64,000 nt of DNA, from NCBI RefSeq assembly GCF_964355755.1, contig NC_092671.1:11047001-11111000 (forward strand), written 5' to 3'. Source of the DNA: Antedon mediterranea (taxonomy: Eukaryota; Echinodermata; Crinoidea; Comatulida; Antedonidae). The notes under the pieces are model-generated. The model was not told where the DNA came from and did not search any database. It saw only the letters and a program-made list of their open reading frames with translations. Below, in pieces: positions 1 through 64,000 of the stretch. Numbering within the stretch: the stretch's first letter is position 1; each line of letters starts with the position of its first letter. Both the position numbers and the translations under genes were made by a program.

Positions 1-172
1 TTATTACTACAGTAAACTTTTCTGAAACTGACACAAAATATTTGTAAACCATGCAGAATTGATTATAGTTTAATGAGATTCTACACGAAGAGGTAAATTC
101 AGTGACCAAGGGATGCCAATAATTCATCTACATTTTGTAGCAGGAAATATTATCAGTGTATGCTATACTGAC

Positions 173-880
173 CTATCGGCCCACCATATGGGGCAGCCGC
201 AATCTTAAACTTCTTCAGGTCTGCAACTTCTTGCCATTTTCGATCCATACTATATAGTTCTGACTTCCTGATAAAAAAATGAAATAAAAAACATGAAATT
301 TAAAATATTAATAGGATATTAAATATAGTGTTCATTTAATTACAGAACTAAGAAATATGAAATACAGAAACATTTTTTGGAAAGAAGAAAAACATTTAGT
401 TTCAAATCTAATATAGAATACTGCATGCACAGTTCAGTAATGAATCTGAGATATTATTGATAAATGAAAAATAATAATACTAGGCCTAGATAGGCCTTTT
501 AGTAGGCCTATATTAGTTTTGAATGGCCTAGCTAGGTAGGCTATTATTATAGCTTGTAAAATGTATGTATATCATTCCATCAGGAATACCAGCTAGAGGT
601 CTAACAAAGCCTACACTGACTACAGCAGTACCAGTACATTTGGCTATCCTCAAGAGTCTAGCCTAGGCCTAGCCTATATCATCACAGCACGGTTATTATG
701 CTAGCTAGGGCTAGTAGTAATTAGGCCTAGCTAGGCTAGGCCTGGCCCTAGGCTAGGCTTAGTTTTTAGGCTACACACACAGACAGTAATTCAACAGTAG
801 CCTAGTTTAGTAGGCCTAATTCAACTGTACCTGAAGTAAACCTCTCCCATCGGGTTCCAATCTGCTGTAACATGCCCCAT
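173..880 (-). CDS. VPS16: VPS16, HOPS/CORVET subunit, N-terminal two exons (partial)
   Basis: VPS16 is a core subunit of the HOPS and CORVET tethering complexes that drive endosome and lysosome fusion. Two coding exons are visible on the minus strand. Exon 1 (880-831) starts with ATG and encodes MGHVTADWNPMGEVYF; exon 2 (267-173) encodes KSELYSMDRKW and then AAAPYGGPI. From memory, the human VPS16 N-terminus carries the same landmarks: DW/NWNP, YELYSMDW and AAAPYGGPI. The splice joint is in phase (50 + 95 nt, AG|G giving Arg), with donor GT at 830 and acceptor AG at 269-268. The remaining exons lie left of the window, since 1-172 reads as intron. The gene is head-to-head with the PDIA5 gene, 442 bp between start codons. 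The match is short but very specific. Confidence 0.85.
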
Positions 881-975
881 ATTTGTTTGGAATTTATTTG
901 TAATGTTTTATAAAAGCCAACTAAACAACCTAGGCCTAGGCCTCCTACTCCTAGCAGCTAGCTAGGCCTACAGTA
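476..975. repeat. TAGGCCTAGCC-rich simple/degenerate repeat
   Basis: This stretch is packed with overlapping TAGGCCTA, CTAGGCCTAG and GCTAGGCTAGG words, overlapping VPS16 intron 1 and 5' flank. The same words recur at 13735-13800, 18725-18975 and 38560-38870, so this is a genome-wide low-complexity family rather than one tandem array. No coding content of its own. Confidence 0.6.
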
Positions 976-1322
976 ACTTCAGGAAGGAGCGAGAGCGAGA
1001 GGAGGGGATCTTCTGTTTTGGTCACATGATTAGATTGCACCATGATAGTTAGGGGGAGTTCCATGGATATGTGAAGACTATACAGTTAGTAAGAACGCCA
1101 TAGTCGTTTAAACAAAGTGTTTAATTGTCATACAATTTAAATAATGCAATTGAGTTTTTCAATTAAAAATGCAGTTGTAAATTGTTTTTTTTTTTTTTTA
1201 AAGTACAGTAGTAATAAAATATGCAGAATGGACCTAGCCAAATATCTGCATATTCATGAGGGAGCCTGGGAAAGGTCACTTTCTCTTATAAAAGGTTAAT
1301 AAACGTGGCATATGCAAAAGAG
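881..1322. promoter_or_regulatory. Bidirectional promoter region between VPS16 and PDIA5
   Basis: Only 442 bp separate the two divergent start codons. The interval holds GTCACATGAT at 1021-1030, an M-box/CLEAR-like E-box of the kind bound by MITF/TFE factors, about 140 bp upstream of the VPS16 ATG. It also holds a purine-rich GAGCGAGAGCGAGAGGAGGGG tract near 988-1008 and TATAAAAG at 1287-1294, only 29 bp before the PDIA5 ATG. If that TATA is used, the PDIA5 5' UTR would be very short, so it may be fortuitous. Confidence 0.4.
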
Positions 1323-4300
1323 ATGGCTGGACACACATGGACCTTGTTGTATCTTCTGGCAATTGTAAGTTAATTAATTTATAAGACTATCTTTGTATGT
1401 TACTTAATAATTGCAATTCCCAATATAAAAGAAGTATTAGCATTTTCCTTCCTCCTACCCGTTCACTTTCGCCGGCTACTCTTGCCTAAATGCTAGGCCT
1501 ACTATAATATTCTACAGTTAGCAGGATATCCGCCGAACTGTCCCCAGCGACACAGTCACAGCAGACAAAAGATCATCAGACACACACCCTTCAAAATCAA
1601 GGCCGTGGCCTAGGTGTAAGAGTCATTATATTTTAACGTGATCTTCTCTTTCTATAATATTTGTTACTTGATTGGAGGAATAACTTAATTTATTTAGCCT
1701 AATATTACATTCATTCAATTGATTCATTAAATTGAGATGGCTCTATCTATAATTTCGATTTTGAGTTTACTCAGCATGTGATTGTGAGTAGTACATACTT
1801 TAGTACTAGGCTAGTAGTAGGGTAGTAATAGCAGTAGTGGTATGTCTATGTTATGTTACATTATATTATATTTCAGAAACTACTGTACTTATTATTACTT
1901 GTGCAAATGCTAAAGTTTAAAACACTTATGATTCATTTTAATAACTTATACTCTGTTTTTCTTATTTATTTACTTTTTAAATTTTTTATTTTACTTATGT
2001 ATTTTTACTTCTTATTTTATATTCTTACTATGTATTAATTACTCGTCATACTTGATAATGTTTATTGTATCTTTTCTGGTGGGTAAGCCTTAAAGTTCTT
2101 TGAACTTATTTGCCCACCAGCCACACATCTTTCTTGTATATATATATGTTTATTGTTACTTAATTATCATATTCATTTTGTGTGGAAAATCAATAAAAAC
2201 AAACAAACAAACAAACAAACCTGTATGTTTAAAGAATGACCAAGTTCATTTTAATGCTAAACATCATTGACGGAAGGGGTCCAGGGCCTACAAATGTGAA
2301 ATGAAGTGCTCAAATTACCCAAATGTCCTATCTTTTGCAAAATGTTATAAATATCAACTGAACCGGCGAACTTCCCACTCTGTTTAACGTCTTCCAACAA
2401 AATTGGTTGAACGAACAAAATCTATCTACCCAGTGGCATCCTTATTTTTAAATAATGGCAGGTGCATGTTCCCCCACCCCTCTTCCTGGATCTGCATATG
2501 CTACCCCTAGTTAACCGATTCCAGCCAACGAAACGAAGTCTACTTAATTTTTTTAAATGAAATAAATATTTTATGTGTTGTCATAGTGACATGGATTTTG
2601 ATGGGTCTTATGAAATGATGATGTCATAGGAAAACATTTGTGAATTATCTAAGAAATCTCTATAGGAAGAGAGTGATTATAAGAGACAGTTGCCCAGGTT
2701 AAAACATTTTCCAGCTGGACTTATCTAATGCAGCATGAAAATATTGATTTTAATGAGCCATACCATATTGTCCCAACTGCACTGCGTTAGCAACTGTATT
2801 TGAACAATTTCAGGTTATGATTGAATTAATTCATTTAGTCTAGTCAGTACCTGTAACTTTGAGATTTAGTCTTTCTTATACTGTAATAATATTTTTATAA
2901 CACATTAATAAATTATTCATATTTTATTTCATAAATCACAAAATTCATATCTTGAGGCCTCACAGCCAAATTGCACATGATTTACAAGGCGAGAAAAATA
3001 AACCATGATGAAAGCGCATAATAATACCACGTACAATACAAATAAGCCCACCAAGGAGTTCTAATTTGCCAAAATCAATGAGTGAGGCTTTGAGCCCGGA
3101 CAATCACATCCATGTCTGTCTGCTCTGTCTGCTTTGTCAATGTGTTTTACTTTAGCTATATATAGTGGATTTGTAATGTACTGCAAGTTGAATACAATTG
3201 CAATTATTAAAGATGTATTGTCCCTTTGACTAATTCCCAAAAAAATGTTAAAAAAAGATTGGGTCATTTTGAAATATCAAAATAGTTATTAACTTTCACC
3301 AAAAAGTAGTCGGAAAAAAAATCATTTAACTGAAATACAGACGTTTAACTGTTAACTAGTAATTATTGTTTGCAAAAAATTTTCTTTTAGATAATTTTAT
3401 GTCATGGGGGGAAAAAGTCTAACAACAGGCAGCACATTGTTGACATAGATGACGTGAAAGCGTTTAAAAAGTTGCTACGTACAAGAAATAATGTTATGGT
3501 CTTGTATGCTAAAAATGGTAAGCTATTATTTTAAGAATGTATTAAAAACAGTCAGGAACAGAAATAGATTTTAAAACAGTTCAACAATGTAAATATTGTT
3601 ATAACAGTACAATTATGAATTAAGCTGTGTTGACAATTAAATTAGTGTATTTGATTGGGAAATTTCGTGGTCAACATACAGATTTTTTAGTACTTTTTGT
3701 ATTCAAATTGTAAATTGTAAAATTATTGTGCTCAACAGAAAATCACTCGAATATAAAAATGCAAGCTTTTTTCGTTGCAATCTCAATGCTCAAAATACTC
3801 TGTTAAATAATACTATAAAAAAGAAAAACTATGCTTGGCACTATAAATAATTCTATTGAATTAATTTTTGTCCCTTTTTGTTATCAGCCAAAGCAGCAAG
3901 CAATATACTTGGTGTTTATGGGGATGTAGCTGCAGAGATGAAAGGTCTTGGCACATTTGCCTTTATAGACTGTGGGTAAGTGATAATGTGTTTATTTTCA
4001 CCTGTGAAAGTATGGTCAAAGTTCAACGCAATTTGGTAACAAGGCAACATACTAAAATTATAATCCTACCACCCATGTTGTAATTATTCGTTTATGTAAC
4101 TATGGTAATAGTTTTGTTTATTTATCTAATAAGCTAGTAATCAATCTATATTGATTATTTCAGAGAGGCCAAGAAGCTGTGCAAGAAATATAAGGTTTCA
4201 CCTAGCTCATATGCCATGAAACATTATAAGTAAGTTATTTTAAAAAGTATAATAAATAATCATTATTTAGACTAGGAGGTAGTTTTACATTGCATTAAAA

Positions 4301-7300
4301 TTTTAAAATGTGTTTGTTATTAGATTATAACTTACTTAAAATATTGAGTATTATTGACTATCAATATTTGTATATTGATTTTATTTTAATTGATTATTAA
4401 TCTTATTTTTCAGAGATGGAGAATTTAATAAAGATTATGATAGAAAGGAAGTATTTAAGGTATATGTTTTTATTGGTCTGAATTCTAAAGCTCCGTCTAC
4501 ACTATTAAATATGGTAGTGATATGCCCAAATATGGTAATGATATGACATCACCATGTCCATATGTGCACATCACATTTTTATTTGTCACATAAAGTCTGA
4601 TAGTGTAGACAAAGCTTAAACAATGATAATATTTTCAAAACAAGTTTCATTTTGTTTCGAAACTCTAAAATAATGGCGTACCACTCTGGTGTATAAAGCT
4701 TACTCACACATATTTTGCTCTACTATTATAAAGATAGACTTGAATCTTTTTATTTCTAGTCTATAATCAACTTTATGAGAGACCCAACAGGAGATTCACC
4801 GTGGGATGAAGATGATGCCTCTAGAGATGTTTTACATTTGGACTCTACTCAGGTATGGGTGTCATCATTTCATAGTCATTTCCACCAGGATTTGTCTCAA
4901 TTATGTATCATGATTACTTTATTCAGTATGTAGAAGATAGAGTTACAATAGTTGTACGGTCTGTAATAACTGCATGCTACTCTGTGATTATATGTTGCCA
5001 GAACTACAAGTTGCATAATAAATAAGATGTTGATATGATTAACTACTAATTCGTTATTTCATAACTATTTAAATTATTTGTATTATTTACTGTATATATT
5101 TTACTGTGAAAATAAGTTGTTACTTTTTTTACAGCAATTAAGCAAACTTCTAGCAAAGGAAAAGAAACCAACTTTGATAATGTTTTACACCCCATGTGAG
5201 TATCTATCTGAGTATTTCTTATTGAGCACAAGTTGGATGTCATTAATATATCTTCCTTGTATTTCATTACTATGTTATTAAACTGCAACAATTGAATGTT
5301 TTTTAATGTAATAATAACAAGAATGATTACTAACCATAATATTCTAATGTTGATGATGAGTGCCATTTTACCTTTGTTTGTTCAAGGTCCAACATATTGT
5401 AGGAATTTTGTCCTATAAAGAGATTGCTACCATTAATTAATTTAGAATATAATGTAGCCAGATATTATGTTACCTGTTGATGTAGATTATTTACTAATTA
5501 TATAGACAGTTTAAGTTGTATTGCCTATTTTAATTTTATGTGTATTCAATAACAAATTAATTTTTAATAGTATACCATTTTGTGAACTTATGAATAGAAA
5601 TTTATCTGGTTGATACTAGTTTTAAACCAACTTGTTCTGGTTGGTAATTGTTACAGTACAGTAGGTCTTAAAGCATCAATTTTAATTAATTAATCTTGAT
5701 ACATATTCTAAGATATGAATAAATCTAGAAAGATAGCAATGCTTGCAGGTATATCAATAATAAAATCGCATTTGGCTGCAAGCATTATTATTTCCAGGGT
5801 TGTATAAAATTGCTATTGTACACTTCAATAAATACACATGAATTAAACTAGTTATTGCTTCACCTGCCTATCTTCCCGTTCTTTGTCTGCTTTGCGCTCA
5901 TTTTCAACATTGATTCTGAATTATAGAATTCTTACATCATTTGGTCTATTAGATATACTTCATTTATTCTATTAATAAGATTTAATTAGCCTAGACTTAC
6001 AGAGATTGCGGATGTAGACAGAATGACTTGAAAGCTACCGTTTCTTTACAGAATTTAATCACTATGTTTATGTGTTTACATTTTATCTTCAGGGTGTGGT
6101 CACTGCAAAAAGATGAAGCCTGAATTTGCTAGTGCTGCCACAGAATTATTAGGGGATGCAGTAAGTGAATTTTGATAATGTACTGTAATGTAAACTCAAT
6201 TATTATATGAATTTGAATTCAATTTTATATTATATTAAAATGATTATATTACTGGTGACTTTCACAGTATAATACATAAATACAACCTTAATTTTGATGG
6301 TGATTTTGCTTATTTTGCTAGGTTTTAGCTGGAATGGATGTTGATAGGCCAGAGAATTACCAATCAAGAACATCATTCAATATAACAGGCTTTCCAACTA
6401 TTATTTACTTTGAGTAAAGTACACCTTTTGTAGTCAGAATCCAAAATCTAAGGATTTTTACCTCGAATATCACCATGATAAATGTCATGTCTTTTTCATT
6501 ATAAAGAAGTTTATAAAGCTTAAAGTAACATCCTGAAAAATGTTATTTTGATTATAAATGTATTTGTAGTTTTTTACCTTTTAATGTAGAGATTTACTAA
6601 GCACTATTTACTCTAAAACACAATAACTATACACCATGCTTTTTCTATAATGATAATACAAATCCATATATTTAGATGAACATATTTCCATATTATTAAC
6701 ACCTATATAAATTCCTGTCATTTGATTGGACGAATGTGGGTCACATGGCGTGCAATAGTACGCACTATTCAACGATCGTTAAATAGTACTTTTTGAAACA
6801 TTTTTGTGTACGAAAAAAAAACGTCTAGATGCTATATAAAACAAATAATGAATGTTTTGTATTCGTGTAATGGTACAAATAATGGCACTTGGTGAATGAT
6901 GAAAGGTTATATCAACTCGGCTTTGCCTCGTTGATATAACCTTTCATCATTCACCTCGTGCCATTATTTGTACCATTGCACTCATAAACATTCATTATTT
7001 GTATATTATTACATCTTTATATTATACCTACTGTATGTATCACAACACCTATTATTTTTTTTAAGAAATGGAAAGAGAAAATTAGATTATGGCGGTGAAA
7101 GAAATAAAGATGGAATTATAGCTTGGATGGCAGAGTAAGAGTAACGTTTAATATGATATTTAAGGAAACAATTAAACACTTTATTGTATATAACCTTTGT
7201 ACCTTTCCATATGGTCACTTCCTTGAACAGATTAGTGTTAGAATCATCCACATGTAACAAGATGATCAATATGTTAGCATATTCTATTATTTGAAGTAGG

Positions 7301-10300
7301 GCAATTCAAATCAAGTTCTTTTTAAAAAAATGGATTGATTCCCAATTAAACACTCAAATTAAATAATTTAGTAGTAATGTAAAATTTCTCGTAATCTTAG
7401 TTAAAACTACTTCAAACTTTTTTTGACTACACTATTATTTTTGGTAAAAAATCATATATAACAATAATTAAAATTGATTATTTGGGTCATAATTGTATTG
7501 TAGTTTTGATCAAAAAATTGCTTGATCTTCATTTCAGTAATTCTAAAAGCCTTCAATCAAAAATTAACACTGTAGTTTGTAATCTTATTGACCTTTTTTA
7601 ACCTATTCAGTCCACAGCCACCCAAGGAACCAGAAAAGGAACAGGAATGGGCTGATGAAGAAACAGATGTGGTACATCTAAAGGACGACACTTTTGATGA
7701 CTACCTGGCAACCCATAGCTCAGTCATGGTCATGTTTTATGCACCTTGTAAGTAACTTACTTTTGCATCACTAACCACATTGTCTCACATTTACAGTTGG
7801 GTTAATTTTGGTTTTCAATAGAAAAAAAAATAGGTTCAAGTACTATGGCCTTATTAATTATCAATTAGATACAGTTTCAGTCTTGAATGAGTATCTCTTT
7901 CCCTTATGTGCATAATTCTGCAGAACCAACTTTATATTCATTGACCACATTAGTTTCTGATATTTTGATGTAGTTTTTATATGTTGTTTATTTATTGATA
8001 ACATCCTTTAATACAGGGTGTGGACATTGTAAGAAGATGAAACCAGAATATGCCGATGCAGCAGCAGAACTTAAAGAACAAGAGGTATAAGAATATATAA
8101 TATGTCAATCAGTTCAATTATTCAACCTCACATTCAGTTTTAGTCCAGGAGCTTATGTCGAAAAAAAGGCACTTGTAGGCTTTTGATGTTAATTGTCGGC
8201 ACCAACGTTTTTCTGACTCAGAATTTTTCGCTGAACAAGAAAAACTTTGGTGCCATTTTTTTCGACCATGGCAAGTGGCCGCCATTTTGATTTTCAAGAT
8301 GGCGGACTAACTTTAACAAAACTGATCATGTGTGGTATCATTGGAAAGGGAATTAAATACTGATCATTTATTTCCATTACACCCATACCCCAAAATGCAT
8401 AGCAACAGAGATAATCGCAATTACATTATGTCATGTGACCAAAATGAGGTCAAAGGTCAAATTTCGACAACTTATAAATACCATTGTGTTTGGTATCAAC
8501 GGAAAGCTTTTTTTATACTTAGTACAGCTGTACATATAGTTTTTACATTCATCACACCATTTTCTAGAAAGTTTAAATTTTGTATATAAATAATATAGCT
8601 AATACACCTTATTTCAAGTTTAAAATAAGTTAGTTTATTAGTGTAACAATGTGTTAAAGCCCTACGACCTAAGTGTTTTCGACCTAATTTAAGGTCACAA
8701 ACTACATTTTATGTAAAAATAAATACTATATGATCCTATTTCGATAACTTTTTTCGTCTTTAAACTGTTCAAAATGTGAAAAATAAGTTGATTCTAATAA
8801 TAATATTTTAATCGGCCCGCTAAATCCCACAAGGCATTGATATTTTCGTGTTGATATGGATGCACGGCCAGTTTCGGTCGGTGATCGTCAAAACAAATAA
8901 GAGAACCATAACTTTTTGGCGAAAATACCAGGTCTGCCCCAATTTGTATTAACGGATTCTGCCAAAAAAGGAAAGAAAATTATTTCAGCAATGAGACAAC
9001 GTCATGATAAGCATATAGCAAGCGTACGATGTTCGTACGTTACCGTTATCTTTTAATCTTAATTAACCTTAGAACGTACATTTAAGACAATATGACCTGG
9101 TTTATTGTTTTTAAAATTATATATTATACATTATTTTTACAAAACGACAACAATTGCAGGTTTTGGGGATTTAACATACAAAATGACTATCAGATGTATT
9201 GTATAAATGAAGCCTATACAGTATGCCACCATGTATAGTCAGGGGCGGACACAGGGTGTTGCAACACCCTTAATTTCATACTAAATGTTTTTTGCCAATA
9301 AATTAAAATTTAGATCCCATTTCATCATATATAAGAGCCTATATGTAAATTGACAGACCGCAGCGTACAATTGACCAGCAGTCAACAATACCGCGCACAT
9401 ATTATGTAGATAATTATGTTTGTGAACATGCTCAGAATGAATTTCTGACTGTTTAGTAGAATGCTTGTGCATCATGCGAAGGTACTGTATATCTTCATTT
9501 CCCATGCCCGTAATATTGGACCAAAATTCCGTAATAATTATGGACGTTCCGAACTTTGAAATAACAATGTTAAAATTGCTTCTTTCTGCAAATTTCAATT
9601 TTTTCTTTTCTGGAGTGTGGTTTAAGTAACACTGTTGTACAGTTTATAGTAGATAAATTAAATTTATTTTTGGAAATTGTGGTTTTACTGACTTATTTAG
9701 CATTTATTTCAAAATATTTTTTATCTAACTGGTTTTATCCTATAGTCGCGTAGTGTGTGTTACCGGCGGAAAAAATATGCGGTATACGCCGATCAGTATT
9801 GCTGTTTGCTACTGTAGCCCGATATCGAGTTTCATTTCGGGCGGTGAACTAGAGCTGCCATTTATCGTGAATTTTACGTGTGAGAGTACCATGCTAGGGG
9901 TGTCATTTAACCATGGGGGCCTGTGGCGCATATGCTCAGTACCGACAGCCCTGGATTCTTGGGCAACCCTATTCAAATGGTCCTGCTACCGCCCCTAATA
10001 GTACTTCAGAACTACCAGTGGATATATAAAATATACCAAGATAATAACATTATCTTTCAATTCAAGATAATAACATTTCCATATCTGACGTGACCATGTC
10101 TAAACTGACATTCAATATTGTGTATTGGGTACACTTAGCTAACCTAGTCAAATTTCAACATCGCTTTCCTCTGAATCAGAGGCGGTAGATGGGTCAGTGT
10201 TTTCACATATTAATTTAATTTTGTTAAACAATATCGGGCTACAGTAACAAACAGCAATACTGATCGTATACCGCATATTTTTTCTGCCGGTAACACACAC

Positions 10301-13300
10301 TACGCGACTATGGAATAAAAACAAGTTAGATAAAAATATTTTGGAAAAAATGCTAAATAAGTCAATAAAACCACAATTTCCAAAAATAAATTTCATTTAT
10401 CCCCTATAAACTGTACAACAGTGTTGCTTAAACCACACTCCAGAAAAAAAAATATCGAAATTTGCAGAAAAAAGCAATTTTATTTTATTTATTTTATTTC
10501 ACATCCAAACAGCGAAAAATTGCCAATTACAGGATGCATTAAAACTCTTTAGATATAAATATAGAATTAAAAGCACATAAAAATACAAAACATGAAACAT
10601 ACAAAATGGCAAACTTAAATCGATTTAAGAATTTTAGACCTAAATTTAGACAAAGTGTCAAAAAAATATCGATAGTTTTATCCTTATAGAAATTGAATTA
10701 AAACGCTTGGATAATCTTTGAATGAAACCATTTTTGGTTACGTTGACTCGACAACAGGCAAGAGAAAATAAGTCGGTGTTGCGAGAGTTTGGTCGACTAA
10801 TTTTGAGAGAAAAAAATAATAAAATATTGCATTTAAAAAGGGAGTTGAAGCATTAACACTGTTTAACACTGTTATTTCAAAGTTGGGAACGTCCATAATT
10901 ATTACGGAATTTTGGCCCAATATTACGGACATGGGAAATGAAGATATACCTTCGCATGATGCACAAGCAATCTAAACAGTCAGAAATTCATTCTGAGCAT
11001 GTTCACAAACATAATTATCTACATATATATCTGTGCGCGGTATTGTTGACTGCTGGTTAATTGTACGCTGCGGTCTGTCAATTTACATATAAAAAGTTTA
11101 TGGTTCTCTTATTTGTTTTCATGATGGCTGACCGAAGATGGCCGACCGAAACTGGTCGTGCATCCATATCAACATGAAAATATCAATCCTCGCACGATGC
11201 CTTGTGGGATTTACATCGGGCCGATTAAATTATTAGAATCAACATATTTTTCACATTTTGAACAGTTTAAAAACGATAAAAGTTATCGAAATAGGATCAT
11301 ATAGTATTTATTTTTACATAAAATGTAGTTTGTGACCTTAAATTAGGTCGAAAAAACATAGGTTGTAAGGCTTAACATATCGTTACAGTAATAAACTCAC
11401 TTATTTTAAACTTGAAATAAGTTGTTAGCTATATTATTTATAGACAAAATTTAAAATTTCTAGAAAATGGTGTGATGAATGTAAAAACTATATGTACAGC
11501 TGTACTAAGTATAAAAAAAGCTTTCCGTCGATACCAAACACAATGGTATTCATAAGTGGTCGAAATTTGACCTTTGACCTCATTTTGATCACATGACATA
11601 ATGTAATTGTGATTATCTTTGTTGCTATGCATTTTGGGGTATGGGTGTAATGGCAATAAATGATCAGTATTGTATTCCCTTTCCAATGATACCACACATG
11701 ATCAGTTTTGTTAAAGTTAGTCCGCCATCTTGAAAATCAAAATGGCGGCCACTTGCCATGGACGAAAAAAATGGCACCAAAGTTTTTCTTGTTCAGAGGA
11801 AAATTCTGAGTCAGAAAAACGTTGGTGCCGACAATTAACATCAAAAGCCTACAAAATGACATAAGCCCCTGGACTATTTATAATTTTTAAAATTAGAATG
11901 TAAATAACCAAGATAGCTTATGTCTTTTGTTCAGATTGAAGCTACACTAGCAGCAGTTGATGCCACAAAAGAACCAAAGGTTGCCAAGCGCTTTGGTGTC
12001 AAAGGTTACCCAACAGTTAAATATTTCAAGTAGGTTTGATTAAATAATAATTACTGGATTCATCATTAAAAAAACTGATACATAACTTTAATCTATTATA
12101 TAATTATAACAAAGACGACTAAAAACCCTAATGTAGTAATTCAATATTTGCATGTTATAGAAATTTTCGATATTTGATAAGCTGATTGTTTTATTTATTT
12201 GAGTTTATGTTTAAACACACAAACATTATCCACATGTCTGCATTTATACTAATCAAATGCTAACCCAGACATTTGTAAAGCATTATTAAAGAGGCTGTAT
12301 ATAAAAATGGTATGAACCAAACCTCAATAAATAAATTAAATTTTTTTTGCTTTTTGCAGAGATGGAGAGTTTGCTTGGGATTTCAGTGAAAGAACATCAG
12401 ATAAATTCGTAGAGCACATGAAAGAGTGAGAACCTTTATTTTTTAATCTGATAATGTAACGGATATTCAGGAGCAGATCTAGGAAGTAGTACTAATTGCG
12501 TGGACCCTGTTTTGACAGCTAAAATGAAATTATTTTTATTACTTTTGATGTCTACTTTTGACAGACTATTCATTTTAGTGCTCCCCTGTTTAAAAGTTCA
12601 TGGATCCGCTTCCCCCCTGATATTTATTTAGAAATGATGTATTTTATTTGTATCATAAATTAATGTATCAATTGACATATTTTAGTTCAATTATTATTAC
12701 TTTTATTTATAGGAGAACATTTTTTTAAAACTGTATTATTTATACTGTAGTATAGTTATTAAATGTTATTATATTACAGTCCTCAGGAGCCTCCTCCACC
12801 ACCACCCCCTGAACCAGCATGGAGTGAAGAAGAGAGTGCTGTGGATCACTTGGGCAACGATAATTTTAAAAACGTCATGAAGAAGAAGAAACATGCTCTT
12901 GTCATGTTTTATGCTCCATGTAAGTTTTATTATATTGTAGGGCCTAGTTTAGTTTTTTAATTATATAAATCAGAACATTGAACAACTCTATTCAATGTTG
13001 TGAATGCTAAAGCTCTGTCTAGACTATCAAACTTTATGTGACCAAAAAAATGTGTTGTGCCTATAATCGATGTCTATGTTTATATATGGACACGAAATCC
13101 TATTTCTTTCTCTCTGTCTACCTACCTTCACTACTACTGACTTAGAGTGAAATGCACTGTTTAGAATCATCTCTTGGTTAAATTTAACCAATAGTTCTTT
13201 TCACATTCTTAACTGAATTGAAATACATTTTTTTTTCAGGGTGTGGTCATTGTAAGAAAGCAAAGCCAGAATTTCAACAAGCTGCGGCTAAATTTGAAGA

Positions 13301-16300
13301 TAACTCCAAGGCAAGTCATTTTAGCTAAACAATTGTTCAAGTGGCTGATTTTAAAATTACAGTCTTCCCTGCACAGTAGTTTATTTTGGGTTAATGTGGT
13401 TTTGTGGGAAACCCAAGAGTCCTTGTTCAAATCCTGGTACAGTAGAACCTGTGTTTTACGTACCCTGATTTTACGTTCCCTCGATTTTACGTACGCTTAA
13501 AATAACCGATGATGTCATCATTTTCTTACATTGAGGGCGCAATTTAACAACAACAAAGCACACACAAAGCCACAATCATGGCCGGCTGTGTGAGGAATTC
13601 TGCTGTGTGTGGGACAAGCTACGCACGTGCATTCCCCCTAAAGCAGTGACTGTTTTTATTGATAGAAAACAATTATATTTTACACTTTATTTAAACATCG
13701 CACAGCCTGTATATACTGTACTTTTCTAGTTAGGCCTCGCATCTTGCTAGGCCTGCTATCCTAGCCTGAATAGTCTAGGGCCTAGTAGGCCTAGCTAGTG
13801 ACCACCTCAGCCTGCATACTGTACAGAAGTAGGCAAATACTGCTATTAGCTACGATGTCTACGTATTTGGGGTCAATTTAAGGTCAACCTTGATTTTACG
13901 AATCCCTTGTTTTAAGTACGCCTTTCGGTCCCGTACCGTACGTAAAATGAAGGTTCTACTGTACTATCTGATTTCTTTGCCCAAAAACAGTGAGATTATT
14001 GAGACATATATATCATGTGTTAATTGTCATTGGTTATTATGTTAATTAAATCATAATCGCTTGATTTTCCCCAATTTTTTTACATGGTTTCCTACAAATA
14101 TTTTTGGTATAGTTAAGTTTGTGGTACATCGTGTGTTTCCAAAAGGAAATTAAGTGACATTTTCAATACTTTATTTTGCAAGTACATGGTATACAGCAAA
14201 ATGTAAGCGTTTATTTTCCATATAAACAATATTATATATTGTTTCAATAGGTTTCATTTGCAGCAGTAGATTGTACAGAAGCAAAGGATGTCTGTAGCCA
14301 ATTTGAGGTTTCTGGATACCCAAGCATCAAGTTCTTCAATTATGGGAAATTAACTCAGGACTACCAAGGTGGAAGAACAGTAAGCTCAACCATTATAACT
14401 TTTTCTAATTACCACAAACTATTCCTAACACACCAAGTCATACAAGTGATATGTTTTGGGTATATTGTAATTTTGTTTTCTGTTTTATAATTTTAGGAGG
14501 TAGACTTCACTAGCTTTATGCAGGCACAAGTCGACCCTTTGAGTGCACCTACACCTGAACCACCAGCACCCAAGGCATTCTGGACAAGTCTTGAGGGTGG
14601 GGATAATGTTATTATGGTGGGAGCTGCAAACTTTGAAGAAGTTGTATCTACATATACCAATGTACTTATAATGTTTTATGCACCTTGTAAGTAAAATACC
14701 TTTTGTATTTTATATTTGTTGTATGTTTATATGACCTAATCAAATCCTAGTATGGTAGTTATTTGTAGAGAGTATGAACATGTAGTAGAGGATTGCAGAT
14801 ATTATTATAAATTGTATTTTTAGTAGATTTAATTTGAGTCCATTTGATTTTACAGGGTGTGGGCATTGTAAGAAAATGAAGCCTGATTTTGTAGAGGCTG
14901 CCAGCAGGTTGAAGGACCTTCAGGTATTTTATTAATGACTATGTAAAAATATAAAAATATATACAACATGTAACAGAATCGATAATGGATTTAGATTCCC
15001 TCTAAATCTCTCATAGAGTATACATTCTAGAATTTGAATAATTTGTATGCTTTGTTTTTGACTATCAAACTTTATTTACCAATTTTAAAGGTCAATGCAG
15101 CGTTTGGGGCATCAGATGCAACATTGGAAAAGATTTTAGCTGATAACAATGACGTCATGGGTTATCCTACGTGTAAGTATTTAAACTTAAAATCATTACA
15201 ATATATTAGATTTAGTTGATGCGATAAAGACTGATTAATCTCGATACTTATCACTGAATTCTTTTAAAATTGAATGAATGAATTTAAACCCAATAACATT
15301 CTGATAATTAATGTATACATGTCATAGTTTTTGTTGCTATATTACTGTATCTATTTTTGTAACTATAAGCCACATTCTTGATGCATATATTAATCACATT
15401 ATTTTTTTTTTCTTTCAGTGGTATTTTACCAGTAAGTAAATTTTTTTTAGTATGTATATCAAAAATCAAAATTGTCATTTTTTAATTAATAATAAAACAA
15501 TCTACATTTAATTATTATACCCAACATTTGGAACAGTTTACCAAGTCACATTAAACATTTAAAGGCACTATATTAAAAAAAATGTTACGATACTAATTGA
15601 TGTGAAGCGCCGCTGATTATAATTAAATGTTGTATAAATGTGCGCTATACAAGTAATAATAATAATAATAATTTTCATTTTAGAAATGGAAAAAAACAAT
15701 ATACATATACAGGAGGTAGATCAACACAAGAATTGTTAGATTTTATGCAAGAGTAAGTAAATTTGTATACTTTTATATTCTGAAATTGTAGCTTTCCATT
15801 GAGGTTTTAATACACGATTCCTAAGCTCTGTTTACACTACCAAACTTATGTGACAAAAAATGTGATGCCCATATATGGACATGATGATGTCATATCACTA
15901 CCATATTTGGGTGCATCACACTTTGTTTTGTCAAACTGCTAGCATCAATCCTGTGATTGCTCTGCTGCAGCGAGTCTTGTAGCGAGTCTAACTAACCCAA
16001 TCATAAAGTAAATTTTAATATTTTGAAATGTACTGTAATTCTACTACTTTCAGTATAAGAATATTTATGCAAATCTTCAATATTTTTATTTTCAGTCCAA
16101 AACCATCCACACCTTCAAAAGTAGACCCTAAATGGTATGATATCCCCAGTGCTGTCAACCATCTATCTACAGCCAATTTTGAGACATTTATAGCAGCCAC
16201 TGATAATGTGCTTATCATGTTCTACACACCATGGTGTGGACATTGCAAGGCAGCTAAGCCTGCTTTCCAGGATGCAGCCGAGGAGCTTAAGAATGAGACA

Positions 16301-16744
16301 ACTAGGAAATTAGCTGCTGTGGATTGTACTGAAAATACTGGTAATTAATATCCTTGATTTTTATTATATAGGCACATATTTAACAATAATTACATAATAC
16401 AAGTTAGGTTTGAAGTACCAAAAAAAGAAGACTCTTGAGAACGGTTGTACCATTACCAAGACATTCTCAACCTTACTTCCTTTTCATAAACACATGGTGT
16501 ATCGCAAAGTGAGACTTCCAAAAATTCTATATTATTTATTAATATTGATTTTAAATGTTTCTGATCATATCTATTATTTTTTACTTCTTTTTCAGATATT
16601 TGTCAAAAATTTGGCGTGCGTGGGTACCCAACTTTTAAAGTATTCCAGAAGGGAGCTATCTCCAAGGATTACGATTCTGGCAGGTCAAAAGATGATTTTA
16701 TTAAATACATGAAAAATTTACCATTCACAAAAGAAGAACTTTAA
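1323..16744 (+). CDS. PDIA5: PDIA5-like protein disulfide isomerase with five CGHC thioredoxin domains
   Basis: ER-lumen thiol-disulfide oxidoreductase. Coding exons: 1323-1364, 3391-3517, 3888-3975, 4164-4229, 4414-4459, 4760-4852, 5135-5195, 6093-6160, 6322-6413, 7066-7134, 7611-7747, 8017-8084, 11935-12029, 12360-12425, 12780-12919, 13240-13310, 14251-14379, 14497-14686, 14856-14923, 15091-15172, 15419-15431, 15684-15752, 16096-16340, 16596-16744. Total 2274 nt, 757 residues, no frame conflict. A hydrophobic signal peptide is followed by an N-terminal thioredoxin-like domain lacking CxxC but with KKLLRTRNN, a PDIA5 hallmark. Five catalytic domains follow with CGHC at residues 176-179, 298-301, 421-424, 551-554 and 674-677, each with a G-F/Y-P cis-Pro loop. 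Acidic Pro-rich linkers separate them. The C-terminus KEEL is an ER-retrieval signal, as in human PDIA5. Human PDIA5 is about 519 residues with three CxxC domains, so two domains are extra here. One intron uses a GC donor (13311) and one exon is 13 nt. Confidence 0.93.
1850..2220 (+). mobile_element. Truncated non-LTR retroposon 3' end with (AAAC)n tail
   Basis: Within PDIA5 intron 1. A T-rich stretch leads to a stem-loop (CTGGTGGGTAAG at 2076-2087 pairing with CTTATTTGCCCACCAG at 2105-2120) and ends in AATAAAAAC followed by six or so CAAA units (2195-2220). A terminal hairpin plus short-repeat tail is typical of LINE/SINE 3' ends. The clade cannot be named, and the short open frame inside is AT-rich noise. 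Confidence 0.5.
3204..3300. mobile_element. Half copy of the TTAAAGATGTATTGTCCC inverted-repeat family
   Basis: PDIA5 intron 1 carries ATTAAAGATGTATTGTCCC followed by an A-rich body. It matches the left end of the full-length element at 26291-26614. The opposite end is not seen, so this is a truncated copy. Confidence 0.4.
4486..4619. mobile_element. MITE, family A (AAAGCTCTGTCTACACTAT termini)
   Basis: Lies in PDIA5 intron 5. Left end TAAAGCTCCGTCTACACTAT mirrors right end ATAGTGTAGACAAAGCTTAA, and the interior carries inverted copies of a TGGGCACATCAC/CATATTTGGGCA motif. The whole about 130-bp element can fold into one hairpin. Other copies are listed separately. Confidence 0.7.
6842..7003. 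repeat. Long near-perfect hairpin
   Basis: Inside PDIA5 intron 9. The left arm from CAAATAATGAATG through GATGAAAGGTTATATCAAC is mirrored by GTTGATATAACCTTTCATC through CATTCATTATTTG. Arms are about 75 bp with a loop of about 10 nt (around 6921) and few mismatches. It is most simply a young palindromic MITE. Confidence 0.7.
8143..11874. mobile_element. 3.7-kb fold-back (giant inverted repeat) element
   Basis: Occupies most of PDIA5 intron 12. Termini are GTCCAGGAGCTTATGTC (8143) and GACATAAGCCCCTGGAC (to 11874), flanked on each side by TA. Homology continues inward on both sides: 8143-9090 pairs with about 11095-11874, 9281-9600 with about 10853-11090, and 9600-9835 with about 10225-10450. 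This leaves an unpaired centre of roughly 390 bp. The right arm is interrupted by an insertion near 10470-10850 with a retroposon-like tail. No transposase-like reading frame was found. TA flanks suggest a Tc1/mariner-type mobiliser, which is inference. Confidence 0.8.
10470..10850 (-). mobile_element. Probable retroposon 3' end nested in the fold-back element
   Basis: This segment interrupts the right arm of the fold-back element and has no counterpart in the left arm. Read on the minus strand it ends in GAAATAAAATAAATAAAATAA, an A-rich short-repeat tail typical of LINE/SINE insertions. The upstream part has no recognisable domain. Confidence 0.4.
13008..13095. mobile_element. Family A MITE, left-half fragment
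   Basis: AAAGCTCTGTCTAGACTATC is followed by TTTATGTGACCAAAAAAATG and a degraded TATATGGACAC core. No matching right terminus is found, so the copy is truncated. PDIA5 intron 15. Confidence 0.5.
13440..13961. mobile_element. Non-autonomous pogo/Tigger-like DNA transposon
   Basis: Perfect terminal inverted repeats CAGTAGAACCT (13440-13450) and AGGTTCTACTG (13951-13961) are flanked by TA on both sides. Repeated GATTTTACGTAC and TTTTACGTACC words lie just inside both ends. CAG-starting ends with TA target duplication are the pogo/Tigger signature. The 522-bp body has no transposase frame and includes a TAGGCC-rich stretch. It sits in PDIA5 intron 16, the intron with the GC donor. Confidence 0.7.
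15595..15675 (+). mobile_element. SINE/LINE 3' tail with (AAT)n
   Basis: Reads TGTGAAGCGCCGCTGAT, then TATAAATGTGCGCTATACAA, then AATAATAATAATAAT. A GCGC-containing 3' tail followed by a trinucleotide tail is common among L2/CR1-type LINEs and the SINEs they mobilise. Lies in PDIA5 intron 21. Confidence 0.4.
15821..15945. mobile_element. Family A MITE, 3'-truncated copy
   Basis: Starts CTAAGCTCTGTTTACACTAC, keeps the central inverted motifs (CCCATATATGGACATG, ACCATATTTGGGTGCATCAC) and stops after TTTTGTCAAACT without the expected right terminus. PDIA5 intron 22. Confidence 0.55.
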
Positions 16745-19700
16745 CACTAACATTAAACTTGATTAGACTAGGGTTAAAAAGTACTGTAATCACATTTTTA
16801 TATTCCCTCAAATCATAGAATTTAACACAAATAGACTAAACATCCACTTAAAGCAGTGGGCTGGAACCAGCTACAGTACTGTGTATTGCGGTACAAATAA
16901 AAGCTTAGAAATGCCTATATTACAATCAAAATGTTCAGTTTTCAAAAGATATTAAACATTAATTTATTTTACTTTCATTGAGTGCATAGTGCTCAAAACT
17001 TAACTTCCCATTTCTTCTCTACTAACAACACTGTACATGCTTGATCCTCTTTTTATCATTAAAATCTTCCTATGTTTTTGTGTACATTATATTTAGCGCC
17101 ATTATAGTATAATGTTACTATAGAAAGAACATGTTTTTAATTACTTTATATTAAGGTGAAGGGTTTATAATAATTACTATTTTACTTATTCGTATTGATG
17201 AGGCTTTTCTATTTTCTTAATTACATTAAAAATGTAAATGCAATACCATGGACATTTGTGAGTTGTATGTACAGCAGGCTGTGGTAAAAGGTAACAAGAA
17301 TAAAGAATATACAATTTAAATGTAAAATAAAATAATGAGTAAAAAGTAATTATTAAGTTAATTAGCAAGTAAAATTCTGATATTTATTTTTTGAATTTAA
17401 TGATTCTGTAAAAAAAGATTAGAGAATAATTCTAGCTTAAATCATATATGCATAGTTAATCAAGGACAGCTACAATGTAGCAGGATTTGTATGTTTAACA
17501 ACATCACATTTTGTATTTACGAAATTTAAATCTTAAATTATTTGTACTTAAATTGTATTCATTGGTCATTCTGCCAAGATATTATAAAAAGATTTTATAA
17601 GTAAATCAAATGATAGGAATATTTATAAGGTTCTGTAAACTAAAAATACGTAATGTTTATTGTAATACAATGATACTTTTAAACTAACGGCAAATTTCAA
17701 CCGCCCCCTCCAGTGACTATTATCTAAAATCATAAAATAAGTTGAGGGTGTCAAATGGAAGAAACAAAACATTATAGATTAGCTTTTACTCTTTTTCACT
17801 AAACAGTTTTTTTCAAATTTTTTTCGTAATTAATAAAGTCAAAATATGTGCCTCTAAGGGTTTCATGGTGAACATTCCATATTACTGTATATCTTTTTTT
17901 TAAATGTTTTTTTAGATACACACTGCCCTCATTAAAACCCTGTTTTAGTACAATCTTATTTTAATACTTCTTACTACTATTTATACAAATTAATTGTGTA
18001 ATTTTATTTATAATATTAAACATTAGGGTCATTGTTTATTTTTAGAACTAGACTATTCAGTTACTCTGTATACAACTTTTGTCTTCCACTAAAAAATACA
18101 GAATTTCTAATCCGAATCAATGTGTCTTGTTTCTTTTTTGTTTTTCAATTTATTAATAATAATGACTTGCTGATTTAAAGTTGCAGAACAATAAATAATC
18201 ATGACAACAGGCAACAATAATTAATAATAATGCTTACGGGCCGGAGGAAAAAACAGGCATTATGTCAAAAAAGGCTAAAAATACCCAAAGTCTCCAGCAT
18301 TGAAGAGCCACCTAAACCAGGGCCTCTGCGTCATGATCAAGATCACTTCACCCTGCCACTATAATGTATCATTTAAAAACCAAGACAAGCTCATTTAGAA
18401 TGTACAGTATGTACAACTGCTTGAATTAATTAATGGTGCTGCCACATCAAACATTGTCATTTTGAAATTTACTAATAAGTCACTGATACAGTATGTGTAT
18501 TAATTGATGTCAAATAATTGTAACCAGTCAATTAGTGGAAGACTGCTATATTTGGATAAGTGTGTAATCATAAGCTTCCCCAGGTCATTCTGCATGTTTT
18601 CTTGGCTAGACTGCAATCCACAACATCCAGTAAAGATGTTCTATAATTGTGATACTAATTCTATAACGCTAATAATGGAGATATATATATTGTCCTACAA
18701 TTATTAAGGTATTTCAGTAGGTATCTTTTACCTACTAGGCTAGGCCTAGTCATTAAGGTAATGATTTTTAATGTAATTATTATTATTTCCTAATCAAAAT
18801 ACAACAAACATTGAAGTACACATGCAGGCACAAAATATATCGGACAATGTATCATCACATTGCCTAGGCCTACACTGCCCAGCTAGTCATCAGGCACCCA
18901 GCCTTCCATTCCCCATACTATACCAAATGCTTAGGCCTATGCTAAATACAGTGATGCCTAGCTTAGTTAAGTTAGGCCAAGTCATTTAAACTTACCCTGC
19001 TCTCCCACTTTTCCAATTGACTGCGGTTATTAACATCCAATGATTTTCTTCAAATACTATATTAAGAATCATAACCTTCATTAAATTATGTTCCATTTCA
19101 TTGTAGCTGTCCTAACCGTCACTAACCGAGATCGTCTGCTCAAAGTGATGCTAAACCGCAAACCACCAAACAACACAATTTCCTGTTCTCTGATTGGTAG
19201 AATCTTCCAAAATTAGTTTCACGAAGAATCAGCCAATCAGAGCAGAGTTTTACTGATCTGATTTTTGTACAAATCCACAAAAGAACTTTGTATACAGCAC
19301 ATACCTCTTCACAACAAATTTAATAATAAATATTGTAACATTTTCGAACACATTGGACAACCAAAAGACAATAGCCTAGACCTTATATATAAAAATATGA
19401 TTTTTTTTTACAATATGATAATAAGCTTGTGATTGGTCAAATCACTTTTAGGTCTGCGTTACGCTTACGTTCTGTTTCGTCTCTAGTGGGAACCATGCCT
19501 TAACAAATAATAAATATAGTGTCTTTACCTGAATAAATCACGGGTCTAAACGTGAAAGAGTTATTTTATACATAGACGTAATTTATAAAAATTACACAAT
19601 GTTCATTATCAAAAAGGTACCGCATCTGTCACGGTAAATAATCGTTATTATGGTATAAACAGTAAGACAAATATTTTTAAAATAAACGAAATTGCACAAA

Positions 19701-20017
19701 AGCACTCGCATCTCATTTTGATTGCAAAACTCTTTCTTTCCTTTTATGAATTTAATTTCTGCATGCATTTGTACAGTAGCAGTAATAATTTAATTTCATT
19801 GCACATTGTCCATGGTTAGCGGTTCTCTAACTCTGTATTAATCATTAGCCGGGTTTAAGTTGGTTTTATAGTCATCGCTAACTTTGTAGTGTAGGAACAA
19901 ACTTACTTAGGTAAAATAACTTGCCCTAAACGAGCCCTATGTTTATGAATAAAATATATACACATTTCTGTTCAAAAGTCCATTATCTTGACATATTACA
20001 GTTTGTCAACTCAGAAT
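16745..20017. other. PDIA5 3' UTR and intergenic DNA, no gene seen
   Basis: AATAAA at 16896-16901 is a plausible PDIA5 polyadenylation signal, 152 bp after the stop, and further copies follow. Around 18110-18370 the minus strand looks like a retroposon tail (AATAAATTGAAAAACAAAAAAG). A TAGGCC-rich patch occupies 18725-18975. At 19180-19250 a CTCTGATTGG...CCAATCAGAG inverted pair contains two opposed CCAAT boxes. Half of a TTCCCACTAG-type MITE lies at 19414-19502. I found no supported exon. Confidence 0.5.
19414..19502. mobile_element. Family B MITE, right-half fragment (CTAGTGGGAACCA end)
   Basis: Contains GTGATTGGTCAAATCAC, GCGTTACGCTTACG and the terminus CTAGTGGGAACCATGCCTTA. It matches the right half of the complete element at 25909-26093; no left terminus is visible. 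Confidence 0.5.
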
Positions 20018-21670
20018 TCAAAGAGCTGGACATGTTTTCCTTCTTTCCGTCAACCTCGGATGCAACGATATCGGAGGCGATTTCTGAGTTTTGTTTTCCG
20101 CTATTGATCCAGACGAGGAATGGCTAAGTAACTTTGCTTGATTGATATGAACATTAAGGATGCTCATGGCTCTCTTTAATTTTGAACACTTTCTTGGAAG
20201 ATTTGATTTTCTATTTTGCAATACCTCACTTGCCAGATTTAACACCATGTCATTTATTCGATGTGTGTCAACGGCCGCTGATAATTCATAGAATTTCCAG
20301 TTATTCTCTCTAGCAAGGGTGAAACCATCTTTGTAGGAAACATGGCGACCTTGTTCAAGCTCTCGTTTGTTTCCTATCAGGATTACTGGAAGATTGCTCT
20401 TGCTGCTCGAGACGATCTTATCACGAAAGGATTTCGCCGCAGCAAAACTTTTCTTTGAAAGAATTGAGTACACATATAAAACAGCGTCTGCATTCGCAAG
20501 ATAGTTATCTAGTGTGTCCTGTAAAGAAAATAAATTCGTATTGATGTTTAGGCCTATTATTTTTATTCTCTAGACTAATAGATGAGTTTTGTAAACAAAT
20601 ACTAATTAATGGACCTGGGGGTATGTATAAACATTTGTATAAAGCTAAATTCAATGAAAACATAAATCAAGATTCTGCAATTATGACAAAAACATTCTTT
20701 TAGTACAGCAGGCCACGTACTCTTATGTTAGGGATTTTTTCAATTCGTTCTGTACATTCTTATATTATACTCCATGTTTCTTGATTTTAAAATACAAAAT
20801 TCGTTTGTAAATATATCACTATACTGAATGTTTTACTATAAATTATGTAACATGTTTTATTAACAATAGTTTAATCGTATGCCTAGCTGATTACCCACCT
20901 GTCCGGCCGTGTCATAAATCTCTAACTTCACTGCTTTTCCATCAATCGTTTCGTATTTGTCATAACAGCATTCTATAATTAAAAAAAAATAAAAAGTATG
21001 TTTACACCTACATTTATTACCGATCACCATGAAACATAATTTCCTACAGAATTAAAGAGATAAAACATGACTTTATTGTCCAAATTAGAAATTACATTTA
21101 TCGTTGTCATAGTAAATTACATTGAATATACAAAATGCAAAATAATACTATCCTATACTTTGAGAGGTGAGAGAGTTTGTACGTTTGTCCGTTATTATAG
21201 TATACACGCGCGCATTCATGATTATCAATTGAATTATTTTTTTTAAAACAAAATTGACTTACCTAAATTTGGATCATATTCGTGTAAGTATCTACCACAA
21301 AGAAATCTCACAGCAATGGCTGTAAACAAAATAGTCATTAAGTTAAATAACCTTATACCAGTACATAATGTCTATATGCAAAACAATTTTATGTACCGTG
21401 CGGTATCTTAATCAACATATAGTTCTTAGTAGTGTAAATAGTTAGCACAATAACCGAAGTTTTATATTTACTTTAAGCCATTTGGAACACATGATGGACA
21501 CCTCACTTTCCTAGTGGAAAGTTCTTGTGAACAATCCTCTAGTTAACATTTCTTATAATGCTATTTTATACTGATGTTTGATTTGTACTCGTACCTGATT
21601 TGCCAACTCCATCTTCACCTAGCAAAACAAATCTTAGTTTTATTCCAGAGTTTCTTTTATCAGTTTTCAT
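20018..21670 (-). CDS. Ras-like small GTPase (RERG/RASL-type)
   Basis: Signalling GTPase of the Ras superfamily. Coding exons on the minus strand are 21670-21595, 21319-21263, 20972-20899 and 20518-20018: 708 nt, 235 residues, with all phases consistent. The P-loop is GEDGVGKS at residues 18-25. EYDPNLE resembles the switch I of RERG-like proteins, and switch I Thr is not obvious. DTAGQ is at 65-69. The G4 motif is NKRE at 119-122 rather than NKxD, and the G5-like SAA is at 149-151. An approximately 60-residue basic, Ser-rich tail ends in CPAL, a CAAX-like end whose Leu would favour geranylgeranylation if used. The start at MKTDK is chosen because the upstream part of the exon (to 21699) and the 5' exon contain no in-frame ATG. 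I cannot assign it to a specific vertebrate gene. Confidence 0.85.
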
Positions 21671-21699
21671 CTTTGAGATTTCTTCTTTTTTTTCCAAAT

Positions 21700-24537
21700 C
21701 TGAAATAAAACAAACTAGTGTTAAAATGAGTTTGTTGCGTAGGAGGCCTACTGATACAAAATAATCAAACCGTGTCCATTTTTTCTCTAATGATTGTAGG
21801 GACACTTGTTTGTGTGTGAAAGAAGGTCTGTTTTTAAAACTCTGACATGAACATTCGTTGGTAAATTAATTCATATATTTATAAAGTATATTATTATTAG
21901 TTAGTACATAATTACGTCAGACAATAACATGATTTATATGAAGATAGGTATAGTTTGCTTTCATTCAATCTAAAGGCTAAGAGGGTATCATTATAATATT
22001 ATCAGCTTAATTAATTAAACTGTGTGTGCTAAAATACATCATAGTTTTCTATCACATCTACGTCATGCGACAAAATTGAGGTTTTTTTTTAACTGGAGTA
22101 TTTGTTCCCAATTGTTTAAAGGCTATGAGGAGGTTATCAATTATAATATTCCGTGTTTGCTAAACACATTGTTGTCTTATATCTTTATTATTAGCACGTA
22201 ATTGATACGTCAGGTAACAAAATTGATTTCTTTAAGGGTATAGTTTACTCTCATTTTCATCTCAAAGGCCATCATATATCAATTATATTATCATCAGATG
22301 AATATTAATCCAAATCGTGCGTGCGAAATATATATTATTAGGCTGCGTTGCTTTTCTCCTTGACAGAGCGAACCGTATTGTTTAATAATAGTGTTTCTGA
22401 CGTGGATTGTTTTATTTGATTGGAAGCCGTCGGGTAAAGCATCATCCTACACAATGATACCTTATTATTAGGCCTTCAGTGCTTCACTGACGCTGCCAGC
22501 AATACACCTACGTCATTAATCTGGTTCGTATTTATTTTTAAGACAATTGAATGATGATTTTCGCAGAGTAGTATTATTAGAATGATGTGTGGTCGAGAAC
22601 CAAATGTCAACAATTAATTACAAGAAGATTCGACCTAAACCTTCACTGACTAACTAGTTTTCGCTAGGCCATACCAATTTTTTTTTCGAAGCTGAAATAC
22701 ATTATACATTTATCCTTTCCGTGTATAGTACTATTTTTAGACGAAGTTGAGACAACCCCTTTTCTACCACCTAAATATTTTAGTATTAACTTCGATAATA
22801 ATCAGAAAACGATAGTAAATTGTGACAAAATCTGCCAACCGTCTATTTTATAATAATAAATGCATACAAATTCGTTACCCACCCACTTCTGCTTCTCCTA
22901 GTTTTACCCAATGATAAAACAAGTCAGGTGCCATATACCGTGTAAAGTCTACAACGAGTCGTACAGTAGGCTAACGATGAATTCATGTAATTACCAGTGT
23001 TGTATTTTTGTCTTAAATACAGCAATACAGTAATTATAACCTTTACATTTTTTTAACAATTTCGATTTGGTTCTTTGTAGAGATACTCATGCCCGAATGA
23101 TCGTGATTAAATTTGATTGGCGTGTACATCGTACTTAACACAGTTTTGTTTTTAGATTTAGATACCATTTGCATTATTTAATTGTAGGGTTTTAGTAGTA
23201 TTGTAGTGTCGTAATAGCTGTAGATTAAATATACTGTAAGGTTACAAAAATATAATCTAATACCACAACGTTAAGTAAGCAGTTACAAAGAAAAGATAAA
23301 TGTTCTTTGTCATTATTATTTAAACAAACCTTGGACTTAAGGAACATTGCTCTTTTTAGTCAGGCGGATCGTTCTTTTTGGGACAACTACTCATTAAAAC
23401 AAATATATACACAAATGTATAGAATACCGTACAAGAAGTTTGTGGATTATTGCTATTACTGCTATTATATGAAAAATAATCTTTGTATGCCTATTGTGTG
23501 CATAGTATTCTTACATGGAGGAATAGTTATTGTAATGTTCTTGTAATTCACTATAAAGTGAACCCCGGTATGAAACGCCCAACTAATGTTAATGTACACA
23601 TTGAATGAATTAAACAATTATGAAAATTATTCTTTATTCTTTATTTCAAGCCAACAGTGTAAAACACCAATTACAGGTTATACACAAAGTCAATATTATT
23701 TAACTCTAGGGTAATCCCGTCGCCTGGTTAATAGAAAGGTATTGTTAGATTTGAGTGTGGCAAGTGCTATAACGAATAAATATGATCAGATTTTTAGACT
23801 CATACCAACTTTATGGCTTATGGCATTTTGAGCCATACACTGTGGAAGCCTAAACATTCTAAAAGTTGAGTCCAGAGACCGTTCAATTCATCATTTGTGT
23901 GTATATGTAGGCCTACATACAATTACAATCATGTAGGCCTATGTGTAAAGTAATACTGTAATAATTGTGCTAGGAACATACGACAAGTAACTATGTAAGA
24001 GTACATACCCATTATGAATAATACATAAAAAGACCAAAAACTTTTGACAAAAACGTACATTAGAATAGTAAATCCCCTGATGATGACAGGATTTGCACCA
24101 GAAACTTGTTTTATATCATTAATTACATTTTGAAGTTTGAAATCTTTAATTACACTTTGAAAGCCAGTAGCGAGAAAGTTTAATTCCTACGTTTGTTTTT
24201 TAATTTAAGTATTTTTTGCTTTAAATTACATTTTTTTTTCAGGTAAATAATTGTTTGGTTAACGTGAATAACTTATGTGACAAAATGACACATTCAAAAA
24301 CAAACTTGAAATAAAAAATATTTTTCAGGGGGACAATAATATCTTTAAAACTGTTACGTCAACAAGCGAGCAGCGTTTTTTGTAAGAAATATTTCTTGTT
24401 TAAATCATTATCAAAAAACACAAAAATATGATCCTTCTATTCTACACACAGTCATTAAAAGAACTATTTATATTACAAATATCACTTTAAAGTGGACACA
24501 ACAGTGGATATAAACACTCAGTAACACAGTACTTACT
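21700..24537. other. GTPase intron 1, no exon seen
   Basis: AT-rich intron. Degenerate direct repeats of about 100 bp occur at roughly 21910-22010 and 22205-22310 (shared GGTATAGTTT and ATCTCAAAGGC/ATCTAAAGGC words, followed by TATAATATTATCA). A right end of the TTAAAGATGTATTGTCCC family lies at about 24326-24345 (GGGGGACAATAATATCTTTA). Confidence 0.4.
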
Positions 24538-24661
24538 TGAGGTTTATCTTGATCGGGAACAATAATCACACAAGGATCACCAACCGACAAGATAACGATG
24601 TTGCTCCGGCGAATCACAAAAACCAATTGCACAGACTATAGCTCGTAGCTCGATTTTTATA
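24538..24661 (-). promoter_or_regulatory. GTPase 5' non-coding exon and TATA box
   Basis: On the minus strand TATAAAAA lies at 24661-24654. About 30 nt downstream begins an ATG-free segment ending at a good donor (CAA|GTAAGT, exon end 24538). The next acceptor is at 21700, immediately before the first coding exon (21699). This makes a coherent TATA-driven first exon of roughly 90 nt. The exon sequence 24554-24631 recurs inside a MITE at 27641-27719. Confidence 0.5.
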
Positions 24662-25908
24662 CGCAGTACTTTGAAACAACGACGTTTTTAAACGCTTGGT
24701 TAGACACATTGTGTTACGTCAGAGTGCTGACGGTATCATGATAATTTATAGAAATGGAAATCTTGTTGTTAATTTGCTGCTTATTATTATTTACAGATAT
24801 TAATTTTATAATTAAGTTGCTTTGTAAATCAGTTGATCAACATTTTGATTAATTATAGTCTCACAATATTTCTTTAAGAATCAATAAAAAAGGTATAAAT
24901 AACGTGTTTATATCTACCGTATGATTTTATTGCAAGTTTGCATATAACCTGGTGGGACCACTGGCTTGTGTGTTCAGAGCGACCACAGAATATTGATGGT
25001 ACACAAATGTCAAATCATAGAGGATATACATGTGTAATTTGCCATCATCTTTAAACGTCTTCATATTATTTTTTTTTTAATAAATCAATATAGGCCTAAC
25101 ATACTTAAATTAAAAATGTTAACACATTTCATCAGCATCAAGGATGTTTCTTTTTTTAAACTTTAACGATATTGTTATGTGATCATATCATTATATCACA
25201 CATCTAAAGGTTAGAAATGGGCATTCTAACGTGTTACTATTAATATAGCGTTATTATGGAGTGTGGCATAGGGGGTGGTGTTTAGCAGGACCCCCACCCA
25301 CCAAAAGGACACCTTACCTTACCTTACCTTGACCTTTAGACTATAAACCTGTTAAGTCCCTCTTTGAACATCTTGGTTATATGGCTCAAACTTTAGGTTG
25401 TGGGTTTTCCAGTGTGTTTCAAGATGGGTTTTAAAATTATTTGTAGAGGAAGCATTTACTAAGTATATGATATGGCAAACTATTCCAATCATTTACTGTA
25501 GATATTGAAAAGAATTTCTGTCTGTGTTTCGATTTACTATGAACTTTTTTAATTTTAAAATTGTGGCCTCTAGTTACAGTAGACTAACTTTCGAATCACA
25601 TTGTACCTAATAAAAGTGGAACCACCTTTTGTCTTCAGTAAACTTCTGTGCGGCGGTATTATATAATATATTTATATAATATATTTATATAATATATTTA
25701 TTAAGCCTAAATCTATAATAATCACAAAGGCATGATGCTTGATTGGACGTCATTAAAGGCCTATAATAATGTGAATTAATGAATGATTGTAAATAAAGTA
25801 CAGTATACTAATTATCCGTTATAGAGCAGTGTACAAACAGCTGAGACGACGTGAGATGTTTGTCGACAAAAAAACAACATCCGATCTTGTTTTGAAGGAT
25901 GAATACAC

Positions 25909-26093
25909 TAAAGCTTGGTTCCCACTAGAACATAACGCAAGGACGTAAACGCAACGCAAGCGTTTTAACCAATGACAAGCGAAGTTATAGACAGTTAGCA
26001 ATCACAAGCGAATAAGCCATCGCTTGTGATTGGTCAATTCACTTGCGTTGCGTTACGTCGTTGTGTTGCGTCGCTAGTGGGAACCACGCTTTA
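25909..26093. mobile_element. MITE, family B, complete
   Basis: Left end AAAGCTTGGTTCCCACTAG is mirrored by CTAGTGGGAACCACGCTTT. Inside, ACGTAAACGCAACGCAAGCG is mirrored by CTTGCGTTGCGTTACGTCG, and two CCAAT/ATTGG motifs face each other near the centre. About 185 bp, ACTA adjacent to both ends. Different ends from family A. Confidence 0.7.
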
Positions 26094-26290
26094 CTAAGGT
26101 CTACGTTCCTACTTGAATCTTAACATTAACACCTGGATATCTGGTGATTGCGAGGTGCCAATGTATCATCTGATAATTGAGTATGCCTCACTTTATGTAC
26201 AATATAAACCGGTTTTATAGATGCAGTTATCTGCTTTCTTAATAAACAGTTTATAAGATAAGATTTTCCAATTGGTATTACATGATTGAA

Positions 26291-26614
26291 TTAAAGATGT
26301 ATTGTCCCCCAAAAACCTTTAAAAAAATTAAGAAAATTAAAATGAGACTTTGAATAGGCCATTTTGCAGTTTAAATAAAGTTATTCACTTTTGTAGAAAA
26401 AAAATCAACCCAACAAAAATAATCATTTCACTTATAAAAAGACAAAATAACTGTTAATTGTAACCAAAAACCATTGTCTGACAATTTAGGCCTAGGTATT
26501 TTCAGGAATTTTTTTTTTGATCCAGTTTTTGGTCAATGTGAATGTGATTAAAATAGCATATTCAACAACAAAAGTGTTAACAAATTATTTTTTTAGGGGG
26601 ACAATATATCTTTA
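26291..26614. mobile_element. MITE, family C, complete (TTAAAGATGTATTGTCCCCC ends)
   Basis: Left terminus TTAAAGATGTATTGTCCCCC is mirrored by GGGGGACAATATATCTTTA. The interior is A-rich and non-coding. Partial copies with the same ends occur at 3204 and 24345. Confidence 0.6.
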
Positions 26615-27601
26615 TGTTTTTACTTCACATAACTTAATTATTTATCAAAAATGAACGTGGGTCATGTTACCTGAGTGGGAAAAACAACAAGGAAACATAA
26701 GAAAGCCAATCGTGTAGAACGTTCCCCGGGAGTTTATTGCAAATGTATGTAATTATCTTGAAATTGAATTTCTTAAAATTAATTATTAATATTGCAATGA
26801 ATACTAAAAAAATGTGTGAATTTTATTTCAATTTATGTGTAATTTGTATAAAAATAAAGTGTGTTTTTTATTTGTAGTGAAGCGTTGTGGGCCTAATGGT
26901 GTAATTATGAGGAATTAGATCTTTATCTCTCGACGATCTACCTGTTTAACTCATCTATTTAGTTGGTTTTTTTTTGTGTGTTTGTTTGTCCAATTATTTT
27001 ACTTATATAAAGTTGTATTTGAGTCTATTTCAATTTGTTTTAAGATGGATAAATGTCTTTAATACTTAGGCCCTTCTCTTGCGGACAAGGTCCAGATTAA
27101 TTAAGGTTTAGCGTCAGAAGACAACGCCAGGAAAGTACAACTAATCTAGCCAGACAGTACATAACTATTTTTACGAGTCTATAACACCGAAAGTCATGCT
27201 TCACTTGATGGTTCGTTGGAATTTTCAATTATAGTAACCGCCGGTTAATGTGCCCCACGTTATGGATTATGTTTCTTCGGCAATTTCATCGCTCTAATGA
27301 CGACAAACTTAATGAAAGAACAAGCTTTTAGGAGTTTGATAATATTTTGATATGTCACAATGTGTAATTGATGTTCGGAAACTTAAATGCTATGCCGTAA
27401 GAACAACATTTGTATTGATCATCTGTTTTTTATCCAAAATATTATAAATGTCTGACGTTTCCTGTGTGAATTTCAAAGTTGTTTTTTAAACTAAGGTTTT
27501 GATCGGTTTATGTTACATATAACAAGTTTACTCTTTTTGTAGTAGGCTAACACTATGAATCAAAGTGTCCACCTTAACCAATGGGTGTCCCTAGAATGTG
27601 G

Positions 27602-27829
27602 TAAAGCTCTGTCTAAACTATCAACATTTATGTTCCTTGTTCGGGAACAAAAATCACACAGAGATCACCAACCGACGAGATAACGATGTTGCTCCGGCGA
27701 ATCACAAAAACCAATTGCAGAGTGATAAAAAAATGTGATGTGCCCATACATGATGATCTCATACCGCTACCATATTTGGGCACATCACACTTTGTCAAAC
27801 TAGTTTGATAGTGTAGACAGAGCTTTAGC
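27602..27829. mobile_element. Family A MITE carrying a GTPase first-exon-like segment
   Basis: Ends are TAAAGCTCTGTCTAAACTATC and GATAGTGTAGACAGAGCTTTA, with the usual GTGATGTGCCCATA and TTTGGGCACATCAC core on the right side. Between 27641 and 27719 it contains about 79 bp absent from all other copies. That block matches, with only a few differences, 24554-24631, the 5' exon of the GTPase gene. Confidence 0.75.
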
Positions 27830-28019
27830 CATGTGCTAAAGATTTATTATAAGTAACGTTCATATTTTAACTCTTCATTTAAACACTTACCTACAGCGAC
27901 TCTCTACAAAAGTTAACTATACTTTGATAGCGTAGACAGAGCTTTAGCAATGTGCTAAAGATTTATTATTAGTAACGTTCAGATTTTAACTCTTCATTTA
28001 AACACTTACCTACAGCGAA
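27810..28019 (+). repeat. Tandem duplication of MITE end plus flank
   Basis: Two adjacent direct copies (about 27810-27901 and 27923-28019) share GATAGNGTAGACAGAGCTTT, ATGTGCTAAAGATTTATTAT and CATTTAAACACTTACCTAC with only a few substitutions. The unit is about 113 bp and includes the right terminus of the preceding MITE and its flank. Confidence 0.7.
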
Positions 28020-28974
28020 TTAACTGTACTCACTGTGGTTTTAATATCACCTGGTGACTTACGCGCAACTGTTAATTAGTGAAACATTAATCAAAGGTTA
28101 CATAATGTAGGCCTATTATGTCGCGTTGAAAACATACAAGTGTTGGAAAAAAAAAATTAACATCACTGACATTAAGACGTACAATTAGGGGCATTTACCC
28201 CATGTTTAGCATCACTGTAGTATTCTAATACGTCATTTAAATGTCAATGAAGACAAGACGTATTACAAGATAAATACTTTAAAAACAACTGTCTACTGTA
28301 TGTACGTTTGAATTATTATATGTCTTAAAGGGAAATTCCAGTTTAAAACGTTTGTTATAAAATATACTTTACCACATTGATAACGACAGTCTCCCGGGCC
28401 TTCAAATCGGTGCTCAGGAATCTTGTGTGGTAACATTTGGCAACTGATGGAGACCGCTCAGATGTAAGTCCCCTTAAGTGGGGATTTAGAGGGATATACC
28501 TGGCAGTATCATTATATTATTTTGTTTTTTCTTAGTGACGTTTGTTCTTCATGTATGTATCGAAATCAAATCGATGAAATGTCATTACATGTATTCAGAC
28601 CCATCAATGCATTTATAGAAACAATCGAAATTTGTATTCTGTAGACACTAGAACCCGTTAAAATCGTGTATTTTTAGTCTACTGTTGTTGGTGGCCTACC
28701 GCTCCTCTGAACTATTCTACAAGTGCGTCATCATTTACAGGGGATGTTGGTGTATATATTACACGCTCATCAAATGTTGTAGACGGCTTCACTTCAACGA
28801 TCTCGTATCAACTTTTACCGTTCAAGGAACAAACATATTGTTTAATTTCTTAATTTCAAGATGTGGATGCAAGCATTTAATTAACAGAAATGAATGGCAA
28901 CAGCGCTGAACAATCCCTACTCTTTTCAAGATATTCGCTGAGATTAAGTGCACACGATCCATGTGTTCACTGGA

Positions 28975-29056
28975 CCTCCACTTCCATCCTCATGTCCATA
29001 TATGGGCACATCACATTTTTTGTCACATAAAATTTGATAGTGTAGACAGAGCTTTA
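28975..29056. mobile_element. Family A MITE, right-half fragment
   Basis: ATATATGGGCACATCACATT, then TTTGTCACATAAAATTTGAT and the terminus AGTGTAGACAGAGCTTTAG. The left half is missing. Confidence 0.6.
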
Positions 29057-29269
29057 GGTTGAACTTGAATGACAATATTGAATATTCAATATGTTTTGTT
29101 TATTTCAAATTATTCAAATATTTCACTATAATACAATTATTCCATTTATGGGATAAAGATTAACGAGCACTACAGGATGTTTAGTGTAGCATTTAAGTAG
29201 TCATGTTACCACTTTTTTTTGTTAAGCTAAAAAAAGAGATTGTTTGCATTTTCTTAAATTTTTTGCCTA

Positions 29270-29432
29270 TGCCCTTTATTAATATTTATATGTATTGTTT
29301 TGTAACAGCGGTTTCAAGTTATAATAAGCTATGCTTCAAAGATTCCCCCTTTCCATTCTTTTTTTTTGTCTTTGTACTATGATTATTTATGTATTTTTAT
29401 GATTTTGTGAATGGAAATAAAGAAAGAAAGTA
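29270..29432 (+). mobile_element. Retroposon 3' tail with (AAAG)n
   Basis: T-rich stretch ending ATGGAAATAAAGAAAGAAAG. Resembles the other LINE/SINE-like 3' ends in this window (1850-2220, 43190-43345). No coding sequence upstream is recognisable. Confidence 0.35.
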
Positions 29433-30877
29433 AAATATTGGGTAAAGTCAGTGCATCACAACCGCACATATACTTACAGTACATAAAATAATGAGTTTAA
29501 CAAATCTTTTTATTACACACAGTAACTCTATAATTTTTACAAATATTTTCATAATCAATTATATTCTAAAATAAACTTATAAACATTTTGTAATTTTGCA
29601 CATTGTGATTATATTACAGAAACCAAAAATATTACATTTTTGGAAATATTTCTTAGTATTTTAATTTGCATTTATAATTAATCAAATACTGTAAACATTT
29701 ACAGTAATTTGTTTAAACACTCTTTTTAATTAGCAAAAAAACCTTTCTATTTTATTTTTCAACAGTTTTCAACAGTCAAATAGTTCATTCACAATGTTTA
29801 CATTTGGCAAATTCGATTCGGAAATCTCTGTGCTTAACAGTTTTTATTCTAATAGTAATGTTAATTAATGTATGCTTTATCTTGCTGTCAGTGTCACTAC
29901 CTTCAAAATACTCCATTAACAAAATACTCAATGAAAAAAATATACGCAATGTTAAAGTCCTAATCAAATACGCCAACTGTTGTATTAATAGTCACAATTA
30001 TACATTAAGAGGGTACAGCACGTCACTGTGTTTCAATTCAACACTTTTTTTTAATTCATGGGAAAATGCATTCAAGTAATTCACAGTATAATTAGCTATT
30101 TTATAATAGCATTTACAATTTTAAAAAAATTGTTGTGCGCTCAATTTATTAAAGATGTTATGCCATTTGGTATAATAAAACATTAGTATAATAATAAAAA
30201 TGATTTTTGAGTTTACGTATAAAAAAATGAATGTATACATAAAATGTCAATTGAAAATATAAAGAAAATCAAAAGTTTATTATAAATTCTATTCACACAC
30301 ACTAACATACATAGATGTTTTGTATTACATTTATTTAAAATAATAAATCTATTTATTATATGATATTTAAAAAATATTGTTGATAATCAACTAAACATTA
30401 AAGATAAAACTCATCTATAACTCCCTGAGTTTATAAAAGTTCCCGAAAAGAATTTGAGTATAAAGCATAGGTGTTTTTGGAAGAGGGTTAAAAATCATAT
30501 TTGGACTTAATGTTGATATTTATTGGTTGAAAACGGTTCAAATTATATAAGAATAAAAATTGATTGTTTGCACCCCTCATCCTTGAATGCATAGTTTAAC
30601 AACTTAATGCCAACAAGAATTAAAAACTAAACTACTATAGTTTTTATTAAAAATCTTCATTCTCAGAGTTGTATGGTATATAATTGTAGACAAAAAATTG
30701 TATATATGGCGTCTGGCAAAATTCTAATTTTTTAATTTATTTAATTAAAACTGGTTTTCTTCCAATCAATGCTCAATGAGTTTGGTTAGACGACACTATT
30801 TGGCTGTTATTGGAACTGGCTTTTAATTAGAGAGAAGGGTTTTTAATTAGAGGTCTACAGGGAACTAACCTTTATTG

Positions 30878-33800
30878 TCAGGAGTCTTGATACAATTTTG
30901 TACTTCTGATGTAATTACTTGTTAAGTCATATACTGTAAAGCTAATGCCCACTGCAATAGGTCCTTTAATCCAGTTCATACTAAGACCCTTATACAGTCC
31001 CCCAATTATACCGGCTTCTTGGACAATTACATTAGCAGTGTTTACAATACTTTCATAGCTATAAGTAGTGATTCCGGCAGTTTGCATTCGTCTACGTATT
31101 ACGTCTAACGGATAAGAAGCGGATTGTCCGCAGAGACCGGCTAAAGCACCAAATAGTAACCGTTCTTGAGGGTTAGGGTCAGCACCATTATGATGATCTA
31201 TAAATAAGTTAAACAAAGTTTTTTTATTTAAAACATTTCAAGATATCTTACAGGAAATATATAACACATTTGAGTTGTCTTGAGCTGTTTTGCCGTGAGA
31301 AAAAATTCTGACAGCTGACAAGTTACAACTCCTGCTATAAACAAAATTGAGTAAGTATACTCCACTATGAAATTGTGTAAAGTTTAAGGTTGAGCTTATT
31401 TCAGACAATCAAACATAACTTAAATACATGTGACACACAATCAATTTGTATTACTCAAAATTATGCAGATGGATTATACTTCCGGGGAGGCTTAGTTAGA
31501 CCAGATTTAATAAAAAATAAATGTAACTTACCAGAATACAGTCCTTTTAACGATTCATATGTAAAGAATGAGATTCCTCCATAAGGAATCACACCAAGAA
31601 TAGTAGGCGTAAAACCACGATAAAAAGTGCGAGGTCCTTCCTCTTGAAAGATTTTGATAAAAATACTTGAAAGACCTTTATACCTTTTAAAAAGAAATTT
31701 ATTTGGAAATATTACATTAATGCTTTTTAATTAAGATACATTTTAGATGGGCTTAAAAGTTAAAATTTGTTCTATTGGAAGAAATTGTCAGATTCTGAAC
31801 CATGACTTGGTCACACATCATGCCATTTTATGCCCAGTATCTTAAGCAAATTCTGTATATACAATGCCGTAAATCTGTCACATATGGAGCCTTTATTTAG
31901 TTAATTGTTCAAAGGTTAGGTCTGTAACAGCCTTTGACATGTGGCACTATAATTGAGAATTTGACTATGATACTGAATAAACTAAATACTGTATACAGTA
32001 CCAAGAACTGCTTCTGTATATACACTACACAGCTAAGAAAATAGTATAATAATTTATGCAAAAACTACTATTTTAATGATTTAGAAACTTACTAAAAATG
32101 AAATTAATGAATGAAATGAAACAATATTCAAATGTGTGTCATTTACCTGGTTTTATGTGTAATTGCCATTCTTGCTCTAACCATGTCTAAAGGATAAGTA
32201 AAAGATGCAGCAGTAACTCCTGCTAAAGAGCCAGCTAGAAATCGGTATGGAGGCGATAACATTCTGAAATATGATAATAAATAAAATATATCTCACAGAT
32301 TTGTACTCTGAAAAATACCTGAAGACTCTAGAATCTTAACTTTAAAAAACTTGTGTGTCTAGCTTCTTTCTATCATCATGAAGGAATGTTTATGTATTGC
32401 CATCAGTGGGTGTTTTAGATAGGTATGACACAACACAACGGCGCAGATCCGTTTTTAATAGTGGGAGGGACGTATAGATTTACTGATTTTTACATTCCAC
32501 TACCGCTGCATTGCGAAATCATGCAGTCCGTATAATTGCTAATTGGGATCATCAAAGCAATGTTAAGCATTCCGAAACACAGTTTTACCACAGGTGGATT
32601 CAAAGCAATTATTTTGGGTTACGCACTTTTTCGGCACTGATGCACCACTGATTATATGCACGCAAAATCTATTTTTCTTAGATACTTATTTTACTTGTTT
32701 ACTTGTTTCCCGTACACTATCGTCTACGGGATCGAGGCGAAGCACTCAGTGCTTAAAAGCCCCTCTTAGCAATAAAATCATATTCTATATAGGGTGAAAA
32801 CTTCAGCGGGTGGTTAGACCATGCGACGTTAAGTTTTGCTTTGAACAAGTTCACCGTAGCACATGAAACTACATCCATAGGCAGAGCATTCCATAAGAGA
32901 ATAACTCTCCTGGAGAACGTGTCCCTCCTAATATTAAGACGAGAGCTTTTAAACTTGAGTTTATATGGGTGTCCACAGGTCCGAGATTCTAGATCAAATT
33001 CAAAAAATGTGTTGATCGAAATACGATCGAAACCTTTAACAATCCTAAAAACTTGGATAATATCTGCTCTCTGCCTTCGATATCTCATGGTAGGAAGACC
33101 AAGAATTCTCAAACGTTGTTCATAAGGAATATTACGGTACCTAGGAATCAATCTTGTTGCTCTTTGCTGGACCTTCTCTATTTCATCCTGATCTCGTTTT
33201 CTAATAGGATTATAAACAGTGTTACAATATTCAAGCGTTGGCCTGACAATAGACTTATACAGCTTCAAAAATCCATCTTTATTCAAGAATTTAAAAGATC
33301 TATAAATCATTCCTAGTTTCTTATTAGCTCTTTTACAAATATCCGCTACATGCAAATTAAAGATTAAACTATGATCAAAGGTAACACCTGTAGATCTTTC
33401 TCCTGCTTTACCTCATGTAGTAAATTACCAGCCATTGAATACAATAAATTGGGATTATCACGACCATAATGAAATACCTTACACTTAGTGTCATTAAAAG
33501 GCAATTGCCAAACATTAGACCAATGGGAAGCACTGTCAATGTCTCTTTGAAATAAATCTGCATCATCAATGTTATTGACCACTCTATACAACTTGGTGTC
33601 GTCTGCAAATAAACGTATACTAGATTCGACAACATCAGGTAAATCGTTAATGAAGATTGAAAATAAGATTGGGCCCACAACGCTACCCTGTGGAATTCCA
33701 CTTAATACTGGAGCCTGTGATGACAATTGACCATTGACACTAACTCGTTGTGTTCTATTTGACAAATAATTAGAGAACCATCCTAGTAGATTTCCCGTAA

Positions 33801-36800
33801 TACCAAAACCTTTCAATTTGACTAGAAGCCTTTTGTGTGGCACACTATCGAATGCCTTTTTATAGTCTAAATAGACACAATCAAAGCTATCATGGTTATC
33901 CAGGTTAGTAGTCCAACTCTCCAGGACATCAAGTAGTTGTAATGCACATGATCTACCTTGTCTGAATCCAAATTGCTCATTGCACAAAAGACCATTACTC
34001 TCAAGATACATTACAAGTTTATCCCTAATAATCCTTTCCATCATTTTCCCTATGACCGACGTTAAACTAACCGGTCTGTAGTTAGCCGGGTCCTCCTTTT
34101 TGCCTTTCTTAAATATAGGTATTACAATTGCCTCCTTCCACGATAGAGGGACCTTCTGATCATTGAATAATCTAGTGAATATTAGACTGAGAGGGTAAGC
34201 AATTTGATCCTTTAATTCAATCAAAACCCGTGGGTGAAAGCCATCAGGGCCAGCTGACTTATCTATAACTAAGTTAGACAACAGCTTATGAATATCTTCT
34301 ACGTTAAACTCAATATCTGACATAGAAGCCTCAATCTTTTTATCAAGATTCGGAACATTCGATAAGTTCTCCTTACAAAAGACACTGCTAAAAAAAGAAT
34401 TAAAACACTCGGCTTTATCTTGGTCATCTACAACAAGTTTACCTTCAACATTTCTAAGAGTAGGAATACCAGATCTGGTGTTTAACTGAGAATTTACATA
34501 GCGCCAAAAAGACTTTTCATTGACTTTAACCTCATTTGCAATCTTATTTTCGAAGATGCTTTTAGAACTCTTAATCAAATTGACAGTATCATTCCTTACT
34601 CTAATAAACGTGTTCCATTTGACACTAGCACAGTCATGCCCTTTACGTTTTGCTTTGATATACTGTTTCCAGCATTTATTCTTCTGTTTAATAGACTTAT
34701 CAACCTCCTTAGTATACCACAAAGGTCTCTTAACATTTCCAGACAAGTGTTTCTTACACTTTGGAACAAACTGTTCCATACCTCTAGATAATATCTCTTC
34801 AAAAGAACCGTGCGAGTGTAACCCGTCCTTATCCAATAACTCAGTGTCCCAATCGACACCATCAAGAAAACCACGAAACTTATCATAATCAGCATGGAAA
34901 TAATTTCTGACCTCTACCACCTCTTCTTTGATTAAATTAACTGGAATTTTAAATTGAAGTACCATATGATCACTCTTACCTAATGGTGGAGCTTGAAGGA
35001 CCTCACTAATAGAATCCTCATTAGATGTAAGTACAAGGTCCAGAACATTGGCCTGTTCTCCTATTCTGTAACGGGTTGGGTCTCGTACATGCTGAGCTAA
35101 AAATAAGTCATTAATGGTGTCGAAAAAATTATGACTATTTTTACCATCTTCACCAGTCACATATCCTAGCTCCCAATTAATACTCCTATAATTGAAATCT
35201 CCAACTATAATAAAATCAGAACAAGAAAAGGATGTCACTTTTCTAAACAGAGAACACAAAGCAGAATTATTGACACTAGATCCGGCGTCACTTCTATACA
35301 CACATCCAATTAAAAAGGTGCGATCCTTGACTTTAATCTCAACAAACATGGATTCCTCAAACAAAATATCTTTAAACAAAACCGGAGTGGCAGACATCCC
35401 ATTTCGAACATAAATAACTCCTCTACCAGATGAAAGCTTTTCATTTGGCAAAAACATCTGAAAACCAGGGATATGAAACTCCTCTATAGACAATTCAAAA
35501 AAGTACTTCTTTGGTAGAATCTCAGTCAAAGCAATGATATCTACTTTCTCTGAAGATAAACGCAACAGAAGCTCATTCTTCTTATTTAGAAGGGAATCAC
35601 AATTTGTATAAAACACATTAAAAAAATCATTAACATCTTCTGACTGCGTAGAACTTACATTGTTAGGTAGTGTTCTCTTCCGATTGGGTAGTGCTTTGGG
35701 AACGAAACCGAGTTATTTTCCCCCTTCTAATTACCAAGTCTTTTTCCCCTTTGCTTTGCCTATCCCTCAATATGTCCCTAAGTTTATTATACTCATCACG
35801 TTCCTTTATTGTTCTATCATTACTTACTGCGCACTTTTTTTGTATAGCAATTTCAAAGGCATCTCTTTTGATACATTCCTCCTTGAAAACTACCTTTATA
35901 GGGCGGCACCCATCATCTCTGTGTTTACCCACCCGGAAAAATGTTCTCATTTCGACCTCTAGGTCAATATCCTCGAAAATACCTGCCAATTTACTGAGGT
36001 CATCATTTTTTCTTCTATCTGAGTCATTACTCTTGGACTCATCTATTCTATATAGCATCAAATTAGATTTTCTTTTCAATCTCTCATTTTCATCCTTAAG
36101 TCTATTTTCAATTATTGTCTTAACATCCTCATTATTAACAACACTAGACGACTGGGATAACTTTTTAATATCCTCTTTATTGATCTCTACCTCAGATTTA
36201 ATTGCTTCAATTGTTTTAATCATGGTTTTTTGTGTCTCATTAACATTATTAATAAGACCCATGAAATTGCCTACTGAGACTGAGCAGCTCCTACAGTACC
36301 AAAAAATGGATGAGTCATCTTTGGATAGCCACTTATATTTGGCTTCATTAATTTTCTGACAATCTATGTGGAACCATAGCTTACAAAGACCGCATAAAAC
36401 CGATTTGCCACCAGACATAAAATGGCCACCACATGAACCACATTCGTCTTCACCCTCGATATCTACTACCGTTTTATCAACTGTGCCTCCTGCATTACGT
36501 AATCTAGGCTTTGGCCTGGCACCTTGATCTTTGCTTTTGGAAGCCATGCCCTAACTGCTTACACAACCCTAGGCCTAGCGAAAGACAATCTAAAAAAGAA
36601 AAAATCTCACCAGTCCTTAGAATACAGTAAGAGCTCAAGCAGAAATTTGAAGCAATAAGAATAGGAATGATAATGATATGAAAGTAAACTAGCAAACAAG
36701 ATTCAAAGACTTTCCGATAACAGATATTCGTCCAACCACAAACCCAGGCCTAGCAAAGACAATCTCAAAAAATCTCTCCAATCGAAAGATAAATCGAATA

Positions 36801-38176
36801 ATACAAGGGCTTAAGCTACATTTGTAGCAATAAGAATAGTAATGGAGACTTTATGTAAGTAAAAATCGTGAATAAACTATACAAAACCAGCAAACAAGAT
36901 TCAAAACTTTTACAACTTCAGAAACACGTCCAACCACCATGAAGCGCCCTCTCTAATCTGAAATTACATACGATAGGTACGTCATGCGTGTCGTAGAGGT
37001 CTTACTTTCTATTTCATTTCAATAACTTAATGATTTTGCTGTTGAAAAGTGAGGGGGACAATCACCCACTAAGAAATATGAGGGAGGACATGTCCCCCTC
37101 GTCCCCCCAGTATCTTCGCCGGTGTCAAAATGCCATTTTTAAAATGAATATTAAAACTGTACATCCTAAACAAACAACAATATAGATGCTCTGTTAACCT
37201 GTATGAGCATTATTTATAGCAGTCAAAATATACAGATATGATGTAATAACCAATTATGCAGATAGAGTACAAGTTTTGAATCTGTTTTTAATTGCTTTAA
37301 AGTAAATTTTAAACAAACTTACGTTTCATTCTCTTTTAATAATAATTTTTTATATTGTTCATGAGATGCATATTGTATTGCTGCATACGGGATAATACGG
37401 GCCATTGTTGCAGAGTTGCCGCGCCATAATCGTAAAAATCCTTCATTTTTATACGTCTTTATTAGAACTTTGTATGCTTCTCTAGCTGAAAATTTGAGCT
37501 CTGAAGCTGAAGAAACAATCAAAATGACAATTAATAGAATAAAAGTATACAATTTATTCTGATACAACTCAATAAATGTCTTCGAAATTCAAATTCACTC
37601 AAAATGTGACATCAAATGTACAATAACATGGAGCTGGGCCCGGAATGCAGATTCAGTACACTGGACATTTAATAATACAAAGTGTGTTATTTATATAACA
37701 GGTTCTTACTTTGAAAAATGATTTTTGTTCTATCGAGAGGTGCTATCGTTGTCTTGGCAACAACACCAGCTAGGGCACCGGATGAAAGAGATGACAATAC
37801 AGTCTTTAAATTGGAATTTTTCTGAAAGAAAACAAAATAGTTCATAGACTACAGGAAACCAACGTAGGGTTGGACATTGACTGAATATCCTATCTTTTGC
37901 ATTTTAGAAATTGAGGACAGGGGCCTGGAGCTCCAGCTGGTTCCTACATTGGATCTGCTTATTTCCAGACTGACAGAGGGTACCAAAGTAAAAATGTAAA
38001 AGTATTCAAAGGCAGGGACTGGAAAGCACAAGACACTTCCCTGTATTTACTTTTTTAGGTTCTTGCATTTTGTGTTTTTCCACTTCATCTTTTGAAATTG
38101 AAATATTGCATAGATGATGATGATCCTCTTGAATTGGATTTATTGGGTGACCTTTGTCATCATAACCTTCGGTCAT
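30878..38176 (-). CDS. SLC25A42: SLC25A42-like mitochondrial carrier
   Basis: Inner-mitochondrial-membrane carrier; the human protein imports CoA and adenosine 3',5'-diphosphate in exchange for adenine nucleotides. Exons on the minus strand: 38176-38051, 37821-37710, 37506-37323, 32263-32147, 31683-31532, 31197-30878. Total 1011 nt, 336 residues, all phases agree. Three carrier repeats are marked by PLDRTK (residues 70-75), PLDMVR (165-170) and PLDVIR (260-265). The stretches [43 protein letters not shown] and [20 protein letters not shown] are nearly as in human SLC25A42. The 42-residue hydrophilic N-terminus is divergent. Intron 3 (32264-37322) holds a LINE in the same orientation. The gene is divergent from CALML4. 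An acceptor-like CAG at about 38215 suggests a 5' UTR exon upstream. Confidence 0.93.
32753..33400 (-). pseudogene. LINE ORF2 C-terminal part, out of frame
   Basis: About 200 residues beginning [18 protein letters not shown] and including [42 protein letters not shown] and a final WNALP region. This is the post-RT thumb/C-terminal segment seen in Jockey/CR1 reverse transcriptases. It is displaced by a single frameshift from the main ORF2 frame and ends at a natural stop (32753). Confidence 0.8.
33364..35660 (-). pseudogene. LINE ORF2: endonuclease and reverse transcriptase, frameshifted
   Basis: APE-type endonuclease at the N-terminal part ([30 protein letters not shown]), then reverse transcriptase with [63 protein letters not shown] and catalytic FADD. 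The frame is open upstream of 35616 without an obvious ATG and runs against the end of ORF1, so translation may rely on overlap or reinitiation. It ends prematurely at 33364. The missing C-terminal part continues in another frame at 33400-32753, so one indel near 33390 separates them. Otherwise the domain is intact. Confidence 0.85.
35663..36547 (-). CDS. LINE ORF1 protein with PHD-type zinc finger
   Basis: 294 residues. A C4HC3 PHD-type zinc-binding array is visible: C36, C39, C52, C55, H60, C63, C85, C88, including [10 protein letters not shown] and WYCRSC. A coiled-coil-like, lysine-rich segment follows at about 95-160, then a compact domain ([28 protein letters not shown]) resembling the RNA-binding part of LINE ORF1 proteins. 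ORF1 proteins with a PHD finger are known from CR1-type elements; the chaperone role is inferred. The end of this frame overlaps the open ORF2 frame. Confidence 0.8.
   Translation of the reverse strand: MASKSKDQGARPKPRLRNAGGTVDKTVVDIEGEDECGSCGGHFMSGGKSVLCGLCKLWFHIDCQKINEAKYKWLSKDDSSIFWYCRSCSVSVGNFMGLINNVNETQKTMIKTIEAIKSEVEINKEDIKKLSQSSSVVNNEDVKTIIENRLKDENERLKRKSNLMLYRIDESKSNDSDRRKNDDLSKLAGIFEDIDLEVEMRTFFRVGKHRDDGCRPIKVVFKEECIKRDAFEIAIQKKCAVSNDRTIKERDEYNKLRDILRDRQSKGEKDLVIRRGKITRFRSQSTTQSEENTT
36550..36935 (-). repeat. Tandem 5' UTR units of the LINE
   Basis: Two adjacent copies of about 170-190 bp share (plus strand) CCTAGC(G)AAAGACAATCT, GCAATAAGAATAG(G/T)AATG, AGCAAACAAGATTCAAA and CGTCCAACCAC. 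The first spans about 36568-36737 and the second about 36746-36937. They sit immediately upstream of ORF1, where the LINE promoter should be, and resemble the monomer arrangement of some mammalian L1 promoters. Confidence 0.65.
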
Positions 38177-38559
38177 TGTCCCTCTTCTTCAGAGGTGATG
38201 TCTAAATGCTAAACCTGCAATTTAAATAAAGTTATATTATTACACATCCAACAGAAAATTCACTATAGGCATGTATTAATACATGGACACAAATTCAAGG
38301 CAATATTTAACATAATATATTATAATAAAGAGTGAGTGCAGGTGAGTTCGGCCACATTTTATTTTGGTCAATATATAAAATTTATAAAATCAATGTCTGT
38401 TTGTGTTAGGTATTTTGTGTTTAATCATATCATTTTTTGTCACAGAATTGTTTTTATTGAGTTATGTATATACTGCATGCTCTTTAGCCGCTTCTTACAA
38501 AATACCAACAATTTGAAGATGATAAATGATGATGATAAATTAAACTGACATGATGGATG

Positions 38560-38870
38560 GGCTAGGGCCTAGGCCCACTAGCCTACTACTGTACTAGCTA
38601 GCAATATTAATATTTTAAATTATAGTTACAGGGCCATAGGCCTAGCCTAGCTAGTAACGGGAATCCCTAGTAACTAGACTCTGGGCCTAGCCTACTACTC
38701 TAGCTACTACGCCTATGGCCATCTGCTGGCCCTCAATTCATCCGTCCCCTTCTGGCCTCTCTACTCTAAACCTACCTAGCCTCTACCTAGCCTCTAGGCT
38801 AGGCCTAGCAAGTTAGGCCCTATTAGCCTACCTAGCTAGTAGGGAAGACTTTAGCCTAGCCTGGATACTT
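38560..38870. repeat. TAGGCC/CTAGCC-rich low-complexity DNA
   Basis: Dense GCCTAGCC, CTAGGCC and CTACTAG words in the divergent intergenic space between SLC25A42 and CALML4. Same family as 476-975. Promoters for both genes presumably lie near here, but I see no clear core motif. Confidence 0.55.
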
Positions 38871-39125
38871 GCAATACATAGCAAAAACAACCCTCAAAAT
38901 ACGAACACGGGCATATTATAACGATTATTGAATTTAAATACATAATAATACCAGCATAAATTTGAAATCTGGAGGCGGATCGAAGAGAGAGGGATAGGAG
39001 CCAATTTTTTGCACTAAAAAACTTTCTTTTTGACTGTTGGTAGAGGGCGGTGTTTCAAATTTGTTTGGTTTTTAATTTTCTTGGCCGACGACACGACAAA
39101 TTATTGACAATAATATTGTTCCAAA

Positions 39126-40964
39126 ATGGTTTGTTTAATATTTTTGTTATCGAAAATAAAACCATTAATTTCTGTTCACCGTATCTTTTCCCAGATACAT
39201 ATTTGTGTAAACTTTGCTTGATAACAATCGTTTGTTAATGTTAGTCAGCTCAGGTTCTGTAGGCTGATCAATTCTTAATCTTAGTGACTCACACTGTCAC
39301 TACACTCTCTGAATGGGTGTGGTGACTATTCGGTTGATTTTTCGTGACGTAGACTAGGCCTAGCCTAATCATACATACAGTACCGTAATAACAACGTCTT
39401 ATTTTCTTGTATTTACAGGCGCATGTATTTAGCCAAAGTCAGATCGATGGTAAGTTGGTGTCAAATGGTTAAACAATTTAAATTAAAAAAGGAAAACAAA
39501 ATAATATTCAAATTTCAATTGCTTTTTTTTTATAAAATTAAAATAAAAACTTTAAAAAAAGTAAACTATTTGATCCATGTATTATTTTTTCTTGTTTTTT
39601 GTATGTAGAATATCGTGATTGTTTTTCACTACATGACAGTTCCAAAAAAGGTGTAATCAGAGCAGATGACTTAGCTCGAGTAATGAGATCATTGTATACA
39701 AGTCCAACAACAACAGAAATCAGAACTTATCGGAAGAAGTATGAAAAGGGTATGGATTGCTGATAAAAATAAATTAACAAATACACTAATAATACTGAAC
39801 ATAGTTCATCTTTCTGTACCAGGAAGAAAAATACTGAAATAATAAGTATAATAATAATTAATAAGTTCTTTTTTCACCCTTTTTTTAAATACAAAAGCTG
39901 CATTCTTGTTCACAACAATCATTGCTAATTAGGATGTTGATGACCCGATTCAACTTTAAAGGGTCTTTAACACTTGTTTCGATACCGGCAATTCAAATCG
40001 AACGTCAATGTTTTGTTTTCTTGGGCTACGCATAAACTGGCAAATAGAGCGTTGTGGAAACGTTGACGTTTGATTTGCCTGCACCGGACTGAAACTGTCC
40101 CAGAACAGGTGTAAAAGACCCTTTTATAGTACTTTTTAGCATAATTGGTGCTTAATCTCCCACTAGTGTTGATTGCCTAATTCAAAAATATTAATAATTA
40201 AACATTCTTTCAACTTTTCAATTGAAAATAAACAGATATTGAACATAATTTAAAATTTTATTTATTGTTTTCTCAGAAAAGAAAATACAGTTTGATGATT
40301 TTCTTTTAATAATGGATGAACAGCAAAGGAGTGAACATTGCTCACGAGAAATCCTTGACGCATTCTACCATGCAGATGCTAAGAAACAAGGCTACATATC
40401 TGTAAAAGAGTTCAAGAGAATTATGTGTACTTTTGGAGAAAAACTTAAAGACAGGGAAGGTACAGTATAATGTCAATATTATAAAATTAGCTTTGATGAC
40501 AAAATCGTGTTTTCCGAAGGCTTGGCACTTTCGTTATAGACTGTTTTACTTTATCATCTTGATTTAGCTTTTTGCTTATTTTATTTGTGCATATCTCCAT
40601 TGAGATCCAGCCATTAATACCCACAGCATTGTCATTTTTGTCATTAATTAATCATACAAATATTTTTTTTTTGTAACTGATACAATCTCTGTTTAGAAAG
40701 AAGCATTTGACTAGTGTAAATACAAAAATCTAAATTGACAGTTTAAACAATGAGTGGTCTTTGCATCATCGATGCTCTAGTATTTCTGTGTGATTTTCAT
40801 CATTCTTTGCAAATTATTTATTTCATAAAAGATGTATTGTTTTTTTTCTAGTGGATGCGATTTTACGAGAATTTGGTATTGCTAAAAACGGTCAAGTAAA
40901 TTATGCAGATTTTGTAAACAAGCTCCTAACTCCTATACCAGATTCAATGGCTTTACATGAATAA
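39126..40964 (+). CDS. CALML4: CALML4-like calmodulin-related EF-hand protein
   Basis: Exons: 39126-39128 (ATG only, proposed), 39419-39449, 39609-39749, 40277-40459, 40852-40964: 471 nt, 156 residues. The N-terminus AHVFSQSQIDEYRDCFSLHD aligns with human CALML4 (FLSQDQINEYKECFSLYD, from memory), and GEKLKDREVDAILREFGI and NGQVNYADFV match the fourth EF-hand region. Loop 1 (DSSKKGVIRADD) and the other loops lack several Ca-ligating residues, so calcium binding is probably weak or absent, as reported for CALML4. In vertebrates CALML4 is a myosin light chain of microvillar and stereociliary adhesion complexes; the same role here is inference. The start is the weakest part: the exon-2 frame needs an upstream ATG, and ATG|GTTTGT at 39126 is the best fit to the calmodulin pattern of a first exon encoding only Met. 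Confidence 0.82.
39958..40126. mobile_element. MITE with AAAGGGTCTTTAACAC ends
   Basis: CALML4 intron 3. Left AAAGGGTCTTTAACACTTGT mirrors right ACAGGTGTAAAAGACCCTTT. Inside, AATCGAACGTCAATGTT mirrors AACGTTGACGTTTGATT. About 168 bp, distinct ends from families A-C. Confidence 0.65.
40541..40650 (+). repeat. Dispersed repeat, copy 1
   Basis: TGTTTTACTTTATCATCTTG, TTTAGCTTTTTGCTTATTTT and GAGATCCAGCCATTAATAC recur, with minor changes and in the same order, at 54482-54590. The two copies lie in introns of unrelated genes, so this is a mobile or ancient interspersed repeat of unknown class. Confidence 0.55.
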
Positions 40965-41146
40965 TTGTAACGATGAACATAAATTGGGGATGGTTATCAG
41001 AACTTTTGATACTGTAGTGTAAAAGGTCAAGAAGATTTTAAACACAGAGCAAAATGCTGTTTAGACTATCATGTTATTACACAAATAATTACACAATCCG
41101 AATTTCCTCAGTTAAGCTGGAGGACCAGTATAACTATAAATAACTT

Positions 41147-41410
41147 TACAAGAATAATAGCAAAAATAACTCCAAAGAGTTAGTTTGATACCTTGATAAT
41201 AATTTGCTGTATTATGTAAATCCAGAGCTGTACGGTGAGAAAAAGGGGGAGGGGTTGATTGGCTTTAACCAATCAGATGCATTATTACACAAGAATAATA
41301 GCAAGAAAGTCACTCTAAAGAGCGAGTTTGATACCTTGATAATAATAATAATAATGTACTGTATTAATATGTAAATCCAGATCTGTACACTGAGAAGGGG
41401 AGGAATTGAT
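41147..41410 (+). repeat. Direct duplication in CALML4 3' flank
   Basis: The words AGAATAATAGCAA, GTTTGATACCTTGATAATAA, GTAAATCCAGA(G/T)CTGTAC and GAGAA..GGGAGG occur twice in the same order, about 142-150 bp apart. The spacer carries an opposed ATTGGCTTTAACCAAT pair. Confidence 0.6.
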
Positions 41411-42529
41411 GATACATTCTGAGGCTCACCTTAGCTCTAGACCCTGCACAGCTTCAGTTTTCTAGGGACAAAGAACCTTCAGCGTACAGGAATGAAACCA
41501 TGTCTTTCGAAATGAAATGTTTATATAATACTACAGTTCTGAACATTCCTATTATATACCTTGTTACGTATTTTTTATTTATATAAGATCACATTTAAAG
41601 ATTATTGTATACTTAGTGATGATGTGATCAGAAATGTTTTTATAAAGTTTATTCAAATATTACTTAACAATATTTAGCAAAAAAGTTACTAAATCATGAA
41701 GCAATAGTATGTGTATTTATAATTTTGTTTGAATCATGAAAAATATAGATTTATCAAACTGCAGAATGTTTTGCAGCAAAACACAAATCTTAAAGTGTTC
41801 ATTAATCAACTTAGCTTTACTCTAAACCTTGAAAAGTATCCACTTGCCTAAGCCATGTTGTCAGAGGAGTTTTCACATAAAATAAAATGGTACTTTGAAT
41901 GGCTTTCAAAGAGATATTTCATTTTTAGACCATTGTTAGAACGAATAACCTAGCATTTTAAGAATACCCAACTTTTATAACTGTTCTCAATATTTGATTT
42001 ATCAAAAGAACAGTAACCAAGATTATAAAGTAAAATTTGATACCTTGATTGACTTACCTGTATAAGGATATTAATTTTTTAAACCACACATTATTGAAAA
42101 ACCCAATTTTATATTAAATTTGTTATCTTATGGTTTGACGCTATTGTTTTTAAGCTAGTAGAACACTAGTATAACAGATTATAATAAAACAATGTTTTAA
42201 AACAATGTTTTAGAAAAATGTGTTGAAATTCAATTGTTGGTCTCTTGTTTACATTTTTAACTTAACTTTAACTTCTACTGTATATAGTCATGGTAATATT
42301 GAGGAACGTATTGTTGCTTGCGCTCTTCTGTTTGTTTTGAAACAGTGGTCTGTAGCATCATGGAGGAATTATTGCTTCCTCCATGGTAAAATAGAGCAGA
42401 CTTCAGCTCTATTTCACAAGCCTAGAATGTCACCCATATTCTTGGAATATGAATGAAATAAATTTTTAAAATTTCATACGCATCCAATGCGAGTAACTCA
42501 CCAATGGATAAACTATTTTAATAATTTAT

Positions 42530-42652
42530 TGTGCTTATAAATTAAGTCTCATTTGAGGCTTAGGGAGTAGAGTTGAACAAGTTGTGAGTTACAACCCTGG
42601 CACTTGGGATTGGAAGGCAACCATGTTAACCACCAAGCTACAGCTCCACTAT
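42530..42652 (-). mobile_element. tRNA-derived SINE
   Basis: On the minus strand a tRNA-like head reads GGAGCTGTAGCTTGGTGGTT (box A region, 42648 downward), then TGGTTGCCTTCCAATCC (anticodon arm-like) and GGGTTGTAACTC (box B-like, near 42597-42586). The bases needed for a functional tRNA are degraded, so this is a SINE head rather than a tRNA gene. It sits in the CALML4 3' flank. Confidence 0.6.
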
Positions 42653-43189
42653 GGATAGCCATATATCTTTTGATATTTAGAAAAGAATAATTGAGTTCAC
42701 CAAATCTCAGAATTAAAACCAGTTTAGACTTTTATTTCTAACAGAATAGCTACAAATAAACAATAGAACTGTATTAATATATCTTTTAAATACCCATAAT
42801 ATTTTCACCTGGAAGTAATATATACATAATTTAATTAATACTATACATTGCACACCTGTAGAATCGCACACACAACTATATATAAACATTACAGAACAAT
42901 CTTAAAATATTTTATATTTGTTATATTTCTTTTTAGACGTAAATGATAATACTATCATGATAGCATACCTGAATACAAGAATAAGTGGGTGTTTAAGTCT
43001 AAAAATGTTGGCACAGGGATGAAAATTGTAATTTGTTTCAATGTTAATTACAGTAAATTATAAAAACATAAAAAGGTGGTAATGTATTTCTGGAAGACTG
43101 GAATAATTAAATAAAATCATATTGCAAAGAAATTATACTATATAAAAAATAATAATAATAATTTAGTATATTTTTTTTAATCTTCTTAT

Positions 43190-43345
43190 TTCGTTTTTTT
43201 TTATGCTTCCGTTCATATGTAATTAAGATTGTTTTTTTTATTGTGTTCTTCTTTGTTTTATGTTTGTAAATCACAGGTTTGCCCACTGGGATTGTTGTGA
43301 TTTTTTTTTGTACCGAATAAATAAAACTTAAAAAAATAAAATAAA
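43190..43345 (+). mobile_element. Retroposon-like 3' end
   Basis: T-rich stretch with a stem-loop-like AATCACAGGTTTGCCCACTGGGATTGTTGTGATT and an A-rich tail (AATAAATAAAACTTAAAAAAATAAAATAAAAC). Resembles the 3' end at 1850-2220 in layout. Class unknown. Confidence 0.35.
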
Positions 43346-43784
43346 ACTACTGTATAGTTAGGAAAGACATGTTCAACTTTGTTTCGGTGGTCTCACATTT
43401 TGGCTTACAGTAATACATAGAAGCTATTTTATTTGTCATTCACAGCTTCAGAATCTGTTTTGGCTAAGAGACAATTGTATTGTCTCAGCCACCTAATCAT
43501 AATATTGCACCACCTTTGACGCAGAATTAAGTATAATGCTAAAGACATCAAAAGTAATAAATCATATATTTTGGAAGGTGTGTGTGCTGTACATCGTAAT
43601 ATCATACAGAAGTTACAAATAACAGTTAAAACATAATAAAATTGTTGCAATAAACCTCTTTATACATTTTTCTAGTTTTTACCAAAAAAAACAACATCTA
43701 TTTATATTAAAGTAACATAATATTTACAGGAATGTTTTTAAAATCAAGCTATATCATTTTAGTCTTTTTAATTAACTATCTTTC

Positions 43785-46700
43785 TCACAACTCTGCTTGG
43801 GCCTTTGCTAAAGCCTCCATCTCAGCCTCCTGGGCCTGCATCCTATTACGGCGACTCCTTCGTTTGGCTAGTTTAGCCTGTAAGTCTTGGTCAGCCCTGG
43901 CTTTCTGCATTTCATGTGCTTTTTCAAATGATGCCATCTCAGCTTCATGCTGTTTCTTCAGATCATCAATATCACCTGAGAAATTGAATTTAATAAATAA
44001 GCTTTCTCTATTGTACTTGGTTGTGTGAGCTTTCTTTGAAGATCAGAAACATAACAAGTTGAAGTATGATAAAAAAATACTTTCTTTATGAAATACAGTA
44101 TATACTACTCAAACCCATAGGAGTTCCACAAAAGGGAAAAAAAGTTGACATAAGCAACGATAGTTAGGCAATGGATTTTTGGTTGTGTGGGCCTTCTTTG
44201 AAGTCTAGAAACAAACAAATGGTAAAATACTGTACTTTCTATATGAAATACAGTATATACTCCAATCCCTAGCCAGGATTTTTAGTCTGTGGGGGGATTT
44301 AAAAGTTCCACAAGGGGGAAAAAGGTTGACATACTGACACTGTAAGCGAAGTTAGTTAGGCTTTACGTATCTCCAGCAAAAGGAGGGTTCATTTGAACCT
44401 TCAAAGCCCTCTGGCTATGGGCTTGCTACTAAATTGATTACTTACCAAATAGGTCGCTTCCTGTGGGTGTACTAGCAAGTTCATTAACAGGGAGTGGTGT
44501 TGGTTGAGATTCATCCTGTGCCACGCCTGCCACAGCTAAATCAGTGTTCTAAAAATTTGTAAAAATCATTTGACATACTGTGAAAGTGCTGGGCTAACAG
44601 GATTTGGGTGTTAAAATGCACTGTTTTTTTTATCTTCATCTATTTTATCTCAAGTGTAATAGGGCATTTGTTGGTTAGCATAGGATATTTTGTGAGACTT
44701 TAGTATAATACAGTATATCAAATATAACTACACCCATTTTGTTTAAAAAGGGGAAAAAAATGTACCTGTTCGTTGCCATCCAATGAGACTTTATCGGCAT
44801 CCACCATCAAGGCAACCAATTCAGGTTCATCATCTTTTTCTTCTTCCACATCTATTGTAAAAAAGCATCAAACAACATTTATTTTAAATATAATTTTTCA
44901 ACTGTGTATAAATGCCATTACAAAAACTAACTTCTGAAGAATGATATCAATGTTTATAATGAATGTGTTCAGAGATAAATTAAAAATAGTTTTACACACT
45001 AATTGTATATATACACGTATAATTAATAAAGGTGTTCAGAAATAAATTAAAAATAGTTTTACACACTAATTGTATATGTACACATATAATTATAAATAGA
45101 AATTTCCAATGTTATTTTTACCTTGTGGTATTTCTATTGTGTTAGCTACATCGTCTCCCATCTTTTCTCGCACTTTTTCTTTGGTCAGTTTCAGCCGTTC
45201 CAATTTTAGTTCTCGTTGTTTAGCAGCACATTCCTTGGTTGATGTATCCAAATCATTCAAAATTGTTTTGTTTATAACCTATGGGACAAAACAGATTAAT
45301 TACAAGTTAAACAACGATTTTGTTTCTCTTTTGTATCAACCCTCATTTGCATGTATCTATGTCATTTTTTATAAGTTTTGGTTCTTATTAGATATTTGAG
45401 ATATTTCATGATAATACATTACTTATAGTAGCACACTATGATATGAAATGTACTTGTTCTATCTATAAATTCTATTGTAAATCAAAATAGAAAATACATA
45501 CATGATCAAACCATTGCACCAAAGCTGCGGATCTCCGCCATGTGACTGAGTAGCATGTGAGGGCGTGCTGATGTCTTTCTGTCGTTCTCATATCAGTAAA
45601 TATATTAGCAATTGCGTTGTTAAGAGTTTTTACTTCTTCTGTTGTGCAGTATGGGAATTTGATGTTATTCAGGTATCTCTGTGCACTTGCTATGTTTTGA
45701 GAGGCTGCAACAAGATTGTTTCGTGTCTCAGCTGCAAACTGGTAGATTATTTGACCACTCCTGTAATTAATAATAAAAAATATTTTAATTGTACTAACTT
45801 ATACATCTTTATGTTTTAAATATCAAGCAGTTTCAATAGATTTATGATATATAAATTTTCAAAGTCACTCTTATTGAAAAACATTTTGTACTATTAATAT
45901 AATAATCTTTTATATATATTATTAATTTTGTAGTATATTTTCAATAAAAATGCACAGATTCATGATAGAAATATCCAAACAAATAACAAACGCTGGAGTG
46001 TTAATTAACACAACAAACAAGAACTAAATTCTAGTTTTGAAATTCAGACTTGTTTTCAATATTGGCATCATGTATTGTTTCAAAAGACAATAAAGTATGT
46101 TCTAAAAACGGAAAATTTTGAACTTACGTTGGCGGTATCCTAGCAACATCTTGCCATCGTCTTACGGCAAATCCCAGCTGGCCACACGCATGCTGCATCA
46201 AAATCTTGGCATTAGTCCATTTATATTTAGCAACCATTACACGTTGTTTCTTCTCAAGGCTTAAGTCTAGCTCAGTTTCTAATCTATACTCTGTCTCACT
46301 GCCGTATTTGCCATCAAAGATGCTCGCTGAGGAGAATAGGAAGTGACGGTGATTGTTATTGTTGTTTGAAATGAAATAATCCTATGATATTTATAGTGAC
46401 AACTTTGTCACATCAATCACGACACTGCCATAATAAATTTATATACACAGAGCTATGTTTGTCAGATGAACACAAATCATGTGAGAGACTCATTTTCTCC
46501 TATTATTATGTATCATGTGGAAATTAAAGCAATGATACATGAATTGTCTGTTTGTCTTTTTTATAGGATGTATTGTCAGCATTAATTAAATAGCATACAA
46601 TTAAATCAGCGATAAAAAAACAAAACTTAATATATTGGGAACCAGGTGAATTAATTTAATAGCATTTTGTTCCAGTTTTAAGTCTAAAGTAGAGATTTTT

Positions 46701-48733
46701 AATCATTTTTTTTACAAATATTGTAATAAATTCTTAAAATTTCTGATACTTCAGGGATAGTATTGACTTTTTTATATGTGTGAATATTGACTATAGGATA
46801 CTTGAACTCAACCTTTTTGAATAAATAAATATTTCTCATTCATAATCACAGAAATTATACAATAGTAATTGCAAATTTAAATTTGGCACAACCTTGGGTA
46901 TGTTTTACCTGTTGCTAAGCAGCACATAAACAAATGCATTGTTGTATTAATTTACTATTCATAAACATGACATCCAGCAGTTGTTTAGTTTATTAAAATG
47001 TAACTAATTGAAAATAATTAAATTATATATGTATCAAATAAATTTTACAATTTGATAAACTAAATTTCTACAAAATAAAAAAACATCAAAACTTAAGCTC
47101 TGTCCACACTATCACACTGTATGTAAAATATGTGATGTGCCAATATATGGACATGCATATCACTACCATATTTGGGGCACATCAAATTATTTTTGTAAAA
47201 CTAGTTTGTGTAGACAGAGCTTTAGTAGTACAACCCTTCCTTTGAGACACTTCTAGGGACATATTCCTGTTAAAAACAAATAAGTGGAATATATGTTTTA
47301 ACAGTATGGCCAACAGTTATTCAGGGGATACTTTTTTGCACCAAAGATGACTCCTCTTAATATGAGTTCTTAATGATAATACATCTACAAAAATTACTTA
47401 CACAATATCGCGTCTTGCTTATCATACAACTGTTTCAATTTTGCCATCTCAGCCTTCAACTGTTCAAGTTCTTGATGCATACTGGTGAGCTGCGCATTGG
47501 TAGACTGCAGCTGTTTTCTGTGGATCTCTTGTTTATTCAATGCCGCCATGTACTCCTCTTGTTCCTTTGCCATCTGCTGTACAAACTGCATCTGTGACAT
47601 CATCTGTTTAACGCTGACATTGTTTTGAAGTGCTACAACATCCTGCTGTTCCTTCTTTCTGTGTGGACAATAAAGTAATGTTATTATTGACATTGACTGT
47701 CTGTTTTTAGATTCAAACATGCAAGCACCTATCATTTACTATTAGGCAAACAATCTAGTTCTAAAGCTCTGTTTACACAAATTAGTTTGACAAAAAAAGT
47801 CTGATGTGCCCATGGTGGTGCTATGCCAAAATATGGTGGTGATATGCCCAAATATGGTAGTGATATAACATGTCCAGTCTGTATGTGAACATCAAATGTT
47901 GTTGTCACATAACTTTGATAGTGTATACAGAGCTTAAGCAAAAAATGTTTGTCTCCCACTTTCTGTGGAAATCGAGCATTTCTGCAAAATGAACAGAAAT
48001 CACATTTCAATTACTTTAAATTTCTATTCAGAACCAGATTAATTTAATTTACTTATTGTCTGAGAATGTATGTTAAAAGTATCAGGGCGAGGTAGATTTT
48101 GGGTAAAAGTATTTGAAAAGAAGGCAACTCACGTTTGACTCTCCAATTGCTGTAATTCCGTTGTCATCCGTTGCACTTGACCGTTTAATTGTTGAACTTG
48201 ATATGTTTGAAGTTGATAACGTTTTGTAATATTGCGAGATTCTAATTGATTGATCTCTCGATCCAAATTGACTAACTGCTGTACTAGACTTTCGTTGAAC
48301 TCAACTTCCATTGGCTGAAAAACGAAAAATTATTATTATTTTAATAAATGCTTTTATTTTCATAACTTTTATAGTAGTTAGTACTGATATTTTCGTTTCT
48401 TTCTGTATAATAGTAATAAATACTGAACTTATTTTATTATTATAGGAGTACAAATTTAACTGCATTATTAAATGTAGTGCACAGTACCTTTTCATTATCA
48501 TTACTTGCTGGAGCCTGTTGTGGAGGTGGGGCCTGTTGAGGGGGTGGGGCATGTTGAGGGGGCGGGGCATGTTGAGGGGGTGGGGCATGTTGAGGGGGTT
48601 GTTTATTATAAGCGCCATTAACAGGTTGTTGTTGTTGTTGCACCGGATACACAGTTGTTGTTGTTGTTTGTGGATATGTAGTTGTTCTTGTTGTAGCTGA
48701 CTCTGCAGCTAATGATCCAGAAGCACAACCCAT
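43785..48733 (-). CDS. Coiled-coil protein of unknown family, predicted lipid-anchored N-terminus
   Basis: Exons on the minus strand: 48733-48488, 48314-48133, 47658-47402, 46326-46128, 45760-45502, 45278-45122, 44851-44766, 44548-44446, 43975-43785. Total 1680 nt, 559 residues, every junction in phase. It starts MGCASGS: Gly2 and Cys3 fit an N-myristoylation/S-palmitoylation site, implying membrane anchoring (inference). Residues 14-45 are Thr/Gln-rich, and 48-72 hold HAPPPQ-type repeats. Residues 85-230 are a long Gln-rich coiled coil. Residues 230-400 form a helical, Trp-containing region (KYKWTNAKILMQHACG, RRWQDVARIPP, SVTWRRSAALVQWFDH) that looks like a folded domain. An acidic linker follows at about 430-495, and a basic coiled coil ends the protein (KLAKRRSRRNRMQAQEAEME). 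I do not recognise the family. It could be a scaffold or cytoskeletal adaptor; this is not shown by sequence. Confidence 0.85.
44015..44362 (+). repeat. Imperfect direct duplication in the last intron
   Basis: Both halves (about 44015-44170 and 44178-44362) contain TTTGAAG(A)TC(T)AGAAAC, TACTTTCTWTATGAAATACAG, TATATACT, GTTCCACAA, GGGAAAAA and GTTGACATA in order. The second half has an extra AGTCTGTGGGGGGATT insertion. Intron of the coiled-coil gene. Confidence 0.5.
44963..45100 (+). repeat. Tandem duplication, about 70 bp
   Basis: GTGTTCAGARATAAATTAAA, AATAGTTTTACACACTAATT and GTATATRTACAC are repeated back to back with two or three substitutions. Intronic, non-coding. Confidence 0.65.
47094..47224. 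mobile_element. Family A MITE, complete
   Basis: Intron 3 of the coiled-coil gene. Ends TTAAGCTCTGTCCACACTAT and TGTGTAGACAGAGCTTTA, core GTGATGTGCC...CATATTTGGGGCACATCA. Foldable along its length. Confidence 0.65.
47762..47938. mobile_element. Family A MITE, complete, with internal duplication
   Basis: Intron 2 of the coiled-coil gene. Ends TAAAGCTCTGTTTACACAAA and TTTGATAGTGTATACAGAGC. The internal motif CAAAATATGGTGGTGATATGCC is present about twice in tandem, making this copy longer than its relatives. Confidence 0.65.
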
Positions 48734-51700
48734 CTGAAATTACATAAAGACCTGCAGCAATTAAATAATTTTGTGGATATCAAAATAATACTATAATATA
48801 CAAAATAAATTGTGCAGAATAAGCTAGGCCTAGGCCTAAGTTAAGTATACAAAATATAAATATATTCTTGACATCCATTCCAAAACATTTTTAATATCCT
48901 CCTGTATTAAAACAATTTTTTAAATTAAAGTAAATAAGGGTATGTACACTAAAAAAAACAGGCAGATCATTTACTGAAATACTGGCCTATGTATGTAGAA
49001 TATTTATTCTAGTACTTGTAGGCCGACGAATTCCCTTGATACAGTCCAAAGTCCTCCCTACCAACCAGCACACGGATTGTGACACGCAGCCTCTTCTTAT
49101 TTCAGGCACCCTCCTCTAGCTCCTGGCTAGCTGGGCTGTCTCCAGTCCCTTTAAATGGAGTAATGTACTCTCTTGTTTCTGGATTTTTGCCCTTTTCAAT
49201 TATACACATAAATGTTTAAAAGAAACAATGTTATTACCTATTCTTTAAAATTGTTGTCTTCCGATTAAAAACTGAATATTCAATGCTTTTACAAACTGTG
49301 CTCCAGTTCACTGTCGAAAAAAACCCGATTGAGTCTCTTCAAATCCAGCATGAGAAAATTACCATAACAATACATTACGTCACTTCTCTATAGCGACAAC
49401 CCAAACAATAAACAAGCAGACCTAATGATAACACTGCAAGTACAAATGCTTAGGTTACAACAAACAAACATTAGCGACCGATAATAATAGAGATCAGTAC
49501 AGAAAAGCTTTGTCACATATTTTATTTCAGTTAAAACATTAAAGTGTGAAAGCTGTTTTTATACTGTACAGCAGGGCCGTTCATGAATACATTGAATGAC
49601 AGCTGGAGTCTCCGATGATATTGTGATATAATAATCTTATTATTATATTAGTATTCTTGTTTTTTTTTTCATATATCAAATATAAAGATTACAGAAATAT
49701 AGTGTTACCGCCAGGTCTGAAATATTGATACACTTTAAATATAGATTTTAAAATATTAATTATTTTTATACTTTATTGAATATTGTATTGTATGGTATTC
49801 AACAAAAAAACAAAATGTCTTGATTTTCAGAACTATATACATTTATTATAAAAATGCCAAGATATTTGGTACTATACCTTCATATTAGGAATAAAAAAAT
49901 TACACTTTAGTAAAAACATTGGGCAAAAATATTATAATTGTCAAATAACAAAGTACAGTGCTTCAAATATCAACTTAATATATGATAAAATCATAAACAA
50001 TACATTTTATTATTGTGCATACAAAAATTTGCCAATTTGTTTCAAATATTATGATATGTCTCAAGTTCACTGCCATACAATCAACCAACATTTATTTTGG
50101 TTGTAAAAATGAATCATAAAATAATTTTTTTTTCCAGTCCCTTATTATACATTAAAATGTAATTTTTTTTCTATAATTAAAAACAAATTTTCTTTAATAT
50201 TTTAACTGCACCAATTTCTTTAATAGCTAAAACTGTTATTATATTTTTTAAAAAGTGTTGTCTTTATCTATGAATTAAACAGAACAACACACAGCATATG
50301 TGTAAACATATTCAATACAAATTAAACATAAATACAAATTATATTAATGCAGAGTACTGACTCAACAACAATAGATCATGTGTTTAAATGTTTACTTTAA
50401 ATGTAAGAAACAATGAAATGTTTTAATTCATACAAAAAATGTATCAATTAAAAAAAAAAAGAGGATGTACTTAGTAGAGAAGTAACTACTACAACTACAG
50501 CAAATCTTTTCTGTACCCTGCACTTCTATCCCATTGTTAAATTTTTACATCTTTTAGAATTCTGCCATGCAGCCCTACAAGAATTTAACTTGATATATTT
50601 ACATATAATACATTTTCCTGTGTCATGGCTATCATAAATATTATTTTAATTTGATGTAACCATGTTTCCTTTATATTTTATCCTTTGTATTGTAAAATAA
50701 AAGCTACTGAATAGAAAGAATAAAGACAACCTTTATCCTTTCTTACATAAAACACAAATCATGGTAACAAATATACCATGCAAAAGACTAACATGCACAT
50801 AAGTCTGTAAGTTACAGTTACAATTGTTCTGAACTTAAAAAATACATTGTCCTTTAAAGGTCAAAGTTCACAAGACCTGACTTGCAGGCAGGTACTAGGG
50901 CACTTTCGATTTGTCGTCCGTGTCGACGAATAGAGTTAGGAAGCAGTGGACGTATTCACCAATCACACTTACGTGAGATATTTCCCTTAAATATTAAGTG
51001 TTTTACTTAAATTAAAGTATTTCCTTTAAATTGTATTCTTTTAGATAGGATATTTTGTTTAATTTTAAGGGTATGTTTCCCTTAGTCCAAGTGTGAATAC
51101 GTTCACAGGTCTCACTTCCCCTTGGCTCCCTACCTATTATTAAAGCCTACACATGATTTATTTATTAAAGAAAAATAGTTTGTCTATTTCGCAGATATCT
51201 ACAAAAAAATGTTTCAAGTTGTGTATGGATTGTAATACCATCTTCATGGTAATACAAATTAACCTTTTTAATTTACTAATACAATAAAAGTAACTTATTC
51301 TTTGTTTCTGAGCTGGCCGTCTATCTTCATTTACACTACTAAATTCATCGTTCTCTTGTTTAAAACTTATAAATATGTTTAGTGAAACATAATAATCCTT
51401 CAAAAATGAAAAGTTCTTATTATAAACTAGTCAAATAACATTTCAACATAGCATTTTAATATTCTGTAAAAAGTTAAAAATCTTATTACTCACACACAAA
51501 TTTATGTCATGTTAAATTAAATTCAAACTCAAAATATTTTAATCATGAACCAAACGGGACGGGCATTGTGTTAGTCGGGCATAATATAATGGTTTGACAT
51601 AAAAACCATATTTGAAGCTGGTCATTAAAATTATGAGTAAAATATAATAATAATTTATTATAATTTTTAAAACAAATATTAAGAAAGGATTAACTGTCGG

Positions 51701-52154
51701 ACTCTTTGAGTCATAGTGGTCTAGGTCGGATCTGTTTTTATTGGTTTTTTTTGGTCAAATAATTAAATGAAATGGAAACAAAATCTTTTATGGGTATACT
51801 ATTAACCTACATTTGAGAATTTGTTTCTCAATTCAGAAATAAATTTTGCACTTTAAATATTAAAATACATTTTTTGCATGTAAATGGTAGTAGAACGGAC
51901 GTGTATACTGTGCCTCTAGTCTACTTCATAATTTAGATGTCGAGGTTGTCGTCTGACAAGTGTAGTGGTAGCCTGGAATCTGCTTTTGATTGAAGATTAC
52001 ACGGCATATTGTACCAAATTGGTACACTGTTGAAGTCAGGCCCTGCTAATGCCAACATACATTCTGTTATGGCCAGTATCTAGGGCTGAGGTAGCTTCTG
52101 CCGTTGTTGTATATTTACAAATCATACACATATATTCATATTCTAGGCGACCTA
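48734..52154. other. Intergenic region and ATF-type gene 3' UTR
   Basis: No gene seen. 48734-49300 is the 5' flank of the coiled-coil gene (minus strand) and includes some TAGGCC words near 48830. 49500-52154 is AT-rich and probably includes the long 3' UTR of the bZIP gene. One inverted-repeat element lies at 50947-51108. Confidence 0.45.
50947..51108. mobile_element. MITE with GTGGACGTATTCAC ends
   Basis: Left GTGGACGTATTCAC...CACACTTACG...ATTTCCCTTAAA is mirrored by TTTTAAGGG...TTTCCCTTAGTCCAAGTG and TGAATACGTTCAC. About 160 bp, AT-rich centre, no coding potential. Confidence 0.55.
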
Positions 52155-55100
52155 TCACGATGTTGTGGTCTGGGCAAGTTGGGCAAGGGCAGAGGCTGCT
52201 TCTGCTGGGGTTGTGGTAGAGTTTCTGATGACAACTTGTGTTTCTGTTGGCTCCTGCATGCCTAGAAACACAAGAAAAATATTACAGTTATATGACTTCT
52301 TCCTAATTGTATATTATTAGTGATAAAAAAAACCTTGACATTCCATTTACCACATGATTTTTGATTTGTGGATCTCTGTACAAACTGGTTTTTATTTTGG
52401 TATAACATACACATTTTGCATAAGGCAACTTTGTGAAAACTGGCTAATTAAAACTTATCACTTATATCCATTTACCTCTTAATATGTGAGCCTGTGTTTT
52501 TCTTTGTAGTTCTGTGATGGGGCAGTCCTTATGGGCCAAAAGAAGCTGCTTTAACTGGGCTATCTCATTTCTAAGAAGGGTAACTTCATTCTAAAGTTAA
52601 AAAAATAAAATGCAAGTTTTAATCAATTTATACATAATGTATAATACTGTACTTCGTCTCTGTTTCGAATCTTGATCAGGATGGCTTCTTAATCTCAAAA
52701 GATGTTATCATCTTCATCATTCATTAATTTTCAGTATATCACTGGGTGGTTTAGAGTAAGTGTGATTGAAAATTAATACTATATACATCTATACAAGGAA
52801 GTGAAAGTATCTTCATTTAAATTAAATTTCTTTTCTAAATTACTTTAGTGACATTGGACCCTGTTGGTTGTATTCCAATTTTGTTTCTGCTAAAACCACA
52901 ATAACCTGGAAAAATTCTGATACTTCAATTAACAAGCTACCTCTATTTGTGATAATGAGAATAAAATTATACCTGAAGAGAAGTGTTTGTTGTTTGAAAA
53001 TCATCTGCTCTTTTTTCAAGATTGTGTATGTAATTTTTTCTTTTATCCCTGCATCTACTTGCTGCTGCACGATTTCTTTCTAAAAATTTCTGTCTTTTTT
53101 CATCCGATTCTTCACCGACACTTTTCCTCTTTCGACTACAAAACAAAAAGTGTTTTTATTCAAATTAATCATTTATATACATGCATGAAAACTATTTGTA
53201 AACCAAGTTATTTTACCCATTTTAAATTTAAGGTGACAAAAATGTAACAAAAACATATAAGTTGCCAAAAAAAAGTTACTCACTCTATCGAATTGGGGCT
53301 AACTGATAAAGGTCTAGAGTCAACAATCTGAGGGTTCTGTAGGGTAATGGCTGCTTTCAATTTCTGTAATTCAATGAAATATAAATTTAAAAAACATAAT
53401 ATTACTGTGTGTACAGAAGCGGATACTGTAAATCTTCTAATAATAACATACACTCTAATAGTAACCCCCCTTCTAATAGTAAGTTAATACATAATAATAA
53501 CCCACTACTCTAATAGTAACCCATGGGGGTTGCTATTAGAGTCACAAAAACTTATGATGCAGCCGTATTTTGAAAATAAGGAGATAATGCATGTTGATCT
53601 CGGGAGTGGGGGGGAAGATTGAATGTTTTTAAAAGTTTATAAAATAAAGTTAGAGTTCTGCCAAATTTGTTTATTCGTACTGTTTTATTATTTTGCTATG
53701 AGTTGCTGACCGGAAAAGTTGGGAGGTGGGTTACAATTTTCAGGTGCCTAATTTAAGATTAGTAAATAGTAACCCAATACTCTAATAGTAACCCACCCTA
53801 AAAGACAATCAAAGAATAATAACCCAGGGTTACAATTAGAAGATTTTCGGTATTATTTTAGGTCATCAAATTAAAACAGCATTATATTACATTAGCATTA
53901 TGGATGACGACTTAAAAGGACTTCTCACCTGTGTGGTGTGTGATTTTCAGACTGTACAAAAAATATATATTATTTATGTATACAATTGTACTCTCTTTAC
54001 GGTATAAATCAGAACTACAAAAGATTGGCTTTTAACTTAACTTTAATCTGAGCTAGACAGCCACAATAAAATGATGGAGAAGGGATGGGGGCAGAGTTCT
54101 GGGAATGGTTCCTCAAAGTAGGCCTTTAAATAGAATACATACCTGTTTAACACCATTTGGATCAGTTGTCACGTTTGTCCCTTCTGCTCCACCCACAGGT
54201 ATAGCATTGGGGACATTTGCTGCACCATCTGCGACAGATGGGGGTGGTGGAATGGCCACTGGTACTGTTGTTCCATTTGGTAACCGCAATAAAATAGGCC
54301 CAGCAATCAACCCAGGTTGGCTACAAATGAGAAAACATTTATAATGATTAAATTTGTTGAAATATATAAGACTCTAAAAAAAAAATCTATGTTTAATATG
54401 TCAAACTGAATGTAATTATTATTTTTAATATTTACAATTATTATTACTATAATAAAATAGCTGTATTACTATAATAAAATGGCCGTTTTACTTTATCTTT
54501 TTGATTTAGCTTTTTGCTTATTTTATATCTTCGTTAAGATCCAGCCACTGATAACCACAACATTGTTATTTTTTCAGTAATTTTCCTTTGGATTTATAGA
54601 GTAAGATATATAGATTTATTAATTAATATTATTTATGAAATAAAACTAACTTTCCAAGCTGTGTAATAACAGTAGATGTGTTGATTACAGGTGCTGGGGC
54701 TATTGGTACAGTCGGACTCACTACAAGTAGAGGCTGATTCATCAAAACTTGTTTCTTTGTTGCCTTAGAGGGCGCTATTAGAACTGGCGTGGTAGTAGCT
54801 TTCGGTGTGATACTTAGCTTAATAGGTTTGATAATTTTGGGTTCCTCATTATTGGTCACTAGTGGACTTTCTTTATCTTGGCTTGGCTATAAAATAAACA
54901 TATGTATTATCATAAACTATTCTTTTATCTCTTAAAAAGAGAAAAACATTGCAATACACAACAAAATTAGGATAACATTCTGTATTCAGTACATATACCT
55001 GCATAAACCACTAAAACAATTAAGAATGGCTACTGCACTTTCAAGGAAGTGTGTTTGGATTTTATAGATTTGTCTTTACCCAAGGGAGAATAGCAGATGA

Positions 55101-58100
55101 CACTTGTTCCTACTATCAAGGTTAGAAAATGTAACTTTTTTATCCACACTACTGTGTAACATATTTACTAATTCTACTGGCAAAATAAGCATCCCAACTA
55201 GCCAGTCAATTCTACAACTAGTTTAGTGTACATATTCAAATGTGATATTTTCTTAATTTTATTTTTTTGTTAAGGGTTGTGATCCCTGAGCATAGGGCAG
55301 TGCTATTTTTGTTTGTTTTTGCTTATGTAAAGGAAAAAAATATTTTTTAAAATTAGAAAAAAAAAATTGAATTGGAGATAAAGCCTCAAGTACCTTTGAT
55401 AAAGTAACTATTTAAAAATTAAAACCAGGGAACAATAGTTACTTTAGAATGAAATCATCAATAAACAACTATTTATTATAAATACCATGGAGGTATATAC
55501 TAACCTTGTCGATAGCATTAGAAAACTCGTTATCAAATGGATTTTCAAGGTCAGTGAATAACCCTACTTCTTCACAATTCTTCAAAAAACGTGTGGGGGT
55601 AGGTGTTTGATCAGCTGTGTGAAAAAAAATCAAACAAATAGTTCAACAAGTATGTTTATACACATCTCAGTTTACTATCTTTGAATACAAAATGAAGTAG
55701 AAACATCTTGAATTTTTTGTTTGATTACAAGTTATTTATAAAAATGTGTCACTACCAGCAAAAATTTTTAGTTTTACTTCTCTGTTATTGAATTTATTAC
55801 CTTCTGAGTACAACCCACCCCTCTTAAATTATAAACATGCAACATGTAACACAATTTCAATTGTCAAAATGTTACCTACCTATGATCGGTGTGTCAAGTG
55901 ACTTTGTCCCTCCAGCAATTAATAATTTCATGTCATGTTTCTTCTGGTGGACCTCCAGATGGTCTTGGTTACTAAATGTCTGTAAAAAAGTAAAATACAA
56001 TTATAATATATTACAATAAGCTATGTTTATCAATTAAAAGTAAACAAGTACCAAATATTTCACATATATTATTCACATACAACAATAATGTTATTGATTT
56101 GACATGTTTTGTGATATGGATGTACTATCTGAAATAAAAGGACTGAAATGAATTTATTACAGAATTTAATTAAAGCAAGGAGATGTAAAATAAATATATT
56201 TGTTTGTCACCTCCCTGATTAAAGTGAGATGTTAATAAATATTGTTGTATCATTGCTATACCTATACTGTACAGTACCTGAAAATGTATTTAAAAAAAAT
56301 GAATACTACAGTACTTATCTACAGTACTGTCATTATTGGTTATAGATAAATATCAACAAATGAATTATTAATGCTTCCAATTCAGTATCAACCATTTCTT
56401 ATTGAAACACAATATGTGGAATATAGTCACTTTTACTAATTTCCTTAAAATGAAGAAAAGAAAAACATATATGCTAAGTGTGTAGTACCTGACGTCTTGG
56501 CTGCATAGTTATTATCAATTCTGTACAACTGATCACACTAATTCTGTTGTATTTATTTTCATTCATAAAAAGGTTAGTTCCTGCTTCTATTTATAGAATA
56601 TGAGTCAATTATCAAAGGGGATTCTCTGGAGAGGCGTTTGAAACCAGATATGTTTGTGAGTAGAATATAAATAACAATAGAGATTTGTTTATAATATATT
56701 ACTTTTATTTCATGTGAAACTAGAAATTATAATATTTGCAAGTTCAATACACTATGTTGTAAATAGCTGAGTAATGCTCTTTCATTTTAACTTCAGAAAC
56801 CATGCAATTTTAAAACAAATATCAAGCAAAAACTAAATCGAATCAATCTTTTGAAACTTATTTTTTAATAATTACTTTGTTTAATTAATTATGTTTCTGC
56901 AGTTACTGTATATTTATTGTACTTTACTAATGAATTTCAATAAAATTTATTTTAGAGAAAAACCAGTAAACAACGATCTATATTTAGCACTTACTGTAGA
57001 CCAATTGTCCACCAGATAAAATTACATTTTTACATCAAATCATGTGACATTAACAATTATGTTTTTAAATATTGTCTCTTTGTTGTTCATTTACTTCTGT
57101 TTGCGTATGAGTATGAATAATCTGTTTAAACAACAATTTAATAAAAGATGTACACAGCATTGCAATCCTGTGACAATTAACATCAAGATCCTAAAATAAC
57201 AACATAAACATAAACAAAAACAACTAAATGTTTAATTACAATTTCAGGATATCATGATAACAAATAAACAAACAAAACTGTATTGTATTGTACAGGGGCA
57301 TGGCTTATATCTCCCATGGAGAATTTCATGAACATTCATTTTTTAAGAGCTACAAATGTGGTGTTCTGAATAGGCTTTGTGTTAAAACATATTTCCCCCC
57401 ATTTGGTTCATGTAAGTGTCCGCTTAATAGGTGTATATTTATTGTATTGGTTTCAATTATTCTTTTACAATTTTGACATACAGTATTTTAATGTTGAACA
57501 GAAAAAAAGTAGCGAACTGCTACTGTATTATTGTACTACAGATAATCTATCAATAAATAACACAATTTTTAAGACAGGTTTGGTTTGATAATATAGTCAT
57601 AGTATCATAGTACTGTACTTAGTTGGAGCTGATATTCTATTTTTATGAATGTTGTGCGAAAAATAAAATAATCAATCAATATCAGTTTTCACTGGGCAAT
57701 AACAACATCATCACTTGCCCAATGGACACAAAAGGAAAACATGCTTGCTAGTCCAGCCCAGGATTTCTACAGTATGACATTATACAATACATTTTAGTAA
57801 AATCTGTAAACACGATAAATTTAATATCTTTTCATATTGGTGACAGTTGTGTTATGTAATGCAAGACTTTTTGTACAGTTTCGCCAAGTACAGTAATATA
57901 ACATGGAAACGAAAGCAAAACTGCCAATTTAATGCATTTAAAAAAATGAAAGATTCAAGGAAACCCACAAAAAAGAGTAGGTGGGGTATGATTTCAGATT
58001 TTGTGTTGATTAAATTTTTGCTTAAATAGTTTAATCATAATACGTCAGTACACAGCATTTAGTTTATACATGAAAACCATGGAAAATCCCTAAAATAAAG

Positions 58101-58778
58101 TAAAATTGAAACAATATGTAAATTTGGCCCTTCTATCACTGCTTTTGTATACTTAAGTTGTACTTAATATACTTACTAAAACTAATCTGCCTATATTTGG
58201 ATACATAATCTTTGTGTGCCTACAGAGTACTGTAGAATTACTGTTAATTGGTAATTTAACACTTTTATATTTTAAATCTATTAAATCTGTAAACAAGCTA
58301 CTGTACAGCATAGTTTCTTTAAAAACCAATTTAATACCACTTTTTTTTATTCATTTATCAATTTATTTACACAAAAAAAAATTAAAATATAAAAAAATTA
58401 GAATATAGTTAAGTTTGCGTTGTATCTGGAGAAATCAAATAAGCTCAGAAAGCTTTAAGATAGGTTCCACCAGGAAAAAAGGCGGATCAATGTTCATGCA
58501 CAGGCACAAACAGGGGTTCGGTACATACACTACGCAAGAAACAAAGTATGAACGGAGACAAGACAAACAAGGGTAAATGAGGAGTTTGAAATTGGTCAAA
58601 TTAATGAAATACAGTATTAAGTAGGTTTGTATTTTGATATTACAGTAGGCATTTTTTGTATTTTGATTTATGTGATGAGATTGTTGACAATAGTGAACAA
58701 CTCACTAGAATAATAAATAATACCTACCATAGTGCATCCTCGCAACCTGCAAGCAAATGGTTTTCCTGAATCTCCCAT
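52155..58778 (-). CDS. ATF2: ATF2/ATF7/CREB5-type bZIP transcription factor
   Basis: Stress- and MAPK-responsive nuclear DNA-binding protein. Exons on the minus strand: 58778-58728, 55979-55880, 55614-55505, 54886-54651, 54320-54143, 53363-53284, 53135-52973, 52590-52476, 52261-52155. Total 1140 nt, 379 residues, all phases agree. The N-terminal C2H2 finger uses C10, C15, H28, H32. The JNK/p38 docking and phosphorylation segment DQTPTPTRFLKNCEEVGLF has T54 and T56, equivalent to the two activating Thr of human ATF2. A Pro/Thr/Val-rich activation region follows, with LLRLPNGTTVPVAIP resembling human ATF2. The basic region ERNRAAASRCRDKRK is at 271-285. The zipper heptads are L291, F298, L305, L312, L319, continuing LKQLLLAHKDCPIT. 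The symbol denotes the ATF2/ATF7/CREB5 ancestral group; one-to-one orthology is not claimed. Confidence 0.93.
53423..53854. mobile_element. Inverted-repeat element with CTAATAGTAACCC motifs
   Basis: Intron of the bZIP gene. Ends ATACTGTAAATCTTCTAAT and, reverse-complemented, AATACCGAAAATCTTCTAAT. TCTAATAGTAACCC occurs repeatedly near both ends and once inverted (GGGGTTGCTATTAGAG). About 430 bp, no coding sequence. Probably a DNA-transposon derivative. Confidence 0.55.
54482..54590 (+). repeat. Dispersed repeat, copy 2
   Basis: Counterpart of 40541-40650: GTTTTACTTTATCTTTTTGA, TTTAGCTTTTTGCTTATTTT and AAGATCCAGCCACTGATAAC in the same order. Located in an intron of the bZIP gene. Confidence 0.55.
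57600..57682 (+). mobile_element. Possible retroposon tail with (AATC)n
   Basis: TTTTTATGAATGTTGTGCGA followed by AAAATAAAATAATCAATCAAT. Short-repeat ending as at the other retroposon tails, in intron 1 of the bZIP gene. Weak evidence. Confidence 0.25.
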
Positions 58779-59588
58779 AATCTATGAGAAGAGAATAAAT
58801 TTGAAAATATTTTTTAATTTAATAAACTCAGTCAGCAGTCAACCAACGATTTTATATACCAGAGGGGAATTCCAGCCGGCCTAGGCCCCCTCCATTTCTA
58901 ATTGTAATACAAAAGATAGGACATCAAATTAAGTTCAGCCCTTCATTTCACTAGCTTTAGCTCTGTGACCCCCTATTTCAAAATCCTGGATCGGCTACTG
59001 ATTTATATATACAAAATTAAACGGAAAATTGCTTGAAGAAGAAGCAACTGGATACTCAAATAGCTTGGGTGTTTATTCTCACAGTACATTGATGAATTTT
59101 ATATGTGTGCATATTTACAAAATATTTGTATAACAAGTAAATTGGAACTATAAAGTGGGAAATCTGTTGGTAATATATTGTTGAGTTGTATTTTGTGGGA
59201 TCAAATGTTTTAACTTTATACAACATTAATTATATTTTGTCATTGTTTTGATATTATTATTGTTCTATAGACTATATTTATGATATATTTTTAATATTTT
59301 ATTAAATAATTATGTTTTCTTATACTTTATTATTCATCATCATCTTATTTTAAGTTCTCTTTTCAATTAATATAATTTGTTTTTTTTTACATTTGCTGTA
59401 GCCTGTAGGCCTATTATATAGGCCTATGCTTGCTAACTGATATTGTTATAACTCTATTATTACCACAGCTTATTTTATATTAATGCGATTTATACTATTT
59501 GTATTTAAAGATACAAAAAACACGATTATACAACTCTGGAAACTATAAAAACATGTCACTTGATTAAAAGCGCCGGTAGAACACTCAC

Positions 59589-60240
59589 TGACTGTTCACC
59601 ATCAAAAACAATGCAGAGAGATACTACTAGGGTTAGGCCTAACCAGTGAAGTTTATAGAGTTCGGATGGACGCCAACCAAGCCACCCAAATCGACAAGGA
59701 CCCAATACTACTAATTAGAATATTTAAAAAAAATACAACACATTTTATATTAATATTATTACTGATAGATTGTATACACATTGTAATGGAAGATGTGCTA
59801 AGCCATATCATTTATGCGAAAATATTCTTACCCAAATCTGGTGTAAAAACGAGCGACCATTCACAGTGCCAAACGATGACGAAGTCTGGTATTTCAAGCC
59901 CTATGACGTTATGAGGAAATGGGAAGGGATTTTTTCATTGACGTCAGGGGTTAAGGGTCACTGGTTTTACCTACGACGAGCTATATATCCAATACCAAAT
60001 TGGCGAGTAAATCATGTTTTACTTTAAATTAAATTTATACGCTCTTCCACAAGGTCAATTGTTAGTTATACATACAGACTATATTAAAACAATGATTTTG
60101 AACACGTAGGGCATTTCTTTGAATTCTTTCCTATTGTCGTTTTGTGGTAATTTACAGCTTTTTATATGTTTAACAAACGTACATAATCAATTGCGTCTGC
60201 ATCATGCTAGACTACAACTTCCGGTAGTGACGTAATCAGC
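59589..60240 (-). promoter_or_regulatory. Putative 5' exon and promoter of the bZIP gene
   Basis: The first coding exon begins at an acceptor (CTCATAG|ATT ATG, exon start 58781), so an upstream non-coding exon is expected. A good minus-strand donor (TCA|GTGAGT, exon end 59589) lies 0.8 kb upstream. At 60217-60235 the plus strand reads ACTTCCGG then TGACGTAA, an ETS site next to a CRE/ATF site, a common combination at TATA-less start sites. The link between these parts is inference. Confidence 0.35.
59770..60027 (+). other. Unassigned 85-residue open frame
   Basis: The frame begins MYTHCNGRCAKPYHLCENIL and contains DDEVWYFKPYDVMRKWEG and GHWFYLRRAIYPIPNWRV. Its composition (Trp, Cys, Tyr) is less AT-driven than chance frames nearby. 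A possible acceptor (CTGATAG) precedes it at about 59769. It overlaps, on the opposite strand, the proposed 5' region of the bZIP gene. No family is recognised; a fragment of a transposon gene or of a longer spliced gene are both possible. Confidence 0.2.
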
Positions 60241-60374
60241 ATATTTTTGGTAATAAAACTTTTTCACTAAGCTAGGGAATCTTCTGATATCAATATTCAT
60301 TAGACCGTACTTTAGTTAGCCAATCAAAATAAACGTATAAACAATTTTGCGGCGATGTTACATGTTGTTGAGGT

Positions 60375-62850
60375 AAAATATACTGTGTTTTACAATAACC
60401 AATTTGGTTAGAGTAAAACACAATGATAAGAATAGAGGAAACATTTAATAATATGATAAATGACATTTACATAGCAATTTATCACTGTGTTTTACTATAA
60501 CCAATTTGGTTAGAGTAAAACACAATGATAAAGAATAGGAAACGTTTAATAATAATAATGATAAATGTCATTACATAGCAATTTATCACTGTGTTTTACT
60601 ATAACCAATTTGGTTAGAGTAAAACACAATGATATAGAATAGGAAACATTTAATAATATGATAAATGACATTTACATAGCAATTTAGCACTGTGTTTTAC
60701 TATAAACAATTTGGTTAAAAAAGGGCAGAATGATAAAGAATAGGAATTTAATAATATGATATATGACATTTACATAGCAATTTAGCACTGTGTTTTACTA
60801 TAACCAATTTGGTTAAAGTAAAGCAGAATGATAAAGAATAGGAATTTAATAATATGATATATGACATTCACATAGCAATTTAGCACTGTGTTTTACTATA
60901 ACCAATTTGATTAGAGTAAAACACAATGATAAAGAATAGGAAACATTTAATAATATGATATATGACATTCACATAGCAATTTAGCACTGTGTTTTACTAT
61001 AACCAATTTGGTTAGAGTAAAACACAATGATATAGAATAGGAAACATTTAATAATTTGATAAATGACATTTACATAGCAATTTAGCACTGTGTTTTACTA
61101 TAACCAATTTGGTTAAAGTAAAACACAATGATAAAGAATAGGAAACATTTAATAATATGATAAATGACATTTACATAGCAATTTAGCACTGTGTTTTACT
61201 ATAACCAATTTGGTTAAAGTAAAGCAGAATGATAAAGAATAGGAATTTAATAATATGATATATGACATTTACATAGCAATTTAGCACTGTATTTTACTAT
61301 AACCAATTTGATTAGAGTAAAACACAATGATAAAGAATAGGAAACATTTAATAATAATGATTATTTACATAGCAGTTTAGCACTGTGTTTTACTATAACC
61401 AATTTGGTTATAGTAAAACACAATGATATAGAATAGGAAACATTTAATAATAATGATAAATGACATTTACATAGCAATTTATCACTGTGTTTTACTATAA
61501 CCAATTTGGTTATGGTAAAGCACAATGATATAGAATAGGAAACATTTAATAATATGATAAATGACATTTACATAGCAATTTAGCACTGTGTTTTACTATA
61601 TAGAATTGGAAACATTTAATAATATGATAAATGTCATTACATAGCAATTTATCACTGTGTTTTACTATAACCAATTTGGTTAGGGTAAAACACAATGATA
61701 TAGAATAGGAAACATTTAATAATATGATAAATGACATTTACATAGCAATTTAGCACTGTGTTTTACTATATAGAATAGGAAACATTTAATAATATGATAA
61801 ATGACATTTACATAGAAATTTAGCACTGTGTTTTACTATAACCAATTTGGTTAAAGTAAAACACAATGATAAAGAATATGAAACATTTAATAATTTGATA
61901 AATGACATTCACATAGCAATTTAGCACTGTGTTTTACTATAACCAATTTGGTTATGGTAAAGCACAATGATATAGAATAGGAAACATTTAATAATATGAT
62001 AAATGACATTTACATAGCAATTTAGCACTGTGTTTTACTATAACCAATTCGGTTATGGTAAAGCACAATGATATAGAATAGGAAACATTTAATTATAATG
62101 ATTATTTACATAGCAATTTATCACTGTGTTTTACTATAACCAATTTGATTATGGTAAGACACAATGATAAAGAATAGGAAACATTTAATAATAATGATTA
62201 TTTACATAGCAATTTAGCACCATGTTTTACTATAACCAATTTGATTAGAGTAAAACACAATGACAAAGAATAGGAAACATTTAATAATAATGATTATTTA
62301 CATAGCTAGCAATTTAGCACAATGTTTTACTATAACCAATTTGGTTAGAGTAAAACACAATGATAAAGAATAGGAAACATTTAATAATAATGATTATTTA
62401 CATAACAATTTAGCACAATGTTTTACTATAACCAATTTGATTAGAGTAAAACACAATGATATAGAATAGGAACATTTAATAACATGATAAATGACATTCA
62501 CATAGAAATTTAGCACTGTGTTTTACTATAACCAATTTGATTAGAGTAAAGCACAATGATAAAGAATAGGAAACATTTAATAATATGATAAATGACATTT
62601 ACATAGTAATTTATCACTGTGTTTTACTATAACCAATTTGGTTAGAGTAAAACATTTTAACTATGATAAATGATATTTAGCACTGTGCTGGATACAGTAA
62701 AACACAAATAAAGAATAGGAAACATAATAAATAATATGATACATTTACATACAAATTTAGTATTGTGTTTTACTATAGCCAATTTGGTTACAGTAAAACA
62801 CAATGATAATGAAACATTTATTATATGATGTTATTTACATAGCAAATTAT
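60375..62850 (+). repeat. Satellite of about 100-bp monomers with an internal palindrome
   Basis: About 25 head-to-tail units, e.g. starting near 60486, 60590, 60691, 60789, 60887, 60988, 61089, 61190. Each contains GTGTTTTACTATAACCAA then TTTGGTTAGAGTAAAACAC, a near-perfect 37-38-bp palindrome, followed by AAGAATAGGAAACATTTAAT and GATAAATGACATTTACATAG. Divergence between units is mostly single substitutions, with degraded units at the right edge (62640-62850). Short open frames here are artefacts of the repeat. Confidence 0.92.
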
Positions 62851-63010
62851 TATATTAAACATATCTTATTATCTAAACGTTATGATAAAGAATAGGATAC
62901 ATATAATGTAATAATATAATAAATACAAGTTACATAGTTTATCATCTTGTTTTACAGAACCAATTTGGTGACACAGTTAAACACAGTGATAAAGAATAGA
63001 AACTGTTTTA

Positions 63011-63420
63011 GGTTATAACCCTAACCCTAGTTTGAAGCGACATAATAAAATTAATTCATCGCGAAAAAGTACGTATCGTATTCAGAAACTTTTGAAATTT
63101 GTTAAATATGTTTAATAGGTTCTTACGTCTATAAAACAAACAAAAAATATAAATTTTACGAAAAATTCGTGATTTTAATAATTTGCATTTCTAAAAATGT
63201 ACACTTATGAAATACCATACATTTTCCAACACATTTTTACTTCATTGATGATTCCCAGAAATCAAAATAAAACAAATTATGATATTTCTTTTACATTATA
63301 GATGTAAGAACCTATATTGAACATGTACCAAATTTCAAACGTTTTTTAAGACGATACGTATTTTTTATCGATGAATTAAGTATGTGATCGCTTCAAACTA
63401 GGGTTAGGGTTAAATAACCT
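63011..63420. mobile_element. Fold-back element with CCCTAACCCTAG termini
   Basis: Left end GGTTATAACCCTAACCCTAG and right end CTAGGGTTAGGGTTAAATAACC are followed inward by mirrored TTTGAAGCGA, GAATTAATTCATCG-type and TACGTATCG segments. A further mirrored pair, AATAGGTTCTTACGTCTATA and TAGATGTAAGAACCTATA, extends the arms to about 150 bp. No coding frame. Confidence 0.8.
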
Positions 63421-63640
63421 AACAGTTCCATTCTTTAACACTGTGTTTAACTTTTAACCAAATTGGTTTTAGTACAACACAATGATAAACTATGTACATT
63501 TTATTTTTCATATTACATTATAGGATACATATAATGTAATAATAATAAATACAAGTTACATAGTTTATCATCTTGTTTTACAGAACCAATTTGGGTTGGT
63601 TACACAGTTAAACACAGTGATAAAGAATAGACACTGGTTT

Positions 63641-64000
63641 AGGTTATATAACTCTAACCCTAGTTTGAAGCGATCACATACTTAATTCATCGCGAAAAAA
63701 TACGTATCGTATTCAGAAACATTTGAAATTTGGTAAATATGTTCAATAGGTTCTTTTGTCTATAAAACAAACAAAAAATAAAAGTTTCAAGACAAATTCG
63801 TGATTTTAATAATTTGCATTTCTAAACATTTACACTTATGAAAGACAATACATTTCCAACACATTTTTACTTCATTGATGATTCCCAGAAATCAAAATAA
63901 AACTATTAGGATATTTCTTTTGCATTATAGATGTAAGAACCTATATTGAACATATCTACCAAATATCAAACGTTTTTCAAGACGATACGTATTTTTAGCG
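63641..64000. mobile_element. Second copy of the CCCTAACCCTAG fold-back element (cut by window end)
   Basis: Begins AGGTTATATAACTCTAACCC and follows the sequence of the 63011-63420 copy closely (TAGTTTGAAGCGATCACATA, AATAATTTGCATTTCTAAA, CATTGATGATTCCCAGAAAT). The right terminus lies beyond base 64000. Confidence 0.75.

Follow-up and report, generated by a model that had tools for sequence, protein, structure and literature searches.

In the genome of Antedon mediterranea, one MITE copy carries in its left half a short copy of an exon from an intact small GTPase gene of RERG/RASL12-like type. This exon, predicted to be non-coding and the first of the gene, is located at a distance of 3 kb on the same strand. 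We suggest that this copy is probably a one-off local templated insertion into a resident MITE, resembling the class 2 templated sequence insertions, and not a Pack-MULE-type capture. The first-pass annotation of the window, i.e., the whole 64-kb stretch analysed here (C2:11047001-11111000), had described a gene fragment captured by a MITE. One source, one insert and a donor in the GTPase gene, namely its predicted 5' exon, are all supported. Capture as an ability of the transposon, or as its product, is not supported, because only one chimera exists in the genome, the donor is close by on the same strand, the MITE is complete and the junctions are repair-like.

Structure of the chimeric MITE

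Alignment with 38 genome copies of the family shows that the MITE copy (27602-27827) is interrupted by a 90-bp insert (27633-27722), consisting of an 84-nt core with a 3-nt filler on each side, see Table 1. The core, 27636-27719, is identical to the donor, 24548-24631, at 79 of 84 positions (94%), with five substitutions, and BLAST of the window against itself aligns 27636-27722 with 24548-24634 (81/87 identical, E ~1e-30). The match originally described, ~79 bp between 27641-27719 and 24554-24631, was thus correct within a few bases. The last MITE bases before the insert are TTTATG (27632), the first ones after it TGA (27723), i.e., the insert is a pure addition and not a single MITE base is lost compared with the consensus.

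Table 1. Positions in the window of the chimeric MITE, the adjacent duplication and the donor gene.
Feature	Position	Strand	Basis and remarks
Whole chimeric MITE copy	27602..27827	+	Both terminal inverted repeats present, TA flanks; aligned with 38 genome copies
Left MITE arm (TAAAGCTCTGTCTAAACTATCAACATTTATG)	27602..27632	+	Family alignment
Filler TTC, 3 nt	27633..27635	+	Explained by neither MITE nor donor
Copied core, 84 nt	27636..27719	+	5 substitutions from donor
Filler GAG, 3 nt	27720..27722	+	Donor has CAG, so may be donor sequence with one substitution
Right MITE body and arm	27723..27827	+	Resumes family consensus straight after left arm (TTTATG^TGA)
Tandem duplication of MITE right end and flank	27801..28018	+	27801-27899 and 27920-28018, 95% identical
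Core donor, first 84 nt of predicted 95-nt first exon	24548..24631	-	Genome searches
Predicted non-coding first exon	24537..24631	-	Sequence prediction; expected start site to splice donor GTAAGT at 24536
TATA box (TATAAAAA)	24654..24661	-	First base 30 nt upstream of core boundary
Coding exons of donor gene, four, GT-AG borders	20018..21699	-	Intact Ras-family protein, 235 aa, RERG/RASL12-like

At the junctions there is neither a target duplication of at least 5 bp nor poly(A). TTTAT is found beside the donor end as well as in the MITE target, and a GAACA repeat spans that junction. Judged from the letters, the fillers and the microhomology look like products of end joining or break repair; they are short, so as evidence they are weak. 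All five substitutions in the core fall in the half away from the start site, a split with a chance of 1/16 that we do not use as evidence.

The donor gene is intact. Its product matches the Pfam Ras family with an E-value of 1.3e-34, and RASL12 and RERG are its best PDB matches. The minus-strand TATA box and the position of the donor in the first exon, both proposed in the first-pass annotation, agree with the sequence, and the predicted exon (24631-24537) contains no ATG. The copied part, 84 nt out of a predicted 95, runs from the TATA-predicted start site to 11 nt short of the splice donor.

The patched MITE is not the only rearranged sequence at this position. Its right end is touched by a tandem duplication with a unit of 99 bp, the flank part of which is single-copy. 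This second local rearrangement may be part of the same event as the insert. Elsewhere in the window, repeat units of about 100 bp form a tandem array (60373-63996), and there is a large inverted repeat in three pieces with 91–92% identity (8173-11854). Long minus-strand open frames at 32753-35712 resemble, by eye, a non-LTR retrotransposon endonuclease/reverse transcriptase and are apparently frame-broken near 33400.

Copy number of the block and of the MITE family

The assembly searched spans 354 Mb in 18 contigs, 11 of which are long. An 87-bp query of the block finds exactly two places in it, the donor and the chimeric MITE, and a 311-bp query around the donor again returns only these two. 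No third copy was found in the assembly. The proposal that had called for this search, one source and one capture, is thereby supported, while a high-copy repeat as the source of the block, suggested as its refutation, is ruled out within the assembly, its gaps and withheld parts aside. The window self-comparison bears out that the block is absent from the other family copies in the window, and it is equally absent from the 38 other aligned copies. The chimeric element, whose presence elsewhere had been left to be checked, is single-copy in the genome, compared with at least 1232 places where both exact 15-nt arms of the MITE occur at normal spacing.

The family consensus is ~145 bp and reads TAAAGCTCTGTCTACACTATCAAACTTTATGTGACAAAAAAATGTGATGTGCCC...GTTTGATAGTGTAGACAGAGCTTTA. 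The family is short, bears terminal inverted repeats, has a high copy number and lacks coding capacity, i.e., it is a MITE family. A target duplication of TA or TWA would distinguish a Tc1/mariner from a Harbinger type; the flanks are TA/TWA, and left and right 3-mers agree in 12 of 25 cases, no more than the 11 expected by chance.

At 125 places the two arms lie ~60 bp further apart than normal. The search for recurrent gene capture took family copies that are ~60–90 bp longer than normal. Among 46 records of such elongated copies, five, at four distinct places, hold at least 20 nt of non-family sequence; in the remaining ones the extra length is mainly due to nested copies or to the expansion of an internal repeat. 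A further ten long copies were inspected individually. The inserts of four copies were searched genome-wide, a search that did not extend to L049, L055, L060, L089, L091 and L092, and each of the four turned out to be multi-copy, with 8 to at least 40 matches. No convincing donor was found within ~1.5 kb of any of the inserts in the long copies. Recurrent gene capture by the family is rejected for this sample; all four foreign inserts tested are pieces of multi-copy repeats. Within the sample of long copies, the gene-derived insert with a donor nearby is the exception.

Other loci of the family were noted as well. L093 (G000:C11:4590400-4593500) is a MITE copy with a 76-bp piece of a repeat that has more than 1700 candidate places; pieces near-identical to this insert are located at C11:4589119, 4591946 and 4598257, the last also within a MITE. 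L035 and L042 (G000:C1:2231565 and C1:2617077) are two MITE copies with matching flanks, 385 kb apart, and a second same-flank pair is found at C1:2218313 and 2603376; both pairs are probably the result of a segmental duplication. At G000:C9:23484576-23485071, about ten MITE right ends are arranged with a period of ~50 bp, apparently a small satellite born from the MITE end.

Origin of the insert

We suggest that the insert is a repair patch made in place. A resident MITE would have been broken between TTTATG and TGA, in the left half of the element, and the break would have been closed by a short patch copied from the GTPase first exon 3 kb away, inserted via end joining or template switching. 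This origin is favoured because it accounts for the clean addition with its fillers, for a donor nearby and a single chimera, and for the tandem duplication alongside. The proximity of the donor is partly an effect of ascertainment, as the earlier reader could notice only donors inside the 64-kb window.

The age of the sequences does not help to choose. The chimeric MITE copy differs from the consensus by 5–8 substitutions in 137, the core from the donor by 5 in 82–84, summed over two branches, and the two halves of the adjacent tandem duplication by 5 in 99. These divergences are mutually compatible, so timing separates none of the models. An origin of the MITE insertion and the patch at the same time would fit them equally well.

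As template for the repair patch, in our judgement, local chromosomal DNA is somewhat more likely than the transcript of the gene. The 3-kb distance argues for a local template, while the start-site match argues for RNA and would be a chance event if the template was purely DNA. The core boundary at 24631 coincides with the expected start, 30 nt from the TATA box; a boundary falling within 3 nt of that point has a chance of ~0.0014 under a uniform distribution of donor ends across 10 kb, calculated post hoc. It is possible, but rather unlikely, that the GTPase transcript, nascent or reverse-transcribed, was the template and that the insert starts at its capped 5' end. Such a template would also fit the coverage of most of the predicted exon. 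In human, transcribed sequence is over-represented among class 2 insertions, which become fewer under reverse-transcriptase inhibitors (PMC5110952). However, the start site is a prediction, the insert ends before the exon junction and thus bears no splice mark, free cDNA is not expected to come from only 3 kb away, and poly(A) and a target duplication are both absent. Nascent RNA, still an unproven template, would satisfy both the proximity and the start-site match. It can be speculated, as an unlikely reading, that RNA of the gene itself, at its 5' end, was the source of the patch, whose boundary would then mark the transcription start; the patch would be a germline record of RNA-templated repair of a nearby break in an invertebrate.

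Capture coupled to transposition is quite improbable. Here, synthesis would have switched to the gene during excision of the MITE or gap repair, and the chimera would then have been mobile, as in Pack-MULEs. The intact terminal repeats on both sides agree with this, and the divergences of the MITE and the block fit one age. However, the chimera stands alone among at least 1232 family copies, with no descendants and no sign that it ever moved, and its donor is adjacent. Abortive gap repair usually leaves an internal deletion in the element, whereas this MITE has none.

Two sequences alone give no polarity, so the MITE could in principle have given the block to the exon, or a source that is now lost could have supplied the two of them. 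We regard this as very improbable: on the MITE side the block disrupts an element that is standard in all other respects, in the gene it sits between TATA box and splice donor with the gene intact, and it has no third copy in the assembly. Finally, tandem duplications are present nearby, but that the block was left over from a larger tandem duplication covering the gene's 5' end, with MITEs inserting later on both sides, is hardly credible: the homology ends abruptly at both MITE borders, the two arms sum to exactly one MITE with nothing missing or doubled, and a search for further donor homology outside the MITE found none.

Comparison with known systems

The chimera resembles Pack-MULEs and other plant TIR transposons: a non-autonomous DNA transposon holds a host-gene fragment between its terminal inverted repeats. 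Unlike Pack-MULEs, the chimera has not multiplied and shows no sign of having moved as a unit (there is one chimeric copy in the genome), the fragment is tiny and non-coding, and the donor is adjacent. Among animals, transduplication is described for the TIR element Turmoil-1 of C. elegans, which also holds host-gene fragments; these are coding fragments within its inverted repeats, unlike the present case (PMC2572040). Our literature search for gene fragments acquired during the gap repair of MITEs returned no report.

The closest likeness is to the class 2 templated sequence insertions, or TSIPs, described in human by Onozawa and colleagues (review PMC5110952). These are short patches from a distinct locus with the donor intact; they have no target duplication and no poly(A), show microhomology and non-templated nucleotides, and their donors are often transcribed. 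The patch in the MITE is likewise a second copy of a distinct locus with an intact donor, and it carries the same marks at its junctions. Different from the human cases, the donor is only 3 kb away, the target is a MITE, the host is non-human and the insertion is known from one genome. It provides a clean animal example of a gene fragment between transposon ends, apparently brought there by repair. If such repair patches are the raw material, gene-carrying MITEs require no special capture machinery, and the match to the expected transcription start makes the question of an RNA template testable.
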